This document shows, piece by piece, positions 1 through 64,000 of a stretch of 64,000 bases of DNA. A program made the translations under genes and the position numbers. The stretch covers positions 233,645 to 297,644 of the forward strand of contig NZ_JODL01000004.1 of the NCBI RefSeq assembly GCF_000718985.1. Reading direction: 5' to 3'. The notes below the pieces were generated by a model. It was not told the origin of the DNA and did not search any database. It saw only the letters and a list, made by a program, of their open reading frames with translations. This stretch comes from Streptomyces megasporus (GTDB taxonomy: Bacteria; Actinomycetota; Actinomycetes; Streptomycetales; Streptomycetaceae). Position 1 is the stretch's first letter. Each line of letters starts with the position of its first letter.

Positions 1-2646
1 CCGAAGGGCGTGCTGCTGACGCACGGGCCGCTGGCCAACCTCGCCCGCGGCATCGGGGCCCGGCTCGACCTGACGCCCGAGGACCGGGTGTTGCAGTTCG
101 CCTCGATCGGCTTCTCCGTGGCGGCCGAGGAGATCCTGTCCACCTGGGTGGCGGGGGCCTGCCTGGTCATGGACCCGGAGGAGGAGCTCGCCGACAGCGG
201 CCGGCTGCTGGCGCTGATCGAACGCGAGGAGGTGACCGTCCTCCAGTTGACGCCGTCGTACTGGTACGAGTGGATGCGCGAACTCGGCGACGAGGACGCC
301 CCCACCGCCCCCGCCTCGCTGCGGCTGCTGGTGGTGGGGAGCGAACCGGTGGCCGTCGACCGGGTCGCCGCCTGGTGCGCCACCAAAGTCCGGCTGGTGC
401 AGGAGTACGGCGCCACCGAGGCAACCGTCTCCCAGCTCCTGTACGAGACCGACGCGGACGCCGACGAGATCCGCGGCCTGCCCCGGCTGCCGATCGGCAC
501 ACCGCTGCCGGGCCTGTGGGCCTACGTCCTCGACGAGCGGCTCGCCCCGGTGCCCGACGGCGAACCGGGCGAGCTGTACCTGGGCGGCGAGGGGGTGTCC
601 CGCGGCTACCTGGGGCTGCCCGCCATGACGGCCGAGAGGTTCCTGCCGGACCCGTTCGCCGGCCGCCCCGGCGCCCGGATGTACCGCACCCGGGACCTGG
701 CGCGCCGGCTCCCCGGCGGAGAGCTGGAGTTCCTCGGCCGGGTGGACCACCAGATCAACATCCGCGGCATCAGGATCGAACCGGGCGAGGTGGAGACCGC
801 GATCGGCCGCTTCCCCGGTGTCCTGGGCAGCGCCGTCCTGGCCAGGGCGGACTCCGCGGGGACCGAGCGGCTGGTGGCGTACGTGGTGTGGGACGCGCGG
901 CCCCGAGCGCGGGCGCTGCGGGCGTTCCTCCGCGGTGTCCTGCCTCCGGCCCTGGTGCCCTCGCGCTACGTCCCTCTGCCGGCCCTGCCGCTCAGTCCCA
1001 ACGGCAAGGTCGACCGGCGGGCCCTGGGCGGGCTCCCGCTCGACGAGGGCGCCCGGGGCCGCACACCGGCCGTCGGGCCGCGGACCCCGCTGGAGGAGCG
1101 GCTGCTGCCGGTCTGGCAGGAGGTGCTCGGCGGCGAGCCGATCGGCGTCGAGGACGACTTCTTCGAACTGGGCGGCGACTCGCTGGGAGCCGTGCGGCTG
1201 GCCGCCGAGCTCAGGTCCCGGCTGGACCTGGACGTCCGGCAGAGGATGATCTTCAGAGCTCCGACCGTGGCGGCACTGGCCGCCGAACTGGAACGGACGG
1301 AGGGCGCCGGTGACTCCGGCCCGCGGTCGGACGGTGCGGGCGGCCCCGAGGACCGGGCCCCTGCCTCGTTCGCCCAGCGGCAGATGTGGTTGCTGCACCG
1401 CATGGCCCCCACCTCGCCCAGGTTCAACGAGCCGGTGCTGATCCGGCTGATCGGGGAGCCGGACCCGGTGGCGCTGCGCCGGGCCCTCGACGGGCTGGTC
1501 GACCGCCACCGGGCACTGCGCACGGTGTTCACCGTCGAGGAGGGCCTTCCGGTGCAGTCTCCCATGGAGCCGCGGGAGTTCGCGCTGCCGCTGGTCGACG
1601 TCGAGGGTCGGGACGCGGATGGGGTCCGGGCCGCCGTCGCGGAACTGGCCCGCCGGCCGTTCGACCTGACGCGCGGGCCGCTGCTGAGGGCGGCGCTCCT
1701 GCGGTGCGGGCCGCGGGAGCACCTGCTGGTGCTCGTGTTCCACCACATCGTCTTCGACGGCGGGTCGATGGAGGTGCTGTTCGACGAACTCGGCGAGGCG
1801 TACCGGGCCGCTCTGGCCGGGGAGGAGGCGGACCTGCCCGAGCTTCCGCTCCAGTACACCGACTACGCGCGCTGGCAGCACCGGCAGGCCGCGGAGCAGG
1901 GCTTCGACGAGCAGCTCGCCTACTGGCGCAAACGGCTCATGGGCGCGCCCGCGAAGACCCGGCTGCCGTTCCCGCTGCGGCCGGCCCAGCGCACGGGGAA
2001 GGGCGCGGTGCTGCGGTTCGCGGTTTCGCCGGCCCTGACGGCACGGCTGCACGAGGTCGCCGGGGCGGAACACGCCACCGTCTTCATGGTGCTGCTCGCG
2101 GCGTTCTACGAGCAGGTCCACCGCGCCACGGGAGCGCGCGATCTGGTGGTGGGCACCCTGGTGTCGGGGCGTGACCGGCCGGAACTGGCCGGTCTGGTCG
2201 GGCTGTTCGTCAACTCGCTGTGCCTGCGCACCGAGCTGGCCGACGGAGCTCGCTTCCACGAGCTGCTGGCCGCCGTCCGGGAGGAGGTGCGCGACGGACT
2301 GGCCCACCAGGACGTGCCGTTCGAGCGGGTCGTCGAGGAACTCCGTCCCGTCCGCAGCGCACAGTACAACCCGCTGTTCCAGCTCCTCTTCTCCTACGGC
2401 AGCACTCCGAGTCGGGCGCCGCGCATGCCGGGGCTGCGGACCGCCCTGCTGCCCTGCGACACGGGGACGTCGAAGTTCGACGCCACACTGGCTCTGGACG
2501 ACGACGGAGCCGGTGGTCTCCGAGGCCAACTGGAGTACGACAGCGAGCTGTTCGACGAGCCGTCCGCACGGCGTGTGGTCGACGACTACCTCGCGGTGCT
2601 GGACGCGGTCGCGGCCGACCCGGGCCATGCGGTGAGCGGCTCATGA
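1..2646 (+). CDS. Non-ribosomal peptide synthetase, A-PCP-C, 5' end outside the window
   Basis: The reading frame is open from base 1 and the first residues (PKGVLLTH) are the A3 core of an adenylation domain, so the protein starts upstream. About 881 residues are visible. Residues 1-345 are the rest of the A domain, with YGATEAT and GRVDHQINIRG cores and the A10 lysine in PNGKVDR. Residues about 365-430 are a carrier domain with DDFFELGGDSL; the phosphopantetheine serine is near residue 394. Residues about 455-870 are a condensation domain with HHIVFDG (His582, Asp586). The order A-PCP-C, ending in C, means another protein must supply the acceptor carrier domain. The usual Asp of the A4 core is replaced: the segment reads FSVAAEE. 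The domain calls are secure; the substrate is unknown. Confidence 0.95.
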   Translation, partial: PKGVLLTHGPLANLARGIGARLDLTPEDRVLQFASIGFSVAAEEILSTWVAGACLVMDPEEELADSGRLLALIEREEVTVLQLTPSYWYEWMRELGDEDAPTAPASLRLLVVGSEPVAVDRVAAWCATKVRLVQEYGATEATVSQLLYETDADADEIRGLPRLPIGTPLPGLWAYVLDERLAPVPDGEPGELYLGGEGVSRGYLGLPAMTAERFLPDPFAGRPGARMYRTRDLARRLPGGELEFLGRVDHQINIRGIRIEPGEVETAIGRFPGVLGSAVLARADSAGTERLVAYVVWDARPRARALRAFLRGVLPPALVPSRYVPLPALPLSPNGKVDRRALGGLPLDEGARGRTPAVGPRTPLEERLLPVWQEVLGGEPIGVEDDFFELGGDSLGAVRLAAELRSRLDLDVRQRMIFRAPTVAALAAELERTEGAGDSGPRSDGAGGPEDRAPASFAQRQMWLLHRMAPTSPRFNEPVLIRLIGEPDPVALRRALDGLVDRHRALRTVFTVEEGLPVQSPMEPREFALPLVDVEGRDADGVRAAVAELARRPFDLTRGPLLRAALLRCGPREHLLVLVFHHIVFDGGSMEVLFDELGEAYRAALAGEEADLPELPLQYTDYARWQHRQAAEQGFDEQLAYWRKRLMGAPAKTRLPFPLRPAQRTGKGAVLRFAVSPALTARLHEVAGAEHATVFMVLLAAFYEQVHRATGARDLVVGTLVSGRDRPELAGLVGLFVNSLCLRTELADGARFHELLAAVREEVRDGLAHQDVPFERVVEELRPVRSAQYNPLFQLLFSYGSTPSRAPRMPGLRTALLPCDTGTSKFDATLALDDDGAGGLRGQLEYDSELFDEPSARRVVDDYLAVLDAVAADPGHAVSGS

Positions 2647-2666
2647 GCGGGGCGACGGTACCGCGC

Positions 2667-3437
2667 TCACTCCGCCCGTGCGCCCGGCACGAGGTGTCGC
2701 GCTATGTGTTCCACCAGCGTGCCCTCGTGTTCGCGCAGATAGAAGTGGCCGCCGGAGAAGACCCGGGTGCGGTGGGTCCCCTCGGTGACCTCCGCCCAGG
2801 TGTCGAGGTCGGCCACCGGGCACACCGGGTCTCTGTCGCCGCCGTACGCGGTGACCGGCGCCCGCAGCAGCACGTCCGGGACTGCCGGACGGTAGCCGTC
2901 CAGCAACCGGTAGTCGGCCCGCAGGACCGGCATGAGCACCTCGCGCAGCTCGGGGTGCTCGTACACCTGGGCATCCGGGCCTCCGAGCCGGCGCACCGAG
3001 TCGAGCAGGGAGTCGTCGTCCAGCGCGCCGCTCCGGGCGGGGGCGGCGCGGTGCGGGGCGGCACGCCCGGAGACCAACAGCCCGCCGAGCACCGGACCGG
3101 CCTCGCGCTCCAGCCGCAGGGCGACCTCGTAGGCCACGGCGGACCCCATGCTGTGCCCGAACAGTACGACCGGTACGTCGAGGTAGGGCACGAGCGCGGC
3201 GGTGACGGCGTCGGCCAGCTCGGTCATCGACTCGACGGCCGGCTCCGACACGCGGTTCTGGCGGCCGGGGTACTGGACGGCCAGCACCTCGATTCCGGCG
3301 GGCAGCCGGGCCGCCCAGCCCGTGTAGGCGGTCGCGGCGCCGCCCGCGTGCGGGAGGCAGACCAGGCGCAGTCCGCAGCCCTCGGCCGGAATGCGGCGGA
3401 ACCAGGGATCGGAGGTATCCGTCCTCGCCATGCTCAT
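2667..3437 (-). CDS. Type II thioesterase of the NRPS locus
   Basis: A 256-residue alpha/beta hydrolase of the stand-alone thioesterase class that removes stalled or mis-primed acyl groups from carrier proteins. It shows the family start (LVCLPHAGG, near residue 26), a YPGRQNR segment, the nucleophile elbow GHSMG with Ser96, a GGDRDPVCP strand carrying the acidic residue, and SGGHFYL with the catalytic His. I chose the ATG at 3437 because GGGGGAGG precedes it; ATG 3431 is possible. It converges with the synthetase (stops 20 bases apart) and diverges from the diiron oxidase, so 3438-3577 probably holds two promoters. Confidence 0.92.
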   Translation of the reverse strand: MSMARTDTSDPWFRRIPAEGCGLRLVCLPHAGGAATAYTGWAARLPAGIEVLAVQYPGRQNRVSEPAVESMTELADAVTAALVPYLDVPVVLFGHSMGSAVAYEVALRLEREAGPVLGGLLVSGRAAPHRAAPARSGALDDDSLLDSVRRLGGPDAQVYEHPELREVLMPVLRADYRLLDGYRPAVPDVLLRAPVTAYGGDRDPVCPVADLDTWAEVTEGTHRTRVFSGGHFYLREHEGTLVEHIARHLVPGARAE

Positions 3438-3577
3438 GCCTCCCCCACATACGGCCGTTTCGCGCGGCCCGCCTCCGTCGTCGTCCGGGCAGGTCCGCGA
3501 GCGGCCGACCTCTTGATCGACCACATCAGCGTAACAACCGGCCTTCCGCAGCCCAGACACCATCTCCGGAGTTCCGA

Positions 3578-4435
3578 ATGACCACCACACCGTCTCCCGT
3601 TCCGATAGCCCGCGCCGAGATCGACCAGAGGCGGCTCTTCGACCTGTACCAGATCGTCCCGGACGCCGACGAGTACACGGAGATCCTGGAGCTGGAGCGG
3701 CGGTGGATCGTCCCGCTCGCCGAGCACTACCGCCGTACGGCACCGCGGTTCGAGTCGCACCGGGAACTTCTGCGCACGCTGTCCGACTTCCTCACCCGCG
3801 AGGGCGCGGCCGCGTCGGACAACCACCGATTCCTCGCCGAGGAGGCCACCTTGGAGCAGTTCAAGGTGGTGGTGGGCGAGTTCGCGATGGACGGGCTGAC
3901 CGAGTCGCTGTCGCTGCTGCCCGTCATACCGCGCCTGCCGTACCGCTCGGGCATGGCGGTCTTCCGGGTGATGGTGGACGAACTGGGCTGCGGGAACGAC
4001 GACATGGCGCACTCCGAGCTGTACCGCGAGCTGCTGCGGGAGTTGGGGATGCCGACCGAGGTCGCGGACTACCGGGGGTCCAGCCAGCAGAGCCACGCCT
4101 ACGTCAACATGTTCCACTGGCTGGCCTCCCGCGCCCCCTCCCCGGAGTACTTCCTCGGTGGCTACACCTACTTCGAGGCCAGCGTGCTCTACGGGTTCCG
4201 CAGCTTCGCCCAGGCCGCCAAACGCCTGGGGCTGAAGTCCGGCAGGTACTACACCGAGCACCTCTACATCGACATGTACCACAGCAAGCAGATGCGTGTG
4301 GCGCTCAACGAGATGGCCGCGGCGCGCGATCTCGACCTCTCGGCGGTGTGGTCCGGGGTCGAACTCACCAGCGCGATCGTCAACGACGCCACCGAGACGG
4401 CGATCTCGATCGCTCGGGAGAAGGTGCGGGCATGA
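3578..4435 (+). CDS. Haem-oxygenase-like diiron oxidase (HDO superfamily)
   Basis: A 285-residue, mostly helical protein of the iron-containing redox enzyme family. These diiron enzymes carry out N-oxygenation, desaturation or C-C cleavage in natural-product pathways. A complete ligand set can be read: Glu109, Glu135 and His145 (in DELGCGNDDMAH), Glu200 (in YFEASV), then His228, Asp232 and His235 (in EHLYIDMYH). The spacings (10 from Glu135 to His145; 4 and 3 in the last helix) match what I recall for SznF. The start ATG follows GGAGTT. Its stop overlaps the Rieske start as ATGA, which points to coupled translation and a working pair. The substrate is unknown; a free or carrier-bound amino acid made for the neighbouring synthetase is a reasonable guess. 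Confidence 0.87.
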   Translation: MTTTPSPVPIARAEIDQRRLFDLYQIVPDADEYTEILELERRWIVPLAEHYRRTAPRFESHRELLRTLSDFLTREGAAASDNHRFLAEEATLEQFKVVVGEFAMDGLTESLSLLPVIPRLPYRSGMAVFRVMVDELGCGNDDMAHSELYRELLRELGMPTEVADYRGSSQQSHAYVNMFHWLASRAPSPEYFLGGYTYFEASVLYGFRSFAQAAKRLGLKSGRYYTEHLYIDMYHSKQMRVALNEMAAARDLDLSAVWSGVELTSAIVNDATETAISIAREKVRA

Positions 4436-4791
4436 CCCCTTCCGAGAGGACCGACGCACCGGCCGGCGCCGGCGGACCGATGCCGCGCCCCCCTGCCGTC
4501 GAACAGGTCAGCGACGGCCTGATCCTGGTGGAGCTGGCCGGCCGCCGGGTGCTGGCCTCGGCGGTGTGCCCGCACCGCAGAGGCCGACTGCTCTTCGGCC
4601 ATCTGGACGAGGGCAGACTGCGGATCCGCTGCCCGTTGCACCACTCGGCCTTCGACCTGAACGACGGCCGCCGGGTGGCGGGGCCGGCGTGCGACCCGAT
4701 CCGGATCGTCGCGGAACTACCCGAGGGCGCGGCCGTGCCTCCCCCCGAGGAACTGCGCAGGCTGGAGGAGGAATTCGATGTCCGCGCCTGA
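4432..4791 (+). CDS. Small Rieske [2Fe-2S] protein, probable electron donor to the diiron oxidase
   Basis: A 119-residue protein with the two Rieske cluster motifs: C46-P-H48 (AVCPHRRG) and C67-P-L-H70 (RCPLHHSAFD). It has no catalytic domain, so it should be an electron carrier, like the small Rieske ferredoxins of oxygenase systems. The ATGA overlap with the diiron oxidase ties the two together. The Rieske fold usually keeps a conserved cysteine pair or hydrophobic cap around the cluster; only the four ligands are clear here. No reductase gene is seen nearby, so a housekeeping reductase must serve it. Confidence 0.9.
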   Translation: MTPSERTDAPAGAGGPMPRPPAVEQVSDGLILVELAGRRVLASAVCPHRRGRLLFGHLDEGRLRIRCPLHHSAFDLNDGRRVAGPACDPIRIVAELPEGAAVPPPEELRRLEEEFDVRA

Positions 4792-4834
4792 CCGCGCCGG
4801 GACCACGCCCGACCGACCCACCGCCCGCGGCGGC

Positions 4835-5836
4835 TCAGCGGGCCGTCGCGGCCTCGTCCGCCTCGACCGCCTTGGCCAACGCCTCCCGCAGCTCGTCGTA
4901 GGTCGACGCGAGCCGGCGCAGCCCCTCGGCCAGCGCCCGGTCATCCCCGGTGACCAGCGGATACTGCACTCCCCCGAGGATCCTCGCCTGCTCGGCGAGG
5001 ATCCCCGCGGGGCGGCTGTGGCCGATCCCGGCAAGGCAAACGGCCGCGTCGGCCAAGCGGCGTGCGCCGGTCCGCACCGCGAAGTTCTCCATCATCTGCC
5101 GAATGTCCGGGTCGAGTTCCCCACTCGCCACCTGCTCGGCCAGCCGTTCCAGGCCCGCCCCGTTGCCCAGCGAGCCGGGCGGCATCTCCACGTCCCCACG
5201 GCCGCTCAGCCAGGCGAGGGACTTCGGCAGCGAGGCGCGCAGCGCGTCCTCGGCGGAGACCTCGCGGCGTCGCTCGAACTCCGTGCGCAGCACGAACGGC
5301 CGGTCGACGTAGCTGATCTCCTCGGCCCGCCAGGCTTCCAGGAACGCCCCCACCGGCAGAGTCGCGTACGGATACCCGTGCGGGTCGTGGAAGACGACCG
5401 TGTCTCCTTCGACCGCCTCCACGGCCACGTAGTGGTCGGCGCCGTTGGCCGTTCCGGAACCGGGCTGGTACAGCAGCAGGCCCATGTCCACCGGGCCGAC
5501 CACCACCGGTCCCCGGGCCGCTGCCTCCCGCAGCCGGTCCACGGCTTCGTCCGAATCGTCGCCGTCGCTGCGCACGCACTCGTGTCCCAGCAGCTCGATC
5601 GCCGTGTCCAGTCCGGCCTCGGGGTCCCAGCCGAAGGGGTCGAACAACGGCAGGGTGCCGTCGATGAGTTGGAAGCCGAACGGCGACCCCGTGAGCACCT
5701 CGATGACGGCGGGATCCGGCGAATCGTCACCAAGCACCATCGCGAGCGAGTTGGAGAAGCAGTACGAACCGGAGCCGATGTAAGGGAACAACGTGACCTC
5801 GTTAACCGACGACGCTGAACAGGCGATCACTGCCAT
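4835..5836 (-). CDS. BtrH-like cysteine acyltransferase-fold protein
   Basis: A 333-residue protein whose first half resembles the butirosin BtrH N-terminal domain, a papain/C39-like fold used to move an acyl or aminoacyl group from a carrier protein to an acceptor amine. The likely triad is Cys26 (GSGSYCFSNSLAMVLG), His135 (GADHYVAVEAV) and Asp151 (VVFHDPHG). The second half is helical and charged, as in the BtrH family. The start at 5836 has no clear ribosome site. It converges with the Rieske gene. In this setting it could release or transfer the peptide, which would fit a synthetase with no thioesterase domain in view. A peptidase role cannot be excluded. Confidence 0.7.
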   Translation of the reverse strand: MAVIACSASSVNEVTLFPYIGSGSYCFSNSLAMVLGDDSPDPAVIEVLTGSPFGFQLIDGTLPLFDPFGWDPEAGLDTAIELLGHECVRSDGDDSDEAVDRLREAAARGPVVVGPVDMGLLLYQPGSGTANGADHYVAVEAVEGDTVVFHDPHGYPYATLPVGAFLEAWRAEEISYVDRPFVLRTEFERRREVSAEDALRASLPKSLAWLSGRGDVEMPPGSLGNGAGLERLAEQVASGELDPDIRQMMENFAVRTGARRLADAAVCLAGIGHSRPAGILAEQARILGGVQYPLVTGDDRALAEGLRRLASTYDELREALAKAVEADEAATAR

Positions 5837-5938
5837 TGCCGGGGCAGCGGTTCCACTCTACGGTCTCCGCACCCCCTGATGGTTCCTCGGCGCCCGGACC
5901 TGTATCGACGAAAGGCTCTTCTCAGAGGGGGCATTCAC

Positions 5939-6652
5939 ATGCACGCAGTCATCATGGCCGGCGGCAAGGGCATACGCCTGCGGCCGTACACCACGGCCCT
6001 GCCCAAACCGCTCGTCCCGATCGGCGACCAGCACGCGATCCTGGAGATCGTGATGCGTCAGTTGGCCGCCGTCGGTTTCACGAAGGTCACCCTGGCCATC
6101 GGCCACCTCGGCCACATCATCCGGGCCTACGTCGGCGACGGCTCCCAATGGGGCCTGGAGGTGGAGTACACGGTCGAGGACAGTCCGCTGGGCACGCTCG
6201 GACCGCTGGTCCTGCTGCGCGACCGGCTCCCCGAGCACTTCCTGGTGATGAACGGCGACGTCCTCACCTCCCTCGACTACAGAGCACTGTTGGAACACCA
6301 CCGGGCGAGCGAGTCGCCGCTGACGATCGCCACCTACATCCGCCAAGTGACCATCGACTTCGGGGTGCTCACCACGGCGGAGGGGCGCGTCACCGGGTTC
6401 CGCGAGAAGCCCAGTCTGGACTATCGGGTGTCGATGGGTATCTACGGCCTCAGCAGGGAGACCCTGGCCTCCTACACTCCCGGTCTCCCGCTGGGCTTCG
6501 ACGATCTGGTGCTCGACCTGCTCGAAACCGGCACACCTCCCGCCTCCTTCGAGTTCGACGGCTACTGGCTCGACATCGGCCGTCCGGACGACTACGACCG
6601 GGCCAACGCGGAGTTCGCCGCGAACCAGGACATCCTGCTGGCGGGGAGCTGA
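5939..6652 (+). CDS. Sugar-1-phosphate-type nucleotidyltransferase
   Basis: A 237-residue single-domain nucleotidyltransferase of the glucose-1-phosphate thymidylyltransferase/mannose-1-phosphate guanylyltransferase superfamily. Visible motifs are the N-terminal nucleotide loop [13 protein letters not shown] (Ile where GTRL is usual), LPKPLVP, the metal-binding MNGDVL, FREKP, and [11 protein letters not shown] near the C-terminus. It lacks the left-handed beta-helix of longer relatives. ATG 5939 follows AGAGGGGG; the longer upstream reading adds residues unlike the family. It ends at a strong hairpin (6664). No sugar-processing genes follow, so the substrate may be a sugar phosphate or a small phosphorylated or phosphono metabolite. 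Confidence 0.85.
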
Positions 6653-6663
6653 CCCCGGTCCGG

Positions 6664-6714
6664 CCGGTCCCGGGCGGCGCACGGGGCATCTCCCCGCACG
6701 CCGCCCGGGGCCGG
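6664..6714 (+). terminator. Intrinsic terminator after the nucleotidyltransferase
   Basis: An inverted repeat built on CCCGGGCGGCG and CGCCGCCCGGG with one two-base internal mismatch starts 11 bases after the stop codon. There is no U-tract, which is common in Streptomyces. Confidence 0.6.
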
Positions 6715-6729
6715 TGCCGGCAGGTCGGC

Positions 6730-7026
6730 CCCGTCCGTACCGCTCACCGCGGGCAATACCGCGGGCGATGAGGTCGAGGGCGACGACGGTGTCGGCCACG
6801 CCCAGGCCGAGGTTGTGGTGGGCGTGGATGCCCGTCTCGGTGGCCGGGTCGAGAACGTCGCGGTAGGCGCGGAGGCGGTCGCGGACCCCGTCCATGGTCA
6901 GCCGGCCACGTCCGTGCCCGGCTCGCGGGCGGCGGCGATGGTGCGGGCCTGCTCCACGGCGTACCGGTGCCGGACGGCGTGCATGCCGTCCCGCAGGGTG
7001 ACGTCCTGCACGTACAGGGAGGTCAT
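6730..7026 (-). pseudogene. Remnant of a 4-hydroxy-2-oxovalerate aldolase (MhpE-like)
   Basis: Two pieces in different frames recall the aldolase. Bases 7026-6898 read [20 protein letters not shown], the family N-terminus, run into [10 protein letters not shown] and stop. Bases 6895-6730 read [20 protein letters not shown] and [14 protein letters not shown], the middle of the protein, then [10 protein letters not shown], which looks like its C-terminus. An intact enzyme is about 330-350 residues; fewer than 100 remain, so at least two internal deletions and a frame change have occurred. It lies on the same strand as the MFS gene, 20 bases beyond its stop, and is surely non-functional. Confidence 0.7.
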
Positions 7027-7045
7027 GGGGGGCGCGGCCCGTGGA

Positions 7046-8308
7046 TCACCCCGGGCAGTCCGGGCGGCTCGGGCGGCGGGAGAAGTGGCGGGCGGTGGGC
7101 ACCGCGGCGGCCACGGCCGGCGCGAGGAAGCAGACCAGGGCACAGACGGCGAGTACCGGACGGATTCCGAAGACGTCGATGGCCGGGGCGATGAGGGCGA
7201 GGCCGACCGGGGCGAGACCGTAGGAGAGGAGGAAGTCCAGTGAGGAGACCCGGGCGAGCTTGTCCGGGTCGACCTCGCGCTGGGTGGCGGTGAACCACGG
7301 CACGTTGAACAGCTCGATCCCGACCCCCGCGACGGCGTAGGCGGCGATCACGACGGCGGGGTGCACCGGCAGCATCAGGCTGAGCGGCGCGAAACCGTAG
7401 GCGGCCAGACCGGCCAGGGCGCTCCAGCCCGGGGACCGTGCCCGCCGGCGGGCGGTGACCACGGCCCCCGCCAGAGCGCCCACCGTGTAGGCGGTCGTCG
7501 CCGCGGCGAGCACGACTTCGGTCCCGTACCGGTCGCGGCTGACCAGGGGCAGGGCGACACCGGTGGCGGAGTAGCCGGTGGCGATGACAGCGGTCAGAGC
7601 GGCGAGTCCGGCCACGAACCAGGGGTGCCGGCGCGCCTCGCGCACTCCGTCGGCGAACTCGCCGAGGAGGGAGGCACGTCGACCCGCGGTGGCCGGTGCG
7701 CCGGCGGCGCCGGGGCCGGGGACGAGGGCCGCGACGAGCCAGAGCAGACCGATCCCCAGGAGCAGCGCCCGGATGTCGAGGAGCACCGCGAGCAAGGCGG
7801 TCAGAGCGGGACCCACCAAGGTGGTGACACGGACCGCCAACGTCATGGCGGCGTTGGCCTGTTGCCTGCGGTCGGCATCGACGACCTCGGCGGTCAGGGC
7901 CTGGAACGCCGGCCGACAGGCCCCTTGCCCCGCTCCGGCCAGCGCGGACGCGGCGGCCATCAGCGGAAGCGAGCGTCCCAGCCCGGCGGTCATCAGCGGT
8001 GCCGCCACGGCTGCGGCGAGTCCGGCCCACAGCACGACACCCCGACGGGAGTGCCGGTCGGCCAGGACACCGCTGATCGGCACCGCCGCGAGGAATCCCA
8101 CCGTGCGAGTGGCCAGGACCAGGCCGAGGCCCGCTGGGGTGAGCGCCCGGTCGAGCACCGCGAGCCCGAGCACGAACGGCAGGGCCCAGGTGGCCAGGCC
8201 CGATGCCGTGGTACCGGCCCACAGCCTCAGGAAGGCGATGTCGAGCAGAACGCTCCTCCGGGGCGGCGGGCTCGCCTGGGAGGTCGCGGGTGCGGACGGA
8301 GTCGCCAC
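7046..8308 (-). CDS. MFS exporter, probable metallophore efflux
   Basis: A 420-residue, 12-helix major facilitator protein of the EntS-like drug/siderophore exporter type. The N-terminal tail is followed by [18 protein letters not shown], the loop motif [15 protein letters not shown] between helices 2 and 3, and paired six-helix halves around a cytoplasmic loop near residue 200. The GTG at 8308 is preceded by AGGAG at nine bases. A Fur/Zur-type box lies 145 bases upstream, and the divergent biosynthetic operon has its own box, so export and synthesis should be induced together. The substrate is inferred from context only. Confidence 0.88.
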
Positions 8309-8452
8309 GGCGTGATGCTCCTGTCGTCGAGGGGTGGATCGCCTGCGGGGCTCGGTGGTCCGTGTCCGTGCCGCCTGCCGGGAGCCACCGCATGGGCAGC
8401 GGGCAGGGCGAGGAAGCGCGCACGGACCGGAGGCGCACCAACGCCACCCTAG

Positions 8453-8467
8453 TGAAAATGATTGTCA
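8453..8467. promoter_or_regulatory. Fur-family (probable Zur) box 1
   Basis: TGAAAATGATTGTCA differs at one position from the Streptomyces Zur consensus as I recall it (TGAAAATGATTTTCA). The same 15-mer recurs exactly at 15682. It lies between the divergent MFS exporter and methyltransferase operon, nearer the exporter promoter. Confidence 0.75.
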
Positions 8468-8573
8468 TTAATCTACCCGCCGAACACCCGCGCCCGCCCG
8501 ACCCCCCTCGACGTCCACACCCCCTGCCGGCGCTCGACGTCGGCACTTCCGGGGATTCCCCACGGCCCTCTGA

Positions 8574-8588
8574 TGAATATGATTATCA
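8574..8588. promoter_or_regulatory. Fur-family (probable Zur) box 2
   Basis: TGAATATGATTATCA lies 35 bases before the methyltransferase start, where a repressor would cover the promoter. Read on the other strand it contains TAATGATAATCAT, the core of the classical Fur-family site. Iron control in Streptomyces normally uses DtxR-type boxes, so a Fur-type site points to Zur. Confidence 0.75.
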
Positions 8589-8622
8589 TTACGCGTCAGT
8601 CCTCCCGTGAGAAGGAGACCCA

Positions 8623-9360
8623 GTGGACACGACAGCAAGCGGGCCCGCCCTGCTGAAGCAGCTCCCGCCGCCACTGCCCGCCGAGCGGATCATCGCGGTC
8701 AACCAGCCCAAGGCCGACCTGCACACCACTCGCAGCCACGAGTGGAACGGGTGGACCTTCGAGGTACCGCCGGGTGTCTTCATGCCGGGCTGGACCAGCC
8801 GGATGATCCACGAGCGGCTGCTGGACGGCCGGATCGACGTACGCGGCCGCCGGTACGGGGCCATGGGCGTCGGGCTCGGTGTCGAGGCCGTGGTCGCCGG
8901 GGTCCGCGGGGCCCGGGAGATCCACGCGATCGACATCCACCCCGAGAGCGTGGCCACCACCGTCCGCCACTACGAGCGCCTGGTGGGCGAGCGCGAGGGC
9001 ACCGCCCTCATACCCGTGGTGGGGGATCTGTTCGACGGTCTGCCCGAAGGGGTGCGGCTGGACGTCGTCACCTTCAACCCACCCGCGGTCAGCCAGACCG
9101 TCAGCGACGACCCCGATGTCGTGCGCAACGTCTGCGTGGGCGCGTCCCTGCCGGCGAGGTTCTTCGCGCAACTCAACGAGAAGGACCTGTTGGCCCCCGG
9201 CGGAGAGGTGTTCCTCGTCGTCTCCAACACCGCCGACCTGCACACCATCATCCGGCACGCGCTGGACCAGGGGTTCACCCCGAGGATCGATCACCTGCAC
9301 GACTGGCAGGACGGCGTCGTCACCTTCCTGTTCCGGCTGACCCGCGGCGGCCGGGCATGA
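8623..9360 (+). CDS. SAM-dependent methyltransferase (RsmC/PrmC-like fold), first gene of the metallophore operon
   Basis: A 245-residue class I methyltransferase. The SAM-binding strand is MGVGLGVEAVVAGVRGA, followed by the acidic ribose-binding strand IHAIDIHPES. The catalytic loop is FNPPAVSQ, a variant of the NPPY loop seen in enzymes that methylate planar nitrogens. The GTG start has GAAGGAGA at proper spacing, just after Zur-type box 2. The stop overlaps the next gene as ATGA. It may methylate an amine, amide or carboxylate of the final chelator, or a precursor. The NPP loop alone does not fix the acceptor atom. Confidence 0.82.
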   Translation: MDTTASGPALLKQLPPPLPAERIIAVNQPKADLHTTRSHEWNGWTFEVPPGVFMPGWTSRMIHERLLDGRIDVRGRRYGAMGVGLGVEAVVAGVRGAREIHAIDIHPESVATTVRHYERLVGEREGTALIPVVGDLFDGLPEGVRLDVVTFNPPAVSQTVSDDPDVVRNVCVGASLPARFFAQLNEKDLLAPGGEVFLVVSNTADLHTIIRHALDQGFTPRIDHLHDWQDGVVTFLFRLTRGGRA

Positions 9361-10193
9361 GCGCGCGACCGTCCACCCCCCGTCCCGACACCGTCGACGA
9401 TCTGCTGGCCGCCGTCCTGGCGGGCGAACAGGGGCCGCGTCCCTCGGACCTCACGGCCACGAGCGTGTTCTGGATCCACCACGGAACCCGGCTCGCCGGA
9501 AGCGACGCCACCTACCTCAACCAGTACGTCCTGGTACGCCTGGGAGGCTCCTTCGGAGCCTGTGCCTTCGAGGCCGGCGAGATCGACCCGGCGATATGCC
9601 GGGACGCCTCGGGCAGCCCGCTGGAGACACTCCTGCGCGCGGCGCCCCGCCCGCTGCGGATCGCCGCCCTCGACGCCTACCTCGCCGAGGCCCGGCCCCA
9701 CCGGCAGGCGGCACACGCCGAACCGGTGACACTGCCCGCCGGGCCCCCCGAGGTGCGAGCCAGGGCCCGGGACGCGGCCATCGCCGGACTGCTGGACATC
9801 GACGACGGCGCCAAGGTCGCGCTGATCGGCGTCGTCAACCCCCTGGTCGCGGCAGTCCGTGAACGCGGCGGCGATCCGCTGCCGTGCGACTTCAACCTGC
9901 GCACGACGCAGTGGGGCGACCCGGTGACCGACGACATGGAGGAGGTCCTCGGCGCCGCCGACGCCGTGGTCGCCACCGGTATGACGCTCGGCAACGGCAC
10001 CTTCGACACGGTCCTGACGCGCTGCCGCGAACGGAGCGTGCCGCTCGTCGTCTACGCCCAGACCGGCAGCGCGGTGGCGCGCGCCTTCCTGGGGTCCGGG
10101 GTGACGGCGCTGTCCGCGGAGCCCTTCCCCTTCTCCCAGTTCAGCGCCGACCCGACCGTGCTGTACCGCTACCGCGTGGGGAGCGTCTCGTGA
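9357..10193 (+). CDS. DUF364-like Rossmann-fold protein (putative heavy-metal-chelation domain family)
   Basis: A 278-residue protein. Its C-terminal half (about 120-275) looks like the DUF364 family, often labelled heavy-metal chelation domain: KVALIGVVNPLVAAV, a DFNLRTTQWGDP segment, DAVVATGMTLGNGTFDTVL, and a final SAEPFPFSQFSADPTV. The N-terminal half contains a conserved-looking FWIHHGTRLAGSDATYLNQY. The family has no settled biochemistry; members occur near nickel, molybdenum and other metal-uptake genes. Here it is translationally coupled on both sides (ATGA, GTGA), so it should act in the same pathway, perhaps as a ligase, a dehydrogenase-like step or a metal-sensing partner. Confidence 0.65.
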   Translation: MSARPSTPRPDTVDDLLAAVLAGEQGPRPSDLTATSVFWIHHGTRLAGSDATYLNQYVLVRLGGSFGACAFEAGEIDPAICRDASGSPLETLLRAAPRPLRIAALDAYLAEARPHRQAAHAEPVTLPAGPPEVRARARDAAIAGLLDIDDGAKVALIGVVNPLVAAVRERGGDPLPCDFNLRTTQWGDPVTDDMEEVLGAADAVVATGMTLGNGTFDTVLTRCRERSVPLVVYAQTGSAVARAFLGSGVTALSAEPFPFSQFSADPTVLYRYRVGSVS

Positions 10194-11233
10194 CGGTGGC
10201 CACCACGCGGGCAGCGTCCGGCGCCGGCACCGCCGTCGTCGGCACCGGGCACGCCTCCTGTCACCACGGCGAGATCCTGCAGGGTGTCTTCCTCGACTCC
10301 CGCGGGCGGCGCTGCGCGGGCCTGGTCACCCTGCCCATGCCCGGCCCGGGCGCGCGAGCGGAGTTCACACGCCGCCCGGGCACCGCGCCCGAGGACGTGT
10401 CGGTGACCCCGGACGACCGCGCCAAGGCCCTGCGCGCGGCGGTCCTCGCCGTGCGGGAGTGCGCCGCACGGCGCCGGGAACCGGTGTGCGGCGGAGAACT
10501 GCGCCTGAGCGGCGACATTCCCGTGGGACTGGGGATGGGTTCCTCCAGCAGTGACGTCATCGCCGCCATACGCGCGGTCGCGGACTCCTTCGGTCTGCGC
10601 CTGCCGCCCGAGACGATCGCGCGTCTGTCGGTGCGGGCCGAGCGGGCGTCCGATCCGCTGATGCTCGACGGTCGGCCGCTGCTCTTCGCCCAGCGGGAGG
10701 GACGTGTGCTGGAGGTCCTCGGCGACGCGCTGCCGCCGGCCGTCGTCGTGGGCTGTGCCCTGGGCGGCGGCAAGCCGGTGGACACCCTCTCCCTTCCGGC
10801 ACAGGCCCACGACGACGAGGACCTGCACGCCTACGAACGCCTGCGGTCCCTGCTGCGGCGGGCGATCGCCGAGGCGGACCCGGCGCTCCTCGGCCGGGTC
10901 GCCACCGCCAGCGCGCGGCGCGCCCAACGCGTCCTTGGCCACGACGAGTTCGACGCCCTCGTGGAGATCGGCGGACGCGTCGGGGCCGTGGGCCTGCAGC
11001 TCGCCCACAGCGGCAACGTGGCCGGGGTGCTCTTCGACCCCGCCTCCCCCGATCTGGACCGCCGACTGCGGCGCTGCGCGAGAGCGCTCGAGGACAGCGG
11101 CATCCCGGTCACCCGTACCTTCACGACCTTCACCACCGGCGAGGAGCTCATGGATGGACGAGCACATAGCGGAAGCGGTAGGCCGACCGGACCTGATACG
11201 TCTCGGCGACGGACTCGTCTGCCTGCGCTTTGA
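10190..11233 (+). CDS. GHMP kinase, L-threonine kinase (PduX)-like
   Basis: A 347-residue GHMP-superfamily kinase. Near the N-terminus HHGEILQGVF matches the GE(L/I)xQG signature of PduX-type amino-acid kinases. The phosphate loop is IPVGLGMGSSSSD (about residues 108-120). PduX makes O-phospho-L-threonine for cobalamin; no cobalamin genes are seen here. The GTG start overlaps the previous stop (GTGA). The last 80 bases overlap the next gene in another frame, a strong sign of co-evolution with the cysteine-synthase-like enzyme, whose natural substrates are O-phospho or O-acetyl amino acids. The likely product is O-phospho-threonine, -serine or -homoserine. Confidence 0.78.
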   Translation: MTVATTRAASGAGTAVVGTGHASCHHGEILQGVFLDSRGRRCAGLVTLPMPGPGARAEFTRRPGTAPEDVSVTPDDRAKALRAAVLAVRECAARRREPVCGGELRLSGDIPVGLGMGSSSSDVIAAIRAVADSFGLRLPPETIARLSVRAERASDPLMLDGRPLLFAQREGRVLEVLGDALPPAVVVGCALGGGKPVDTLSLPAQAHDDEDLHAYERLRSLLRRAIAEADPALLGRVATASARRAQRVLGHDEFDALVEIGGRVGAVGLQLAHSGNVAGVLFDPASPDLDRRLRRCARALEDSGIPVTRTFTTFTTGEELMDGRAHSGSGRPTGPDTSRRRTRLPAL

Positions 11234-12164
11234 GACCATGAAGGTCGTCTCCGCCCTGGCGGCGGTGCGACACCTGCTCGAAACCGGCGCGGTGCGGCGC
11301 GGCGACACCCTGCTGGACAGCTCCAGCGGCATCTACGCCTACGCCTTGGCCCTCGCCTGCCACCGCCACGGCATGCGCTGCCACATCGTCGGCTCGACGA
11401 CCGTCGACCACGTGCTGCGCACCCAACTCGCCGTGTTGGGCGCCCACTTGGAGCAGATGGGCCCGAGCGACGACTTGAAGCTCGACCAGAAGCGCAGAGT
11501 GGAGCGCATCCAGGAGATCCTGCGCGAGCGCCCCGACTACCACTGGATGCGCCAGTACCACGACGACATCCACTACCTCGGCTATCGGGCCGTGGCCGAG
11601 CACATCGGGCGGGAGACCGACACCGATCGCCTCACCGTCGTCGGCGGAGTGGGGTCGGGGGCCTCCACCGGGGCTCTCGCCCGATATCTGCGGGAGAGGT
11701 CGCCCGGCGTCGAACTCGTCGGCGTCCAGCCCTTCGGCAGCGTCACCTTCGGCAGCGAGCACGTCGCCGACCCGGAGATCATCATCGCCGGGATCGGCAG
11801 TTCCATCCCCTTCGGGAACGTCACGCACACCCTCTACGACACCCTTCACTGGGTCGCCTTCGACGCCGCTCTCGCGGGCAGCGTCGACCTGCTGCGCCGG
11901 CACGCGGTCTTCGCCGGCCTGTCCACCGGGGCCGGCTATCTGGCCGCCCGGTGGGAGAGGGACCGTGCCCCCGAGCGGACCGTCCTGTTCATCGCCGCGG
12001 ACACCGGCCACCGGTACGTGGACTCGGTCTTCGCCCGGTACCGGGAGGCGTCGCGCGTCGAAGACCTCGTCCCCCGCGCCGTGACGACGGTGGACGAACT
12101 CGCCCTCCCCTGGTCGCGCATGGACTGGAACCGCGCGCCCGCTCCCGTCACCGCCGCGGTGTAG
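11154..12164 (+). CDS. PLP-dependent cysteine-synthase-family enzyme (SbnA-like)
   Basis: A 336-residue fold-type II PLP enzyme. The PLP lysine is in RFETMKVVSALAA (near residue 26-27). The substrate loop is LDSSSGIYAYALALACHRHG, a variant of the SSGN loop of cysteine synthases, and the phosphate-binding loop is VVGGVGSGASTGALARYL. SbnA makes a C-N bond on O-phosphoserine on the way to 2,3-diaminopropionate. A partner kinase in the same operon suggests a similar beta-replacement on O-phospho-threonine or -serine with an amine nucleophile. The start ATG 11154 lies inside the kinase gene. No SbnB-type dehydrogenase is seen, so the route is not a simple copy of the staphyloferrin one. Confidence 0.82.
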   Translation: MDEHIAEAVGRPDLIRLGDGLVCLRFETMKVVSALAAVRHLLETGAVRRGDTLLDSSSGIYAYALALACHRHGMRCHIVGSTTVDHVLRTQLAVLGAHLEQMGPSDDLKLDQKRRVERIQEILRERPDYHWMRQYHDDIHYLGYRAVAEHIGRETDTDRLTVVGGVGSGASTGALARYLRERSPGVELVGVQPFGSVTFGSEHVADPEIIIAGIGSSIPFGNVTHTLYDTLHWVAFDAALAGSVDLLRRHAVFAGLSTGAGYLAARWERDRAPERTVLFIAADTGHRYVDSVFARYREASRVEDLVPRAVTTVDELALPWSRMDWNRAPAPVTAAV

Positions 12165-12250
12165 CGGCCGGGGTTCGGCCTCCGACACGTCCGCCCTCGT
12201 GTCCACGGTCACCGCCCTGTCGTGTGCGACGGCGCACCGGCCGGTCGCGG

Positions 12251-12288
12251 AAGGCGCCCCCGCGGGGATGTCCCCGCGGGGGCGCCTT
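12251..12288. terminator. Perfect bidirectional hairpin terminator
   Basis: AAGGCGCCCCCGCGGGGA and its exact reverse complement are separated by two bases, an 18-bp stem. It lies between the convergent PLP-enzyme gene and the binding-protein gene and should stop transcription from both. Confidence 0.85.
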
Positions 12289-12348
12289 GGTCCCGCGTGC
12301 GCGGCCGGTGTCCCGCGAGAGGCTCCGTCCCTCGGCGGTGATCTCCGC

Positions 12349-13365
12349 TCAGGCCTTGAGGGTGCGCAGGTACTTCGCGAACTTCTCCAGGCCGTCGATG
12401 TTGCGCGGCCCGCTGATCCCCTCGTTGTAGTCGAGGACGAAGAAGTTGTTCTTCTCGACGGCGGGCAGCTTGCCGGTGCGGGGCGACTTCTTCAGGAAGT
12501 CGATCTTCTCCTGGGCGGGCCGGTCGCCGTAGTCGAGGATGATGACGACCTCGGGTTCGGCCTCGGTGACGGCCTCCCAACTCACCTGGGTCCACCGCTG
12601 ATCCAAGCCGTCGAAGATGTTCCTGCCGCCCGCCGTCTTGATGATGTCGTTGGGCGGGACCTGGCTGCCGGCGGTGAACGGCTGGTCCGTGCCCGAGTCG
12701 TAGAGGAAGACCGGCACCGGCTCGCCCTCGGGGGCCTTCGCGGCCACGGCCTCCACGCGCTTCCTCAGACCGTTCACGACCTCCTTCGCTCTCTCCTCCA
12801 CCCCGAAGATCCTCCCCAGGCGCTCCAGGTCGGAGTAGAGGGCCTTGAACGGGGTGATCTTCTCCGGGTACTCGGGATAGTTGAAGCAGCTCTCGGTGTG
12901 CATGAAGCTCTGGATGCCGAGCTTGTCCAGGATCTCCGGGGTGATACCCCGCTGGTCGCTGAAGCCCGAGTTCCAGCCCGCCACCACGAAGTCGGCCTTG
13001 GCGTCCACGACGAGTTCCTTGTTGAGGAGGTCGTCGCCGAGCATCTTCACCTTGGCGTACTCGGCCGCCCACGGCGACTCGGTCACGGGCGGGTTCGCCG
13101 GCGGCATCACATAGCCCAGGACGTGGTCGGTCAGGCCGAGGCTGAACAGCTTGTCGGCGCTGCCTCCCTCGTAGGCGACGGCCCGCTTGGGGGTCGTGTA
13201 CTCCACCGGCTCACCGCACCTGTTGACGGTGACCTTCTCCGACTTCGCGGACTCGGCGTCCGAGTCGACCTCGGCGCCGCACCCGCTGAGCAGCAGTGTG
13301 GCCGCGAGGGCGGAGCCGAGGGCGGCACGCCCGCGCGCGGCAGTCGAGGGGCGGGTCATGGGCAT
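12349..13365 (-). CDS. Siderophore-type ABC transporter substrate-binding lipoprotein
   Basis: A 338-residue FecB/FepB-like binding protein. The signal peptide ends in a lipobox (LLLSGC, Cys29), so it is a membrane-anchored lipoprotein. The mature part has two lobes, with KRAVAYEGGSADKLFSLGL near the start and VVIILDYGDRPAQ in the second lobe. The family binds metal-chelate complexes of iron, haem, cobalamin or other metals. ATG 13365 has CGGAAG upstream and overlaps the ATPase stop by ten bases. It is the last gene of a permease-ATPase-binding-protein operon whose upstream region carries Zur-type box 3, so the ligand is probably the metal complex of the product made next door. Confidence 0.9.
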   Translation of the reverse strand: MPMTRPSTAARGRAALGSALAATLLLSGCGAEVDSDAESAKSEKVTVNRCGEPVEYTTPKRAVAYEGGSADKLFSLGLTDHVLGYVMPPANPPVTESPWAAEYAKVKMLGDDLLNKELVVDAKADFVVAGWNSGFSDQRGITPEILDKLGIQSFMHTESCFNYPEYPEKITPFKALYSDLERLGRIFGVEERAKEVVNGLRKRVEAVAAKAPEGEPVPVFLYDSGTDQPFTAGSQVPPNDIIKTAGGRNIFDGLDQRWTQVSWEAVTEAEPEVVIILDYGDRPAQEKIDFLKKSPRTGKLPAVEKNNFFVLDYNEGISGPRNIDGLEKFAKYLRTLKA

Positions 13366-14156
13366 GGTGTGGCACTTCCGTTCAGTGGAGAAGGGGACAG
13401 CGAGTACAGCAGTTGCGGATCGCCGGTCAGCGGGTGCGGGACGACGTCGGCGTGGACGCCGAACACGTCGCGGACCAGTTCCGCGGTCAGGACGTCGTGG
13501 GGGGTGCCGGCGGTCACCAGACGTCCTTGGGAGAGGACCGCCAGCCGGTCGCACGCGGCGGCGGCGAGGTTGAGGTCGTGCAGCACGACCAGGACGGTGA
13601 GACCCGAGCCGCGCAGCAGGGAGAGCAGTTCGACCTGGTGGCGTATGTCGAGGTGGTTGGTCGGCTCGTCCAGGACCAGGATCCGGGGTTCCTGGACGAG
13701 GGCGCGGGCGACCAGGACGCGCTGGCGTTCCCCGCCCGACAGGGTGAGGACGCCTCGCCGGGCGAGGTGGTGGACGTCCATCCGTCGCATCGCCCGTTCG
13801 CACAGCTCCCGTTCCCGGCGGTCGAGCGCCTGGTTGCCCTGGCGGTGGGGGGTGCGCCCGAGCGCGACGAGCTCCTCCACGGTGAAGTCGAGGTCCACGG
13901 CCCCGTCCTGGGTCAGCGCCGCGATGATCCGCGCGCTGTGGCGCGGCGTCAGGCGGAACAGATCGTCGTCGCCCACCCACACGGTGCCGGAGCTGGGACG
14001 CAACGCGCGGTACACGCACCTGAGGGCGGTGGACTTCCCGCTCCCGTTGGGACCGACCAGGCCCACGACCTGCCCGTCCGCCGCCTCCAGGGACAGGTCT
14101 CGCACCAGGGCCCTGCCGTCGGTCACCACCGAGAGTCCGTCGAGCCCGAGGTTCAT
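13356..14156 (-). CDS. Siderophore-type ABC transporter ATPase
   Basis: A 266-residue FepC/FhuC-like ATPase. It has Walker A GPNGSGKST (residues about 35-43), Q-loop AALTQDG, signature LSGGERQR, Walker B LVLDEPTNHLD and switch histidine VLHDLN. It sits between the permease (one base between stop and start) and the binding protein (ten-base overlap). Together they form a complete type II metallophore importer. Confidence 0.95.
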   Translation of the reverse strand: MNLGLDGLSVVTDGRALVRDLSLEAADGQVVGLVGPNGSGKSTALRCVYRALRPSSGTVWVGDDDLFRLTPRHSARIIAALTQDGAVDLDFTVEELVALGRTPHRQGNQALDRRERELCERAMRRMDVHHLARRGVLTLSGGERQRVLVARALVQEPRILVLDEPTNHLDIRHQVELLSLLRGSGLTVLVVLHDLNLAAAACDRLAVLSQGRLVTAGTPHDVLTAELVRDVFGVHADVVPHPLTGDPQLLYSLSPSPLNGSATPCP

Positions 14157-14157
14157 C

Positions 14158-15297
14158 TCAGCGTCCTCCGAACATGTAGGCCCTGCGGCGCATCAGGACG
14201 ATGAACACCGGGACTCCGACGAGCGCCGTGATGACGCCCAAGGGGAGTTCACGCGGCGCGACGAGCGTCCGGGAGACCAGGTCGACCCAGACCATGAAGA
14301 CCGCGCCGGCCGGTGGGGCTACGGCCAGGACCCGGGCGTGGGTGGAGCCGACCGCCATGCGCACCAGGTGGGGCATGACCAGCCCGACGAAACCGATGGC
14401 GCCGCTCGTGGCGACCATCGCGCCGGTGAGGAGCGACACGACCACGAGGAGGCTCTTGCGGTGCCGGTCCGGATCGACGCCCAGGCTCGCGGCGGTCTCG
14501 TCGCCGAGGGCCATGACGTCCAGCACGCGGCTGCGCCGGTGCAGCAGGACCACGCCGAGCAGCACGATCGCCGTGACCGCGGGGAGCGCGCCCCAGGTGG
14601 CGGCCCCGAAGCTGCCCATCGTCCAGTACAGGACCGTGCTGGTGGCCTCGCTGCCGGGAACCAGGTAGACGATCACGCTCATCACCGCCTGGAACCCGAG
14701 CGACATGGCCACCCCCGTCAGGACGAGACGCAGTGGGGACAGGCCGCCCCGGCCGGCCGACGCGGCGTACACCAGCAAGGAGGCCGCCAGGGCGCCGATG
14801 AAGGCGCCGACGGACATCGCGTGGATGCCCAGCGCCGCCAGTCCGCCCGTGACCGTGACGGCGACCGCGCCCACGGACGCGCCCGAGGAAACGCCCAGGA
14901 CGAAGGGGTCGGCCAGGGCATTGCGCACCATGGCCTGAATGGCGACACCGACGGCGCTCAGCCCCGCTCCCACCAGTGCCGCCAACAGCACACGTGGGGT
15001 GCGAATCTCCCAGACGATCTGATAAGCGGTCACCTCGTCCGCCGCGATACGGCCGCCGCTGAGAGCGGCCCACAGGTATCGGGCGGTGTCGTCCGGCGCG
15101 ATCACGGCCGGCCCCATTCCGATGGCCAGGACGACGGATACGGCCAAGAGGACGAGCAGAAGGGCACACGCCGGCGCCGAGCCCGTACGGGAGCCGAGCC
15201 GGTCGGCCGGCCCCGCCGGGGGCTCGGGTGGCTGCGCGCCGGCAGGCGCGGCGCCGTCGACGCTCGCCGAGGGCGTGGAAGTCGCGGGCGGGGACAT
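14158..15297 (-). CDS. FecCD-type ABC transporter permease, single gene
   Basis: A 379-residue permease of the BtuC/FecCD family with about ten membrane helices. Family segments are RTPRVLLAALVGAGLSAVGVAIQ, shown here only in part as RVLLAALVGAGLSAVGVA, then LGVSSGASVGA, and GAIGFVGLVMPHLVRM near the C-terminus. The first 50 residues are a Pro/Ala-rich cytoplasmic tail. ATG 15297 follows GAAAGG; an upstream ATG would add unlikely residues. Only one permease gene is present, so it presumably works as a homodimer. The long leader (to Zur-type box 3 near 15690) is unusual. Confidence 0.93.
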   Translation of the reverse strand: MSPPATSTPSASVDGAAPAGAQPPEPPAGPADRLGSRTGSAPACALLLVLLAVSVVLAIGMGPAVIAPDDTARYLWAALSGGRIAADEVTAYQIVWEIRTPRVLLAALVGAGLSAVGVAIQAMVRNALADPFVLGVSSGASVGAVAVTVTGGLAALGIHAMSVGAFIGALAASLLVYAASAGRGGLSPLRLVLTGVAMSLGFQAVMSVIVYLVPGSEATSTVLYWTMGSFGAATWGALPAVTAIVLLGVVLLHRRSRVLDVMALGDETAASLGVDPDRHRKSLLVVVSLLTGAMVATSGAIGFVGLVMPHLVRMAVGSTHARVLAVAPPAGAVFMVWVDLVSRTLVAPRELPLGVITALVGVPVFIVLMRRRAYMFGGR

Positions 15298-15456
15298 GTG
15301 ACCGGCCTTTCGAAAGCGGAAGACGACACTCACGGGAAGAGGGGCCCGCCACGGCGGTCTTCGCACGCGGACGGAGACCGGCGACGGCCGCCGGGGGCCG
15401 TATCGGCTGCGGGCGAGGGGTGCGGACGGAGAACCCGTCCGGAAGCGCTCCCGGTG

Positions 15457-15612
15457 CTAGCGACAGGGAGCCGGGGACATGCCGTGAGGGCGGGGCTCCG
15501 CTCGTCCGCGGCCTGTCGGTACGCCGACTGACGCCAGGAGGCCGATCGGCTCGGCTCCGCTCATCGGCTGCCGTGCGGGCCGCTCCGCGGGCAGGAACAC
15601 CAAAGCCTTCAC
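15457..15612 (-). CDS. Possible 51-residue small protein after Zur-type box 3
   Basis: A GTG at 15612 is preceded by GGGGGAGAGG at proper spacing and opens a frame of 51 codons starting VKALVFLPAERPARQP. It lies between Zur-type box 3 and the permease, where it would be the first product of the transporter mRNA. I recognise no family; Pro/Arg richness is typical of chance frames in this DNA. The strong ribosome site and position are the only support. Confidence 0.3.
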   Translation of the reverse strand: MKALVFLPAERPARQPMSGAEPIGLLASVGVPTGRGRAEPRPHGMSPAPCR

Positions 15613-15681
15613 CTCTCCCCCTTTTGAGCAGTCGGGCGGGCGGGAACCGAGCCCCACTCGCGGGACCAACACTCCATCAAC

Positions 15682-15696
15682 TGAAAATGATTGTCA
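15682..15696. promoter_or_regulatory. Fur-family (probable Zur) box 3
   Basis: TGAAAATGATTGTCA, identical to box 1. It lies 385 bases upstream of the permease on the minus strand and about 100 bases upstream of the GNAT gene on the plus strand; it could control either or both. The local sequence is AT-rich, as expected of a promoter. Confidence 0.75.
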
Positions 15697-15797
15697 AGAG
15701 CGCCTGTTGCCTCGCCCGCCCCATCCACCGCCCGGCCGGCCGACAAGCGATCCCGCCGCACACGTGGTCGCGGCGGGTCGTTGACATACTTCGGCCC

Positions 15798-16325
15798 ATG
15801 GACACGAGCGCCGGGGCAGGCCGGATGCGGCCGGGCCGGGTGGCGCCCGGGATCGCGTCGGGCCGCCCCGTGGCACGGGCGCTGCGTCCCGCCAAGCCGG
15901 CGGCTGTCGAGACGGTCACGGAGCCGCGGGCGACGGTGCTGCGCCCGGACCCGGAGCGGTTGGGACGGTTCGACGAGCATCGGGTCCGGCGGCGGCTGCG
16001 GGACTCCCTCTCCCCGCGGCACACGTCGGTCATCGTGGCCGATGGCGCCTTCGCGGGCTGCGTCACCGTGCGACCCGTGGAGGACGGGCGGCGGCTGGAG
16101 CGCTTCCATCTCGCTCCGACCCTCCAGGGCCGAGGGCTCGGATCGGCTGTGCTGCGGACACTGCCACAACGGATCGACGCCGACGACGTGCCCGTTCGAC
16201 CGAACGTCCTGCGGGGCAGCGCCGCCCGGCGGCTGCACGAGCGCCACGGGTTCACCGTGGCGGGCCAGGACCCCGTCGACGTCTCCATGGTGCGGCGGCC
16301 GGGTGGGGGCGTCCCGGCGACGTGA
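15798..16325 (+). CDS. GNAT-family N-acetyltransferase
   Basis: A 175-residue GNAT protein. The acetyl-CoA signature is LAPTLQGRGLGSAVLR (about residues 107-122) after the strand FAGCVTVRPVEDGRRLERFH. The C-terminal RLHERHGFTVAGQD completes the fold. The first 45 residues are low-complexity, and the N-terminal helices that normally hold the substrate are short, so the true start may be later or the protein partly degraded. The acceptor is unknown. It lies just after Zur-type box 3 and may belong to the metallophore set or simply adjoin it. Confidence 0.7.
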   Translation: MDTSAGAGRMRPGRVAPGIASGRPVARALRPAKPAAVETVTEPRATVLRPDPERLGRFDEHRVRRRLRDSLSPRHTSVIVADGAFAGCVTVRPVEDGRRLERFHLAPTLQGRGLGSAVLRTLPQRIDADDVPVRPNVLRGSAARRLHERHGFTVAGQDPVDVSMVRRPGGGVPAT

Positions 16326-16838
16326 GGAGGATCGCGGACGCTCCGGGGGTTCGGCGCGAGCGACGTGGCGCCGAGCCGCGGAGGGTCGCGTCGGTCCGTC
16401 CCCGACCACCCGCCCCCGCTCGAGTGGGCCGCGATGACGCGCGGTCGCCGTGGCGCCGGGCATCGGTTCCGCCGCGACGGCGCGGACCCACGTCCGCGCG
16501 GCGCGGGTGGAGGCGGATCTCCCCTTCTCTCCCTTCCGGGAACGGCGCTGTCCCCCGAAGGGCTGTTTTCGGACTTTCCTCGACCGACGGCCCGACTGCG
16601 CGTCAAGCGGGGCTCCATAGCCTCTATGCTTCTACAGTCTTGTAGAAACAAGGAGGTGGCCAGGGCGTTCCGGGCCGTCCGCGGGCGTACGCACGTCGCG
16701 GGAGCAGCACGACGCGACGAGTGATCGCTCCGCTCGCGGAAGCAACGGAGGCAACCGGTCAACGCGGGGCCCACCCCGCGCGGTTCCGGCGGCCCGCCCT
16801 GCCACCCCACCCGCACATCGTCGACCCGGGAGGGCAAC
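16326..16838. other. Non-coding stretch of about 510 bases with a BlaI-type box
   Basis: I see no convincing gene. The right half carries the palindrome at 16630 and the probable promoter of the HhH-like/Spo0M unit. A GTG at 16656 follows AAGGAG too closely to be a good start. Confidence 0.5.
16630..16647. promoter_or_regulatory. BlaI/MecI-type operator, copy 1
   Basis: TTCTACAGTCTTGTAGAA is a perfect 7-bp inverted repeat with a four-base spacer. It matches the TACA-N-TGTA style of BlaI-family operators and recurs at 18189 and 20610 around the blaI-like gene. It is about 190 bases before the HhH-like gene. Confidence 0.75.
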
Positions 16839-17060
16839 GTGGCTTCGATCGAACTGGACAAGGTGCTGGACAAGGCGTGGGCGGACAAGAGCCTGCCGGA
16901 GATCCTGTCCGCCCCCGTCTCCGCCCTGAAGGGCGTCTCCGACCGCGACGGCGAACTGCTGGAGGAGGCGTTCGGCGTCAAGACGGTGGCCGACCTGGCC
17001 GACCTGAAGTACGTCCGCTGGGCCCAGGCCCTGGCCACGCTGGGCGCGACGGCCAAGTGA
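16839..17060 (+). CDS. Small helix-hairpin-helix-like protein
   Basis: A 73-residue acidic/helical protein from a GTG preceded by GGGAGGG. The core (LSAPVSALKGVSDRDGELLE and VKTVADLADLKYVRWAQAL) looks like a single helix-hairpin-helix/SAM-like domain of the kind that senses a DNA backbone or a partner protein. No signal or membrane segment. It starts the transcription unit that leads into Spo0M, downstream of the first BlaI-type box. The function is unknown. Confidence 0.75.
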   Translation: MASIELDKVLDKAWADKSLPEILSAPVSALKGVSDRDGELLEEAFGVKTVADLADLKYVRWAQALATLGATAK

Positions 17061-17085
17061 CGGTCAGGTAACTCCCCCAAAAAAA

Positions 17086-17126
17086 GCGCGGCGTCGCGCA
17101 AGCCCCGCCGGGCGCGGCGTCGCGCA
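17086..17126. repeat. Direct repeat of GCGCGGCGTCGCGCA
   Basis: Two exact 15-base copies (17086-17100 and 17112-17126) lie in the 99-base gap before Spo0M, after a run of seven A residues. Each copy is partly self-complementary. Its role is unknown; it may be attenuating hairpins. Confidence 0.6.
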
Positions 17127-17159
17127 CCCTCACACGCACACGCGAAGGAGAACGCCACC

Positions 17160-18167
17160 ATGGTGTTCAAACGGTTGCTCGGCTCGCTCGGAGTGGGCGG
17201 GCCCACGGTGGACACGGTCCTCGACCCCGGCCCCTTCCTCCCCGGCGGCGGCCTCAGCGGTCAGGTCCACCTCCAAGGCGGCAAAGCCGACTTCGACATC
17301 GACCACATCACCCTGGAACTGGTCGCCCGGGTCGAGGCCGAGCACGAGGGCGGTGAGTCCGAGGGCTTCGTCGCCTTCGAGCGCTTCACCGTCGCCGGTG
17401 GTTTCCGCCTGGCCGAAGGGGAGCGGCGCAGCGTCCCGTTCGCCGTCACGCTGCCGTGGGAGACCCCGATCACCGAACTGCACGGACAGCACCTGGGCAT
17501 CGTCCTCGGGGTGCGCACCGAACTGGCGGTGAGCGGCGCCAGGGACAAGGGCGACCTGGACCCCTTGGCCGTCGGTCCGCTGCCGGCCCAGGAGGCCGTC
17601 CTGGAGGCTCTCGGGCAGCTCGGCTTCGGGTTCAAGTCGGCCGACCTGGAGTACGGGCACATCGGCGGCACCGGTCAGGCACTGCCCTTCTACCAGGAGA
17701 TCGAGCTCGCCCCCGCGCCCCAGTACGCGCACACCATGCGGGAGTTGGAAGTGACCTTCCTCGCCAACCCCGGTGGCGTGGAGATCGTCCTGGAGGCCGA
17801 CAAGCCCGGTGGCTTCTTCTCCGACGGCCATGACGCGCTCAACCGCCATGTCGTGGGCCACGAGGGTGTCGCACACCGCGACTGGAACGCCGTCGTCGAC
17901 GCCTGGCTCCGTCAACTGGCCGACAACCGCGGCCACTTCGCCGCACCGGTCCCGTACGGGCAGCCCGACCCCCATGGTGGGGGGTACGCCCACAAGGACG
18001 ACCACGGTCACCACGGCCACCGTTCCGGCCCCGGCATGGGAACGGCCATCGCCGCGGGCGCGGCCGGACTGGCCGTCGGCGTGGCCGGCGGGCTGGTGGC
18101 CGCCGAGATCGTCGACGAGATCGGCGACGCCTTCGAGGGGGAGGACGAGGGCGACGAGGAGGCGTGA
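17160..18167 (+). CDS. Spo0M-family sporulation-control protein
   Basis: A 335-residue arrestin-fold protein. The first 250 residues match Spo0M: MVFKRLLGSLGVGGPTVDTV at the start, then LSGQVHLQGGKADFDIDHI and the LPWETPITELHGQHLGIVLG region. The C-terminal 80 residues are a His/Gly-rich stretch (HKDDHGHHGHRSG), a glycine-alanine segment that may insert in a membrane, and an acidic tail. Spo0M affects sporulation and stress behaviour in Bacillus and occurs beside Ter genes in actinomycetes. It is probably co-transcribed with the HhH-like gene under BlaI-type box 1. Confidence 0.9.
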   Translation: MVFKRLLGSLGVGGPTVDTVLDPGPFLPGGGLSGQVHLQGGKADFDIDHITLELVARVEAEHEGGESEGFVAFERFTVAGGFRLAEGERRSVPFAVTLPWETPITELHGQHLGIVLGVRTELAVSGARDKGDLDPLAVGPLPAQEAVLEALGQLGFGFKSADLEYGHIGGTGQALPFYQEIELAPAPQYAHTMRELEVTFLANPGGVEIVLEADKPGGFFSDGHDALNRHVVGHEGVAHRDWNAVVDAWLRQLADNRGHFAAPVPYGQPDPHGGGYAHKDDHGHHGHRSGPGMGTAIAAGAAGLAVGVAGGLVAAEIVDEIGDAFEGEDEGDEEA

Positions 18168-18188
18168 GACGCCCCTCGACCCCCTTCT

Positions 18189-18206
18189 TTCTACATTCTT
18201 GTAGAA
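18189..18206. promoter_or_regulatory. BlaI/MecI-type operator, copy 2
   Basis: TTCTACATTCTTGTAGAA is a perfect 7-bp inverted repeat with a four-base spacer. It is 61 bases before TerB and just after the Spo0M stop, so TerB has its own controlled promoter. Confidence 0.8.
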
Positions 18207-18266
18207 GTTAACCTGGGTCCGGACCGCTCCCCCGCGGTCCGGACCCGAACAACGCATGGAGACGTC

Positions 18267-18722
18267 ATGGCCCTGTGGGATCGCATCAAGGAAACCGCCC
18301 AGACGATGCAGGCCCAGCTGGAGGCGAAGAAGAACGACCTCAAGAGCGGCGCCTTCCGCGACGCGAGCATGGCGATGTGCGCGCTCGTCGCGGCGGCGGA
18401 CGGCACGATCGACCCGGCCGAGCGGCGGCGTGTCAGCCACCTGATCGCCAACAACGAGGTGCTGCGGAACTTCCCCGCCGACGACCTCCAGCGCCGTTTC
18501 GACGACTACGTCAACAAGCTGGTGGCCGACTTCGAGTTGGGCAAGGTCGGCATCCTGCAGGAAGTCGCCAAGGCCAGGAAGAAGCCCGCCGAGGCCCGCG
18601 CCGTGATCCAGATCGGCATCGTCATCGGCGGCGCCGACGGCCACTTCGACGCCACCGAGCGGGCCGTGGTCCGCGAGGCGTGTTTCTCCCTCGACCTGTC
18701 GCCCCACGAGTTCGATCTGTGA
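18267..18722 (+). CDS. TerB-family tellurite-resistance/stress protein
   Basis: A 151-residue all-helical TerB protein with the paired acidic motifs AAADGTIDPAERRRV and GGADGHFDATERAVV, which form the metal-binding repeats of the family. TerB works with the calcium-binding TerD-type proteins in membrane-linked stress complexes. Start ATG 18267 begins MALWDRIKETAQTMQAQ as in Streptomyces relatives. It lies 61 bases after BlaI-type box 2. Confidence 0.93.
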   Translation: MALWDRIKETAQTMQAQLEAKKNDLKSGAFRDASMAMCALVAAADGTIDPAERRRVSHLIANNEVLRNFPADDLQRRFDDYVNKLVADFELGKVGILQEVAKARKKPAEARAVIQIGIVIGGADGHFDATERAVVREACFSLDLSPHEFDL

Positions 18723-18837
18723 CCGACGCACCGTTGCGACGCCCGCCTCGCCCGCTCCGGCGGTCGCACGGCGGACGTACGGCGGACGTGCACAGACCCG
18801 GCAGACAGACCGGCAGACGACCTCGAAGGGGAACCGC

Positions 18838-19098
18838 ATGGAGATCTCCGGCCTCATCAGCGCGATCGTGATCGGCACCGTCATCGGCACACTGGGCCGG
18901 CTGGCGCTGCCGGGCCGCCAACACACCGGGGTGCTGCCGACCATCGGAGTCGGCGTCCTCGCCGCCCTGGTCGGCACCGCCGTCGCGGCGGGACTGGGGG
19001 TGGCGAACACGGACGGCGTCGACTGGATCGAGTTGGCCATCCAGGTCGGTCTGGCCGCCTGCGGCGTCGCGCTCGTCGAGCGCCTCAAGGGCCGCTGA
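18838..19098 (+). CDS. GlsB/YeaQ/YmgE-like small membrane protein
   Basis: An 86-residue membrane protein with about three hydrophobic helices: MEISGLISAIVIGTVIGTLG, VGVLAALVGTAVAAGLGV and LAIQVGLAACGVALV. This is the layout of the transglycosylase-associated GlsB/YeaQ family, short stress-induced membrane proteins. It follows TerB by 115 bases on the same strand and may be in the same unit. It carries a LGRLALPGRQ loop instead of the usual glycine-rich turn, so the family call is fair rather than firm. Confidence 0.7.
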   Translation: MEISGLISAIVIGTVIGTLGRLALPGRQHTGVLPTIGVGVLAALVGTAVAAGLGVANTDGVDWIELAIQVGLAACGVALVERLKGR

Positions 19099-19164
19099 GC
19101 CCGCCCGTCCTCCTGTGTCGATCGCCCGGTCCGAGCGGCGGTCGGCACAGGAACCGCGGGCTTC

Positions 19165-20112
19165 TCACAAGGGGGTGGCCGCTTTCAGGACGAGGAACAG
19201 GGTGACGGCCGAACTCGCCGACGACAGCGCCGAAACGGTGGTGCCCGCCGCGGCCGTCCACGCCGCGAGCCCCACCGCGGTGAACACCGACGGCCATCTG
19301 CGCACCGTCGGCGCCGGCTCCAACAGCGCCGCCACTCGCCGTGGCACGGGTCCCGCCGCGGCGAGGTGGGCCAGCGTCACCGCCGGAGCACCACGGGAGA
19401 CCAGCGCCGCCTTGCCGATCGCACGGGCGACCGCCCGCCGACTGCCGACCGCCTCCGCCGCGTCCTCGTCCGCCCACCGCTCCGTGGTGTAGGTCACGGC
19501 CGTGCGCAGCGGTCGCAGGAACGGATTGGCTCGTGCCGCCAGCCGCACCACCAGCAGGTACCGGTGGTGCTTGCCCACCAGGTGCGCTCGCTCGTGGGCG
19601 AACAGAGCGCGGCGCTCCCGGTGGCCCTCCAGGCACGACAGCATCGCCGTGGACACCACGATCCGGCCCGTCCGGCGCGGGCCGCCGGGCAGCGCGTACG
19701 CGTACGGGACCTCGTCGGGCAGTACCGCCACCGAGGAGTCGCGCAGTCCTTCCAACGCCCGAAGCGCCCGGCGCCGCACCCGACGGTGCGCCCACAGCGT
19801 CCGCGAGCAGGCCGCCAGCACCGCGACCAGGGCGGGAATCGACGCCTTCCCCGCGATCTCGTCGAAGGGGACCGCCGCACGCACCTCCGGGTCCGACCAA
19901 CCGTCCGGCAGCGGGTTGCCCGGCAGTTGCGCGGTCCCCACCACGACCAGCAGCGCCAGACACACCGTGCTGCACACCGCCAGCACGCCGGCCGTGACCG
20001 ACAGCAGCACGGTGGCGGTGCGCGGGTGCAGGCGCTGTTCGGCCAGGCGCGCGACGGGCCAGGCGGTCAGCGGCAGGACGAGCGGCAGGAAGAAGAAGAC
20101 CCCCATGGACAT
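19165..20112 (-). CDS. M56-family membrane metallopeptidase (BlaR1/MecR1-like)
   Basis: A 315-residue peptidase with hydrophobic helices near residues 3-20, 33-60 and 95-115 and two near the C-terminus. The zinc motif is HERAH (HExxH) in ALFAHERAHLVGKHH, with a second acidic region ERWADEDAAEAVG as in M56 enzymes. Unlike BlaR1 it has no penicillin-binding sensor domain, so the signal must be sensed by the membrane part. Its start shares bases with the BlaI-like stop (TGATG), so the two are made together. It should cleave or trigger loss of the repressor under some envelope stress. Confidence 0.9.
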   Translation of the reverse strand: MSMGVFFFLPLVLPLTAWPVARLAEQRLHPRTATVLLSVTAGVLAVCSTVCLALLVVVGTAQLPGNPLPDGWSDPEVRAAVPFDEIAGKASIPALVAVLAACSRTLWAHRRVRRRALRALEGLRDSSVAVLPDEVPYAYALPGGPRRTGRIVVSTAMLSCLEGHRERRALFAHERAHLVGKHHRYLLVVRLAARANPFLRPLRTAVTYTTERWADEDAAEAVGSRRAVARAIGKAALVSRGAPAVTLAHLAAAGPVPRRVAALLEPAPTVRRWPSVFTAVGLAAWTAAAGTTVSALSSASSAVTLFLVLKAATPL

Positions 20113-20540
20113 CAGTCCTCCGGTTCCTCCGCCCGGCCCAAAAGTTCCCGCAGCAGCCGCTCGTCGTCCGGCGGCAGCGAGGTCACGAAACTCGCCAGCA
20201 CCGCCTGGCGGTCGCTCTCTCCGTCCAGGAGCCTCCGCATGCGCAGTGCCGCCAACCCCGCCTCGTCCGCGGTCGGCGCCCACACGAACGACCGGCCCGA
20301 CCTCTGCCGCGTCACCACGCCCTTGGCCAACAGCCGGGTCAGGATGGTGATCACGGTGGTGTACGCCAGGGAGCCGCCGAGCCGCTCCCGCACCCACGCG
20401 GTGTCCACCGGGCCCGGCGCCTCGCGCAGCGCCGAGAGCACCTGGGCCTCCAGCTCGCCCCGGCCCCGCCGGTGCGGACGAGGCCGCTGGGACGCTCCGG
20501 TCGCATCCCGATCCACCACACCGTCTCCCTTCAGCCCCAT
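20112..20540 (-). CDS. BlaI/MecI-family repressor
   Basis: A 142-residue winged-helix repressor. The HTH region covers about 30-95 (GELEAQVLSALREAPGPVDT, then RLGGSLAYTTVITILTRLL and KGVVTRQRSGRSFVWAP), and the C-terminal helical dimer region holds the usual peptidase-sensitive segment. ATG 20540 follows GGGGGA; upstream codons in frame do not resemble the family. A BlaI-type box lies 70 bases upstream, shared with the divergent TerD gene, so it is autoregulated. Matching boxes before TerB and the Spo0M unit make it the likely regulator of the whole island. Confidence 0.93.
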   Translation of the reverse strand: MGLKGDGVVDRDATGASQRPRPHRRGRGELEAQVLSALREAPGPVDTAWVRERLGGSLAYTTVITILTRLLAKGVVTRQRSGRSFVWAPTADEAGLAALRMRRLLDGESDRQAVLASFVTSLPPDDERLLRELLGRAEEPED

Positions 20541-20609
20541 GCTCCCCCGTCTCACTCGCCGGGTCGGCGGTACATCGTAGACGTGCGGCAACCCGGCCTC
20601 CCCCACATC

Positions 20610-20627
20610 TTCTACATTGCTGTAGAT
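20610..20627. promoter_or_regulatory. BlaI/MecI-type operator, copy 3
   Basis: TTCTACATTGCTGTAGAT, the same palindrome with one terminal mismatch. It lies between the divergent blaI-like and terD-like genes, 62 bases before the TerD start. Confidence 0.8.
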
Positions 20628-20688
20628 TTCAAGGGCGGGTTCGGCAGTCCCGAGAACCGCGCAGACCAACGCGTCACAGGAGGAAAGC

Positions 20689-21133
20689 GTGGGAGTATCC
20701 CTGTCCAAAGGTGGCAACGTCTCGCTCAGCAAGGAGGCCCCGGGACTGAGCGCGGTCCTCGTCGGCCTGGGCTGGGACGTGCGGACGACCACCGGAACCG
20801 ACTACGACCTGGACGCCAGCGCGCTGCTGTGCGGCGCTTCCGGGAAGGTCGCATCCGACCGGCACTTCGTCTTCTACAACAACCTCACCAGCCCCGACGG
20901 ATCGGTCGAGCACACCGGTGACAACCTCACCGGCGAGGGCGACGGCGACGACGAGGTCATCAAGGTGAACCTCGCTGGCCCGCTACGACCTGAGCGAGGA
21001 CGCCGCCACCGAGACCGCCATGGTCTTCGGCGAGCTCTACCGCCACGGCGGTGAGTGGAAGTTCCGGGCCATCGGCCAGGGCTACGCCTCGGGGCTGCGC
21101 GGCATCGCCCAGGACTTCGGCGTCAACGTCTGA
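20689..21133 (+). pseudogene. TerD-family gene broken by an internal deletion and frameshift
   Basis: GTG 20689 with AGGAGGAAA opens a normal TerD N-terminus ([20 protein letters not shown], then [20 protein letters not shown] and the metal-binding loops) up to VNLAG near 20979. The family C-terminus ([20 protein letters not shown] to [13 protein letters not shown]) follows at once, but in the +1-shifted frame from 20975 to the stop at 21133. About 43 codons of the middle of the domain (the VSIYEA and RNAFIRV strands of intact TerD) are missing. As written, translation runs into unrelated Arg-rich sequence and stops at 21054. The promoter and ribosome site look intact. Confidence 0.85.
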
Positions 21134-21341
21134 CGCCTTGCCTCCGCCACCGGAGGACCGCCACGGACCGGTCCTCCGGGGCGCCCCGTCCCAGGCTCGG
21201 CCACCCGGAGCCCGACCGCGCGGGGAGCCGATCTCCCGCCCGCGGCGGTCGTCCTCGCTCCGCTGCTCGCGGCACTCGCCTCCGTCGGGGCCGCTCTCCC
21301 CGCGTCACCGGTCACGGACCGGGCTCCGGCGACTCCCGGTG

Positions 21342-22169
21342 TCAGTCGGGTCGGTCGAGGGCGCCGATCGCGCAGGCCGCGGAGAGCAGTTGGGCGTCGA
21401 GGAGGCCGCCGTCGGCGAGGCGGTTCCCCCTGGAGTAGGAGCCGAGTATCGCCTTCGCCAAGGGCAGTGCCCCGCGGGGGCGGCGTATCAGTGGCTTGAC
21501 CCAGGCTTCGACGGTGGCGTCGAGTTCCTCGGCGGGCACCGCCTTGTGGAGGATGGACATCTCGTGGGCCCGCGCCGCGTCGAAGGGGGCGCTGGTGAGG
21601 ATGAGTTCACGGATCCGGGCGGTGCCCGCCTCGTTCAGCAGGCGGGGCAGGACACCACCCCACACGGGTGCCACGCCCAGGCTCGTCTCGGGGAGGCGGA
21701 AGCGGCAGGTGTCGGCTCCGGCACGCAGGTCGCAGAAGATCGCGAGTGCGAGGCCGGCGCCGATGACCCTGCCGTGGAGCCGGGCGATGGTGACCGCGTG
21801 GGCGGTGTCCAGGGCCTCGCAGACACGTCGGGCCTTGTCCGCGATCACACGGAGGTGCGCTCCGGTGGGGTCGTCCTCGAGGGAGGTGGCGAACTCCCCC
21901 CGGTCCGCGCCCAGGCAGAAGTCGTCCCCGGCGCCGGACAGGACGATGATCCGGACGTCGAGGCGGTCGTTGACCGTGCCGAGAACGCTGATGAGTTCGT
22001 CGAGGATGTCCGCGGTGAGGGCGTTGCCGGTCTCCGGGCTGTTGAGCCGGACGTGCAGGACGGGGCCCTCCTGGCCGACCTGGAGCGTCTTGTAGTGGCC
22101 TTCGATCACGGTGGGTGTCGCGGTGGAGGCCGCGGTTGGGGTCGCGGTTGGGGTCACGGCGGAGCTCAC
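21342..22169 (-). CDS. Enoyl-CoA hydratase/isomerase-family protein
   Basis: A 275-residue crotonase-fold protein. It begins with an odd Thr/Pro/Ala repeat (TPTATPTAASTATPT) before the domain. The oxyanion-hole segments are visible as NALTADIL with AGDDFCLGAD, and LHGRVIGAGLALAIFCDLR. The family glutamates appear around RLPETSLGVAPVWGG. The reaction cannot be told from sequence: hydratase, isomerase or another acyl-CoA lyase. GTG 22169 lies seven bases after the P450 stop, so it is co-transcribed with the CYP154-like gene. Confidence 0.85.
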   Translation of the reverse strand: MSSAVTPTATPTAASTATPTVIEGHYKTLQVGQEGPVLHVRLNSPETGNALTADILDELISVLGTVNDRLDVRIIVLSGAGDDFCLGADRGEFATSLEDDPTGAHLRVIADKARRVCEALDTAHAVTIARLHGRVIGAGLALAIFCDLRAGADTCRFRLPETSLGVAPVWGGVLPRLLNEAGTARIRELILTSAPFDAARAHEMSILHKAVPAEELDATVEAWVKPLIRRPRGALPLAKAILGSYSRGNRLADGGLLDAQLLSAACAIGALDRPD

Positions 22170-22176
22170 GGATACC

Positions 22177-23430
22177 TCAAGGGTGGGCTACGGGCAGGGT
22201 CAACATGCGGCGGAAGGCCACGCGGGGGGCCCACTGGGGCGGGCGAGCCAACCGGAGGGAGGGGAAGCGGTCCAGGAGAGCGGTCAGCAGCGTGGTGGCC
22301 TCCAGGCGGGCCAGGGGCGCGCCGAGGCAGTAGTGGATGCCTCCGCTGAAACTCAGGTGGGCCGGTCTGGGGCGACGGACGTCGAAACGGTCGGGGTCGG
22401 TGTGGTGGGCCGGGTCCCGGTTGGCCGCCCCGACCATGAGGTGGACCATCCGGTCCGCGTGGACGTCGACGCCGGCGACGGTGAGGTCCTTGCCCGCGAT
22501 CCGGCTGATGACGTGGGTGGGGGCGTCGTAACGCAGGGCCTCCTCCACCGCCGTGGGGACGTGCTCGGGATGCGCGCGGAGCCACGCCCACTGATCGGGG
22601 TGTTCGAGCAGGAGCCGCACCGTCGTCGACAGCAGGGTGGCGGTCGTCTCCAGCGCCGCCAGGAGCACGAACAGGGTGATGTGGTAGACGGCCTCGTCGG
22701 CGGCCTCCCGGTCGGGTTCGATCTCGTCCCAGACCCGCAGCCATGCCGACACCGGGTCCGGTCCGGGCCGGGCGCGTCGCTCGTGGACCAGGGCGGTGAA
22801 GTACTTGCCCAACTGCGCCGTCGCGGCGTCGGAGAGGGCCAGTTGGCTGGCCGAGGGGAGGAGTTCCTGGGCGAACACCTGGTCGTGGGTGAGGTCGCGC
22901 AGCAGGGGGTGGTCACCGGACGGCAGGCCGAGCCACCGACCGATGGTGATCACCGGGAGTTCCTCGCTGACCAGGGCGTTGAAGTCCGCTTCGCCGTCCT
23001 CCAGGTGTTCGGCGAGACGGTCGAGCAGGTCGTCGGTGATCTCGGCGACCGAGTGCCGGAGGTCCTCCAGTGCCCTGCGGTCGAACATGTTGCCCGTGGC
23101 CTTGCGGACGCGGGTGTGGTCCGGCGGGTTGAGCGCCGGCAGGGTCTTGCTCATCTCCCGCGAGGAGGCCGCGTTCCAGCGCGTCGATTCTCCCTGGAGG
23201 GCGCGCCAGCGGGCGTCGGGCACGAGCCAGTCCCGGCTGCGCAGTAACCGGTCGCACAGGTCGAAGGAGGTGACCAGGTACCCGCCCCAGGGGGCCGGGA
23301 CGATGTCCCCCATCGACCGGAGTTTCGCGTAGTACGGGAAGGGGTCCGCCTGCCCCTGTGCCGTGCGCAGACGGGAGAAGAGGGCGGTCACGGAACGCCG
23401 GTCGACGGGGCGGGCTATCGCGGGTTCCAC
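22177..23430 (-). CDS. Cytochrome P450, CYP154-like, conservon-associated
   Basis: A 417-residue soluble bacterial P450. The I-helix reads LLAALETTATLL (Ala where Gly is usual before the ET pair). ExxR is EEALRYD. The haem loop is FSGGIHYCLGAPLARLEA, with the axial Cys in YCLG. GTG 23430 follows GGAG. In Streptomyces, CYP157 and CYP154 genes occur side by side next to conservons, and the order here (conservon, CYP157-like, CYP154-like) fits. A hairpin in the 186-base gap suggests this gene and the hydratase can be expressed apart from the conservon. The substrate is unknown; CYP154 members oxidise aromatic, macrolide or steroid compounds. Confidence 0.88.
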   Translation of the reverse strand: MEPAIARPVDRRSVTALFSRLRTAQGQADPFPYYAKLRSMGDIVPAPWGGYLVTSFDLCDRLLRSRDWLVPDARWRALQGESTRWNAASSREMSKTLPALNPPDHTRVRKATGNMFDRRALEDLRHSVAEITDDLLDRLAEHLEDGEADFNALVSEELPVITIGRWLGLPSGDHPLLRDLTHDQVFAQELLPSASQLALSDAATAQLGKYFTALVHERRARPGPDPVSAWLRVWDEIEPDREAADEAVYHITLFVLLAALETTATLLSTTVRLLLEHPDQWAWLRAHPEHVPTAVEEALRYDAPTHVISRIAGKDLTVAGVDVHADRMVHLMVGAANRDPAHHTDPDRFDVRRPRPAHLSFSGGIHYCLGAPLARLEATTLLTALLDRFPSLRLARPPQWAPRVAFRRMLTLPVAHP

Positions 23431-23561
23431 GCGATCGACTCCTTTACAAGATCACTCGGATCGGCGCCTCGTCCCTACCCATGTGGTCGTACGTTGATGC
23501 GATGTGCCCCCGTCATGTGCTGTCGGGTAGGTCACACTCCCGGTGTGCCGCGCCGGACAGC

Positions 23562-23592
23562 GCATCCCCGGCGTGGTCTCCGCCGGGGATGC
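23562..23592 (-). terminator. Hairpin between the CYP157-like and CYP154-like genes
   Basis: GCATCCCCGGC and GCCGGGGATGC form an 11-bp perfect stem with a nine-base loop, 25 bases past the CYP157-like stop. Confidence 0.65.
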
Positions 23593-23616
23593 TTCCGGCG
23601 CCCGGGACAGGGTGGA

Positions 23617-24978
23617 TCACGCTCCCGTGAGCCATTTCAGGAACGCGCTCCAGCGCGTGGTCTTCGTCGCGGGCGCCGGCGCCGACCGGGACGCCGCACC
23701 GGCACGGCCGGCTTCGGCTTCCTGGGTGGGAGCCGCGGTTCGCCGGGTGGAGGGCGGGGTCGGGGTGAAGCGGACGGGCAGGGCGGTGAGTGTTCTGCTC
23801 CAGGGGGTCGGCTGCCAGGTCAGGCTCTGGAAGTCGGTGGTCAGGGTGATGTCGGTCAGCCGGTTGAGCAGCTTCTCGATGGCCGCGTTCCCGATGAGGA
23901 CGGCCGGGTCCTTGGCCGGGCAGGCGTGGGGGCCCGCGCCGAACGCGAGGTGGGCCCGTCCCCGGAGCGCCCAGGGGTCCGCGGCCACGGCCGGGTCGGT
24001 GTTGGCGGCGGCGAAGCTGATGACCACGGGGGCGTCGGCCCGCAGCACCCTGCCGTCGAGCTCCACGTCCTGTACCGGGTAGTGGACGGCGTAGTTGGCG
24101 ATGGGGGCGTACTTCCACAGCACTTCGCTGACGGCGTCCTCGACCAGCAGTTGGGTGCCCGAGTACCGGTCGTCGCCGAGCACGAGGGCGATGCCCGTGC
24201 TGATGAGGGACGTCAGGGGCGCCGTGCCGCCCGACAGCAGTGTGACGAGTTGGTTGACCATCTCGCCGTCGTTGAGACCGGCCGAGTGCTTGAGCATGTG
24301 GGAGGTCACGTCGTCGCCGGGAGAGCGGCGTTTGAGCGTGACCAGTTCGTGGAGGGCCTCTCCGAGAACCTTGTTGGCCCGTTCGGCCTCGGGGCCGCCC
24401 TCGAAGATTCCCGTGACTCCGAAGACGACCCTGTCACCGATGTCGGCGGGGCATCCGAAGAGTTCGCCGAAGATCAGCAGGGGCAGTTGCTGGGCGTAGT
24501 CGACCATGAGGTCGGCCCTGCCTCCGGGCCGGCTGCTGAACTGGTCGATGAGGTAGTCGGCGACCTGCTCGACGTGGCGGCCCAGCCGGTGCGGGTCCAC
24601 GGTGGACAGGCCGTCGGTCACCACCTGCCGCAGCCGCGCGTGGTCGGCGCCGTCGGAGAACAGGGCGTTGGGCCGGTGGGCCATCATCGGCAGGGCGGGA
24701 CTGTCCGCCGGTATCCGACCCTCGTTGAGAGCGCGCCAGCGGCGTGCGTCCCGGACGAAGGTGCCGGGGTTCTGCAGGATCTGCAGGGCGGCCGAGTAGT
24801 TCGTCACCAGTTCGGCCTCGACACCAGGGGCCATCTCCACGGGCCCGCTGGCGCCGAACTGCCGGAGGTGGGCGTAGTAGCCGTCCGGGTCCTCCCCGAA
24901 CTCGGGGGTGTACAGCGGGACTCTGCCGTGGGCGGGACAGCCCGGCGGGGGCTGCCGGTGATCCGTCTGGTGTGACAC
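23617..24978 (-). CDS. Cytochrome P450, CYP157-like, without a canonical ExxR motif
   Basis: A 453-residue P450 homologue. The haem loop is intact: HLAFGAGPHACPAKDPAV, with the axial Cys in HACPA. The I-helix region is TLLSGGTAPLTSLISTG, without the acid-alcohol pair. The K-helix reads DAVSEVLWKYAPI, so the Arg of ExxR is replaced by Trp. I recall that CYP157 members lack ExxR in the same way. The C-terminal 50 residues are a Pro/Ala/Arg-rich tail ending in a short helix. GTG 24978 has AGGAGTT and lies 11 bases after the GTPase stop, making it the conservon's fifth gene. Confidence 0.88.
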   Translation of the reverse strand: MSHQTDHRQPPPGCPAHGRVPLYTPEFGEDPDGYYAHLRQFGASGPVEMAPGVEAELVTNYSAALQILQNPGTFVRDARRWRALNEGRIPADSPALPMMAHRPNALFSDGADHARLRQVVTDGLSTVDPHRLGRHVEQVADYLIDQFSSRPGGRADLMVDYAQQLPLLIFGELFGCPADIGDRVVFGVTGIFEGGPEAERANKVLGEALHELVTLKRRSPGDDVTSHMLKHSAGLNDGEMVNQLVTLLSGGTAPLTSLISTGIALVLGDDRYSGTQLLVEDAVSEVLWKYAPIANYAVHYPVQDVELDGRVLRADAPVVISFAAANTDPAVAADPWALRGRAHLAFGAGPHACPAKDPAVLIGNAAIEKLLNRLTDITLTTDFQSLTWQPTPWSRTLTALPVRFTPTPPSTRRTAAPTQEAEAGRAGAASRSAPAPATKTTRWSAFLKWLTGA

Positions 24979-24989
24979 GGGGGGAACTC

Positions 24990-25586
24990 CTAGTCGGTGC
25001 GGGAATGGAGGTATTCCACGAGGGTGATCAGCGTGTCGGCCGCGGACTTCCGGTCTCGGACGTCGCACGGGACCACGGGGGTGTCGTGGGGCAGGTTGAG
25101 CGCTTCACGGACCTCGTCCATGGCGTAGGAGGGGGAGCCGTCGAAGTGGTTGACCCCCACCGCGCACGGCAGCCCGTACTGCTCCACCAGGTCCAGGACC
25201 GGGAACGACTCGCCCAGCCGCTCCGGGTCGACCAACAGCAGCGCGCCCAGGGCACCGATGGACAGGTCCTCCCACAGTTGTTGGAAACGCTGCTGCCCGG
25301 GGGTGCCGAACAGGTACAGGACCAGCGTCTCGCTGAGGGTGAGGCGGCCGAAGTCCATGGCGACCGTGGTCGTGGTCTTGTCCGGGGTGCCGGCGAGGTC
25401 GTCGACCCCCGTACTGGCCTCCGTGATCAATTCCTCCGTGCGCAACGGCTCGATTTCGGAGATGCTGCCGACGAAAGTCGTCTTCCCGACGCCGAAGTGA
25501 CCGACGACGAGGATCTTCACCGTCGATTGAACGGACGATCCCAGATGCATCGGGCCACGCTCATGCAAAACGCCTGCGGAGGCCAT
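24990..25586 (-). CDS. cvnD: Conservon small GTPase (CvnD type)
   Basis: A 198-residue Ras-like ATP/GTP-binding protein. P-loop GHFGVGKTT (about residues 25-33), switch region TTTTVAMDFGRL, and G3-type FGTPGQQRF with DPERLGESF downstream. The usual NKxD is represented by VGVNHFDGS. It is the switch of the conservon, thought to work like an MglA/Arf-type GTPase with the roadblock protein. ATG 25586 overlaps the DUF742 gene by 26 bases; a later ATG at the MHLGSS position is possible. Confidence 0.93.
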   Translation of the reverse strand: MASAGVLHERGPMHLGSSVQSTVKILVVGHFGVGKTTFVGSISEIEPLRTEELITEASTGVDDLAGTPDKTTTTVAMDFGRLTLSETLVLYLFGTPGQQRFQQLWEDLSIGALGALLLVDPERLGESFPVLDLVEQYGLPCAVGVNHFDGSPSYAMDEVREALNLPHDTPVVPCDVRDRKSAADTLITLVEYLHSRTD

Positions 25587-25935
25587 GCAGCACCTCCTTG
25601 AGAAGTTGCTTGTCGGCGCTCTCGGCACTCGGTACCGGCGCACGGGTCCAGATGAGCTTGTTTTCCGCGAGTTCGGCGAGAAGCGCTCGGACGATTCCCA
25701 GGGGAAGTCCCGTGTGTCCGGCGATCTCGACGACGGAGAGATAGCCTCCCGAGCACAGGTCCAGGATGCTGCGACTCTCCGGGGAGAGCACCCGGCTGTT
25801 GGGCGCCTCGTCCGTGACCGTGACCAGCGTCGTCACCGAGAATTCCCTTTCCGAGGGAAGTTCACGGCCATTCGTGATCACATAGGGCCGCACTAACTCG
25901 CCGCGCAGTTCGAAATCCGCATCCTCAGTGGTCAC
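25561..25935 (-). CDS. cvnC: Conservon DUF742 protein (CvnC type)
   Basis: A 124-residue DUF742 protein with a winged-helix-like core: LVRPYVITNGRELP near the start, then VLSPESRSILDLCSGGYLSV, GLPLGIVRALLAELAENKLI and a basic C-terminus. It lies between the roadblock and GTPase genes with overlaps on both sides, the fixed conservon order. Its job is probably to link the sensor kinase and GTPase; no enzyme activity is expected. Confidence 0.93.
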   Translation of the reverse strand: MTTEDADFELRGELVRPYVITNGRELPSEREFSVTTLVTVTDEAPNSRVLSPESRSILDLCSGGYLSVVEIAGHTGLPLGIVRALLAELAENKLIWTRAPVPSAESADKQLLKEVLHGLRRRFA

Positions 25936-26339
25936 GCTTCACCAGCCGCCTCACGAGGCGGAGAGGTCATTTCCCTCCCGAGCCGCTGTACGAGTTGTTG
26001 CATGCGGAAGGTGATGTCTCCCATGTCGACGTCCGACGACGCCGACACGGCGAGGTAGGCACCGTTGCCGGCCGCGATGAGGAACACCCATCCGTGGTCG
26101 AACTCGACCACCGTCTGGCGCCACCGCGGTGAGCCCGTGGGGCCCGCGAAGTTGGCCGTGGAGCGGCTGATCGACTGCAGGCCGCTCATCGCCGCGGCCG
26201 CGGTGTCGGCCAGGTCGGGGTCGAGTTCCACGGTCGCCCCGCGCTTGAGGCCGTCGGCGGAGACGAGGAGCGCGTGCTGCGCGCCGGGGACCTTCAGGAT
26301 GTCCTCGAGCATCCATGACAGGTCTTGCTGAAACTTCAA
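25932..26339 (-). CDS. cvnB: Conservon roadblock/LC7 protein (CvnB type)
   Basis: A 135-residue roadblock/LC7-fold protein: DLSWMLEDILKVPGAQHALL, VSADGLKRG, a central helix DTAAAAMSGLQSISRSTANF and the last strand NGAYLAVSASSDVDMGDITF. Such proteins act as GTPase partners or activating proteins. The ATG overlaps the sensor-kinase stop (ATGA), and its own stop overlaps the DUF742 start. Confidence 0.95.
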   Translation of the reverse strand: MKFQQDLSWMLEDILKVPGAQHALLVSADGLKRGATVELDPDLADTAAAAMSGLQSISRSTANFAGPTGSPRWRQTVVEFDHGWVFLIAAGNGAYLAVSASSDVDMGDITFRMQQLVQRLGREMTSPPREAAGEA

Positions 26340-27490
26340 GACTCCTGCCCTTCCTGGCTTGGCACGATGGGCTGTCGGCCGGTTCGCGTGCCCTGTTGGA
26401 ACGCCGCCATCCTGGCCGCGGTCACCCTGCTGTCCTGTTCGGCCGGTTCGGCCGGCGTGGCCGGTTCGGCCGGTGCGGTCGGCCGGTCGTCGACTCGTGG
26501 CGTGCGCACCAGAGCGATGGGGGCCTTCCGCGCACCTCGCTTGGGCAGGCCGTTGACGGTGCGCTCGGAGGCCGGCTGCTCCCCGGGAGCGCTGTGCGGG
26601 ACGGCGTCCACGGTCAGAGTGCTCCTCCGCTCGATGCGCTCCGTCGTCAGGAGTGTTTCGGGAAGACGCACGATCGCTCGCACGCCGCCCCAGGGAGAGG
26701 TGGTGCTGACGTCCGTGTGGAAGCCGAAGCGCCGTGCCAACTCCGCCACCACCGGGAAACCGAACTGCGGTGGGTTGCCCAGCTCGGACAGGCCCGGCCG
26801 GTACTCACCGGAGAACAGGGCGGCGGCCCGCTGCTTCGCCTCTTCGCTCATGCCGACGCCGGCGTCGTCGATGACGATGCACAACCCCCGCTGGACCGGC
26901 TGGAGGTTCACCTCGATCGTGGTCCCCGGAGGGGAGTAGCTCGCGGCGTTGGCCAACAACTCGGCGACGGCCAGGGCGACTCCGTCGACCGCGCTGGGCA
27001 CCACGGCGAAACCGCTCTGGTCACGGATCTTGACGCGGTCGAACTGGCTGATCTGCCCCTGGGCGCTGCGGATCACGTCGTAGACCGACGCGGGTTCCTT
27101 CCGCCGCCCGGAGAAACCCCCGCACAGGACCGCGATGCCCAGCGCCCGTCGGGCGAACTGCGCGTTGGCGTGGTTCACTTCCAGGAGCGGCTGCAGGATC
27201 TTGTGGCCGCCGTATTCCCTCTGCAGTTCGTCGAGCTTGACCTGCTGTTCGGCGGCGAGGAGGCGAAGGGTCTGCATGGCGGACTTGAGGACCGTCGAGA
27301 TTTTTCCGTCGGTGACCTCCTGCACTTCTCTGGCGGCCTCCTCGGCTTTCGCCTCGGCTTGGGCCAGCTTCTCCGTTAATCCCTTTTCCTGCCGCTTGGC
27401 TTTCAGACTCACTCGGACCGTCAGCCCTACGGAACCGAGCGCCACAGCGGCCAGGCTCCAGAAGGCCGGGTCCTGCGCATAACTTGCCAT
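26336..27490 (-). CDS. cvnA: Conservon sensor histidine-kinase-like protein (CvnA type)
   Basis: A 384-residue protein with one N-terminal membrane helix (FWSLAAVALGSVGLTV), a coiled coil (about 30-95, rich in KAEEAAREVQEV), a nitrate-sensor-kinase-like helical region with EVNHANAQFARRAL, and a HATPase domain with N-box ELLANAASYSPPG and G-box DDAGVGMS. The C-terminal 90 residues are Pro/Ala-rich and disordered, with repeated PAEPATPAEPAE. ATG 27490 follows GAGAGAA; an upstream ATG gives an unlikely extension. It is first in a five-gene unit. No response regulator is present, as is normal for conservons. Confidence 0.93.
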   Translation of the reverse strand: MASYAQDPAFWSLAAVALGSVGLTVRVSLKAKRQEKGLTEKLAQAEAKAEEAAREVQEVTDGKISTVLKSAMQTLRLLAAEQQVKLDELQREYGGHKILQPLLEVNHANAQFARRALGIAVLCGGFSGRRKEPASVYDVIRSAQGQISQFDRVKIRDQSGFAVVPSAVDGVALAVAELLANAASYSPPGTTIEVNLQPVQRGLCIVIDDAGVGMSEEAKQRAAALFSGEYRPGLSELGNPPQFGFPVVAELARRFGFHTDVSTTSPWGGVRAIVRLPETLLTTERIERRSTLTVDAVPHSAPGEQPASERTVNGLPKRGARKAPIALVRTPRVDDRPTAPAEPATPAEPAEQDSRVTAARMAAFQQGTRTGRQPIVPSQEGQES

Positions 27491-28011
27491 GGGTTCTCTC
27501 TGATGGAGGATCACGAAATGGGTCGAGCGGCACTGTGGTGTGAGGAGCACAAGGACGCACCGAGGTCTCAGTGGTCGGCCGCGCTCCTCGCCCCGCCAAC
27601 AGGCATCAAGGCTAGCGGCCGACGCGCCGTCGGTTGTCCGGTACCGCCGAACAGATGGAAGCCCCCGCTCCAGAAGGCTGAATACTGCTTGGCAACCGCG
27701 GTGATCTTAGCATCATGCGTTGCTCCTTCCGCTGGAACAATGCCCCTTTTCGCCCCTACTGGGATTTCCGTCGACTTCCTTCGCCATTCGCCGAAGCCGC
27801 GACCATTCATCCGGTTCGAGAAGCATTCGCCCACCCCTTTCGGTAGACCGTTTCCTACACAAGAAGGGGATCGGCGACGCGGCAGCGCAACGATTCGGCC
27901 GGCGCCCGGGCGTCTCGTGAGGCCGGGCGCGGGACGGCCCGCGGCGGAGCCGGTCGGCTTCCGGTGGTTCCGCGAACGCGGCGGCGGGCCGTCGGTCCGG
28001 TGCGTCATGAT
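27491..28011. other. Non-coding stretch of about 520 bases upstream of the conservon
   Basis: Between the divergent conservon and TetR gene, with an AT-richer patch at 27680-27860 that probably holds the conservon promoter. A 34-codon minus-strand frame (27716-27612) begins with tandem ATGs after AAGGAG; its product resembles nothing known, and I do not call it a gene. Confidence 0.5.
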
Positions 28012-28026
28012 GTGACCGGTGGTCAC
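28012..28026. promoter_or_regulatory. TetR operator upstream of its own gene
   Basis: GTGACCGGTGGTCAC is a perfect 6-bp inverted repeat around three bases, 20 bases before the TetR start. The same half-sites recur at 29526-29555 in front of the monooxygenase. Confidence 0.75.
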
Positions 28027-28046
28027 GACAGTGGAGGGAGACGGCG

Positions 28047-28697
28047 GTGCCGACGCCTACGTGGGAGCGGCTTCCGGAACAGCGGCGGCAGGCGGTGCTG
28101 CGTGCGGCGGAGGCCGAGTTCGCCGAGCACGGGTTCTCCCGGAGCAGCCTGAACGTCATCGCCCGCAACGCGGGGGTCGCCAAGGGCAGCCTGTTCCAGT
28201 ACTTCGCCGACAAGGTCGACATGTACGCGCATCTGTCGGAGTTGGCCAGCGTCCGCATCCGGTCCGCGATGGAGGAGCACATCCCGGCGTTGCCGTGGGA
28301 GGAGGACTTCTTCGGCTCGTTCCGGGAGCTCGCGCATCTGTGGGTGGCCTACTTCGACTCCCACCCCCTGGAACTCGCGCTCACCGCCGCGGTGAACCTG
28401 GAGCCCGACAACACCGTGAGCTCGGCCGTTCGCCGGACCGTCAACCGTCACTACCTCGCGGTCCTGCGCCCGCTCGTCGAACGCGGCCGCGCCGCCGGCC
28501 ACCTGCGCGCCGACACCGACCTCGACGCGATGCTGGCGCTGCTGCTGCTCATGCTGCCGCACCTGGCGCTCGCGCCGCGCAGCCCCGGCCTCGACCCGCT
28601 GCTCGGGTTGGACAGCGGTGATCCTCGACGGGTCGCCTCGGCGGTCGACCGACTGATCGACGTGTTCGTGGCGGCGTTCGGGGCCCCGCGGCCGTGA
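28047..28697 (+). CDS. TetR-family repressor of the flavin monooxygenase/hydrolase pair
   Basis: A 216-residue TetR protein. The HTH (about 15-60) shows AVLRAAEAEFAEHGFSRSSL and ARNAGVAKGSLFQYFADKVD. The rest is a helical ligand-binding domain. It begins at a GTG with a weak GGAGGGAGA upstream. An operator sits directly before it and two related ones before the divergent hydrolase and monooxygenase genes, so it should repress itself and both. Its stop is two bases from the convergent hydrolase stop. Confidence 0.93.
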   Translation: MPTPTWERLPEQRRQAVLRAAEAEFAEHGFSRSSLNVIARNAGVAKGSLFQYFADKVDMYAHLSELASVRIRSAMEEHIPALPWEEDFFGSFRELAHLWVAYFDSHPLELALTAAVNLEPDNTVSSAVRRTVNRHYLAVLRPLVERGRAAGHLRADTDLDAMLALLLLMLPHLALAPRSPGLDPLLGLDSGDPRRVASAVDRLIDVFVAAFGAPRP

Positions 28698-28699
28698 GG

Positions 28700-29509
28700 T
28701 CACGAGGCGGGCCGCGCCGTCGGCAGCCAGTCGAGGAGTGTCCGCAAGGGCTCGTGCCGGCGTGCGTCGAGCATCAGATCGTGACCCATGCCGGGGAACT
28801 CCTCGAGCACGGCGCCGTACCTGCGGGCGGTGGCCCGCACATCGCGAAGCGGAACCAGCCGGTCCTGCGGTGTGGCCAGCACCAGCACGGGCGCGTTCCC
28901 GCGAGGCGGGGGCGCGGGGCGGTGGAACAGCAGTTGGTACTGGGCCAGCGGCGACTCCGGTCCGCACCGGCCGGCGTGGCGTGCGGCGTCGGCGGGGGAA
29001 AGTTCCTCCACCAGGTACTCGGGCCGTAGCGGCAGCGAACCCCCCAGGACCATTCTGAGCGCATCGGTCGGGTGCCGGCGGGCCACGGCCAGCAGGGAGC
29101 CCACGGCGGGGTGCGCGGGGACCGGGGCCACCAGCACACCGGCGTGCGCGGAGTAGCGCGCCAGGGCCTTCTGCACCACCAGGCCGCCCATCGAGTGCCC
29201 GACCAGCACCGCTCGCCGCGGCAGGGACGCGGCGGTGTGCACGACGTCGTCCACGTAGTGGGACAACCGCGCCGTGCGGAGCGAGCCGGCACTCCGCCCG
29301 TGTCCGCGCAGCGACACCGCGTGGGCGGCGTACCCGGCGGTCGCCGCCTCCGACAGCCAGTGTTCCCAGCACCAGGCGCCGTGACCGAGGCCGTGGACGA
29401 ACAGCAGAGGGGGCTTGGCCGGGTCCTCGACGGCGGGTATCGCGGACAGCAACTCCAGGCCACGCGGACCGCGGTGGCGCTCGATCCGTGCACACGGGTT
29501 GTTCTTCAT
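28700..29509 (-). CDS. Alpha/beta-hydrolase
   Basis: A 269-residue alpha/beta-hydrolase. Oxyanion strand LLFVHGLGHGAWCWEHW (residues about 33-49), nucleophile elbow GHSMGG (Ser about 105), acidic residue in LATPQDRLVPL, and His in FPGMGHDLML. It could be an esterase, lactonase or lipase acting with the Baeyer-Villiger-type monooxygenase divergent to it, which would give ketone to ester to acid plus alcohol. ATG 29509 has no strong ribosome site; a GTG at 29533 would place the start inside an operator. Confidence 0.88.
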   Translation of the reverse strand: MKNNPCARIERHRGPRGLELLSAIPAVEDPAKPPLLFVHGLGHGAWCWEHWLSEAATAGYAAHAVSLRGHGRSAGSLRTARLSHYVDDVVHTAASLPRRAVLVGHSMGGLVVQKALARYSAHAGVLVAPVPAHPAVGSLLAVARRHPTDALRMVLGGSLPLRPEYLVEELSPADAARHAGRCGPESPLAQYQLLFHRPAPPPRGNAPVLVLATPQDRLVPLRDVRATARRYGAVLEEFPGMGHDLMLDARRHEPLRTLLDWLPTARPAS

Positions 29510-29525
29510 GGCGTGCGACTCTACT

Positions 29526-29555
29526 GTGACCACCGGTCACATGACCAGTGGTCAT
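29526..29555. promoter_or_regulatory. Two adjoining TetR operators
   Basis: GTGACCACCGGTCAC (29526-29540) and ATGACCAGTGGTCAT (29541-29555) abut each other and share the half-site of the operator before the TetR gene. They cover the divergent promoters of the hydrolase and monooxygenase. Confidence 0.8.
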
Positions 29556-29578
29556 ACGCCTTTCCAGGAGGTCTCTCC

Positions 29579-30931
29579 GTGTCCGCTCTGCCCCGCGCCT
29601 GTGTCATCGGCGCCGGTTCCTCCGGCATCGCCGCCGCCAAGGTCCTTCACGAGCGGGGCATCCCGTTCGACTGCTTCGAGCTGTCCGACCGGGTCGGCGG
29701 CAACTGGGTGTGGAACAACAGCAACGGCGTCTCCTCGTCGTACAGGTCGCTGCACATCAACACCTCGCGGTCGCGCATGGAGTACAGCGACTTCCCGATG
29801 CCCGAACACCTGCCGAACTTCGCGCGACACGACCAGATCGCCGCCTACTTCGACGCCTACGTCGACCACTTCGGGTTTCGCGACCGGATCGCGTTCACCA
29901 CCGGCGTCGAACACGTCGCGCCCCGGGACGGCGGCGGGTTCGACGTGCGCCTGAGCACCGGTGAGACCCGCCGGTACGACGCGGTGCTGGTGGCCAACGG
30001 CCACCACTGGGACCCTCGCATGCCCGAACCCGCCTTCCCCGGCGCGGAGACCTTCACCGGCCGGCAGATGCACTCCCACGACTACAAGGAGGAGTCGCAA
30101 CTGGTCGGCAAGAAGGTCGTGGTGCTCGGGATGGGCAACTCCGCCATGGACATCGCCGTCGACGCCAGCTACCACGCGAAGGAGACCTACCTGGCCCACC
30201 GGCGAGGGGTCCACATCATCCCCAAGTACGTCTTCGGCAGGCCCTACGACGCCATCGCCGGCCGCGAGTGGATACCCGCCGCGGTCCGCTGGCGGCTGGC
30301 CCGGCCGCTGATGCGCGCCGCCACCGGACCGATGTCCCGCTACGGCCTGAAGGACCCCGACCACAGGTTCGCCGAGGCGCACCCGACGATGTCCAGCCGC
30401 ATCCTGGACCGCCTCGCGCACGGCGCGATCACCCCGAAGCCGAACATCGACCACTTCGACGGGCCCGACGTGGTCTTCACCGACGGCACCCGGGTGGCGG
30501 CCGACCTGGTCGTGTACTGCACCGGGTACAAGATCTCCTTCCCCTTCTTCGACACCGACTTCCTCGACCCCAGCGGCGACAACCAGGTGCGGCTGTACCA
30601 GCGCATGTTCCACCCCACCGTCGCCGGCCTGTACTTCATCGGCCTCGTCCAGCCGCTCGGCGCGATCATGCCGATCGCCGAGCGGCAGTCGGAGCTGGCC
30701 GCGGACCACCTCCAGGGCCGCTACGCCCTGCCCGGGCTCGACCGGATGAACGCCGAGATCGACCGCCACCGGTCGGCCCTCGCCAAGCGCTACGTCGCCA
30801 GCAAGCGCCACACCATCCAGGTCGACTTCGACGACTACATGCGGGCCCTGCGCAAGGAACGCGCCGCCGGGGCCAAGCGCACCGGCGGCATGACCGTGAC
30901 GCCCCGGGCGGCCGTCGGCCGCCCCCTCTGA
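29579..30931 (+). CDS. Flavin-containing monooxygenase (FMO/Baeyer-Villiger-like)
   Basis: A 450-residue class B flavoprotein monooxygenase. FAD site VIGAGSSGIAAAKVL (residues 9-23), FMO-type fingerprint FTGRQMHSHDYKE, NADPH site VVVLGMGNSAMDIAVD, and YCTGYKISFPF near 320. Typical substrates are soft nucleophiles or ketones. GTG 29579 has AGGAGG at good spacing; longer readings run through the operators. It is controlled by the nearby TetR and may pair with the divergent hydrolase. It ends at a hairpin (30936). Confidence 0.92.
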   Translation: MSALPRACVIGAGSSGIAAAKVLHERGIPFDCFELSDRVGGNWVWNNSNGVSSSYRSLHINTSRSRMEYSDFPMPEHLPNFARHDQIAAYFDAYVDHFGFRDRIAFTTGVEHVAPRDGGGFDVRLSTGETRRYDAVLVANGHHWDPRMPEPAFPGAETFTGRQMHSHDYKEESQLVGKKVVVLGMGNSAMDIAVDASYHAKETYLAHRRGVHIIPKYVFGRPYDAIAGREWIPAAVRWRLARPLMRAATGPMSRYGLKDPDHRFAEAHPTMSSRILDRLAHGAITPKPNIDHFDGPDVVFTDGTRVAADLVVYCTGYKISFPFFDTDFLDPSGDNQVRLYQRMFHPTVAGLYFIGLVQPLGAIMPIAERQSELAADHLQGRYALPGLDRMNAEIDRHRSALAKRYVASKRHTIQVDFDDYMRALRKERAAGAKRTGGMTVTPRAAVGRPL

Positions 30932-30935
30932 GGCT

Positions 30936-30975
30936 CCCGCGCCCGGGGGCACGGCGCCTGCCCCTCGGGCGCGGG
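30936..30975. terminator. Hairpin between monooxygenase and LysR genes
   Basis: CCCGCGCCCGGGGGC pairs with GCCCCTCGGGCGCGGG with one bulged base. It lies between convergent genes. Confidence 0.65.
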
Positions 30976-30989
30976 TCCGCCCCGCGCGG

Positions 30990-31895
30990 TCAGTCGAGGA
31001 CGCCGTCCGCGGCCCCGCGCAGCGCCGCCACCGCCGCCCGGATGGACGGCCTGCGGTCGGCGTCCTCGCGCCAGACCGCGTAGACGTGCCTCTTCATCGT
31101 GTGCCGCACGGGGGCGACGACGACCCCGTGCGGCACCGGTCCGCGGCCGAGTCGGGGCGCGACGGCCACTCCGAGTCCGGCGCCGACCAGGGCGAGCTGG
31201 GTGTGGTGCTCCCCCGCCGTGTGGCGGATCCTGGGTTCGACGCCCTGGCCGCGCAGCGTGAACAGCAGCCAGTCGTGGCAGAACTCGCCGTCGGGCCAGG
31301 AGATCCACTCGTCGTCGGCGAAGTCCGTCAGCTCCACCGGGCCGGTTCCCGCGCGGGGATGGTCGGCGGGCATCGCCACGTCGGCGGGATCGTCCAGGAG
31401 CGGTTCCTTGGCCAGCCCTTCGGGTAGGGAGAGGGGACGGTTGTGCCAGTCCAGGACGACCGCGAGGTCGATGTCACCGCGCACCAGCCGCGGCACGGCG
31501 GTGTCGGGCTCCATCTCCTGGAGGTGGACGCGCAGGTGGGGGTGGGCGACGCGCAGGTCCGCCAGGGCGGCGGGGAACAGGCCGCGGGCGGCGGTCGGGA
31601 AGGCCCCCAACAGCAGTTCGCCGACGGCCCGGCCGCGGTGGGCCTCCAGGTCCGCCTCGGCGAGTTCGAGCTGGGAGAGGATGCGCTGGGCGTGCCCGGC
31701 GAGCAGACGCCCGGCGTCGGTGAGCCGGACGCCGCGGCCGTTCCGGGCCAGGAGCTGTTGGCCGGTCTCGCGCTCCAGTTTCGCCATCTGTTGGGAGACG
31801 GCGGAGGTGGTGACGTGCAGTCCCTCGGCCGCGCCGCTCACCGAGCCGTGGCGGGCGATGGCGTGGAGGACGCGCAGCCGGTCCAGGTTCAACAT
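30990..31895 (-). CDS. LysR-family regulator
   Basis: A 301-residue LysR protein. The N-terminal HTH is LDRLRVLHAIARHGSVSGAA with SAVSQQMAKLERETGQQLL; the C-terminal two-lobe effector domain begins at about 90. It is divergent from the EamA exporter, 73 bases away. A GCTT-N9-AAGC inverted repeat at 31938-31954 is a possible binding site. LysR/EamA pairs commonly control export of an amino acid or metabolite. The effector is unknown. Confidence 0.93.
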   Translation of the reverse strand: MLNLDRLRVLHAIARHGSVSGAAEGLHVTTSAVSQQMAKLERETGQQLLARNGRGVRLTDAGRLLAGHAQRILSQLELAEADLEAHRGRAVGELLLGAFPTAARGLFPAALADLRVAHPHLRVHLQEMEPDTAVPRLVRGDIDLAVVLDWHNRPLSLPEGLAKEPLLDDPADVAMPADHPRAGTGPVELTDFADDEWISWPDGEFCHDWLLFTLRGQGVEPRIRHTAGEHHTQLALVGAGLGVAVAPRLGRGPVPHGVVVAPVRHTMKRHVYAVWREDADRRPSIRAAVAALRGAADGVLD

Positions 31896-31937
31896 GTAAG
31901 CGATGCTACGTGATCGACTCCATCAATTCTCGCTTGT

Positions 31938-31954
31938 GCTTAACCTTGCGAAGC
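31938..31954. promoter_or_regulatory. Possible LysR binding site
   Basis: GCTTAACCTTGCGAAGC, an inverted repeat in the 73-base space between the divergent LysR and EamA genes, of the T-N11-A type. Confidence 0.4.
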
Positions 31955-31968
31955 ACGATCGTTGACGC

Positions 31969-32955
31969 ATGTCCACTTCCGCTCCGCTCCGCGACACGCC
32001 GGCCCCCGACACGTCCGGCAGACCCGCCGGTTCCCTTCCGGGCGACCACCGGACCGGTCTCCGTCTCCCCTCCGTCGACTGGCGCGTCCGCTTCGCCGCC
32101 CTCTGCCTGATCTGGGGTTTCAGCTTCCTGCTGATCAAGGTCGGCACCCAGGGGTACGCCCCGCTCCAGGTCACCCTGGGCCGGGTGGTGTTCGGTACGG
32201 CCGTCCTCGGCGCGGTCCTGTTGGTCAGGCGCGAGCGGTTGCCCCGGGGGGCGCGGACCTGGGGGCACCTGGCGGTCGCCGCGTTCCTGCTGAACGCGCT
32301 GCCGTTCACGCTCTTCGCCTACGCCGAGTTGACCATCTCCTCCACCCTGGCGGGCATCTGCAACGCCACCACTCCGCTGTGGAGCATGCTGCTCTCCCTG
32401 GCCGCCCTCTCCGACGACCGGCCCACCAGGCGCGGCGTCGCCGGGCTCGGCATCGGCTTCGTCGGGGTCCTCGTCGTGCTCGGCGCCTGGCAGGGTTCCA
32501 CCGGCCAGGACGCCGGGGGCACGGTCATGGCGCTGGTGGCCTCGGCGAGCTACGCCGTCGGCTGGGCCTACGTCCGGCGCACGCTGTCGAACTCCGGCGG
32601 TTCGAACCTGTCGATGTCCACCTCTCAACTCCTGCTGGGCACGGTGCAGTTGGCCGTGGTCACGCCGCTGTTCACCTCCTTCCCGACGTCGTTCCCCGTC
32701 GGTCCGCTGCTGGCGGTCGTGGCGCTCGGCGCCCTGGGCACCGGGGTGGCCTTCCTCCTGCAGTACGGGCTGGTGGCGGAGGTGGGGCCGACCACGGCCA
32801 CCCTCGTCACGTACTTCCTCCCCGTGGTCTCCACCGCGGCCGGGGTGCTGCTGTTGGGCGAGCACTTGGCCTGGAACACTCCCGTCGGCGCGCTGATCGT
32901 GCTCGCCGGCGCGGCGCTCACCCGGAGCCGGCCGCGCCGGCGGGCGGAGCCGTAG
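31969..32955 (+). CDS. EamA/DMT-family exporter, LysR-controlled
   Basis: A 328-residue, 10-helix drug/metabolite transporter with two EamA repeats. Repeat one begins RFAALCLIWGFSFLLIKVG; repeat two is around GTVMALVASASYAVGWAYV and ends with LGEHLAWNTPVGALIVLAG. The first 45 residues are a disordered Pro/Thr-rich tail. It starts at an ATG 73 bases from the divergent LysR gene. It probably exports an amino acid or small polar metabolite. Confidence 0.92.
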   Translation: MSTSAPLRDTPAPDTSGRPAGSLPGDHRTGLRLPSVDWRVRFAALCLIWGFSFLLIKVGTQGYAPLQVTLGRVVFGTAVLGAVLLVRRERLPRGARTWGHLAVAAFLLNALPFTLFAYAELTISSTLAGICNATTPLWSMLLSLAALSDDRPTRRGVAGLGIGFVGVLVVLGAWQGSTGQDAGGTVMALVASASYAVGWAYVRRTLSNSGGSNLSMSTSQLLLGTVQLAVVTPLFTSFPTSFPVGPLLAVVALGALGTGVAFLLQYGLVAEVGPTTATLVTYFLPVVSTAAGVLLLGEHLAWNTPVGALIVLAGAALTRSRPRRRAEP

Positions 32956-32965
32956 CGGACGGCGC

Positions 32966-34306
32966 TCAGCCGTACCGCCGCGCCTCGATGGGCCGGATCG
33001 CCGACGCCACCGCGTCGGCGACCGGCCCGATGTCGTCCGCGGCCAGGTCGGAGACGGTCAGTCGGATGCCGGGCGGCGAGGCGATCCGGAACCGGGCGCC
33101 GGGAGCGACGGCCCATCCGGCGGCCAGCAGGCGGGCGACCGCGCCGGTCTCGTCGGGCACCGGCACCCACACGTTCATTCCGCTGCGCCCGTGCCCCGCC
33201 ACCCCGCGCTCGGCGAGCGCGGCGAGCAGCGCGTCACGGCGCCGTCCGTAGGAACGGGCGACCTCGGAAGGGTCCACCGCGCGGCTCTCCCACAGGGCGG
33301 TGACGGTGTGCTGGAGCAGGTGGCTGACCCATCCCGGTCCGAGCCGCTGCCGTCCGCCCACCCGGTCGACGGTGACGGTGTCGCCGGTCAGCACGGCCAG
33401 CCGCAGGTCGGGGCCGTACGACTTGGCCACGGAGCGCACCAGCATCCAGTGGCCCGTGGGGCCGTCGGCGTCGGCCAGGGGGTGGAGGGGGAGGTCGACG
33501 ATCCCGTGCCCGTGGTCGTCCTCGATCAGCAGGACGCCGGGGTGCCCGGCCAGCACCCGGCGCAACTCCCGGGCGCGGTCGGCGGAGACGGCTGCCCCGG
33601 TGGGATTCTGCGCCCGGTCGGTGACGACCAGGGCCCGCGCGCCCTGTCGCAGCGCGTGCTCCACCGCGTCCGGAAGCGGACCGTCGTCGTCGAGGGCGAC
33701 CGGCAGCGTCCGCAGTCCCAGGGCCGGGACCAGGTCGAGCAGGCTCCCCCAGCCCGGGTCCTCGACGGCGACCGCGTCCCCCGGCCTGAGATGGGCCGTC
33801 AGGGCCCGTTCGACGGCGTCCAGGGAGCCGGAGGTGACGGCGACGGGACCGGCCGGCACGCCGTCGACGTCGAACGCGGCACGGGCGAGCCGGGCCAGGT
33901 CCTCGGTGAGGGCGGGGCCTCCGTAGAGCATCGGGGTCTTCTCGTGGCGATCGCCGGCGACGGCGAGGGCGTCGCGCGGCGACGGCAGCAGCGAGACGTC
34001 CGGGTTGCCCGTGGAGATGTCCCGCACGCCCTCGGGCGCCTCGACCCGGATCGCCTCTCGGGGGGTACTGGCCGGACGCGGTCGCACTCGGGTGCCGCGC
34101 CGCCCCGCCGTCTCGACCACCCCGCGTTCGCGCAGCATGCGGTAGGCGGCGGCGACGGTGTTGGGGTTCACGCCCAGTTCGGCCGCCAACTCCCGCATGG
34201 GCGGCAGGAGTCGTCCGGGCGCCAACTCCCCTGTTCCCACGCCCCGTTCCACGCTGGCGGCGATCTCGACCGCGCGCCGCCCCTCGATCCTATAATCTCC
34301 TAGCAC
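32966..34306 (-). CDS. MocR-type PLP-dependent GntR regulator (PdxR-like)
   Basis: A 446-residue GntR-HTH/aminotransferase fusion. Residues 1-75 are the winged helix (LPPMRELAAELGVNPNTVAA with YRMLRERGVVETAGRRG). The rest is a fold-type I aminotransferase domain with the PLP lysine in SVAKSYGPDLRLAVL. The divergent neighbour is a pyridoxamine-phosphate-oxidase-fold protein, so this may be a B6-vitamer regulator. The GTG at 34306 has no Shine-Dalgarno site and overlaps the putative operator, so the message may be leaderless. It shares a ten-base convergent gap with the EamA gene. Confidence 0.92.
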   Translation of the reverse strand: MLGDYRIEGRRAVEIAASVERGVGTGELAPGRLLPPMRELAAELGVNPNTVAAAYRMLRERGVVETAGRRGTRVRPRPASTPREAIRVEAPEGVRDISTGNPDVSLLPSPRDALAVAGDRHEKTPMLYGGPALTEDLARLARAAFDVDGVPAGPVAVTSGSLDAVERALTAHLRPGDAVAVEDPGWGSLLDLVPALGLRTLPVALDDDGPLPDAVEHALRQGARALVVTDRAQNPTGAAVSADRARELRRVLAGHPGVLLIEDDHGHGIVDLPLHPLADADGPTGHWMLVRSVAKSYGPDLRLAVLTGDTVTVDRVGGRQRLGPGWVSHLLQHTVTALWESRAVDPSEVARSYGRRRDALLAALAERGVAGHGRSGMNVWVPVPDETGAVARLLAAGWAVAPGARFRIASPPGIRLTVSDLAADDIGPVADAVASAIRPIEARRYG

Positions 34307-34332
34307 AAAGACAAATATGCACTAGTGCAAAG
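34301..34332. promoter_or_regulatory. Candidate MocR direct-repeat operator and promoter
   Basis: TAGCACAAAG (34301) and TAGTGCAAAG (34323) are direct repeats 22 bases apart, two helical turns, as MocR regulators prefer. A TATAAT lies just left at 34291. AT-rich against its surroundings. Confidence 0.5.
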
Positions 34333-34435
34333 CATGGAAGCAAGTCGGCGACTCGACCGGCCGACCGATCGCCCGTCCCGATCGGCCGACGGTTCGACGG
34401 AGCTCCGGTCCGACGGATACCCAGGGAGTGAGGCC

Positions 34436-35110
34436 ATGTCCGACACAGCCCCGAGGAGCGCGTACGCTCCGACCCGGCGCACGGTTCCGACCCGTGGTCG
34501 CAAGCGCGCCACATACGACCGCGCGCTGGTGCACGCGATCCTCGACGAGGGGTACGTCTGCCACCTCGGCTTCGTCCGCGACGGCGCCCCGGTCGTGCTG
34601 CCCACCCTCTACGCCCGGGTCGGCGAGCGCCTGTACGTCCACGGCTCCACCGGCTCCCGCCCGCTGCGCGCGGCGGGCTCCTCCGGCGACGCCGGGCTGC
34701 CCGTGTGCCTGACGGTGACCCACCTGGACGGTCTGGTCCTGGCCCGTTCCGCCTTCCACCACTCCGTCAACTACCGCTCGGTGGTGGTGCACGGCACCGC
34801 CCGCCAGGTGACCGATCCGGCCGAGCGGGCGGTCGCGCTCGACGCCCTCGTCGACCAGGCGGTTCCCGGGCGCTCGGCCGACACCCGCCGGTCCGACGCC
34901 TGGGAGTCGGCCGCCACCGCCGTCGTCGCCCTGGAGTTGGAGGAGGTCTCGGCGAAGGTCCGCACCGGAGGCCCGAACGACGAGCCGGAGGATCTGGAAC
35001 TCCCCCACTGGAGCGGTGTCGTTCCGGTGCGGCAGGTCCTCGGCCCCCTCGTGCCCGCCGACGACCTGGCCCCGGGCATCCCGGTGCCGGACTACCTCGC
35101 CGCCCTCTGA
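34436..35110 (+). CDS. Pyridoxamine 5'-phosphate oxidase-family flavin-binding protein
   Basis: A 224-residue split-barrel protein of the FMN-binding class. Visible are YVCHLGFVRDGAPVVLPTLY, a strand RLYVHGSTGSRPLRA that normally holds the FMN phosphate, and FHHSVNYRSVVVHGTARQV. It is not the classical PdxH (too divergent and long) but belongs to the same fold. The start ATG 34436 is preceded by GGGAGTGAGG. Divergent from a MocR regulator, an arrangement seen often in Streptomyces. It may bind FMN, haem or F420. Confidence 0.85.
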   Translation: MSDTAPRSAYAPTRRTVPTRGRKRATYDRALVHAILDEGYVCHLGFVRDGAPVVLPTLYARVGERLYVHGSTGSRPLRAAGSSGDAGLPVCLTVTHLDGLVLARSAFHHSVNYRSVVVHGTARQVTDPAERAVALDALVDQAVPGRSADTRRSDAWESAATAVVALELEEVSAKVRTGGPNDEPEDLELPHWSGVVPVRQVLGPLVPADDLAPGIPVPDYLAAL

Positions 35111-35113
35111 GGA

Positions 35114-35157
35114 GGCGGGACGGGCACGGATCGACGTCTCCCCGCGCCCGTCCCGCC
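35114..35157. terminator. Hairpin between the oxidase-fold gene and an EamA gene
   Basis: GGCGGGACGGGC and GCCCGTCCCGCC form a perfect 12-bp stem between convergent genes. Confidence 0.7.
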
Positions 35158-35159
35158 GT

Positions 35160-36197
35160 TCACGCCCCGACGCCGGGCCCGGACGTCCGCCGAGCCCCGG
35201 ACGCCGCACGGGCCTCGGCCACCGCCAGCCCCGTCACGGCGGCGAGCAGCAGCACGGTGCCCGCCACGGTGGCCCCGGTGAGCCGTTCGCCCAACAGCGC
35301 GACGGCGATCACGGTCGCGCTCACCGGCTCGATGAGCATGATCACCGAGGCGGTGGCGGCCCGGACGACCGCCGCCCCGGCGAAGTACAGCGCGTACGCC
35401 AGCGCCGTCGGCACCGCGGCCGTGTACGCCAGCAGGAGCAGGACCGACAGCGGGTCGGTGGTGGTCTGCGGCAGCAGTCCCTCGAGCAGGCCGAACGGCA
35501 GCAGGCAGACCGCTCCGACGCCGAAGGCCCAGGTGGTCGTGGTGTACGGATCGCCGCCGGAGCCGTCCCGTCCCATCCACCGGGTCAGCAGGGTGATGCC
35601 GGCGTATCCGGAGGCCGCCAGCAGCGCCAGGGCGACGCCCGCCGGCCGTACCGTCGCCCCGCCGCCTCCGAGGCAGAGCACCACCAGGCCGCCCAGCGCC
35701 CCGAGCACGGCCATCAGACCGCCGCGACCCAGCCGTTCGCCCATCGTCAGACGGGCGCCCAGCGCGATCAGCACCGGCCCGGCGCCGAGGGTGACGACCG
35801 TGCCGACCGCGAGTCCGGTGGCCTGGACCGCCGCGAAGTAGGCGGTCTGGAACAGGGTCAGGCCCAGCCCGGTGGCGACGATCCGCCCCGTCCGGCGCCG
35901 TCGCGGCTCGGGAACCGCCGGAGCGACGGCGCGTCGCCCTCGGACTCGGGCCCGCAGTGGGAGGTACGCCAGCAGCAGGGCGATGCCGCCGACGTACCGC
36001 CAGAACGACAGGGCCACGGGCCCCAGGTCGCTGACGCGGTACAGCAGGGCCGCGGCGGCTCCGGCGGTGCCCCAGGCGATCCCGGCGACGACCAGGTGAA
36101 GCAGGCCGCGCCGGACGGACAGGGCACCGGATTCGGGGCGTCCGGCACCGCCGGTGGGGACGGGAACGGCGGACACGAGGGGAGTGGGTTTCGACAC
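35160..36197 (-). CDS. EamA/DMT-family transporter
   Basis: A 345-residue, 10-helix DMT exporter. Repeat one: [20 protein letters not shown]; repeat two: [20 protein letters not shown]; and [20 protein letters not shown] at the C-terminal signature. The GTG at 36197 begins [12 protein letters not shown]. Same strand as the next EamA gene, 156 bases apart, so perhaps a shared unit of two different exporters. Substrate unknown. Confidence 0.9.
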
Positions 36198-36353
36198 GTG
36201 TGAGTTCTCCGCGTGGTTCGGGAAGTGGTCGCGTGGCCCCGTATGCGGGCAGCGGCGACACGCCCGGTGGCGATGACGCCCCGGTGCGGTCTTCCCGGCG
36301 GCCCGCCTTACGCGGCGGGCGGCGGCAGCACGGTCGAATGCATGGCCGCCACC

Positions 36354-37433
36354 TTAGGAGAAGGGCACCTGGGCGGACAACCGTCCCCCCTCGTCTCCCT
36401 CCATCTTCTCCCGCGCCTTCTCGTCCGCCTTCTCGTCCTCGTCCGCCTTCTCCTCCGCGCGCTCGGCTCCGCCGCCTCCGGCCACCGGCCCCTCCGGCGA
36501 AGCCGCAGGGGTGGCGCGCTGGGCGATGAACGCGCCGGCGAGCACCACCGCACCACCGAACACCTGGACGGCCGACAGCCGTTCACCGAGCAGCACCCAG
36601 GCCAGTACGGTGGCGACGACCGCCTCCAGACAGGCCACGACCCCCGCCACCTGCGGCGAGAGCCTGCGCACCGAGATCACCCCGGTCAGGTAGGCGATCA
36701 CGGTCGCCACCAGCACGATCCAGGCCAGCAGCACGATGGCGGGCACCTGGGCGCCGCCCACCTCGGCCCGTCCGGCGAGCACCGACCATGTCATCTCCCA
36801 CGGGCGGGCGACGGCGGTGAGCACCAGCGCGCCGATCAGCAACCCGTAGGCGATGACGCCCAGCGGGTCGGGCGCCGCGCCGTCGGAGGAGGCGGTGCCG
36901 TGGTCGGAGAGCACGAAGTAGCCGACCTGGCAGCAGGCCGCGCCCAACGCCAGCAGCAGCCCGATGGGGTCGAACCCGAGCCCGGCCCAGATCTCCACCA
37001 CACAGGCCAACCCGCCGACGGCGAGCACCACCCCGACACCCGCCGCCCGGGTCACCGGCCTGCGCTGGACGAAGCGCACCCAGCCCAGCACCAGCGCGGG
37101 CGCCAGATACTCCACCAACAGCGCGACCCCGACCGGGATACGGGAGATCGCCGCGAAGTAGCAGGCCTGCACACCCGCGACGGCCAACAGTCCGAACCCG
37201 GCCAGCAGCGCCGGACGCCGCAGCAGCAGGCCACGGTGTCGCCAGGCGAGCGGCAGCAGGACGACGGCGGCCCCCGCGACCCTGAGCCAGGTGACGTGCA
37301 GCGGATCGAGACCGGCGTTGATCAGCGGTTTCGCCGCGGGACCGGAGCCGCCGAACGCGAGGGCCGACAGCAGGGCGAGGGTGAGTCCGGCGCTCCTCCC
37401 GGGGAGGGCGGACGACGGTGTCGTGGCGTGCAT
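36354..37433 (-). CDS. EamA/DMT-family transporter with acidic C-terminal tail
   Basis: A 359-residue DMT exporter with paired EamA repeats (LTLALLSALAFGGSGPAAKP at the start; VVACLEAVVATVLAWVLLGE near the end). After helix 10 there is an unusual 45-residue hydrophilic tail of repeated EKADEDEKADEKAREK type, probably a cytosolic coiled helix. ATG 37433 is chosen because the helical part starts soon after. The third EamA gene within 5.5 kb. Confidence 0.9.
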   Translation of the reverse strand: MHATTPSSALPGRSAGLTLALLSALAFGGSGPAAKPLINAGLDPLHVTWLRVAGAAVVLLPLAWRHRGLLLRRPALLAGFGLLAVAGVQACYFAAISRIPVGVALLVEYLAPALVLGWVRFVQRRPVTRAAGVGVVLAVGGLACVVEIWAGLGFDPIGLLLALGAACCQVGYFVLSDHGTASSDGAAPDPLGVIAYGLLIGALVLTAVARPWEMTWSVLAGRAEVGGAQVPAIVLLAWIVLVATVIAYLTGVISVRRLSPQVAGVVACLEAVVATVLAWVLLGERLSAVQVFGGAVVLAGAFIAQRATPAASPEGPVAGGGGAERAEEKADEDEKADEKAREKMEGDEGGRLSAQVPFS

Positions 37434-37464
37434 CGGCCCATCATGGCAGGGCGCGACAGGAGCG

Positions 37465-38013
37465 TCAGCGACAGTGCCCCTGACCACAGGGATCGTCGAC
37501 GCGGACCACGGCCGGCTCCTCGGGTATCACGCCCGCGCGACGCAGCACCTCCACCGCCCGGCACCGCGGATCGGAGACCAGCGCGGCCAGCAGGTCCGTC
37601 CCCTCGGCCGGTGCGCCGCCCCGCTCCCGCGCCCGCCGCAGCGTGCCCTCCAGCGCCACCACCGCGGCCGGGGACCAGCCGGTCGGGCCACCGTGGCGGC
37701 CCCCGCGGTCCACCGTCGCTCCCGACGCCACGCCCTCGACCGTGCCCTGCCAGCGCAGCCCGTAGCCGATGCTGCGCTGCGCCAGATAGCCCAACAGCCG
37801 CGTCAGCCGTGCCGGACCGCCGAGGGCCGCACGGACGGCCGGGTCGCACTCGATCAGGGCGTGCAGCAGATGGGCGGTGTCGACGTGCCGGTCGCCGTCC
37901 CGTCCGGCGCGGCGGCGCGCGCTCGACAGCGCCGCGACCAGCTCCGCACCGAGCAGGTCACCGGCGTGCGGCCCCGTGTTCGCGGGGCTCGGGAAGGGCG
38001 TACGGCTGTGCAC
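37465..38013 (-). CDS. Stand-alone Clp N-domain protein
   Basis: A 182-residue protein with two Clp-N-like repeats: LVAALSSARRRAGRDGDRHV with TAHLLHALIECDPAVRAALG, and AAVVALEGTLRRARERGGAP with TDLLAALVSDPRCRAVEVL. There is no AAA ATPase domain, so it cannot be an unfoldase; such proteins may act as adaptors or sensors. The C-terminus is Cys-containing (DDPCGQGHCR). It begins at a GTG and overlaps the tail of the decayed gene upstream. Confidence 0.8.
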   Translation of the reverse strand: MHSRTPFPSPANTGPHAGDLLGAELVAALSSARRRAGRDGDRHVDTAHLLHALIECDPAVRAALGGPARLTRLLGYLAQRSIGYGLRWQGTVEGVASGATVDRGGRHGGPTGWSPAAVVALEGTLRRARERGGAPAEGTDLLAALVSDPRCRAVEVLRRAGVIPEEPAVVRVDDPCGQGHCR

Positions 38014-38194
38014 GTACCAACCCCATCATCTTCCCCGCGCTCCGGCATCCGCGTCCGGGGCCATTCGCCCGTACCACCTCGGGAGGGGACAGGGTGCGCC
38101 GTCTCCTCCTCGGGACGGAGGAACGAGCGGTCCCGTTTCGCGTCGCCGACGGCCGCGCGGCACGGGATCGTCCGCCGTGGCCAGGGCGTGCGCG

Positions 38195-38812
38195 GCTCGG
38201 ATCGAGGAGGTGATGTCCGCGTGCCCGGACCACCGGTGGGAAGCCGTGTTCGGCGTGGCGCGACCAGTCCCCTGAGGTCCGTCGTTCCACAGGCAGCCGA
38301 CCGTCCGTGCCGAGCCGCCGGCCGCCTCCCACAGGTCCGCGAAGGTCTCGGCGATGCCGTCCAGGCCCCGGCAGAAGTGGTAGGTCCAGCAGAACGGCCG
38401 TCCCTCCGCGTCCGTGGTAGTAGACCTGCCAGGGGAAGGTGCCGGACACGCAGGGGACGCCCTCCTCCTCGCAGGTGTCGGCGACGGCCGGGAGGACTTC
38501 CGTGCCGGCCAGGGTCAGGACGATCCGCGCCCCCTCGTCCCGCACCGGTTCCCGTACCGCCTCCCGCGTCCCGTCGGCGCACGAGCGGCTGTCCCGGCTC
38601 GCCAGGCGCACCTCGTGGCTCGGTCCGCCGTTCTTGACGCGCCGTAGCTCCGGCTCCACCCGGGACATGGCGAACGCCAGGGGATCCCCCGATTTCGACA
38701 ACCGCCCCGTGCGCGCGATCACCACGCCCACCGTGAGGGCTCCTCCGACCGCACCGTTCGTCTCCCCCACGAACCGACCCTTTCCCCGAACCGGACATTC
38801 CGCCTCGGCCAA
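38195..38812 (-). pseudogene. Decayed ABC-type branched-chain-amino-acid-like binding protein gene
   Basis: From about 38743 the frame reads LTVGVVIARTGRLSKSGDPL, then ARIVLTLAGTEVLPAVADTC and GTFPWQVYYHGRGG, the first lobe of a type I periplasmic binding protein. Near 38400 the frame shifts, and RPFCWTYHFCRGLDGIAETF with RTVGCLWND continues it. Near 38268 it shifts back to HAEHGFPPVVRARGHHLLDP, then similarity ends. Two frameshifts and a missing second lobe make it dead. No transporter partners lie nearby. Confidence 0.75.
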
Positions 38813-38961
38813 CCACGAGCGGGCCGGAACGTCACGGACGGCCGCCGAAGTCGTGACACGGGTCGGTGGGCGGCGCCGTCCGTGTGCTCCTCGGACACGT
38901 CACGCCCCGGTGGGCACGCCGGGGCGCGGTGCCGGCCGCCCCTCCGGCACCGGCCGTCGGC

Positions 38962-40008
38962 TCAGCGGACCACCACGGCGTGCTCCCCCGCCGGAACCAG
39001 TTCGCCGATCACGGGCGCCCCCGGGATCTCTCCGGCCACCAGCAGGCCGCCGGAGGTCTGGGCGTCGGCGAGCAGCAGCCGGGTGGACTCGTCCGCGGCG
39101 CCGAAGTCGGTGTGCGGCGCGACCCAGTCGAGGTTGCGGCGGGTGCCTCCGCTGACGTAGCCGTCGCGGACCGCCTCCCGGGCTCCCTCCAGGTAGGGAA
39201 CGGCGGTGGAGTCCACCACGGCGGTCACTCCCGAGGCCCGGGCCAGTTTGTACAGGTGGCCCAGCAGCCCGAAGCCGGTGACGTCGGTGGCGCACCGCGC
39301 TCCGACCGCCACCGCCGCCTCGGAGGCCTCCCGGTTGAGGGACGCCATGGTCTCCACCGCGTGCTCGAAGAACTCGCCGGTGGCCTTGTGCCGGTTGTTG
39401 AGCACCCCCAGGCCCAGCGGTTTGGTCAGCGACAGCGGCAGCCCCGGCCGTCCGGCGTCGTTGCGCAGCAGCTTCTCCGGGTCGGCGATCCCGGTGACGG
39501 CCATGCCGTACTTGGGCTCCACGTCGTCGACGCTGTGGCCGCCGCCCACGTGACAGCCCGCCAGGCCCGCGACCTCCGCCCCACCGCGCAGCACCTCCCG
39601 CGCCAGGTCGAACGGCAGCCGCTCCCGCGGCCAGCCCAGCAAGTTCACCGCCACCAAGGGGCGACCGCCCATGGCGTAGACGTCGGAGAGCGCGTTGGCC
39701 GCGGCGATCCGGCCCCAGTGGTACGGATCGTCCACCACGGGTGTGAAGAAGTCGGCGGTGGCGATGACGGCGGGGCCGCCCGGCGGGCCGGGGAGGCGGA
39801 CGGCTGCCGCGTCGTCGCCGGTGTCCAGGCCGACCAGCAACTCCCCCGTCGGGTCGTCGGGCGCCGCGCCCAACAGCCCCGCCACCGTCTCCTCCAGCTC
39901 ACCGGGCGGGATCTTGCAGGCGCAGCCGCCGCCGTGCGCGTACCCGGTCAGCCGTACGGGCGCCCGCTCCGCGCCTCCTTGACGGTCCGTCTCGTCCCTG
40001 GTGTACAT
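38962..40008 (-). CDS. selD: Selenophosphate synthase SelD
   Basis: A 348-residue selenide, water dikinase. The active-site loop GGGCACK has Cys29 (Cys rather than selenocysteine) and Lys32. ATP/metal motifs include LDTGDDAAAV, ATADFFTPVVDDP and GGGHSVDDVEPKYG. It makes selenophosphate for tRNA-Sec charging by SelA. ATG 40008 has AGGGAA. It diverges from the tRNA-Sec gene 135 bases away, and selA/selB are 1.6 kb upstream on the same strand. Confidence 0.96.
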   Translation of the reverse strand: MYTRDETDRQGGAERAPVRLTGYAHGGGCACKIPPGELEETVAGLLGAAPDDPTGELLVGLDTGDDAAAVRLPGPPGGPAVIATADFFTPVVDDPYHWGRIAAANALSDVYAMGGRPLVAVNLLGWPRERLPFDLAREVLRGGAEVAGLAGCHVGGGHSVDDVEPKYGMAVTGIADPEKLLRNDAGRPGLPLSLTKPLGLGVLNNRHKATGEFFEHAVETMASLNREASEAAVAVGARCATDVTGFGLLGHLYKLARASGVTAVVDSTAVPYLEGAREAVRDGYVSGGTRRNLDWVAPHTDFGAADESTRLLLADAQTSGGLLVAGEIPGAPVIGELVPAGEHAVVVR

Positions 40009-40142
40009 CGCGCGTTCCCTTCTCTCCGACGCGTCCGGCAGTCATTGCCCCGCGCCCGTCTCCGGAAACGCCGTGCCGGAGATTGACTCCCGTCGGAGGG
40101 CGGGTTTGGATGATCCACGTCGGGGCGGCTCCGTCCCGGCAA

Positions 40143-40235
40143 GGAGGCGTAAGGGTGCCTGGTGGCCCTCCCGGTCTTCAAAACCGAGGTGTCCGAGGAT
40201 CTCGGGCAGGTGGGTTCGATTCCCATCCGCCTCCG
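40143..40235 (+). tRNA. selC: Selenocysteine tRNA, anticodon TCA
   Basis: A 93-base tRNA, far longer than ordinary ones. GGAGGCG at the 5' end pairs with CGCCTCC at the 3' end. The anticodon loop is CTTCAAA with TCA at 40178-40180. There is a long variable arm (about 40185-40207), and the T arm is GTGGGTTCGATTCCCAT. No CCA is encoded. Its place between selD and selB/selA confirms the assignment. Confidence 0.95.
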
Positions 40236-40260
40236 CCGATCGGCCCGCGGCCCGCGGCGC

Positions 40261-40854
40261 TCATCCCACCCGCTCGTCCGTCCGGGTCGGGGTCGGCTCC
40301 TCCTCGCTCGGCCAGCGGCCCTCGACGTACCGCCGGACGAGCGCGGCGTGGGAGAGCGGGCTGCCCAGGTCGAAGACGTCGCCGTTGGTGGTGTGGTCGA
40401 GGAGCACCACGTCCGACGTCTCGGCCTTCGCGCGGAGCCGTTCGACCAGGTCCGCGACGCGGTTCTCCAGGACCCACCGGTAGGACGGCAGGTAGATACG
40501 TCGGCGGGCCGACTCGTAGTCCAACAGCCGCTCCCCCGTCGGGCCCATGCGGTGCCCCCGCACCGGCCCGTACCGGCGTACCGTCCGCTTCAGCCCTCTC
40601 ATCGTGGCGACGTCGAGTTTCGACAGGTCGACGTCGACGTCCCGGAAGACCTTGAGCGCCTGCCAGATTCCCTCCACGGAGCGGCTCGTCAGACCGTCCG
40701 AGAAGGGCACCGGTATGCCGCCGTGCGGGAAGAACGGGCTCAACCGCACCCACGGCTCCTCCGCCCGGGAGGTCACGTCGACGACCTCCGCGCCGGGGAA
40801 CGCCTTGTCCAGCGAGGCCGCCGTACGGCGGCGGTTGGCCACATGGATCGTCAT
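40261..40854 (-). CDS. Conserved-looking protein of unknown function in the sel locus
   Basis: A 197-residue protein I cannot assign. It begins MTIHVANRRRTAASLDKAFP with GGAGGAG upstream at good spacing. Readable features are an Asp/Val-rich opening strand (AEVVDVTSRAEEPWV), a central patch PFFPHGGIPVPFSDGLTSRS, a basic segment around RGLKRTVRRYGPVRGHRMG, and VVLLDHTTNGDVFDLGSPLS near the end. The LDYESARRRIYLPSYRWVLE segment looks like a helix packing on a beta sheet. No membrane segment. It lies between tRNA-Sec and the DoxX gene on the selB/selA strand. Confidence 0.7.
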   Translation of the reverse strand: MTIHVANRRRTAASLDKAFPGAEVVDVTSRAEEPWVRLSPFFPHGGIPVPFSDGLTSRSVEGIWQALKVFRDVDVDLSKLDVATMRGLKRTVRRYGPVRGHRMGPTGERLLDYESARRRIYLPSYRWVLENRVADLVERLRAKAETSDVVLLDHTTNGDVFDLGSPLSHAALVRRYVEGRWPSEEEPTPTRTDERVG

Positions 40855-40947
40855 CGAACGGTCTCCTCCTCGGTGGTGCCGTCCACCGAGGATCTCCCAC
40901 ACCACTGACAACGCGGCCGTCGACGGCCCGCGGGGCGTCCGCCCGGA

Positions 40948-41532
40948 TCAGTCCGGGGCGGAGCCCGCGCCGGGAGGCGCCGCCTGTTCCGGCCCGCTGC
41001 CGAGCGTGCCGGCGCGGCGCCGCAGGACGGCGGCGGCAGCGGCGGCGCTCGCCGCGAAGCAGGCGGCCGTCATCCAGGGGCGGTTGAGCCGGTGGCCCAG
41101 CAGTCGGTCCAGTGAGTACCGTCCCGGCCCGGTGGCGGCGAGGCAGGCGGCGACGAACCCGAGGAAGGCCGGGTACTCGTAACCGCCCTCGGTGACGAAG
41201 AAGCCCGCCGGGGCGTGGACCGAGACCGCTCCCGCCATGGTCCCCACGACCGCGGCTCCCGCGGCCGGTGTGGCCAGTCCCAGCGCCAGCAGCGTGCCGC
41301 CGCCCGTCTCGGCCAGTCCCGCGGCGAGCGCGCTCTCCCGGCCCGGTTCGAAGCCCATCTGCTCCATCGCCTGTCGGGTGCCCTCCAGGCCGTGTCCGCC
41401 GAACCATCCGAAGAGCTTCTGGGCGCCGTGCGCGAAGAGGACACCGCCGGTGCCCGCCCTGAGAACGAGCAGCCCCAGATCGGCGCGTTTCGACATCGGT
41501 TTCGGCTTGGGGATCAGCAACGGCACCAGCAT
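40948..41532 (-). CDS. DoxX-family membrane protein
   Basis: A 194-residue DoxX protein with four or five helices: GLLVLRAGTGGVLFAHGAQK with LFGWFGGHGLEGT, AAGLAETGGGTLLALGLAT, and an Ala-rich C-terminal helix. Family members work with thiol-oxidoreductases or as quinone-linked membrane subunits. ATG 41532 has AAAGGTGA; a later ATG at 41496 is possible. It sits between the unknown gene and selB. Confidence 0.88.
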   Translation of the reverse strand: MLVPLLIPKPKPMSKRADLGLLVLRAGTGGVLFAHGAQKLFGWFGGHGLEGTRQAMEQMGFEPGRESALAAGLAETGGGTLLALGLATPAAGAAVVGTMAGAVSVHAPAGFFVTEGGYEYPAFLGFVAACLAATGPGRYSLDRLLGHRLNRPWMTAACFAASAAAAAAVLRRRAGTLGSGPEQAAPPGAGSAPD

Positions 41533-41637
41533 CGGGATCACCTTTCCACGGTCCGGTCGCCCTCCTCCAGCCTCACGGCTTCCTCCGGGTTCCACCACCG
41601 GCGCGGTCCGTTCGGGGCACTCCGGCCCCTGCCGCTC

Positions 41638-43446
41638 TCAGGTCCCGCCCGTGCCTCCGGTCGCGCCGGCGGGCGGTGGGCAGCGGCGGCGGGTGCCGTC
41701 CAGTCGGACCGTCAATCCCCGTGCGTCCAGGTGCTCCAGGAGGGGGATCACGACCCGGCGCGTGGTGTCCAGGGCGCGGCGCGCCTCGCTGGTGGTGAAC
41801 GGCTGCTCCAGGGCGGCCAGGAGCGTGGCCGCCCTGGTGTCGGCGCCGGGCAGCAGCACGATTCCGTCCCCGATCCGCAACAGGGCGCCCGCGGCGACGG
41901 CGGCGGCGATCGCTTTGGGGGTCAGGCCGAGCTCGGCCAGTCGGTGGGCCTCCGGGGCGCGGAAGGGCGCGCGCCGCAGGTCGGCGCGGACCGCGTCGAC
42001 CGCCGCCCGCACCGGGTGCGGCAGTCGGGGACGGGTGCTGCTGCCGTGGATTCGGCCGTCACGCCGTTCCAGCCGGGGCCCGTTCTCGGGGGCCGTGTCC
42101 GCCAGGGCTTGGACCAGGGCGCGTTCGGGCAGGCCCAGGGCTCGGCGGGCAGCCTCGGTGGGCAGTCCGGGATCCATCGGGTGCCGGGCCGCGTGCTCCT
42201 CCACCACCTCCCCCAGACGGCGTCTGAGCGCGGCCCAGTGGCCGGGGTCGGCGAGCCAGTCACCGACGACGGGTTCCGCCGGGGGCGGCACTCCCATGGC
42301 CGACAGTTCGGCGCGGCGGACCAGCCCGCGGCGGCGCAGCTCCGCCGCGCCGTCCGGGGCACCGGTCACGGTCTCCAGTTCGCGGGCCCGCGACCGCCCC
42401 GCGCCGCGGCGCCCCAGCCGGGGCGGACGGACGTCGAGCACGGTGAGCCCGGCGGGAATCCGGTGCCGACCGGGGTCGCGCAGCAGCGCGGTGTCGCCCA
42501 CCCGCAGCGGCAGCGGACGGGCGAGCGTCAGCCGGGCGGTGTCGGCGCCGAGCGGTCGGACGGAGACGGGCACGGCGGCGGACCCGGCGTGCAGGACGAG
42601 GTGCCGGGGCAGGTCGGTCGCGAGATCGCCGCGCAGCCGTACGTCCAGCAGGGCGGTGGCGAGCCAGCGGTCGGGGGTGAGCAGGGCGTCGCCCCGGTGG
42701 AGGGCGTCGGCGGGGACGCCGTGCACGTTGACGGCGACCCGGGCGACCGCGCTCACCTCCGACCGGTCCTCCTTGAGGGCCTGGAGGCCGCGTACGCGCA
42801 CGGTGGTTCCGTCCGAGGCCACCGTGAGGCGGTCGCCGACGCGAACCGTGCCGGCGGCGAGCGTCCCGGTGACCACGGTGCCGCGACCGCGCACGGTGAA
42901 CGCCCGGTCCACCCACAGCCGTACGTCGGCGGCCCGGTCCGGTTCGGGCAGGGCGGCGGTCAGCCGGGCCAGGGCCGCGCGCAGGTCGTCCAGGCCCTCC
43001 CCGGTGACGGAGCTGACGGGGACGGCCTCGACCTTCCCGAGCGAGGTCTCGGCGATCCGGGCGAGCGCGTCCTCGCGCACCTGTTCCGGGTCGGCGAGGT
43101 CGCGACGGGTGACGGCGAGCACGCCGTGCCGCACCCGCAGGGCGTCCAGGACGGCGAGGTGCTCCTCGGACTGCGGCTGCCATCCCTGGTCGGCGGCGAC
43201 CACCAGCAGGACGGCGGGGACGGGGCCGACCCCGGCCAGCATGTTGCCCACCAGCCTCTCGTGGCCGGGGACGTCCACGAACGCGATCCGCTCGCCGTCG
43301 GGCAGGCGGGTCCACACGAAGCCCAGGTCGAGGGTGAGGCCACGGCGGCGCTCCTCCTCCCACCGGTCGGGTTCCATGCCGGTGAGGGCGCGGACCAGCG
43401 ACGACTTGCCGTGGTCGACGTGCCCCGCGGTGGCCAGGACGTGCAC
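41638..43446 (-). CDS. selB: Selenocysteine-specific elongation factor SelB
   Basis: A 602-residue translation GTPase that brings Sec-tRNA to UGA codons. G1 is GHVDHGKSSL (residues 8-17), G3 DVPGHERLVGN, G4 TRRD. Domains II/III follow (VRGRGTVVTGTLAAGTVRVG). The C-terminal 200 residues are winged helices that bind the SECIS hairpin. The GTG start is six bases after the selA stop, so they are co-transcribed. Confidence 0.95.
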   Translation of the reverse strand: MHVLATAGHVDHGKSSLVRALTGMEPDRWEEERRRGLTLDLGFVWTRLPDGERIAFVDVPGHERLVGNMLAGVGPVPAVLLVVAADQGWQPQSEEHLAVLDALRVRHGVLAVTRRDLADPEQVREDALARIAETSLGKVEAVPVSSVTGEGLDDLRAALARLTAALPEPDRAADVRLWVDRAFTVRGRGTVVTGTLAAGTVRVGDRLTVASDGTTVRVRGLQALKEDRSEVSAVARVAVNVHGVPADALHRGDALLTPDRWLATALLDVRLRGDLATDLPRHLVLHAGSAAVPVSVRPLGADTARLTLARPLPLRVGDTALLRDPGRHRIPAGLTVLDVRPPRLGRRGAGRSRARELETVTGAPDGAAELRRRGLVRRAELSAMGVPPPAEPVVGDWLADPGHWAALRRRLGEVVEEHAARHPMDPGLPTEAARRALGLPERALVQALADTAPENGPRLERRDGRIHGSSTRPRLPHPVRAAVDAVRADLRRAPFRAPEAHRLAELGLTPKAIAAAVAAGALLRIGDGIVLLPGADTRAATLLAALEQPFTTSEARRALDTTRRVVIPLLEHLDARGLTVRLDGTRRRCPPPAGATGGTGGT

Positions 43447-43452
43447 GGTCGG

Positions 43453-44805
43453 TCACTCCCTTCCCTCGTCCGTCCCCCGCGGGACGGACTTCCCCGCCCG
43501 CCGTACGGCCTCCGCCACGGCGGCGTCGTCCTCCTCGGGCACGGTGCGCAGGTCCAGCAGGCATCGCCCGTTCTCGATGTGTCCCAGGACGGCGGGCGCG
43601 CCCTGCCGCAGGGGGGCGGCGTACTCCTCGGGCAGGGACACCGCCGCGCTGGGGAGGGTGACGCCGGGGGCTCCTCCGCCGCCGACCGCGGCCTCGCTCT
43701 CCACCGCGCGGGCGTCGATGTCCGCGCCGCGCAGTTCGGCGGCGAGGTGCTCGGCCCGCTCCCGCAGGCGCCCGGGGTCGGCGTGGAGCATCTCGTGGAC
43801 GGGGGTGTCGGGGCCGCGCACGGTGGCCTCCAGCGCCGCCAGCGTCAGCTTGTCGACGCGCAGCGCGCGGGCGAGGGGGTGCCGGGACAGACGTCGGACG
43901 AGGTCGGCGCGTCCGAGGATCAGTCCGCACTGCGGGCCGCCGAGGAGTTTGTCGCCGCTGGCGGTGACGAGGGACGCGCCGGCGCGCAGCCAGGTGGTGG
44001 CGTCCGGCTCGTCGGGCAGGGCGGGTTCGGGGGCCGGCAGTCCGGAGCCGATGTCGGCGACCACCGGGACGCCGAGCCGGGCCAGTTCGGCGACGGACGC
44101 CGATCGGGTGAAGCCGGTGACGCGGAAGTTGGAGGGGTGGACCTTCAGCACGAAGCCGGTGTCGGGGCCGATCACGGCCGCGTAGTCGTCGGCGGTGGTG
44201 CGGTTGGTGGTGCCGACCTCGCGCAGGCGTGCGCCGGTGGACACCAGCAGGTCCGGAAGGCGGAACCCGTCGCCGATCTCGACCATCTCGCCCCGGCTGA
44301 CGACGATCTCCTTCCCCGCGGCGAGCGCGGTCGCGGCCAGCACCAGGGCCGCCGCGCCGTTGCCCACGACGTGGGCGGCCTCGGCGGCCGGCACGGCCTC
44401 GACCAGGGCGGCCATGGTGGAGGCGCCGCGCCGGGAGCGGGCGCCGGTGGTCAGGTCCAGCTCCACGTCGGTCGGGCCGCAGGCGGCGGCCATCGCCGCC
44501 CGGGCGGCCCTCGACAGCGGCGCGCGGCCCAGGTTGGTGTGGAGGAGGACACCGGTGGCGTTGATCACCGGCCGCAGCCCTCCGGCCGTCTCGGGCAGCG
44601 TGGCGACCGCGGTGTCGGCGACCGCCTCCGGCGGGATCTCCCCCTTCCGGGCGCGTTCCTGGGCGCGGGCGACGACCGACTTCACCAGCGCGCGGCCCAG
44701 GCGTTCGGCGGCCTCCACCAGCCGGGGATCGGCGAGCACGACGTCCGTGCGGGGGAGCCGGCGCCGTGCGTCCGCTCCGGTCGCCGTCGCGGTGTCGCGG
44801 TCCAT
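43453..44805 (-). CDS. selA: L-seryl-tRNA(Sec) selenium transferase SelA
   Basis: A 450-residue PLP enzyme that converts seryl-tRNA-Sec to selenocysteinyl-tRNA. The family start VINATGVLLHTNLGRAPLS is visible, the PLP lysine is in SGDKLLGGPQCG, and the C-terminal region ends near ENGRCLLDLRTVPEEDD. ATG 44805 follows AGGAGG. First gene of the selA-selB unit. Confidence 0.96.
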   Translation of the reverse strand: MDRDTATATGADARRRLPRTDVVLADPRLVEAAERLGRALVKSVVARAQERARKGEIPPEAVADTAVATLPETAGGLRPVINATGVLLHTNLGRAPLSRAARAAMAAACGPTDVELDLTTGARSRRGASTMAALVEAVPAAEAAHVVGNGAAALVLAATALAAGKEIVVSRGEMVEIGDGFRLPDLLVSTGARLREVGTTNRTTADDYAAVIGPDTGFVLKVHPSNFRVTGFTRSASVAELARLGVPVVADIGSGLPAPEPALPDEPDATTWLRAGASLVTASGDKLLGGPQCGLILGRADLVRRLSRHPLARALRVDKLTLAALEATVRGPDTPVHEMLHADPGRLRERAEHLAAELRGADIDARAVESEAAVGGGGAPGVTLPSAAVSLPEEYAAPLRQGAPAVLGHIENGRCLLDLRTVPEEDDAAVAEAVRRAGKSVPRGTDEGRE

Positions 44806-44904
44806 CCGGTGGCCTCCTGACGGGGGCGGGTACGGGCGTCGGCCAGGATAGGCGCGCTCGGCCCGGAGCGGGCGGCGCCGCACCGGGCGGCCCCGCACCC
44901 GGCG

Positions 44905-44937
44905 GTTCCCGTGCGGTTCCCGTGCGGTCCCCGTTCG
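44905..44937. repeat. Short tandem repeat in the selA/phzF promoter gap
   Basis: Two exact copies of GTTCCCGTGCG followed by a degenerate third (GTCCCCGTTCG), in the 192-base divergent gap. Function unknown. Confidence 0.55.
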
Positions 44938-44997
44938 GGGCCACCCGCCCGACATTGGCCCTGGTCCGCCCTCCGCTGGCCCCCTACGCTCGCGATC

Positions 44998-45819
44998 ATG
45001 AGGATTCGTATCGTCGACGCGTTCACCGACCGCCCCTTCGCGGGCAACCCGGCCGGCGTCGTGCTGTTGGACTCCGGTCCCTTCCCGGACGACGACCGGC
45101 TCCAGCGGATCGCCGCCGAGGTCAACCTCTCCGAGACCGCGTTCGCGCACCCGCTGCCCGGGGACGCCGAGGCCGACTGGGCGCTGCGCTGGTTCACGCC
45201 CACCACCGAGGTCGACCTCTGCGGCCACGCGACACTCGCCACCGCCCACGTCCTGCGCACCACCGGCACGGTCGGCGACACCGTCCGGTTCGCCTCGCGC
45301 AGCGGCGTCCTCACCGCCGGCGCGGCGACGGACGGCTCGATCACGCTGGACTTCCCCACCGCCCCGCTCACCGAGGTCGCCGTCGGTGACGAGGTCCGCG
45401 CGGCTCTGGGCGCGGAGGTGCTCTCCGCCCACGACACGGGCGAGAACGTCGGCGACCTGCTGGTCGAACTCGCCGACGAGAAGACCGTGCGCGCCCTGAC
45501 CCCGGACCTCGCCGCCGTGGCGCGGCTGCCCCACCGGGGCGTCATCGTCACCGCGCGGGCGGCCGAGGAGGACGCGCCCTACGACTTCGTCTCGCGCTTC
45601 TTCGGCCCGGCCGTCGGCGTCGACGAGGACCCGGTGACCGGCAGCGCCCACACCGCGCTGGCCCCCCTGTGGTCCGCCCGCCTCGGCCGGGAAACGCTGA
45701 CCGGCCTCCAGGCGTCGGCCCGCACCGGGCTGGTCCGCACCACGCTGCGCGGCGAGCGCACCCTGCTGACCGGCGATGCCGTCACCGTCATCGACGGGGA
45801 GCTGCTCGTCGGGCCGTGA
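44998..45819 (+). CDS. PhzF-family isomerase/epimerase-like protein
   Basis: A 273-residue PhzF-fold protein. N-terminal signature VDAFTDRPFAGNPAGVVLL, the catalytic glutamate in NLSETAF, WFTPTTEVDLCGHATLA, and EDPVTGSAHTALAP near the C-terminus. The fold catalyses proton shifts, but PhzF itself acts only in phenazine clusters and none is here, so the substrate is unknown. It starts at ATG 44998, divergent from selA. Confidence 0.92.
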   Translation: MRIRIVDAFTDRPFAGNPAGVVLLDSGPFPDDDRLQRIAAEVNLSETAFAHPLPGDAEADWALRWFTPTTEVDLCGHATLATAHVLRTTGTVGDTVRFASRSGVLTAGAATDGSITLDFPTAPLTEVAVGDEVRAALGAEVLSAHDTGENVGDLLVELADEKTVRALTPDLAAVARLPHRGVIVTARAAEEDAPYDFVSRFFGPAVGVDEDPVTGSAHTALAPLWSARLGRETLTGLQASARTGLVRTTLRGERTLLTGDAVTVIDGELLVGP

Positions 45820-45870
45820 GCGGTCCGACGGTGACCCCGGTACGGCCGCGCCCGCGCGGTGGGGCGGGCG

Positions 45871-46836
45871 TCAGGCCGTGGGCAGCCAGTCCACCCGGCC
45901 GGCCAGCAGCGCGTATCCGACGAACGCCACGATGTCGATCAGCGCGTGCGCCGCGACCAACGGCCCGACCCGCCCCCACCGCCGGTACAGCAGCACGAAG
46001 ATCACGCCCATCGCCACATTGCCGACGAACCCTCCGATGCCCTGGTACAGGTGGTACGACCCCCGCAGCAGCGAACCGGCGACCAGCGCGGCCATCGGGG
46101 TCCAGCCCAGTTGGTCGAGTCTGCGCAGCAGGTAGCCGACGACGATGACCTCCTCGACCACCGAGTTCTGGATCGCCGCGGCGATCAGGACCGGGATCTT
46201 CCACCACACGTCCGGCAGCGACTCGGGCACCACCGTGAGGTTGAACCCGCTCGCCCGCGCACCGAGGTAGAGCAGCAGTCCGCTGCCTCCGATGCCCGCC
46301 GCCACCACGGCGCCCCATCCCAGGTCGAAACCGGGCCGGCGCAGGTCGAAGCCGATGCCCCGCAGCCCCGGACCGCCTCGGCCGTCGGGCCCCTCGCGGG
46401 TCAGGAGGTGGGCGACCAGCAGCACCGGCACCAGGGCCGTGGCGATGCCGAACAGTTGCCAGGCCAGATCCAGCCAGGGGCGGTCCGGAGCGTAGGAGCC
46501 GTTGAGCCGTGCCGCCTGGTCCTCCAGGCCGCCGGGCCTGGTCAGCGACCCGACGAAGCTGATGAGCGCCGACACCCCGCTCGCGCCCAGCGACAACCCC
46601 AGAACGAGCAGCGTCTCGTGGCCCAGGACCCGACGCGACACCGCGGCGTCGCCGTTCCCGGTCCGCTCCCCACCGTGCTTCCGACCGCGCTCCCGGCCTC
46701 CGTCCCGGTGGCCGTCCTCGTGGCCCGGGCCGTCCCTTCCGGGGTCTTCGTCCCGCACGCCTGGTCGCACTCCGCCTCCCGTTCGGCCGTTCCTCCCACC
46801 GGCGCCTGGCGGCCCGGGAGGAACAGCTTGCCCCAC
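45871..46836 (-). CDS. CPBP-family intramembrane metalloprotease-like protein
   Basis: A 321-residue protein with about eight helices (ETLLVLGLSLGASGVSALIS begins the membrane part). Motif 1 is NSVVEEVIVVGYLLRRL: the two Glu are present but the Arg of EExxxR is Val. Motif 2 is RGSYHLYQGIGGF and motif 3 AHALIDIVAFVGYAL. Such proteins cleave CAAX-like peptides or act in envelope stress. The start is unsure: GTG 46836 gives a 75-residue Gly/Arg/Asp-rich tail before the first helix; a start nearer 46620 is possible. Confidence 0.8.
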   Translation of the reverse strand: MGQAVPPGPPGAGGRNGRTGGGVRPGVRDEDPGRDGPGHEDGHRDGGRERGRKHGGERTGNGDAAVSRRVLGHETLLVLGLSLGASGVSALISFVGSLTRPGGLEDQAARLNGSYAPDRPWLDLAWQLFGIATALVPVLLVAHLLTREGPDGRGGPGLRGIGFDLRRPGFDLGWGAVVAAGIGGSGLLLYLGARASGFNLTVVPESLPDVWWKIPVLIAAAIQNSVVEEVIVVGYLLRRLDQLGWTPMAALVAGSLLRGSYHLYQGIGGFVGNVAMGVIFVLLYRRWGRVGPLVAAHALIDIVAFVGYALLAGRVDWLPTA

Positions 46837-46886
46837 CGTCGCCGCCCGTCCGCGGCGGGGTTCCCGATGGGGTCGGGCGGGAAGCG

Positions 46887-48383
46887 CTACGGGCCGACCG
46901 GCCAGCCGTGCACCGGCTCCCCGGTGCGGATCAGCTCGCAGTAGCGCCTGACCGTCGCCGCCAGGGCCTTCTCCCGGTCCAGCCCGCTCTCCAGGGCCCG
47001 GTGGTAGGCGTCGACCTGCCAGGAGGCGCCGTTGACGCGGCGCCGGCAGCGCTCGTCGACGACCGACAGGTAGCGGTCCCGGTCGCCGGGTTCGATGCCC
47101 CAGGCGTCCAGGCCGGCGGCGGCCATCGGCAGCAGTTCCTCCCGCACCAGCCGGTCCACGGGGACGGCCTCCAGAGAACCCCCGCGCCCGGGGCGCGGCC
47201 ACCACAGTTGGGCCTCCATGCCGTGCCGGCAGGCGTTGTCGAAGTTCTCCGCCGCCGCCGAGAACGGCATCCTGCTCCACACCGGGCGCGCCTCGTCCGC
47301 CATCGCGCGCACCAGTCCGTAGTACAGGGCGGTGTTGGCCAGGACGTCGGTGACGGTGGGGCCGGCGGGCAGCACCCGGTTCTCCACGCGCAGGTGCGGC
47401 ACTCCGTCCGCGACGGCGTACACGGGACGGTTCCAGCGGTAGATGGTGCCGTTGTGCAGGACCAGTTCGTGCAGCGAGGGGATGCCGCCGCCGTCCAGGG
47501 TCTCCAGCGGGTCCTCCTCGTCGCTGATGGGCAGCAGGGAGGGGAAGTAGCGGACGTTCTCCTCGAACAGGTCGTACGCCGAGGAGATCCACCGCTCGCC
47601 GAACCAGGTGCGGGGACGCACCCCCTGGGCGATCAGCTCGGGCGGCCTGGTGTCGGTGGCCTGGAGGAAGAGCGGCGGACGGGACTCGCGCCACAGCTCG
47701 CGACCGAAGAGGAAGGGCGAGTTCGCGCCCACCGCGACCTGGACGGCCGAGATGACCTGGGCGGCGTTCCACACGTCGGCGAAACGCTCGGGCGTCACCT
47801 GCAGGTGGAGTTGCACGGAGGTGCAGGCGGCCTCCGGGGCGATGGAGGACGAGGTGTACCGCAGGTGCTCCACGCCCTGGATGTCGAGGACGACCTCCTC
47901 GCCGCGGACGGCCATGATCTGGTCGTTCAGCAGGGTGTAGCGGTCGACGGCGGTGAGGTTCGCGGAGACCAGGTCGTCCCCGGTGAGCGTCGGCAGAATG
48001 CCGACCATCACGATCCGCGCGTCGAGCTCCCCGGCTTTGCGGTCGGCATAGGCCAGCCCGGTGCGCAACTCCTCCGCGAGTTGGTCCAGCACGCGCCCGG
48101 ACAGCCGGTGCGGAAGGATATTCACTTCCAGATTGAACTGCCCCAGTTCCGTCTGGAAATCCCGGCTCGCGATGCGCTCCAACACCTCCTTGTTCATCAT
48201 CCGGGGCATCCCCTCGGCGTCCGCGAGGTTCAGTTCGATCTCCAACCCCATGAGGTCGCGGGGGCGGTCGAAGCGCTGCTCGTCCAGCAGTCGTCGCAAC
48301 CCCTCGAGGCACCGATGGAGCTTGTCCCTGTAGTGCTGGCGGTCGGACAGGTCGAACCCGCTGGCCACGACCTTCTCGCCCAT
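46887..48383 (-). CDS. Glutamate-cysteine-ligase-family (GCS2-type) carboxylate-amine ligase
   Basis: A 498-residue ATP-dependent ligase-fold protein. Residues about 40-60 include GLEIELNL, the metal-binding glutamates of the family; NLEVNILPHRLSG and SVQLHLQV follow; LRVENRVLP lies near 380. The fold joins glutamate to an amine. Actinomycetes use mycothiol, so a role in ergothioneine or another gamma-glutamyl metabolite is possible, but the ergothioneine gene neighbours are absent. ATG 48383 has GAGGAGGGAC upstream. Confidence 0.88.
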   Translation of the reverse strand: MGEKVVASGFDLSDRQHYRDKLHRCLEGLRRLLDEQRFDRPRDLMGLEIELNLADAEGMPRMMNKEVLERIASRDFQTELGQFNLEVNILPHRLSGRVLDQLAEELRTGLAYADRKAGELDARIVMVGILPTLTGDDLVSANLTAVDRYTLLNDQIMAVRGEEVVLDIQGVEHLRYTSSSIAPEAACTSVQLHLQVTPERFADVWNAAQVISAVQVAVGANSPFLFGRELWRESRPPLFLQATDTRPPELIAQGVRPRTWFGERWISSAYDLFEENVRYFPSLLPISDEEDPLETLDGGGIPSLHELVLHNGTIYRWNRPVYAVADGVPHLRVENRVLPAGPTVTDVLANTALYYGLVRAMADEARPVWSRMPFSAAAENFDNACRHGMEAQLWWPRPGRGGSLEAVPVDRLVREELLPMAAAGLDAWGIEPGDRDRYLSVVDERCRRRVNGASWQVDAYHRALESGLDREKALAATVRRYCELIRTGEPVHGWPVGP

Positions 48384-48880
48384 CGAAGTGTCCCTCCTCG
48401 TGTGAACCGTGACCGGATGATGCCCCGCGGATGCCGGAGATAACGCCTCGCGCCGAGGTGAAGGACGCTAAGCTGATGCCGACGGCTTTCGCCGGGCACA
48501 TTCCCAAGGCATACGGCTTCCGGCACGGAAGGTTGCCACCGGCATACGAACCGCACTCGGGGAAATACCGAAAAGATACGGCCGACCGCATGGCCAACCA
48601 TTCCCGAGGTCAGCGGCAGGGCACCCGAGGACTCGCAGATGAATCGCCTCCGTGAAATGTCCCGATGTCCTCTTGCCGGTAACATGCGAGACAGCTAGTC
48701 GAAACACCGACTGAACACTCGTCGTATAAACTCCACAAAAGCGGCCGAGACGCGGCTCCTCTCTTGGGTGCCGTTCCGTCGAAGCCCTTCCCCCGGCCCT
48801 CTTCGTGGCCCCCAGTACGCCGACAGCGCCGTCCGCGCCTGCTGAGCACCACCGTGTCTCCGAGCGAGAGGCGACCCACC
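48384..48880. other. Non-coding stretch of about 500 bases
   Basis: Unusually AT-rich in places (48440-48740). It should hold the promoters of the ligase-like gene (minus) and the next gene (plus). A plus-strand frame at 48431-48655 has no ribosome site or family features. Confidence 0.45.
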
Positions 48881-49474
48881 ATGCCCCTGCGTGTCCAACC
48901 GGCCCCGGCACCCGCTCTGCGCAGCGTGCACGCGGCCCTCGGTTCTCCCACCGGTCTCCGCGGCAAGTTCACCCCTCCCGGCCCGCAGGCCCGGACAGGT
49001 TCCGTGCAGCCGGATCTCCCCCTGCCACTCCACGTGCTGGACGGGATCACGGCCGCGGCCGGCCCGCCCCGCACCCGGTTGACCGGGTGGCGCTTCCTGC
49101 TGCGCGACGCGCACGGCGTGGTGGGGGCCGCCGAGGCCATGCTCACCGCGGACGGCTGGACGTTCTCCCACTTCTGCGAGGGGCCGTTCATCGCCTCCAC
49201 CGAGACCGCCCTGGCCCGGGCCGAGACGCTGCCGACGACGTACCAGCCGCGGTTGCTGTCCGTACCCGAGCTGTACATGTTGACGCTGTGGCTCCACGGC
49301 GACGCGGAGGCCGACGCCGCGGGCGGCTCCCCCGCCCCGGACGACCTGCTGGTGCCGCTGGCCCCGGCGCCTCCGGGCATCGCCGCGCACCGCCCGCACC
49401 GCGTCGACGCCCTGCTGCCGCTGCTGACCCGCCGGCTGGTGCCCGGCACGTCGCTGTTGGGCACGCCCGCCTGA
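48881..49474 (+). CDS. Hypothetical protein, unrecognised
   Basis: A 197-residue protein I do not recognise, starting MPLRVQPAPAPALRSVHAAL from an ATG with GAGCGAGAGG some 10 bases upstream. The ordered part (about 60-130) includes RLTGWRFLLRDAHGVVGAAE, MLTADGWTFSHFCEGPFIAS and LLSVPELYMLTLWLHGDAEA, which read like a small alpha/beta domain. The C-terminal quarter is Pro/Ala/His-rich. No signal peptide or membrane helix. Codon use is normal, supporting a real gene. Confidence 0.65.
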   Translation: MPLRVQPAPAPALRSVHAALGSPTGLRGKFTPPGPQARTGSVQPDLPLPLHVLDGITAAAGPPRTRLTGWRFLLRDAHGVVGAAEAMLTADGWTFSHFCEGPFIASTETALARAETLPTTYQPRLLSVPELYMLTLWLHGDAEADAAGGSPAPDDLLVPLAPAPPGIAAHRPHRVDALLPLLTRRLVPGTSLLGTPA

Positions 49475-49683
49475 GAGCGACGGCGCCACGCCGTTCCCCC
49501 CTCCTGAATGACTAGTCCTTCTCGGTGGCGACATCACCCGAACGGATGGATGTCCGCCGCGCAACCGTCCGGGAAAAGGGAGCGTCCCCAGAATTCGAGG
49601 AGAGCCGCATCGAAAACCCCGCGGAATTCCCTCCGCGAGGGCAACACTGGGGACCTACCGACCGAGAGATGTGAGGGGCGGCC

Positions 49684-49944
49684 ATGGAACACACTCCACG
49701 CCGCAGTACCGGCACGCCGCAGCGGAAGAACTCCACCGTGTGCCGGCATCGACCGCCGTGTCCGCCGGCCGACTCCCCCGACCGTGAGGCCGCCCGACCG
49801 GTGGCGCGCTTCCCGGAACAGGGTTGGAGCCTGCTGTGCAACGGCGTCCTCCTCTTCGAGGACACCGGCGAGCTGCTGCCGGACGGGCGGATCATCGCGC
49901 CGCACCGGCCACCGGCCGCCGAGCACGTCACGGCCGCGGCCTGA
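49684..49944 (+). CDS. DUF5999-family small protein
   Basis: An 86-residue protein. From residue about 19 it matches the Streptomyces DUF5999 family: CRHRPPCPPADSPDREAARP, EQGWSLLCNGVLLFEDTGEL and LPDGRIIAPHRP. Relatives usually start at the Cys-rich segment, so the first 18 residues may be an extension. The two cysteines and His at the start could bind a metal. Function unknown. Confidence 0.8.
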   Translation: MEHTPRRSTGTPQRKNSTVCRHRPPCPPADSPDREAARPVARFPEQGWSLLCNGVLLFEDTGELLPDGRIIAPHRPPAAEHVTAAA

Positions 49945-49991
49945 ACCCGACGCACCGCACCGCGCCACGGCGTCGAACGCGCACCGGAACC

Positions 49992-50025
49992 GAGCGGGCC
50001 CCCGACGCCTGTCGGGGGCCCGCTC
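49992..50025. terminator. Perfect bidirectional terminator
   Basis: GAGCGGGCCCCCGAC and its exact reverse complement around a four-base GCCT loop, between the convergent DUF5999 gene and gcvP. Confidence 0.85.
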
Positions 50026-50083
50026 CTCGTGTCCCTCGTGTCCCTCCGCGGTCTCCCGCCTCCGGGACGGTCACGGGGGCCGA

Positions 50084-52978
<2,895 letters not shown>

Positions 52979-53044
52979 CTGCGGAGGCCTCCTGGTCCGT
53001 ACGACCTGCGAGGGGCACCACGGCGCGGGCGCCCGAACGGCCTC

Positions 53045-53262
53045 CCCCTCTGTCATCTCGACCTGAGAGCTTCACCGGTCCGCGCCCGCGGTCCGGTTTT
53101 CACCGTCGGTGAGGAGGGGCTGCGGTGTCGCTCGTCCGCGGCCCGCCCTGCTTTCCAGAGTGACCTCGCCCGCGCGGTACGTGAGCCTGAGAGATTCCGG
53201 GGAGGATTTGCTCCTTCGGCGCCTCCGGCGTCTTCCGTCGGAGGACTCTCCCGCTCGGGGTC
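53045..53262 (-). promoter_or_regulatory. Tandem glycine riboswitch
   Basis: Read on the minus strand, AGCGGGAGAG near 53255 opens the first aptamer, followed by GCCGAAGGAGCAAA and TCTCAGGC. The second contains CACCGACGGTGAAAACCGG and closes with AGCTCTCAGGT near 53065, just before gcvP. Two aptamers upstream of a glycine cleavage gene are the classic cooperative glycine riboswitch, normally an activator. Confidence 0.9.
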
Positions 53263-53418
53263 AGCAGCCGTTTCAGAGCCTACCAGCGCCGGATGTCGCG
53301 GGCCTCGCGTCGGTTCCGGTTCCGGTTTCGAGTGGCCGATGCACCGAATGTGCCCTTTCGTTGTTTGTAGGAACCGTTTCCGAGTACGCGCGAACTTATG
53401 CGAGCAGTTGGAGGGACC

Positions 53419-53793
53419 GTGCAGACCGACATCGATCCGCGGCACCTGATAGGGCTCAAGGCCTTCGACCGCGACGGACAGAAGATCGGCACCGTGGACG
53501 AGGTGTACCTCGACGACACCACGGGCGTCCCGGAGTGGGCGGCGGTGCGCACCGGGTTCTTCGGCCGCGACGCCTTCGTCCCGCTGGAGCCCAGCGACGT
53601 GGTGGACGGGGTGCTGCGGGTGCCCTTCGAGCGCTCCCTGGTCAAGGGAGCCCCGGACTTCGGCGTGGGCCACCACCTCTCCCCGGAACAGGAGCTGATG
53701 CTCTACCGCCACTACGGGCTGGACGTGCCCGCCGAGGCGCCCGCCTCCGACGACGGGATGACCTTCGGGCGGATCGCGGGCTCGGAGGGCTGA
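53419..53793 (+). CDS. PRC-barrel domain protein
   Basis: A 124-residue PRC-barrel protein: LIGLKAFDRDGQKIGTVDEV, TTGVPEWAAVRTGFFGRDAF and a C-terminal GHHLSPEQELMLYRHYGLD. GTG 53419 matches the family start (MQTDIDPR-like); ATG 53398 would add seven residues. PRC-barrel proteins in Streptomyces are stress-linked and of unclear action. Its last 82 bases overlap the convergent dinB. Confidence 0.88.
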   Translation: MQTDIDPRHLIGLKAFDRDGQKIGTVDEVYLDDTTGVPEWAAVRTGFFGRDAFVPLEPSDVVDGVLRVPFERSLVKGAPDFGVGHHLSPEQELMLYRHYGLDVPAEAPASDDGMTFGRIAGSEG

Positions 53794-55154
53794 CCGGCCC
53801 GCGGCGCCCGCAGGGGGAGCGGGTCGGAGGGCGCCAGCTCCGGGTCGTCCACCGCGAAGGTGCGCACCCGGCCCGGTGGCGACCCCGGTTCCTCGAACCG
53901 CACCGTGACCCGTCCCAGACCGCTTCCCTGGACCCAGCCCGGTCCGTACCGCGCGTGCCGCACGTCCAGGCCGGGCAGCCAGCGCCGCCCGGTCCTCGAG
54001 ACCTCGTCGGCCGCCGGAACCGCGGCCGAGCCGTCCGCCGCGGGCGGGGTCCGACGCGGCCGATCACCGGGGACGGCACCGGCGGCCTGGGCGAACAGGT
54101 CCTCCTGGGTGAAGTCGGCCAGGCCGCTCACCCCGACCCCCAGCAGCCGCACCCCCGAGGTGGTGTCCACGCCTTCGACGAGTCGGGCGGCGGCCTCCTT
54201 GACGACCACCGGGTCGTCCGTGGGACCGCGCAGCGTCTCGGAACGGGTGAGGGTGGAGAAGTCGTAGTTGCGCACCTTGACCACCACCGTGCGCCCGGAG
54301 CGTCCCGCCTTCCGCAGCCGCTCCACACAGCGCTCGGCCAGCCGGGCGATCTCCGCGTGGATCCTGGTGCGGTCGGTGAGGTCGATGTCGAAGGTGTCCT
54401 CCACCGAGATCGACTTGGCGTCCCGCTCGGCCACCACCGGCCGTTCGTCGATCCCCTGCGCCATCGTGTACAGCGCCGTGCCGTGCGCCCTGCCCAGCAG
54501 CCGGACCAGCTCCGCCTCCCCGGCCTCGACGATCTCCCCCACGGTCGTCACTCCCGCCCGGCGCAGCGTCTGAGCGGTGGCGGGCCCCACACCGGGCAGC
54601 GTGCGCACCGGCATGGGTGCCAGCAGGGCGCGTTCGGTGCCGGGCCGGATCACCACCAGCCCGTCGGGCTTGGCCTGCTCCGAGGCGATCTTGGCGAGCA
54701 TCTTCGACCCGGCCAGCCCGACCGAGCCGCTGAGCCCGGTGGCGGCCCTGATGTCCCGGCGCAGCCGCTCGCCGACGGCCAGGGCCTCGCGCGCCGACGC
54801 CACCCCCGAGTCGCCCGCCTGGAGATCCACGAACGCCTCGTCCAGGCTCAGCGGCTCCACCAACGGCGACAGCTCGCGCAGCAGGCCCATCACCACATCG
54901 CTCACCTGGCGGTAGAGGCCGAAGCGGGGCGTGAGGTACGCGGCGTTCGGGCACAGCCGTCGAGCCTGTCCCATCGGCATCGCCGAGTGCACCCCGAAGG
55001 GGCGGGCCTCGTAGGAAGCGGTGGCGACCACTCCGCGCGGACCGAGGCCACCGACGATCACGGGCTTCCCGCGCAGGCTGGGTTTGGCCGCCTGCTCCAC
55101 GGCGGCGTAGAACGCGTCCATGTCCAGGTGCAGGACCGTCGGTGCCCTTCTCAC
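53712..55154 (-). CDS. dinB: DNA polymerase IV (Y family)
   Basis: A 480-residue translesion polymerase. VLHLDMDAFYAAVEQ begins the catalytic palm, PLSLDEAFVDL holds the second metal-site pair, and SVGLAGSKMLAKIASEQAKP the fingers contact. The little finger covers about 240-350. The C-terminal 110 residues are an extension found in actinomycete DinB, with WLPGLDVRHARYGPGWVQGS. It starts at a GTG; its 3' end lies over the PRC-barrel gene on the other strand. Confidence 0.95.
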   Translation of the reverse strand: MRRAPTVLHLDMDAFYAAVEQAAKPSLRGKPVIVGGLGPRGVVATASYEARPFGVHSAMPMGQARRLCPNAAYLTPRFGLYRQVSDVVMGLLRELSPLVEPLSLDEAFVDLQAGDSGVASAREALAVGERLRRDIRAATGLSGSVGLAGSKMLAKIASEQAKPDGLVVIRPGTERALLAPMPVRTLPGVGPATAQTLRRAGVTTVGEIVEAGEAELVRLLGRAHGTALYTMAQGIDERPVVAERDAKSISVEDTFDIDLTDRTRIHAEIARLAERCVERLRKAGRSGRTVVVKVRNYDFSTLTRSETLRGPTDDPVVVKEAAARLVEGVDTTSGVRLLGVGVSGLADFTQEDLFAQAAGAVPGDRPRRTPPAADGSAAVPAADEVSRTGRRWLPGLDVRHARYGPGWVQGSGLGRVTVRFEEPGSPPGRVRTFAVDDPELAPSDPLPLRAPRAGQPSEPAIRPKVIPSSEAGASAGTSSP

Positions 55155-55254
55155 ACCTGCGATGCTGCCCTACGCCACCGACAACCGCGACGACCGTCCC
55201 CACCCGCACCGAGAACTCCCGGCGGCACCGGCGGCCCGGGGACGGCCCCGGTGC

Positions 55255-55854
55255 TCAGCCCGCCCGGTTGCGGCGCCGCGCCAGTTCGTCGGCGGGATTG
55301 TTCCCCACCAACGTCTCCCCGGTGTCCACCCGCTCGGCGTGCAGTTGGGACAGGACCGCCTCCACGTCCCGCCACACCGCTCCGACGGCGATCCCGAAGA
55401 CGCCCTGGCCGCCCTGGAGGAGGTCGACGACCTCGTCGGGCGAGGAGCACTCGTAGACCGTCGCCCCGTCGCTCATCAGCGTCGTGTGCGCGAGATCGCC
55501 CAGTTCGCGCGAGCTCAGGTGCTTCACGGCCGTGCGGATGTTCTGCAGGGACACACCCGCGTCCAGGAGCCGCTTGACGATCTTGAGGACGACCACGTCG
55601 CGGAAGCTGTAGAGCCGCTGGGTGCCGGAGCCGTACGCCGGGCGGACGCTGGGCTCGACCAACCCCGTACGGGCCCAGTAGTCCAACTGCCGATAGGTGA
55701 TGCCCGCGGCCGCGCACGCCGTGGGGCCCCGGTAGCCGATCGACTCGGAGCCGGCGTCCCGCGCCGCGGAGGCGGACCGCGCAGGGGGCCGTATGGAGGA
55801 CCCGTGCAACGGATACGGATCGCCCGCCGCCCTACTGTCGCCGGTGCTTCTCAC
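55255..55854 (-). CDS. MerR-family regulator (Rv1830-like)
   Basis: A 199-residue MerR protein. After a 35-residue disordered start comes the winged HTH: YRGPTACAAAGITYRQLDYW, ARTGLVEPSVRPAYGSGTQR and LYSFRDVVVLKIVKRLLDAG. The C-terminal half (MSDGATVYECSSPDEVVDLL) is conserved in actinobacteria. The gene order with the bifunctional nuclease and FtsR matches mycobacterial Rv1828-Rv1830. An 8-bp palindrome lies 90 bases upstream. Confidence 0.93.
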   Translation of the reverse strand: MRSTGDSRAAGDPYPLHGSSIRPPARSASAARDAGSESIGYRGPTACAAAGITYRQLDYWARTGLVEPSVRPAYGSGTQRLYSFRDVVVLKIVKRLLDAGVSLQNIRTAVKHLSSRELGDLAHTTLMSDGATVYECSSPDEVVDLLQGGQGVFGIAVGAVWRDVEAVLSQLHAERVDTGETLVGNNPADELARRRNRAG

Positions 55855-55945
55855 GCCGACCCTCCGTCCTTCACGTCCCGTGGATATGCCCGGGACCTGC
55901 CCAATCGACGGTAGGCAGTCGCCCGGGGCGCGTCAACGATCGCCA

Positions 55946-55963
55946 CACTCGGCACGCCGAGTG
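55946..55963. promoter_or_regulatory. Palindrome upstream of the MerR gene
   Basis: CACTCGGCACGCCGAGTG, an 8-bp perfect inverted repeat with two central bases. It could be a MerR operator or the end hairpin of the nuclease gene. Confidence 0.4.
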
Positions 55964-56050
55964 ATAATCACCCAAGGGGTGGTTTCGCGTGCCCTCATCA
56001 CGGGAATGGGTGCCGGAATGGTCCGACGCCGGAGGCTCCCCCTACCGGCC

Positions 56051-56524
56051 CTACTGGTTGCTGCTGCCGAAGTCCTCCGGAGAGATCTGGTCGAGGAACT
56101 CGCGGAACTTCTCCACTTCGTCCTCCTGCTCGTCCGGGATCGCGATCCCCGCGTCGTCCAGCACACCGTCACTGCCGTAGATCGGCGTCCCCGTGCGCAG
56201 AGCCAACGCTATGGCGTCGGACGGCCGCGCGCTCACCTCCACGCCACTGGCGAAGACCAGCTCGGCGTAGAAGACGCCTTCCCGCAGGTCGGTGATCCGC
56301 ACAGCGGTGAGTTCCTGCCCCACCGCTTCCAGAACGTCCTTGAACAGGTCATGGGTCAACGGGCGGGCGGGCGTCATGCCCTGCTGGGCGAAGGCGATCG
56401 CGGTCGCCTCCCCCGGACCGATCCAAATGGGAAGGTACCGGTCGCCTCCCACTTCACGCAGGAGAACGATCGGCTGGTTGGAGGGCATTTCGACCCGGAC
56501 ACCCACAACGTCGAGCTCGTTCAC
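56051..56524 (-). CDS. Bifunctional nuclease-family protein (DUF151)
   Basis: A 157-residue protein of the bifunctional nuclease family: ELDVVGVRVEMPSNQPIVLL, the YLPIWIGPGEATAIA core and ARPSDAIALALRTGTPIYGS. The acidic C-terminus is normal. The plant founder degrades RNA and DNA; in actinobacteria the gene sits beside FtsR and the role is unclear. Starts at a GTG. Confidence 0.93.
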   Translation of the reverse strand: MNELDVVGVRVEMPSNQPIVLLREVGGDRYLPIWIGPGEATAIAFAQQGMTPARPLTHDLFKDVLEAVGQELTAVRITDLREGVFYAELVFASGVEVSARPSDAIALALRTGTPIYGSDGVLDDAGIAIPDEQEDEVEKFREFLDQISPEDFGSSNQ

Positions 56525-56578
56525 ACAGCAACCCTAGGACGTGCCCGCCCCCTTTGGGTAGTCGAGCCCCCCTCCATC

Positions 56579-57361
56579 TCAGTGGAGATGCGTCTTCAGC
56601 GCCGACCGGACCAGGGCGGCGTGCAACCGCACCGCCAGTGTGGCCAGCTCCCGCGCGGTCGCCTCGGCATGCGCCCTCGTCTGCGGGTTCCGGTGCCTGC
56701 GCAGCGGGGCGACCACCTGCTCGATCAGCCCCGCCTCCCGCTCGGCCGCCGCCTTGACCACACGCAGATGGCGGGGTTCCAGGCCGTACCGCCCCAGGTC
56801 GGCGACGATCCGGGCGACGGTGACCGTGTCCGCGTCGTACCCACCGTCCGAGGCCGGGCCGATCAGCCCGTACGACTCCCACTCGGCGAGCCGCTCCTCG
56901 TCGACCTCCGTGACGGCCAACAGTTCGGCGCGCCCCATCCGCGTGGTGGTGGGGCCGTCGGGACCAATCGGGGCATCACCGTCCGGACCGGTGGACGGTG
57001 ACGGAATGCCGTCCACCGCGTCCAGCGGATCGGACGGCCGTGTCGGGCCGGGCAGGCTGATCTCCTCGCCCCGGTCGAGTGCCTCGAGCTGTTCCTTGAT
57101 GACCCTCAGCGGCAGGTAGTGGTCCCGCTGCAGCCGCAGCACCCGGCTCAGGCGCTCCACGTCCGCCGCGCTGAACTTGCGGTAGCCCGACGGAGTGCGC
57201 CGGGGCTCCACCAGGCCCTCGGACTCCAGGAAACGGATCTTGGAGACCGTCACCTCGGGGAACTCGTCCCGCAGCAGGTTGAGTACGGCGCCGATGCTCA
57301 TCGGGCCGGATTCCTCGGCGGCGGTGCCCTTGCGGGCACCGCCGGACCGTGATGGCAGCAT
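56579..57361 (-). CDS. ftsR: MerR-family regulator FtsR (Rv1828-like)
   Basis: A 260-residue MerR protein with MSIGAVLNLLRDEFPEVTVS, KIRFLESEGLVEPRRTPSGY and RKFSAADVERLSRVLRLQRD as HTH and wing. The C-terminal half is helical. FtsR activates ftsZ in Corynebacterium and always sits behind the FHA gene, as here. I chose ATG 57361; it gives about 20 extra residues before the domain, which some relatives also have. Confidence 0.9.
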   Translation of the reverse strand: MLPSRSGGARKGTAAEESGPMSIGAVLNLLRDEFPEVTVSKIRFLESEGLVEPRRTPSGYRKFSAADVERLSRVLRLQRDHYLPLRVIKEQLEALDRGEEISLPGPTRPSDPLDAVDGIPSPSTGPDGDAPIGPDGPTTTRMGRAELLAVTEVDEERLAEWESYGLIGPASDGGYDADTVTVARIVADLGRYGLEPRHLRVVKAAAEREAGLIEQVVAPLRRHRNPQTRAHAEATARELATLAVRLHAALVRSALKTHLH

Positions 57362-57387
57362 GGGGCGTCCCCGGGGCGGTCGGTGGA

Positions 57388-58158
57388 TCAGACGGTCCTC
57401 TTGCTCGCGAAGAAGACCAGCCGGTACTTGCCGATCTGGACCTCGTCGCCGTTGTTGAGCAGGACCGAGTCGATCCGTTCGCGGTTGACGTACGTGCCGT
57501 TGAGGCTTCCGACATCGGCGACGGTGAACCGGCCGTCCGGGCCACGCCGGAACTCCACGTGGCTCCGGGAGACGGTCACGTCGTCGAGGAAGATGTCGCT
57601 CTGGGGGTGCCGCCCCGCCGTCGTCAGCTCGCTGTCCAACAGGAAGCGGCTGCCGGAGTTCGGCCCCCGGCGCACCACCAACAGCGCCGAGCCCATCGGC
57701 AGGGCGTCCACGGCCGCCTGCGCCTCGGGCGACAGCGGCGGGGCCGTCTGCCCCGTCATCTCGGCCTCGTAGGCCTCCAGGCCCGAGATCGAGATGGTGG
57801 AGGTCGTCTCCGAGGAGCGCTCCGGCGCGGGGGTGCCGCCGTGCAGCGGCGCACCGCAGTTGGAACAGAACCGGCTCGTCTCGGCGACGCGGTTCCCGCA
57901 CCTCGAGCAGACCGACGGATCGGTACCTCCGCTTCCGCCCGAAGTTGACGGCGCCTCGGAACCTATGCGGCCGGACGCGCCCCGGTCCACGGCACCGGAG
58001 CCGTGACCACTCGAATCGCCGCCGTTACCGGGAGCGACCTCGTCCCGGAAGAGCGGACGCTGCGTGTTCTCGGCAGGCTCCCCGCCTCGCGGCGCGCGGT
58101 GCCGCGCGCCCTCTCCGGCGTCCTGACGCTTGCCGAACAACTTTCCAAGAAAACTCAC
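57388..58158 (-). CDS. FHA-domain protein with zinc ribbon (GarA/OdhI relative)
   Basis: A 256-residue protein. Residues about 85-110 form a zinc ribbon with two CxxC pairs (SVCSRCGNRV and FCSNCGAPL). ERSSETTSTISISGLEAYE carries the ETT phosphorylation motif of GarA/OdhI, which switch 2-oxoglutarate metabolism when phosphorylated. The C-terminal FHA domain (about 160-245) has TAGRHPQSDIFLDDVTVSRS and LNGTYVN. The long N-terminus and zinc ribbon distinguish it from GarA. The GTG at 58158 is preferred (GAGGGGAA upstream). Confidence 0.93.
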   Translation of the reverse strand: MSFLGKLFGKRQDAGEGARHRAPRGGEPAENTQRPLFRDEVAPGNGGDSSGHGSGAVDRGASGRIGSEAPSTSGGSGGTDPSVCSRCGNRVAETSRFCSNCGAPLHGGTPAPERSSETTSTISISGLEAYEAEMTGQTAPPLSPEAQAAVDALPMGSALLVVRRGPNSGSRFLLDSELTTAGRHPQSDIFLDDVTVSRSHVEFRRGPDGRFTVADVGSLNGTYVNRERIDSVLLNNGDEVQIGKYRLVFFASKRTV

Positions 58159-58323
58159 GGGCGATTCCCCTCGCACGAAACAGACCCGCCCGTGGGGCAG
58201 GACAGACCCTCGATGCTCACAGTGGCCGTAGCGGACATCCTCACAACATCCCCGGCCTTCGGACAGTTTCCCCTACTCGTCGGCCGGCAAGCCCGCCGAC
58301 CCCCCGGTTTCTCCCGCATCGAC

Positions 58324-59190
58324 TCACTGTGATGACGACTGAGCGTAGTCAGGCCGCTTCTCCGATCGCAAGGCATCCACGACGATCTTCTCTGAACGGG
58401 TTATGGACACGGTGGCCTGCTCCTTCTCCAGAGTCTGGACGACACCGCCCGGGATGTTGAGCGCGGGCTCGATGTCCTGTGGTTTACCGATGACCTCGAA
58501 GCGGTAGGGCGCCGACACCTTGCGTCCGTCGATCCTGATGTCGCCGTCGTCGTCCGTGAAGTGGGTGCTCGTCACCACCCGCACGTCGTTGACCTCGATG
58601 GCCTCCGCACCCGCCGCCCGCAACTCCTGAATGGCGTCCAACAGCATGTGCGCCTCCACCGCGTCCACCGGATCGCTCACCGTCATCCGGATACCCGGTC
58701 CCTGAGCCGCCACCGTACCCGCCAGCACCCCCAACTGCCGTGCCCGTTCCTGGGTCTGGCGGCGAGCCTCCTCCGCCTGGTTGGAGCTGTTCTCCAACTC
58801 CGAGCGCTGGTTCTCCAGCTTCCTCTTCTCCTCTTCCAACCGTTCGGTGCGGCTGTCCAACTCGTCGAGAATCCGCACCAGGTCCTCCTGCCGCGCGCCG
58901 CGCAGCGGGCTGTTCTCGCTGGTGGAGCGGACCTGGATGGCGAGCCCCAGCCCCAGGACGAACAGCAGCAGCGCCACGGTGAGTTGGTTGCGGTTCACCC
59001 TCGGCGGCCACAGGCCGCGGATCAGCCGCTCGCGTCCGGTCGGCTCCGGCCGCGCCTCGGGCGGGACCGGCGACCCGGCGGGGCCGTCCCCCGTGGGCTC
59101 CTCCGCACCGCCCTTCTCGGGCTCCTCCGCCCCCGTGGCCTTCTCCGGCTTCTCTTCCGGGCCTTCGCCCGGTGACCTGTCGTCGCTCAT
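58324..59190 (-). CDS. DUF881 membrane protein
   Basis: A 288-residue DUF881 protein. An acidic 90-residue cytosolic tail (EEPEKGGAEEPTGDG), one membrane helix (LTVALLLFVLGLGLAIQV), a coiled coil (about 135-180, RTERLEEEKRKLENQRSELE), then the DUF881 domain (GIRMTVSDPVDAVEAHMLLD). Paired with another DUF881 gene around the small basic protein. Probably envelope or division-linked. Confidence 0.93.
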   Translation of the reverse strand: MSDDRSPGEGPEEKPEKATGAEEPEKGGAEEPTGDGPAGSPVPPEARPEPTGRERLIRGLWPPRVNRNQLTVALLLFVLGLGLAIQVRSTSENSPLRGARQEDLVRILDELDSRTERLEEEKRKLENQRSELENSSNQAEEARRQTQERARQLGVLAGTVAAQGPGIRMTVSDPVDAVEAHMLLDAIQELRAAGAEAIEVNDVRVVTSTHFTDDDGDIRIDGRKVSAPYRFEVIGKPQDIEPALNIPGGVVQTLEKEQATVSITRSEKIVVDALRSEKRPDYAQSSSQ

Positions 59191-59197
59191 CGTCCAC

Positions 59198-59530
59198 TCA
59201 CGCCCGGAACACGTGCCGCCGGATGGCGGCGGCATTGGAGAAGATACGGATACCCAGCACCACCACGACACCGGTCGACAGTTGCGCGCCGACACCCAGC
59301 TTGTCGCCGAGGAAGACGATCAGGGCGGCCACCACCACGTTGGACAGGAACGACACGACGAAGACCTTGTCGTCGAAGATGCCGTCCAGCATCGCACGCA
59401 GACCGCCGAACACCGCGTCCAACGCGGCCACGACGGCGATCGGCAGGTAGGGCTCGACGACCGTCGGCACCACGGGACGGACCACGAGCCCGGCCACGAC
59501 TCCCACGATGAGACCCAAAACGGCGATCAC
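59198..59530 (-). CDS. sbp: Small basic membrane protein (Sbp, DUF1290)
   Basis: A 110-residue protein with three hydrophobic helices: VIAVLGLIVGVVAGLVVRPV, PYLPIAVVAALDAVFGGLRA and VVSFLSNVVVAALIVFLGD. GTG 59530 overlaps the upstream DUF881 stop as GTGA. The small basic protein is fixed between two DUF881 genes in Gram-positive cell-division loci. Confidence 0.93.
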   Translation of the reverse strand: MIAVLGLIVGVVAGLVVRPVVPTVVEPYLPIAVVAALDAVFGGLRAMLDGIFDDKVFVVSFLSNVVVAALIVFLGDKLGVGAQLSTGVVVVLGIRIFSNAAAIRRHVFRA

Positions 59531-60426
59531 GATGTACTGCCCTCTCCTGTCTTCACGGGCTCGGCTGTGCGAACGGTCAGGCTGGGGGCGGCCGGCAGCC
59601 GCACCCTGTCCTGCACGGAGATCCTGGTGCGGATGCCGTAGTCGTCCTGCAGCACGTCCAGGTACCGGCCGTCGCTGCTGTTCTGGAACTCGCCGCTCAG
59701 CCGCTCCCCGTCGCCGATCGCGAGCAGCGTGTACGGCGGGACCAGCGGCTTGTTGTCGACGAGTATGGCGTCGCCGGCGGCGCGGATGGCGGACAGGGCC
59801 GTCAGGCGCTGGCCGTTGACCGAGATCGCCTCGGCCCCCGACTCCCAGAGCCCGTTGACGACGCGCTGCAGGTCCCTGTCCCGCACCCGTCCGGTGTCGG
59901 CGAAGCTGGTGCTCTGACGCGGCCCGCTGGCCCCGCTCTGTCCGGCGTCCTCGGCATCGTCGACGACCAGCTTGATCCCCGGACCCTCGACCGGCACGGC
60001 TCCGGCCAACAGGGCGACCAGCTCGCTCCGGTCGCCGCCGTGCTCCTGCAGTGCCTTGCGCTGCATCGCCGCGACTTCCTCGCGGAGATCGTCCACGTTC
60101 CTCTGCAGGTCGTCGGCGTCCCGGCTGCCGTCCTCGATCCGGTCGATCAGCTCCTGTCGCTCCCTGGCGTCCGTGGGCGCCTCGTAACGCGCCTGGGCGG
60201 CGCCGAGCGTGACCACCAGCGCCGCGAGGACGAGACCGGCGGCCAGCCCGAGCTTGGCCCGCAGCGTGCGGGGAAGCCCGGACCGGCCCTCGGCGCCCCG
60301 ACGGGCCGCGGCTTCCGCGTAGCCGTCGTCGAGGCTGTGCTCCATCACATTGGTCAGGAGCGACATGGAGGCATCGGGTCGCGCAGGCCGTGAGGGGGTG
60401 CTCCGTACGGGGTGCTGCTGCGACAT
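59527..60426 (-). CDS. DUF881 membrane protein
   Basis: A 299-residue DUF881 protein with a cytosolic start (SLLTNVMEHSLDDGYAEAAA), one membrane helix (LAAGLVLAALVVTLGAAQAR), a coiled coil (RQELIDRIEDGSRDADDLQR) and the extracytoplasmic domain (GPGIKLVVDDAEDAGQS to SGEFQNSSDGRYLDVLQDDY). ATG 60426 is the conserved family start. First of the DUF881-Sbp-DUF881-FHA-FtsR-nuclease-MerR run. Confidence 0.93.
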   Translation of the reverse strand: MSQQHPVRSTPSRPARPDASMSLLTNVMEHSLDDGYAEAAARRGAEGRSGLPRTLRAKLGLAAGLVLAALVVTLGAAQARYEAPTDARERQELIDRIEDGSRDADDLQRNVDDLREEVAAMQRKALQEHGGDRSELVALLAGAVPVEGPGIKLVVDDAEDAGQSGASGPRQSTSFADTGRVRDRDLQRVVNGLWESGAEAISVNGQRLTALSAIRAAGDAILVDNKPLVPPYTLLAIGDGERLSGEFQNSSDGRYLDVLQDDYGIRTRISVQDRVRLPAAPSLTVRTAEPVKTGEGSTS

Positions 60427-60464
60427 GCCGCACATCGTCGCACGTCCGGCCCCGTACCGCCGAA

Positions 60465-60508
60465 CGGGGCCTCCGGAGCGCCGGCTCACGGCGACTTCCG
60501 GGGCCCCG
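60465..60508 (-). terminator. Hairpin after the nucleotidyltransferase-mutase gene
   Basis: CGGGGCCTCCGGA pairs with TTCCGGGGCCCCG with one bulge, just past the stop of the minus-strand fusion gene. Confidence 0.5.
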
Positions 60509-60521
60509 TCGGGCTCGGGCG

Positions 60522-63017
60522 TCAGCGTCCGGCGCTGTCGACCACCGCCGACCACTCGTCGAGCAACGCCTGCGCGGAGGCGTCGTCGGGCCCCTCCGCC
60601 CACAGGTGTGTGACCGCCTCGGCCGGGTCCGGCAGCACCATGATCCACCGGCCGTCGGACTCCACCACGCGCACCCCGTCGGTCGTGTCGACGTAACGGT
60701 CCCCCGCGGCCTCCACAACCCTCCGCATGACCATGCCCTTGACCGCCCAGGGCGTGGCCAGGTCACGACGGAGCACGTGGGCCTGCGGGATGCGGGCGTC
60801 GATCTGGCTCAGCGTGAGCTGGGTCCGGGCCACGAGCCCGAGCAGCCGCACGAAGGCCGCCGTGCCGTCGAAGACACTGCTGAACTCCGGCACGATGAAC
60901 CCGCCGCGGCCGTCACCGCCGAAGATCGTGGCGTCGTCGCGCCCGACCCTGGTGAGGTCGTCGGGCGAGGTCGTGGTCCACTCGACCTGGGTGCCGTGGT
61001 AAGCGGCCACCTGCTCGGCGATACGGGTCGTGGTCACCGGCAGGGCGACCTTCCCGCTGCGCCGTTCGGCGGCGATCAGGTCGAGCATCACCAGCAGCGC
61101 CCGCTGGTCCTCGATGATCCTGCCCCGCTCGTCGACCAGGGAGATCTTCTCGCCCACCGGGTCGAACCGGACCCCGAAGGCCGCCCGGGCCGAGGCGACG
61201 ATCTCCCCCAGTCGCACCAGTCCGGCGTGACGGGTGTCCGCGGTCTCGGTGGGCCGCGACTCGTCGAGACCGGGGTTGATGGTCAGCGAGTCGACACCGA
61301 GCCGACCGAGCAGACTGGGCAGTACGAGCCCGGCGCTGCCGTTGGAGGCGTCCACGACGACCTTGAGACCGGACTCGGCGACACCGGTGGTGTCCACCGC
61401 TCGCAACAGCGTTCCCGTGTAGGAGTCGAACACGCTCGCCGGGAAGCTCAGGTCTCCGATCTCGCCGGGGAACGCCCGGCGGTACTCCTGGCGGGCGTAG
61501 ACACGGTCGAGCTTGCGCTGACCCGCCTGGGAGAGGTCGGCGCCCCTCTCGTCGAAGAACATGATGTCGACGGAGTCGGGGATGCCCGGGGTGGTGCGGA
61601 TCATGATGCCGCCCGCGCTGCCCCGCGCGGTCTGTTGCCGCGCCACGGGCAGCGGCACGTTCTCCAGGTCGCGCACGTCGATGGCGCTCGCCTGGAGGGC
61701 CGAGATCACCGCGCGCTTGAGGGCGCGCGCGCCTCGGGAGTGGTCACGGGCGGTGGTGACCGTCGCGCCCTTCTTCAAGGTCGTGGCATAGGCGCCGGCG
61801 AGCCGTACGGCCAGTTCCGGCGTGATCTCCACGTTGAGGATGCCGGAGACGCCACGGGCGCCGAACAGGTGGGCCTGACCGCGCGACTCCCAGATGACGG
61901 AGGTGTTGACGAACGCGCCCGCCTCGACGGTCTTGAAGGGGTAGACGCGGACGTTGCCCTGGACGATGGACTCTTCACCGACCAGGCACTCGTCACCGAT
62001 GACCGCCCCGTCCTCGATCCGGGCGGCACGCATCACGTCGGTGTTCTTGCCGATGACGCAGCCGCGGAGGTTGGACTGCGGGCCGATGTAGACGTTGTCG
62101 TGGACCACCGTCTTGTGGAGGAAGGCCCCGCTCTTGACGACCACGTTGGAGCCGATGACCGTGTGCTCGCGGAGCTCCGCGCCGGCCTCCACCTTGGCGT
62201 AGTCGCCGATGTACAGCGGTCCCCTCAGCACGGCGTCCGGGTGGACCTCCGCCCCCTCGGCGATCCAGACGCCCGGGGAGATCTCGAAGCCGTCGAGGTC
62301 GACGTCGACCTTCCCCTCCAGGACGTCGGCCTGGGCCTTCACATAGCTCTCGTGGGTGCCGACGTCCTCCCAGTAGCCCTCCGCGACATAGCCGTAGATC
62401 GGCTTGCCTTCCTTCATGAGCCGCGGGAAGACGTCCCCCGACCAGTCGACGGGGACGTCGGGTTCGACGTAGTCGAAGACCTCCGGCTCCATGACGTAGA
62501 TGCCGGTGTTGACGGTGTCGGAGAACACCTGGCCCCAGGTCGGCTTCTCCAGGAAGCGTTCGACCTTTCCGTCGTCGTCGACGATGGTGATGCCGAACTC
62601 CAATGGGTTCGGCACCCGAGTGAGGCACACGGTCACCATCGCACCGCGCTGGCGGTGGAAATTGATGAGTTCTGTCAAGTCGAAGTCGGTGAGCGCGTCG
62701 CCGGAGATGACGAGGAACGAGTCGTCCTTGAGGGCTTCCTCCGCGTTTTTGACGCTACCGGCGGTACCGAGCGGCTTTTCCTCATTGGCGTAGGTGAGCT
62801 CCATACCGAGCTCCTCGCCATCACCGAAATAGTTCTTGACCAGTGAGGCCAGGAACTGTACGGTCACCACGGTCTCGGTGAGACCATGCCGCTTGAGCAG
62901 CCTGAGCACGTGCTCCATGATGGGCCTGTTGGCCACCGGCAGCAGCGGCTTGGGCATACTCGCGGTCATAGGGCGAAGGCGGGTGCCCTCGCCACCGGCC
63001 ATTACGACGGCCTTCAT
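60522..63017 (-). CDS. Mannose-1-phosphate guanylyltransferase-like/phosphomannomutase-like fusion
   Basis: An 831-residue fusion. Residues 1-235 are a nucleotidyltransferase ([38 protein letters not shown]). Residues about 245-370 are a left-handed beta-helix of hexapeptide repeats. Residues about 380-830 are a phosphohexomutase, with [20 protein letters not shown] at the catalytic-loop position, metal loop FGGDGRGGF, and a C-terminal [14 protein letters not shown]. The usual TASHNP serine loop is absent, so mutase activity is uncertain. It would make GDP-mannose or a related sugar nucleotide for the envelope. Confidence 0.93.
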
Positions 63018-63131
63018 GTCGGAAGCGTCCTCCTTGAAGAGACGGCAATCATGCCGACCATGCCCTGTCGGGGAGACCCGTGGTTCTCTGAGGGGTTACC
63101 CGATCCACAGCCGAAGGAAGAGAGTCAGGGC

Positions 63132-63740
63132 CTAGCCGGCAGTTGCGTCCACCTTGACCAGACGGCGGACTTGGACCACGTAGAGGATTCCTGCCCACCA
63201 GTACAGAGTTGTACCCCAGCCGGCGAACGCCCATCCGAAAATAGCAGCGAGTGACGGAATCCATCCTTCTCCGTCACTGAGCAGCAGCAACGGGAAGGCG
63301 TACATCAGGTTGAACGTGGCGGCTTTCCCGAGGAAGTTGACCTGCGGGGGCGCGTAACCATGCCGATCGAGGATCCAGATCGCGACCAGCAACATGAGCT
63401 CGCGCGCCAGGAGCAGCCCGGTCAGCCAGAGCGGCAGGATGCCGCGCCACGTCAGCCCGACGAGGGTGGAGAGGATGTACAGCCGGTCGGCGGCCGGGTC
63501 CAGGATGCGGCCGAGACTGCTGATCTGATTCCAGCGTCGAGCGAGTTTACCGTCGAGGTAGTCGCTGATGCCGCTGAACGCCAGCACCAGCAGCGCCCAG
63601 CCGTCGGCGTTGGGTCCGCCGAACTCCGGCCAGAGGATCAGCCACAGGAAGACCGGTACGCCGACGAGCCGCGCCATGCTGAGGATGTTGGGGATGGTGA
63701 GGACGCGGTCCGTTTGGACGCGCGTCTCCTGGGCCTCCAC
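63132..63740 (-). CDS. CDP-alcohol phosphatidyltransferase (phospholipid synthase)
   Basis: A 202-residue membrane enzyme with five or six helices. The CDP-alcohol motif is complete: SDYLDGKLARRWNQ followed by SLGRILDPAADR (D-G-x2-A-R-x8-G-x3-D-x3-D). NILSMARLVGVPVFLWLIL is helix one. GTG 63740 has AGGAGGT. The acceptor (glycerol phosphate, inositol phosphate or cardiolipin) cannot be told. It ends 115 bases before the fusion gene on the same strand. Confidence 0.9.
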   Translation of the reverse strand: MEAQETRVQTDRVLTIPNILSMARLVGVPVFLWLILWPEFGGPNADGWALLVLAFSGISDYLDGKLARRWNQISSLGRILDPAADRLYILSTLVGLTWRGILPLWLTGLLLARELMLLVAIWILDRHGYAPPQVNFLGKAATFNLMYAFPLLLLSDGEGWIPSLAAIFGWAFAGWGTTLYWWAGILYVVQVRRLVKVDATAG

Positions 63741-63867
63741 CCTGGACCTCCTGTGAGTCCGTACCAACGATGCCTCCTGACGATACCCCCAGCGTGGCTC
63801 GGCGGCTGAAAGGGGGTCCGGGAACGAGCCGGACCGGCAAACCGAAACAAAGGCCCGAAAACGTGAA

Positions 63868-63900
63868 GAGGCCCCGTCGGAACCTGCCCGACGGGGCCTC
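63868..63900 (-). terminator. rRNA-operon terminator
   Basis: GAGGCCCCGTCGG and CCGACGGGGCCTC form a perfect 13-bp stem with a seven-base loop right after the 5S gene, followed on the minus strand by a short T-rich stretch. Confidence 0.85.
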
Positions 63901-63910
63901 AACAACAAAT

Positions 63911-64000
63911 CGTTCGGCGGCGTCCTACTCTCCCACACGGTCCCCCGTGCAGTACCATCGGCGCTGAAGAGCTTAGCTTCCGGGTTCGGAATGTAACCGG
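63911..64000 (-). rRNA. 5S ribosomal RNA, 3' portion
   Basis: Read on the minus strand the last 90 bases are the 3' three-quarters of an actinobacterial 5S rRNA: CATTCCGAACCCGGAAGC, AAGCTCTTCAGCGCC, GATGGTACTGC and the end GTGGGAGAGTAGGACGCCGC. The 5' part lies outside the window. The rRNA operon therefore enters from the right and ends here. Confidence 0.95.

Follow-up and report, generated by a model that had tools for sequence, protein, structure and literature searches.

The genes for [S,S]-EDDS of Amycolatopsis japonicum span aesA-H, and staphylopine and pseudopaline are small opine metallophores with export and re-import. Among actinomycete zincophores in the surveyed literature, only [S,S]-EDDS, which is Zur-controlled, is described as arising by a route that is neither NRPS nor NIS (PMC4993170, PMC6103462, PMC9252823, PMC13379591). 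Coelibactin of S. coelicolor is likewise presented as a Zur-controlled actinomycete zincophore (PMC5472717, PMC6103462) and is described as non-ribosomally synthesized (PMC3430247), whereas the proteins of the island investigated here carry no NRPS domain. This island probably enables a soil actinomycete to make, export and re-import a small zinc-binding molecule without a peptide-synthetase assembly line. The initial annotation had named coelibactin as a precedent, which stands with regard to Zur control, but coelibactin is not the closest system, [S,S]-EDDS being nearer according to its published descriptions (PMC4993170, PMC6103462). The likeness to EDDS was drawn from published description and consists in the Zur boxes and the lack of any NRPS or NIS match among the eight island proteins.

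The window is the whole stretch of 64,000 nt analysed from Streptomyces megasporus (GCF_000718985.1, NZ_JODL01000004.1, 233,645-297,644), and the island occupies window positions 7046-15696. On the minus strand, the gene of an MFS exporter (7046-8308; PF07690, 130.4 bits), with a probable role in zincophore efflux, stands head-to-head with a plus-strand operon encoding a HemK-like SAM methyltransferase (8623-9360; NF011529, 38.5 bits against a cut-off of 162), a DUF364 protein (9357-10193), a GHMP kinase (10190-11233; PF00288, 53.6 bits) and PALP, an SbnA/cysteine-synthase-like PLP enzyme (11154-12164; PF00291, 115.5 bits). Stop and start codons overlap between methyltransferase and DUF364 (ATGA at 9357) and between DUF364 and kinase (GTGA at 10190), and the kinase and PALP ORFs overlap by about 80 nt. 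The minus strand also encodes an ABC importer, namely its substrate-binding lipoprotein, SBP (12349-13359; PF01497, 92.4 bits), with a lipobox-like LLLSGC read close to the N-terminus of the translation, an ATPase (13356-14156; PF00005, 107.6 bits) whose gene shares an ATGA stop-start overlap with that of SBP, and a FecCD-type permease (14158-15297; PF01032, 294.9 bits); the Pfam scan found these three components of a FecCD-type importer together. The earlier inventory of an MFS exporter, an overlapping four-gene operon, an ABC importer and three boxes was thus confirmed by ORF calls, Pfam and the box search. A promoter and terminator scan of positions 7000-16000 returned 0 and 0.

Pfam and NCBIfam scans of the eight island proteins matched no NRPS, NIS (IucA/IucC) or opine enzyme, in agreement with the earlier claim of a product made without a modular synthetase. 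The island differs from staphylopine and pseudopaline in that the same scans matched neither an opine dehydrogenase nor a CntL-like (nicotianamine-synthase-like) enzyme among these eight proteins, and from the SbnA/SbnB system of staphyloferrin B in that they matched no SbnB-like protein. Again, in contrast to [S,S]-EDDS, whose skeleton would seem to need one, no lyase or decarboxylase was matched by Pfam among the eight proteins. This bears on membership of the EDDS/EDHA (aes) aminopolycarboxylate class, in which the island would follow [S,S]-EDDS chemistry with unrecognised gene order and tailoring, an explanation that overlaps the best one and does not exclude it, and that we rate as possible but somewhat improbable. 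For EDDS itself, a zincophore under Zur control, the structure is said to point to a non-NRPS, non-NIS route (PMC4993170, PMC6103462), and a PLP enzyme of the substitution type would be in keeping with an aminopolycarboxylate product, while EDHA is described as iron-responsive (PMC10702961), which does not favour this class.

Three Zur boxes were located, all on the plus strand. Box 1, TGAAAATGATTGTCA (8453-8467), lies about 145 bp upstream of the MFS start and is identical to box 3; box 2, TGAATATGATTATCA (8574-8588), lies about 35 bp upstream of the methyltransferase start with two differences from TGAAAATGATTGTCA; and box 3, TGAAAATGATTGTCA (15682-15696), lies 385 bp upstream of the permease start, at the importer operon. 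The boxes had been placed at transcription-unit starts, which suits boxes 1 and 2 but not the distant box 3, which could also serve a divergent GNAT gene. The 385-bp leader before the permease gave no Rfam riboswitch match at the gathering threshold, and in one relative (L131) a box identical to box 3 is found at a distance of 68 bp from where the match to the orthologous permease ends. The search produced five strand matches at three sites, compared with a shuffle mean of 0.07, and five matches were reached in 0 of 100 shuffles. All three boxes fit the S. coelicolor Zur motif tGaNNatSatNNtCa, described as ChIP-derived (PMC5472717), exactly, and nothing else in the 64 kb matches it; since the motif is palindromic, a scan of one strand was enough.

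Across the whole genome, seven distinct sites occur within two mismatches of TGAAAATGATTNTCA, with 0 in the reversed-pattern control: three belong to the island, two precede znuA-znuC-znuB-zur, and two lie elsewhere with no recognised zinc gene adjoining. One of the znuA-znuC-znuB-zur boxes differs from the island box by a single base and the other by more, and the FUR-family protein is encoded beside the znu genes, in the operon bearing this same kind of box. The exact fit to the motif, the boxes at this genome's znu-zur genes and the conservation in relatives uphold the reading of the boxes as Zur sites, and the predicted control of the island by Zur appears close to certain. Control by iron (DtxR) or nickel was set aside on the Zur evidence, namely the exact fit of the boxes to the published motif and the like boxes ahead of the znu-zur genes of this genome.

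The same regulator might instead govern a zinc-sparing or salvage pathway with a cofactor-like or amino-acid product, the ABC system importing other cargo, such as an F420-0- or corrinoid-like compound. Zur regulons are described as containing ribosomal-protein paralogues and enzymes (PMC6103462), and in NCBIfam the ABC proteins score best against models called 'putative F420-0 ABC transporter', B12 importers figuring among the other hits; these F420-0 scores all fall below cut-off, so homology does not fix the importer cargo. We consider such a pathway unlikely, as many loci combine the biosynthetic operon, the MFS exporter, the siderophore-type importer and boxes, and PALP and DUF364 do not appear to replace a known zinc enzyme. 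Judged by gene content, the MFS exporter and FecCD-type importer fit the export and re-import of a chelator that the initial annotation had suggested.

During the conservation analysis, 78 related loci were found through the methyltransferase, and the PALP, DUF364 and box counts refer to these. PALP is the most conserved core gene (76 of 78 loci), and DUF364, detected in 72, is the usual core enzyme of such loci: it accompanies PALP in 72 of the 76 loci with PALP and is absent from four that hold methyltransferase and PALP (L073, L074, L077, L078), while two others (L039, L064) hold the methyltransferase but neither PALP nor DUF364. An MFS counterpart of at least 48% identity is present in 57 of the 78. 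A Zur-like box lies within 500 bp of the start of a methyltransferase, MFS or permease match in 62 of the 78 loci; 39 of 78 have a box near a unit start within one mismatch, and 16 of 78 have none there, counted regardless of contig ends. The first 20 loci contained 23 boxes; two first-order Markov shuffles gave 1 and 0. One locus (L174) keeps DUF364, kinase, PALP, MFS and the ABC set with the box absent. Kinase, DUF364, PALP, MFS, ABC importer and box were all found in 25 of the 59 loci with full flanks; the kinase, methyltransferase and transporters vary among related loci. The four-gene operon holds together mainly in its DUF364 and PALP part, the methyltransferase and the kinase each missing in a number of relatives.

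The methyltransferase carries an FNPPA motif that is invariant in 58 sequences, and its AF2 model (mean pLDDT 93.6) has HemK2/N6AMT1 as its best PDB folds, with the carbamoyl N-methyltransferase Asc-Orf2 at rank 7 of the fold search. An aminobutyryl-transferase (nicotianamine-synthase-like) function was considered and is unsupported, given the invariant motif and the HemK2-type nearest folds. In five relatives no counterpart of the enzyme was detected next to DUF364, and it is regarded as an optional tailoring step. A PADLOC scan gave it one weak match (mad2, 32.1 bits), which we took as general methyltransferase similarity.

The kinase shows HHGE-lQG and GlGmGSS motifs conserved in 56 rows, and its relatives include proteins of S. 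venezuelae. Its comparison with PduX comes from a GHMP domain found by Pfam and from propanediol-utilization wording in the name of one relative, P0247, whose UniRef name starts 'Uncharacterized protein involved in propanediol u'; from its sequence, the kinase probably activates a hydroxy amino acid. A possible precedent for the pairing of kinase and PLP enzyme is the friulimicin-type DabA/B/C, to which the argument here gives no weight. For PALP, whose E.mK and S.SG motifs are conserved, the best NCBIfam model is SbnA of staphyloferrin B (TIGR03945), yet at 137.4 bits it is so far under the cut-off of 349.95 that this match does not settle substrate or reaction. SbnA also lies on the opposite side of a tree split (support 100/99) that separates the PALPs of both architectures, the second of which is described below, from 30 other PALPs; the tree was midpoint-rooted with only this split used, and long-branch rows resembling wrong-frame ORFs were left out. 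The ORF lists around true SbnA genes (L169-L171) added nothing to this comparison.

The DUF364 protein belongs to its family by score (PF04016, 46.9 bits against a cut-off of 23) and by fold, is the only PF04016 match in the genome, and has its best fold matches in 3npg and 3l5o, with TM-scores of 0.51-0.59 by query length over most of the length and 16-17% identity. The structure paper, in the text available, suggests condensation or hydrolysis and offers no proven reaction (PMC2954201); through the island, PF04016 gains a testable role in zinc acquisition. Hydrolysis or condensation by DUF364 would also accord with scavenging alone, in which the importer would bring in zinc complexes of foreign origin for the operon to modify or degrade; this we hold to be very improbable, since the kinase and substitution-type PLP enzyme appear anabolic and the MFS gene is head-to-head with the operon.

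A second version of the DUF364-PALP pair, about 42% identical, occurs with an ATP-grasp ligase, and Zur-like boxes accompany it in 12 of the 19 genomes examined from 30 found; in one (L126), a CobW-family gene adjoins the pair. ATP-grasp ligases and a TauD-family gene near some relatives would suit an EDHA-like product, in favour of the aes class.

The explanation we prefer, and consider likely, is that of a zincophore locus under Zur repression, whose chelator is made without NRPS or NIS, exported and re-imported. What computation shows is the genes present, their coupling, the boxes with their agreement with the Zur motif and the znu-zur boxes, and the conservation; chelator production, zinc binding and every chemical step we infer. 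When zinc is scarce, Zur would leave the three boxes, and exporter, biosynthetic operon and importer would be transcribed. The GHMP kinase would phosphorylate serine, threonine or homoserine on the side-chain hydroxyl, and the SbnA-like PLP enzyme would exchange the phosphate for the amine of another amino acid to yield a diamino-polycarboxylate skeleton; the zincophore chemistry is perhaps amine substitution on a phosphorylated amino acid. DUF364 might perform a further step, condensation or cleavage, and the HemK-like enzyme might N-methylate the product, which the MFS protein would export and the FecCD-type ABC system would take up as the zinc complex.

More tentatively, at a little short of an even chance, DUF364 and the SbnA-like PLP enzyme may be the usual core of a widespread actinomycete family of Zur-controlled zincophores, for which we found no description in the literature surveyed, with DUF364 as a new class of bond-forming or bond-breaking enzyme. 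Different chelators would then result from adding a kinase, methyltransferase, ATP-grasp ligase, epimerase-like enzyme or hydroxylase to the core. As the tailoring genes around the recurring core are interchangeable, a single biochemical assignment would explain many clusters, and if searches based on NRPS and NIS miss such loci, many strains may harbour an unrecognised chelator.

Orthology of S. coelicolor SCO0472, SCO0474, SCO0475 and SCO0476 with an island-type locus, likened from descriptions, is only a lead. A published table of the Zur regulon includes SCO0472 and SCO0474 (PMC6103462), SCO0475 is said to be under Zur regulation (PMC4726154), and SCO0472 is given as a lipoprotein (PMC6593405), which sits awkwardly with the gene order of the S. 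violaceorubidus locus L011. A putative Zur site is described as overlapping the ATG of SCO0476 (PMC10320115), and the box at the L011 permease gene overlaps the ATG in the same way.

The island at window 7046-15696 lies on contig C4 of a 5.85-Mb genome of 195 contigs. It comprises an MFS exporter unit on the minus strand, recognized by gene reading and profile matches, a four-gene operon on the plus strand (methyltransferase, DUF364, kinase and cysteine-synthase-like PLP enzyme, PALP), and an importer unit on the minus strand with a substrate-binding lipoprotein (SBP), an ATPase and a FecCD permease. Read from the sequence, the methyltransferase and DUF364 genes meet in ATGA at 9357, the DUF364 and kinase genes in GTGA at 10190, and the ATPase and SBP genes also in ATGA, with the kinase and PALP genes sharing about 80 nt; by these stop/start overlaps, the genes are predicted to be translationally coupled. 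The closest neighbours have predicted functions unrelated to the island, namely a Rieske-domain protein and, by reading of the ORF, a candidate sugar-nucleotide-transferase-like gene on the left; the right side holds genes for GNAT, Spo0M and TerB proteins.

The box pattern gave five strand matches at three sites (8453, 8574 and 15682) against a shuffle mean of 0.07, with five or more in none of 100 shuffles; boxes 8453 and 15682 are the same sequence, from which the 8574 box departs at two positions. Just three places in the window, all within the island, match without any mismatch the Zur motif derived by ChIP in S. coelicolor, tGaNNatSatNNtCa (PMC5472717), and one single-mismatch site lies at 1241. 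Across the whole genome, seven distinct sites were observed within two mismatches of TGAAAATGATTNTCA, the consensus of 94 boxes found at any distance from gene starts in 78 related loci, some with C at position 7. Two of the seven stand directly upstream of genes read as those for ZnuA (271 bits), an ABC ATPase, an ABC-3 permease and then a 142-residue FUR-family protein, a set which looks like a znu-zur operon. Because like boxes precede this apparent operon, the genome itself labels them as Zur boxes, and we regard Zur control of the island as nearly certain. Two other Zur-like sites remain, at 3068-3082 of locus L088 and about 2992-3006 of locus L086; the site on contig C24 is flanked by the ends of two genes, one for an SNF-family transporter and one for pyruvate dehydrogenase E1, and neither of the two ORFs scanned next to the site on contig C13 matched a Pfam family. 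A gap of 385 bp (15297-15682) separates the permease start from the third box, vs 68 bp from box to permease match in the relative L131; an Rfam scan of this permease leader gave no match, and the divergently oriented GNAT gene may be a further target of the box.

Of 87 stretches confirmed in a contig scan with the methyltransferase as query, the top 80 were retained, giving 79 loci. L029 was left out as the same stretch as L028 at the other end of one Amycolatopsis palatopharyngis contig, a duplication that is perhaps an assembly effect or a terminal repeat, leaving 78 loci. Counting matches at 48% identity or more, PALP was present in 76 of the 78, DUF364 in 72, MFS in 57, ATPase in 48, and SBP and permease in 44 each; L039 and L064 hold the methyltransferase alone of the searched island genes. 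In 62/78 loci a box with up to two mismatches, and in 39/78 one with at most a single mismatch, was detected no more than 500 bp from where a methyltransferase, MFS or permease match begins. The initial annotation had proposed searching genomes for the operon together with the ABC genes and the box, and kinase, DUF364, PALP, MFS, ABC importer and box occur together in 25 of the 59 loci with full flanks; the kinase is matched in 46 of the 78. In twelve loci without a kinase match DUF364 directly adjoins PALP, and in eleven, likewise without one, the order is PALP-DUF364. A Kibdelosporangium locus (L069, 9947-16907) has methyltransferase-PALP-DUF364 followed by an SBP-family gene, a permease, a RimK-like ATP-grasp and another MFS.

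Protein searches at E 0.001 or better, which include distant relatives and of which the best 120 each were considered, returned 301 methyltransferase, at least 1020 DUF364 and at least 572 kinase relatives. In a phylum sample of 396 genomes, 94 had some methyltransferase match, close only in S. megasporus and one other genome (G060), the others reaching at most 44.8 bits. DUF364 was matched in 44 of 200 Streptomycetaceae genomes: 11 at 68% identity or more (S. megasporus among them), 30 at about 40-44%, and three weakly. Five of the 11 carry DUF364-kinase-PALP beside a different ABC set with no adjacent methyltransferase match (one locus, L173, being cut by the contig end); in one of the five, G044, the top genome-wide methyltransferase match scored 24.5 bits. 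Among the ten close-DUF364 genomes besides S. megasporus, seven carry a box close to the start of a unit; in L128 the box, an exact one, sits about 5 kb off, L173 is truncated, and L174 has no box.

The DUF364 genes at 40-44% accompany an LAL_C2-type ATP-grasp ligase, PALP and MFS in a second architecture, for which 19 of the 30 genomes were examined. Boxes with up to two mismatches occur in 12 of these 19 (10 in 3.8-kb loci and two more in wider regions, counted with no shuffle control on this set), and this cluster is a candidate sister zincophore locus. A class I methyltransferase was present in 5/5 wider regions, and a further protein reads as a candidate enolase-superfamily member. The cluster, seen at 4443-11442 of L126 and in relatives among L104-L127, recurs in many Streptomycetaceae; in L126 a CobW-family gene adjoins it, and its PALP scored 240.4 bits with the SbnA model, below cut-off. 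In an arbitrarily rooted PALP tree with flagged long branches, 26 rows from both architectures split with support 100/99 from 30 other rows, the latter being loci kept from a TIGR03945 search of 149 genomes and not all PALPs.

The AF2 model of the methyltransferase (mean pLDDT 93.6) is closest in fold to HemK2/N6AMT1, the carbamoyl N-methyltransferase Asc-Orf2 ranking seventh, and its FNPPA motif showed no variation in 58 sequences. The DUF364 model (pLDDT 86.9) is closest to 3npg and 3l5o, with TM-scores of 0.51-0.59 by query length. The PALP lysine and S.SG motifs are kept across 109 rows, a heterogeneous collection taken at 28% identity or more in which some rows are repeated, and the kinase GHMP motifs in 56. 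In the route we propose, the kinase would activate a hydroxyl, the substitution-type PLP enzyme would let an amine displace it, and the methyltransferase would act as a tailoring step; in loci lacking the kinase, a phospho-amino acid could come from primary metabolism. Such amine-substitution chemistry has about an even chance of being correct. DUF364 probably performs a central step, since it is usually kept where the kinase or methyltransferase is lost, but it is absent from four loci, L073, L074, L077 and L078, that carry both methyltransferase and PALP.

PMC4993170 describes [S,S]-EDDS as a zincophore under Zur control, with a structure pointing to a non-NRPS, non-NIS route; its Zur control is also given in PMC6103462, PMC13379591 and PMC9252823. 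By title and abstract start, subscription papers being mostly outside the scope, no link between DUF364 and zincophores was found among the papers searched; DUF364 is named in the abstract of a Serratia paper (PMC4046660). We consider it likely that the island is a zincophore locus.

Elsewhere in the window, a selenocysteine tRNA was detected at 40143-40234 on the plus strand (RF01852, 77.5 bits), so S. megasporus may possess a selenocysteine system, and two adjoining glycine riboswitch aptamers lie at 53043-53263 on the minus strand (RF00504, 66.2 and 34.7 bits).
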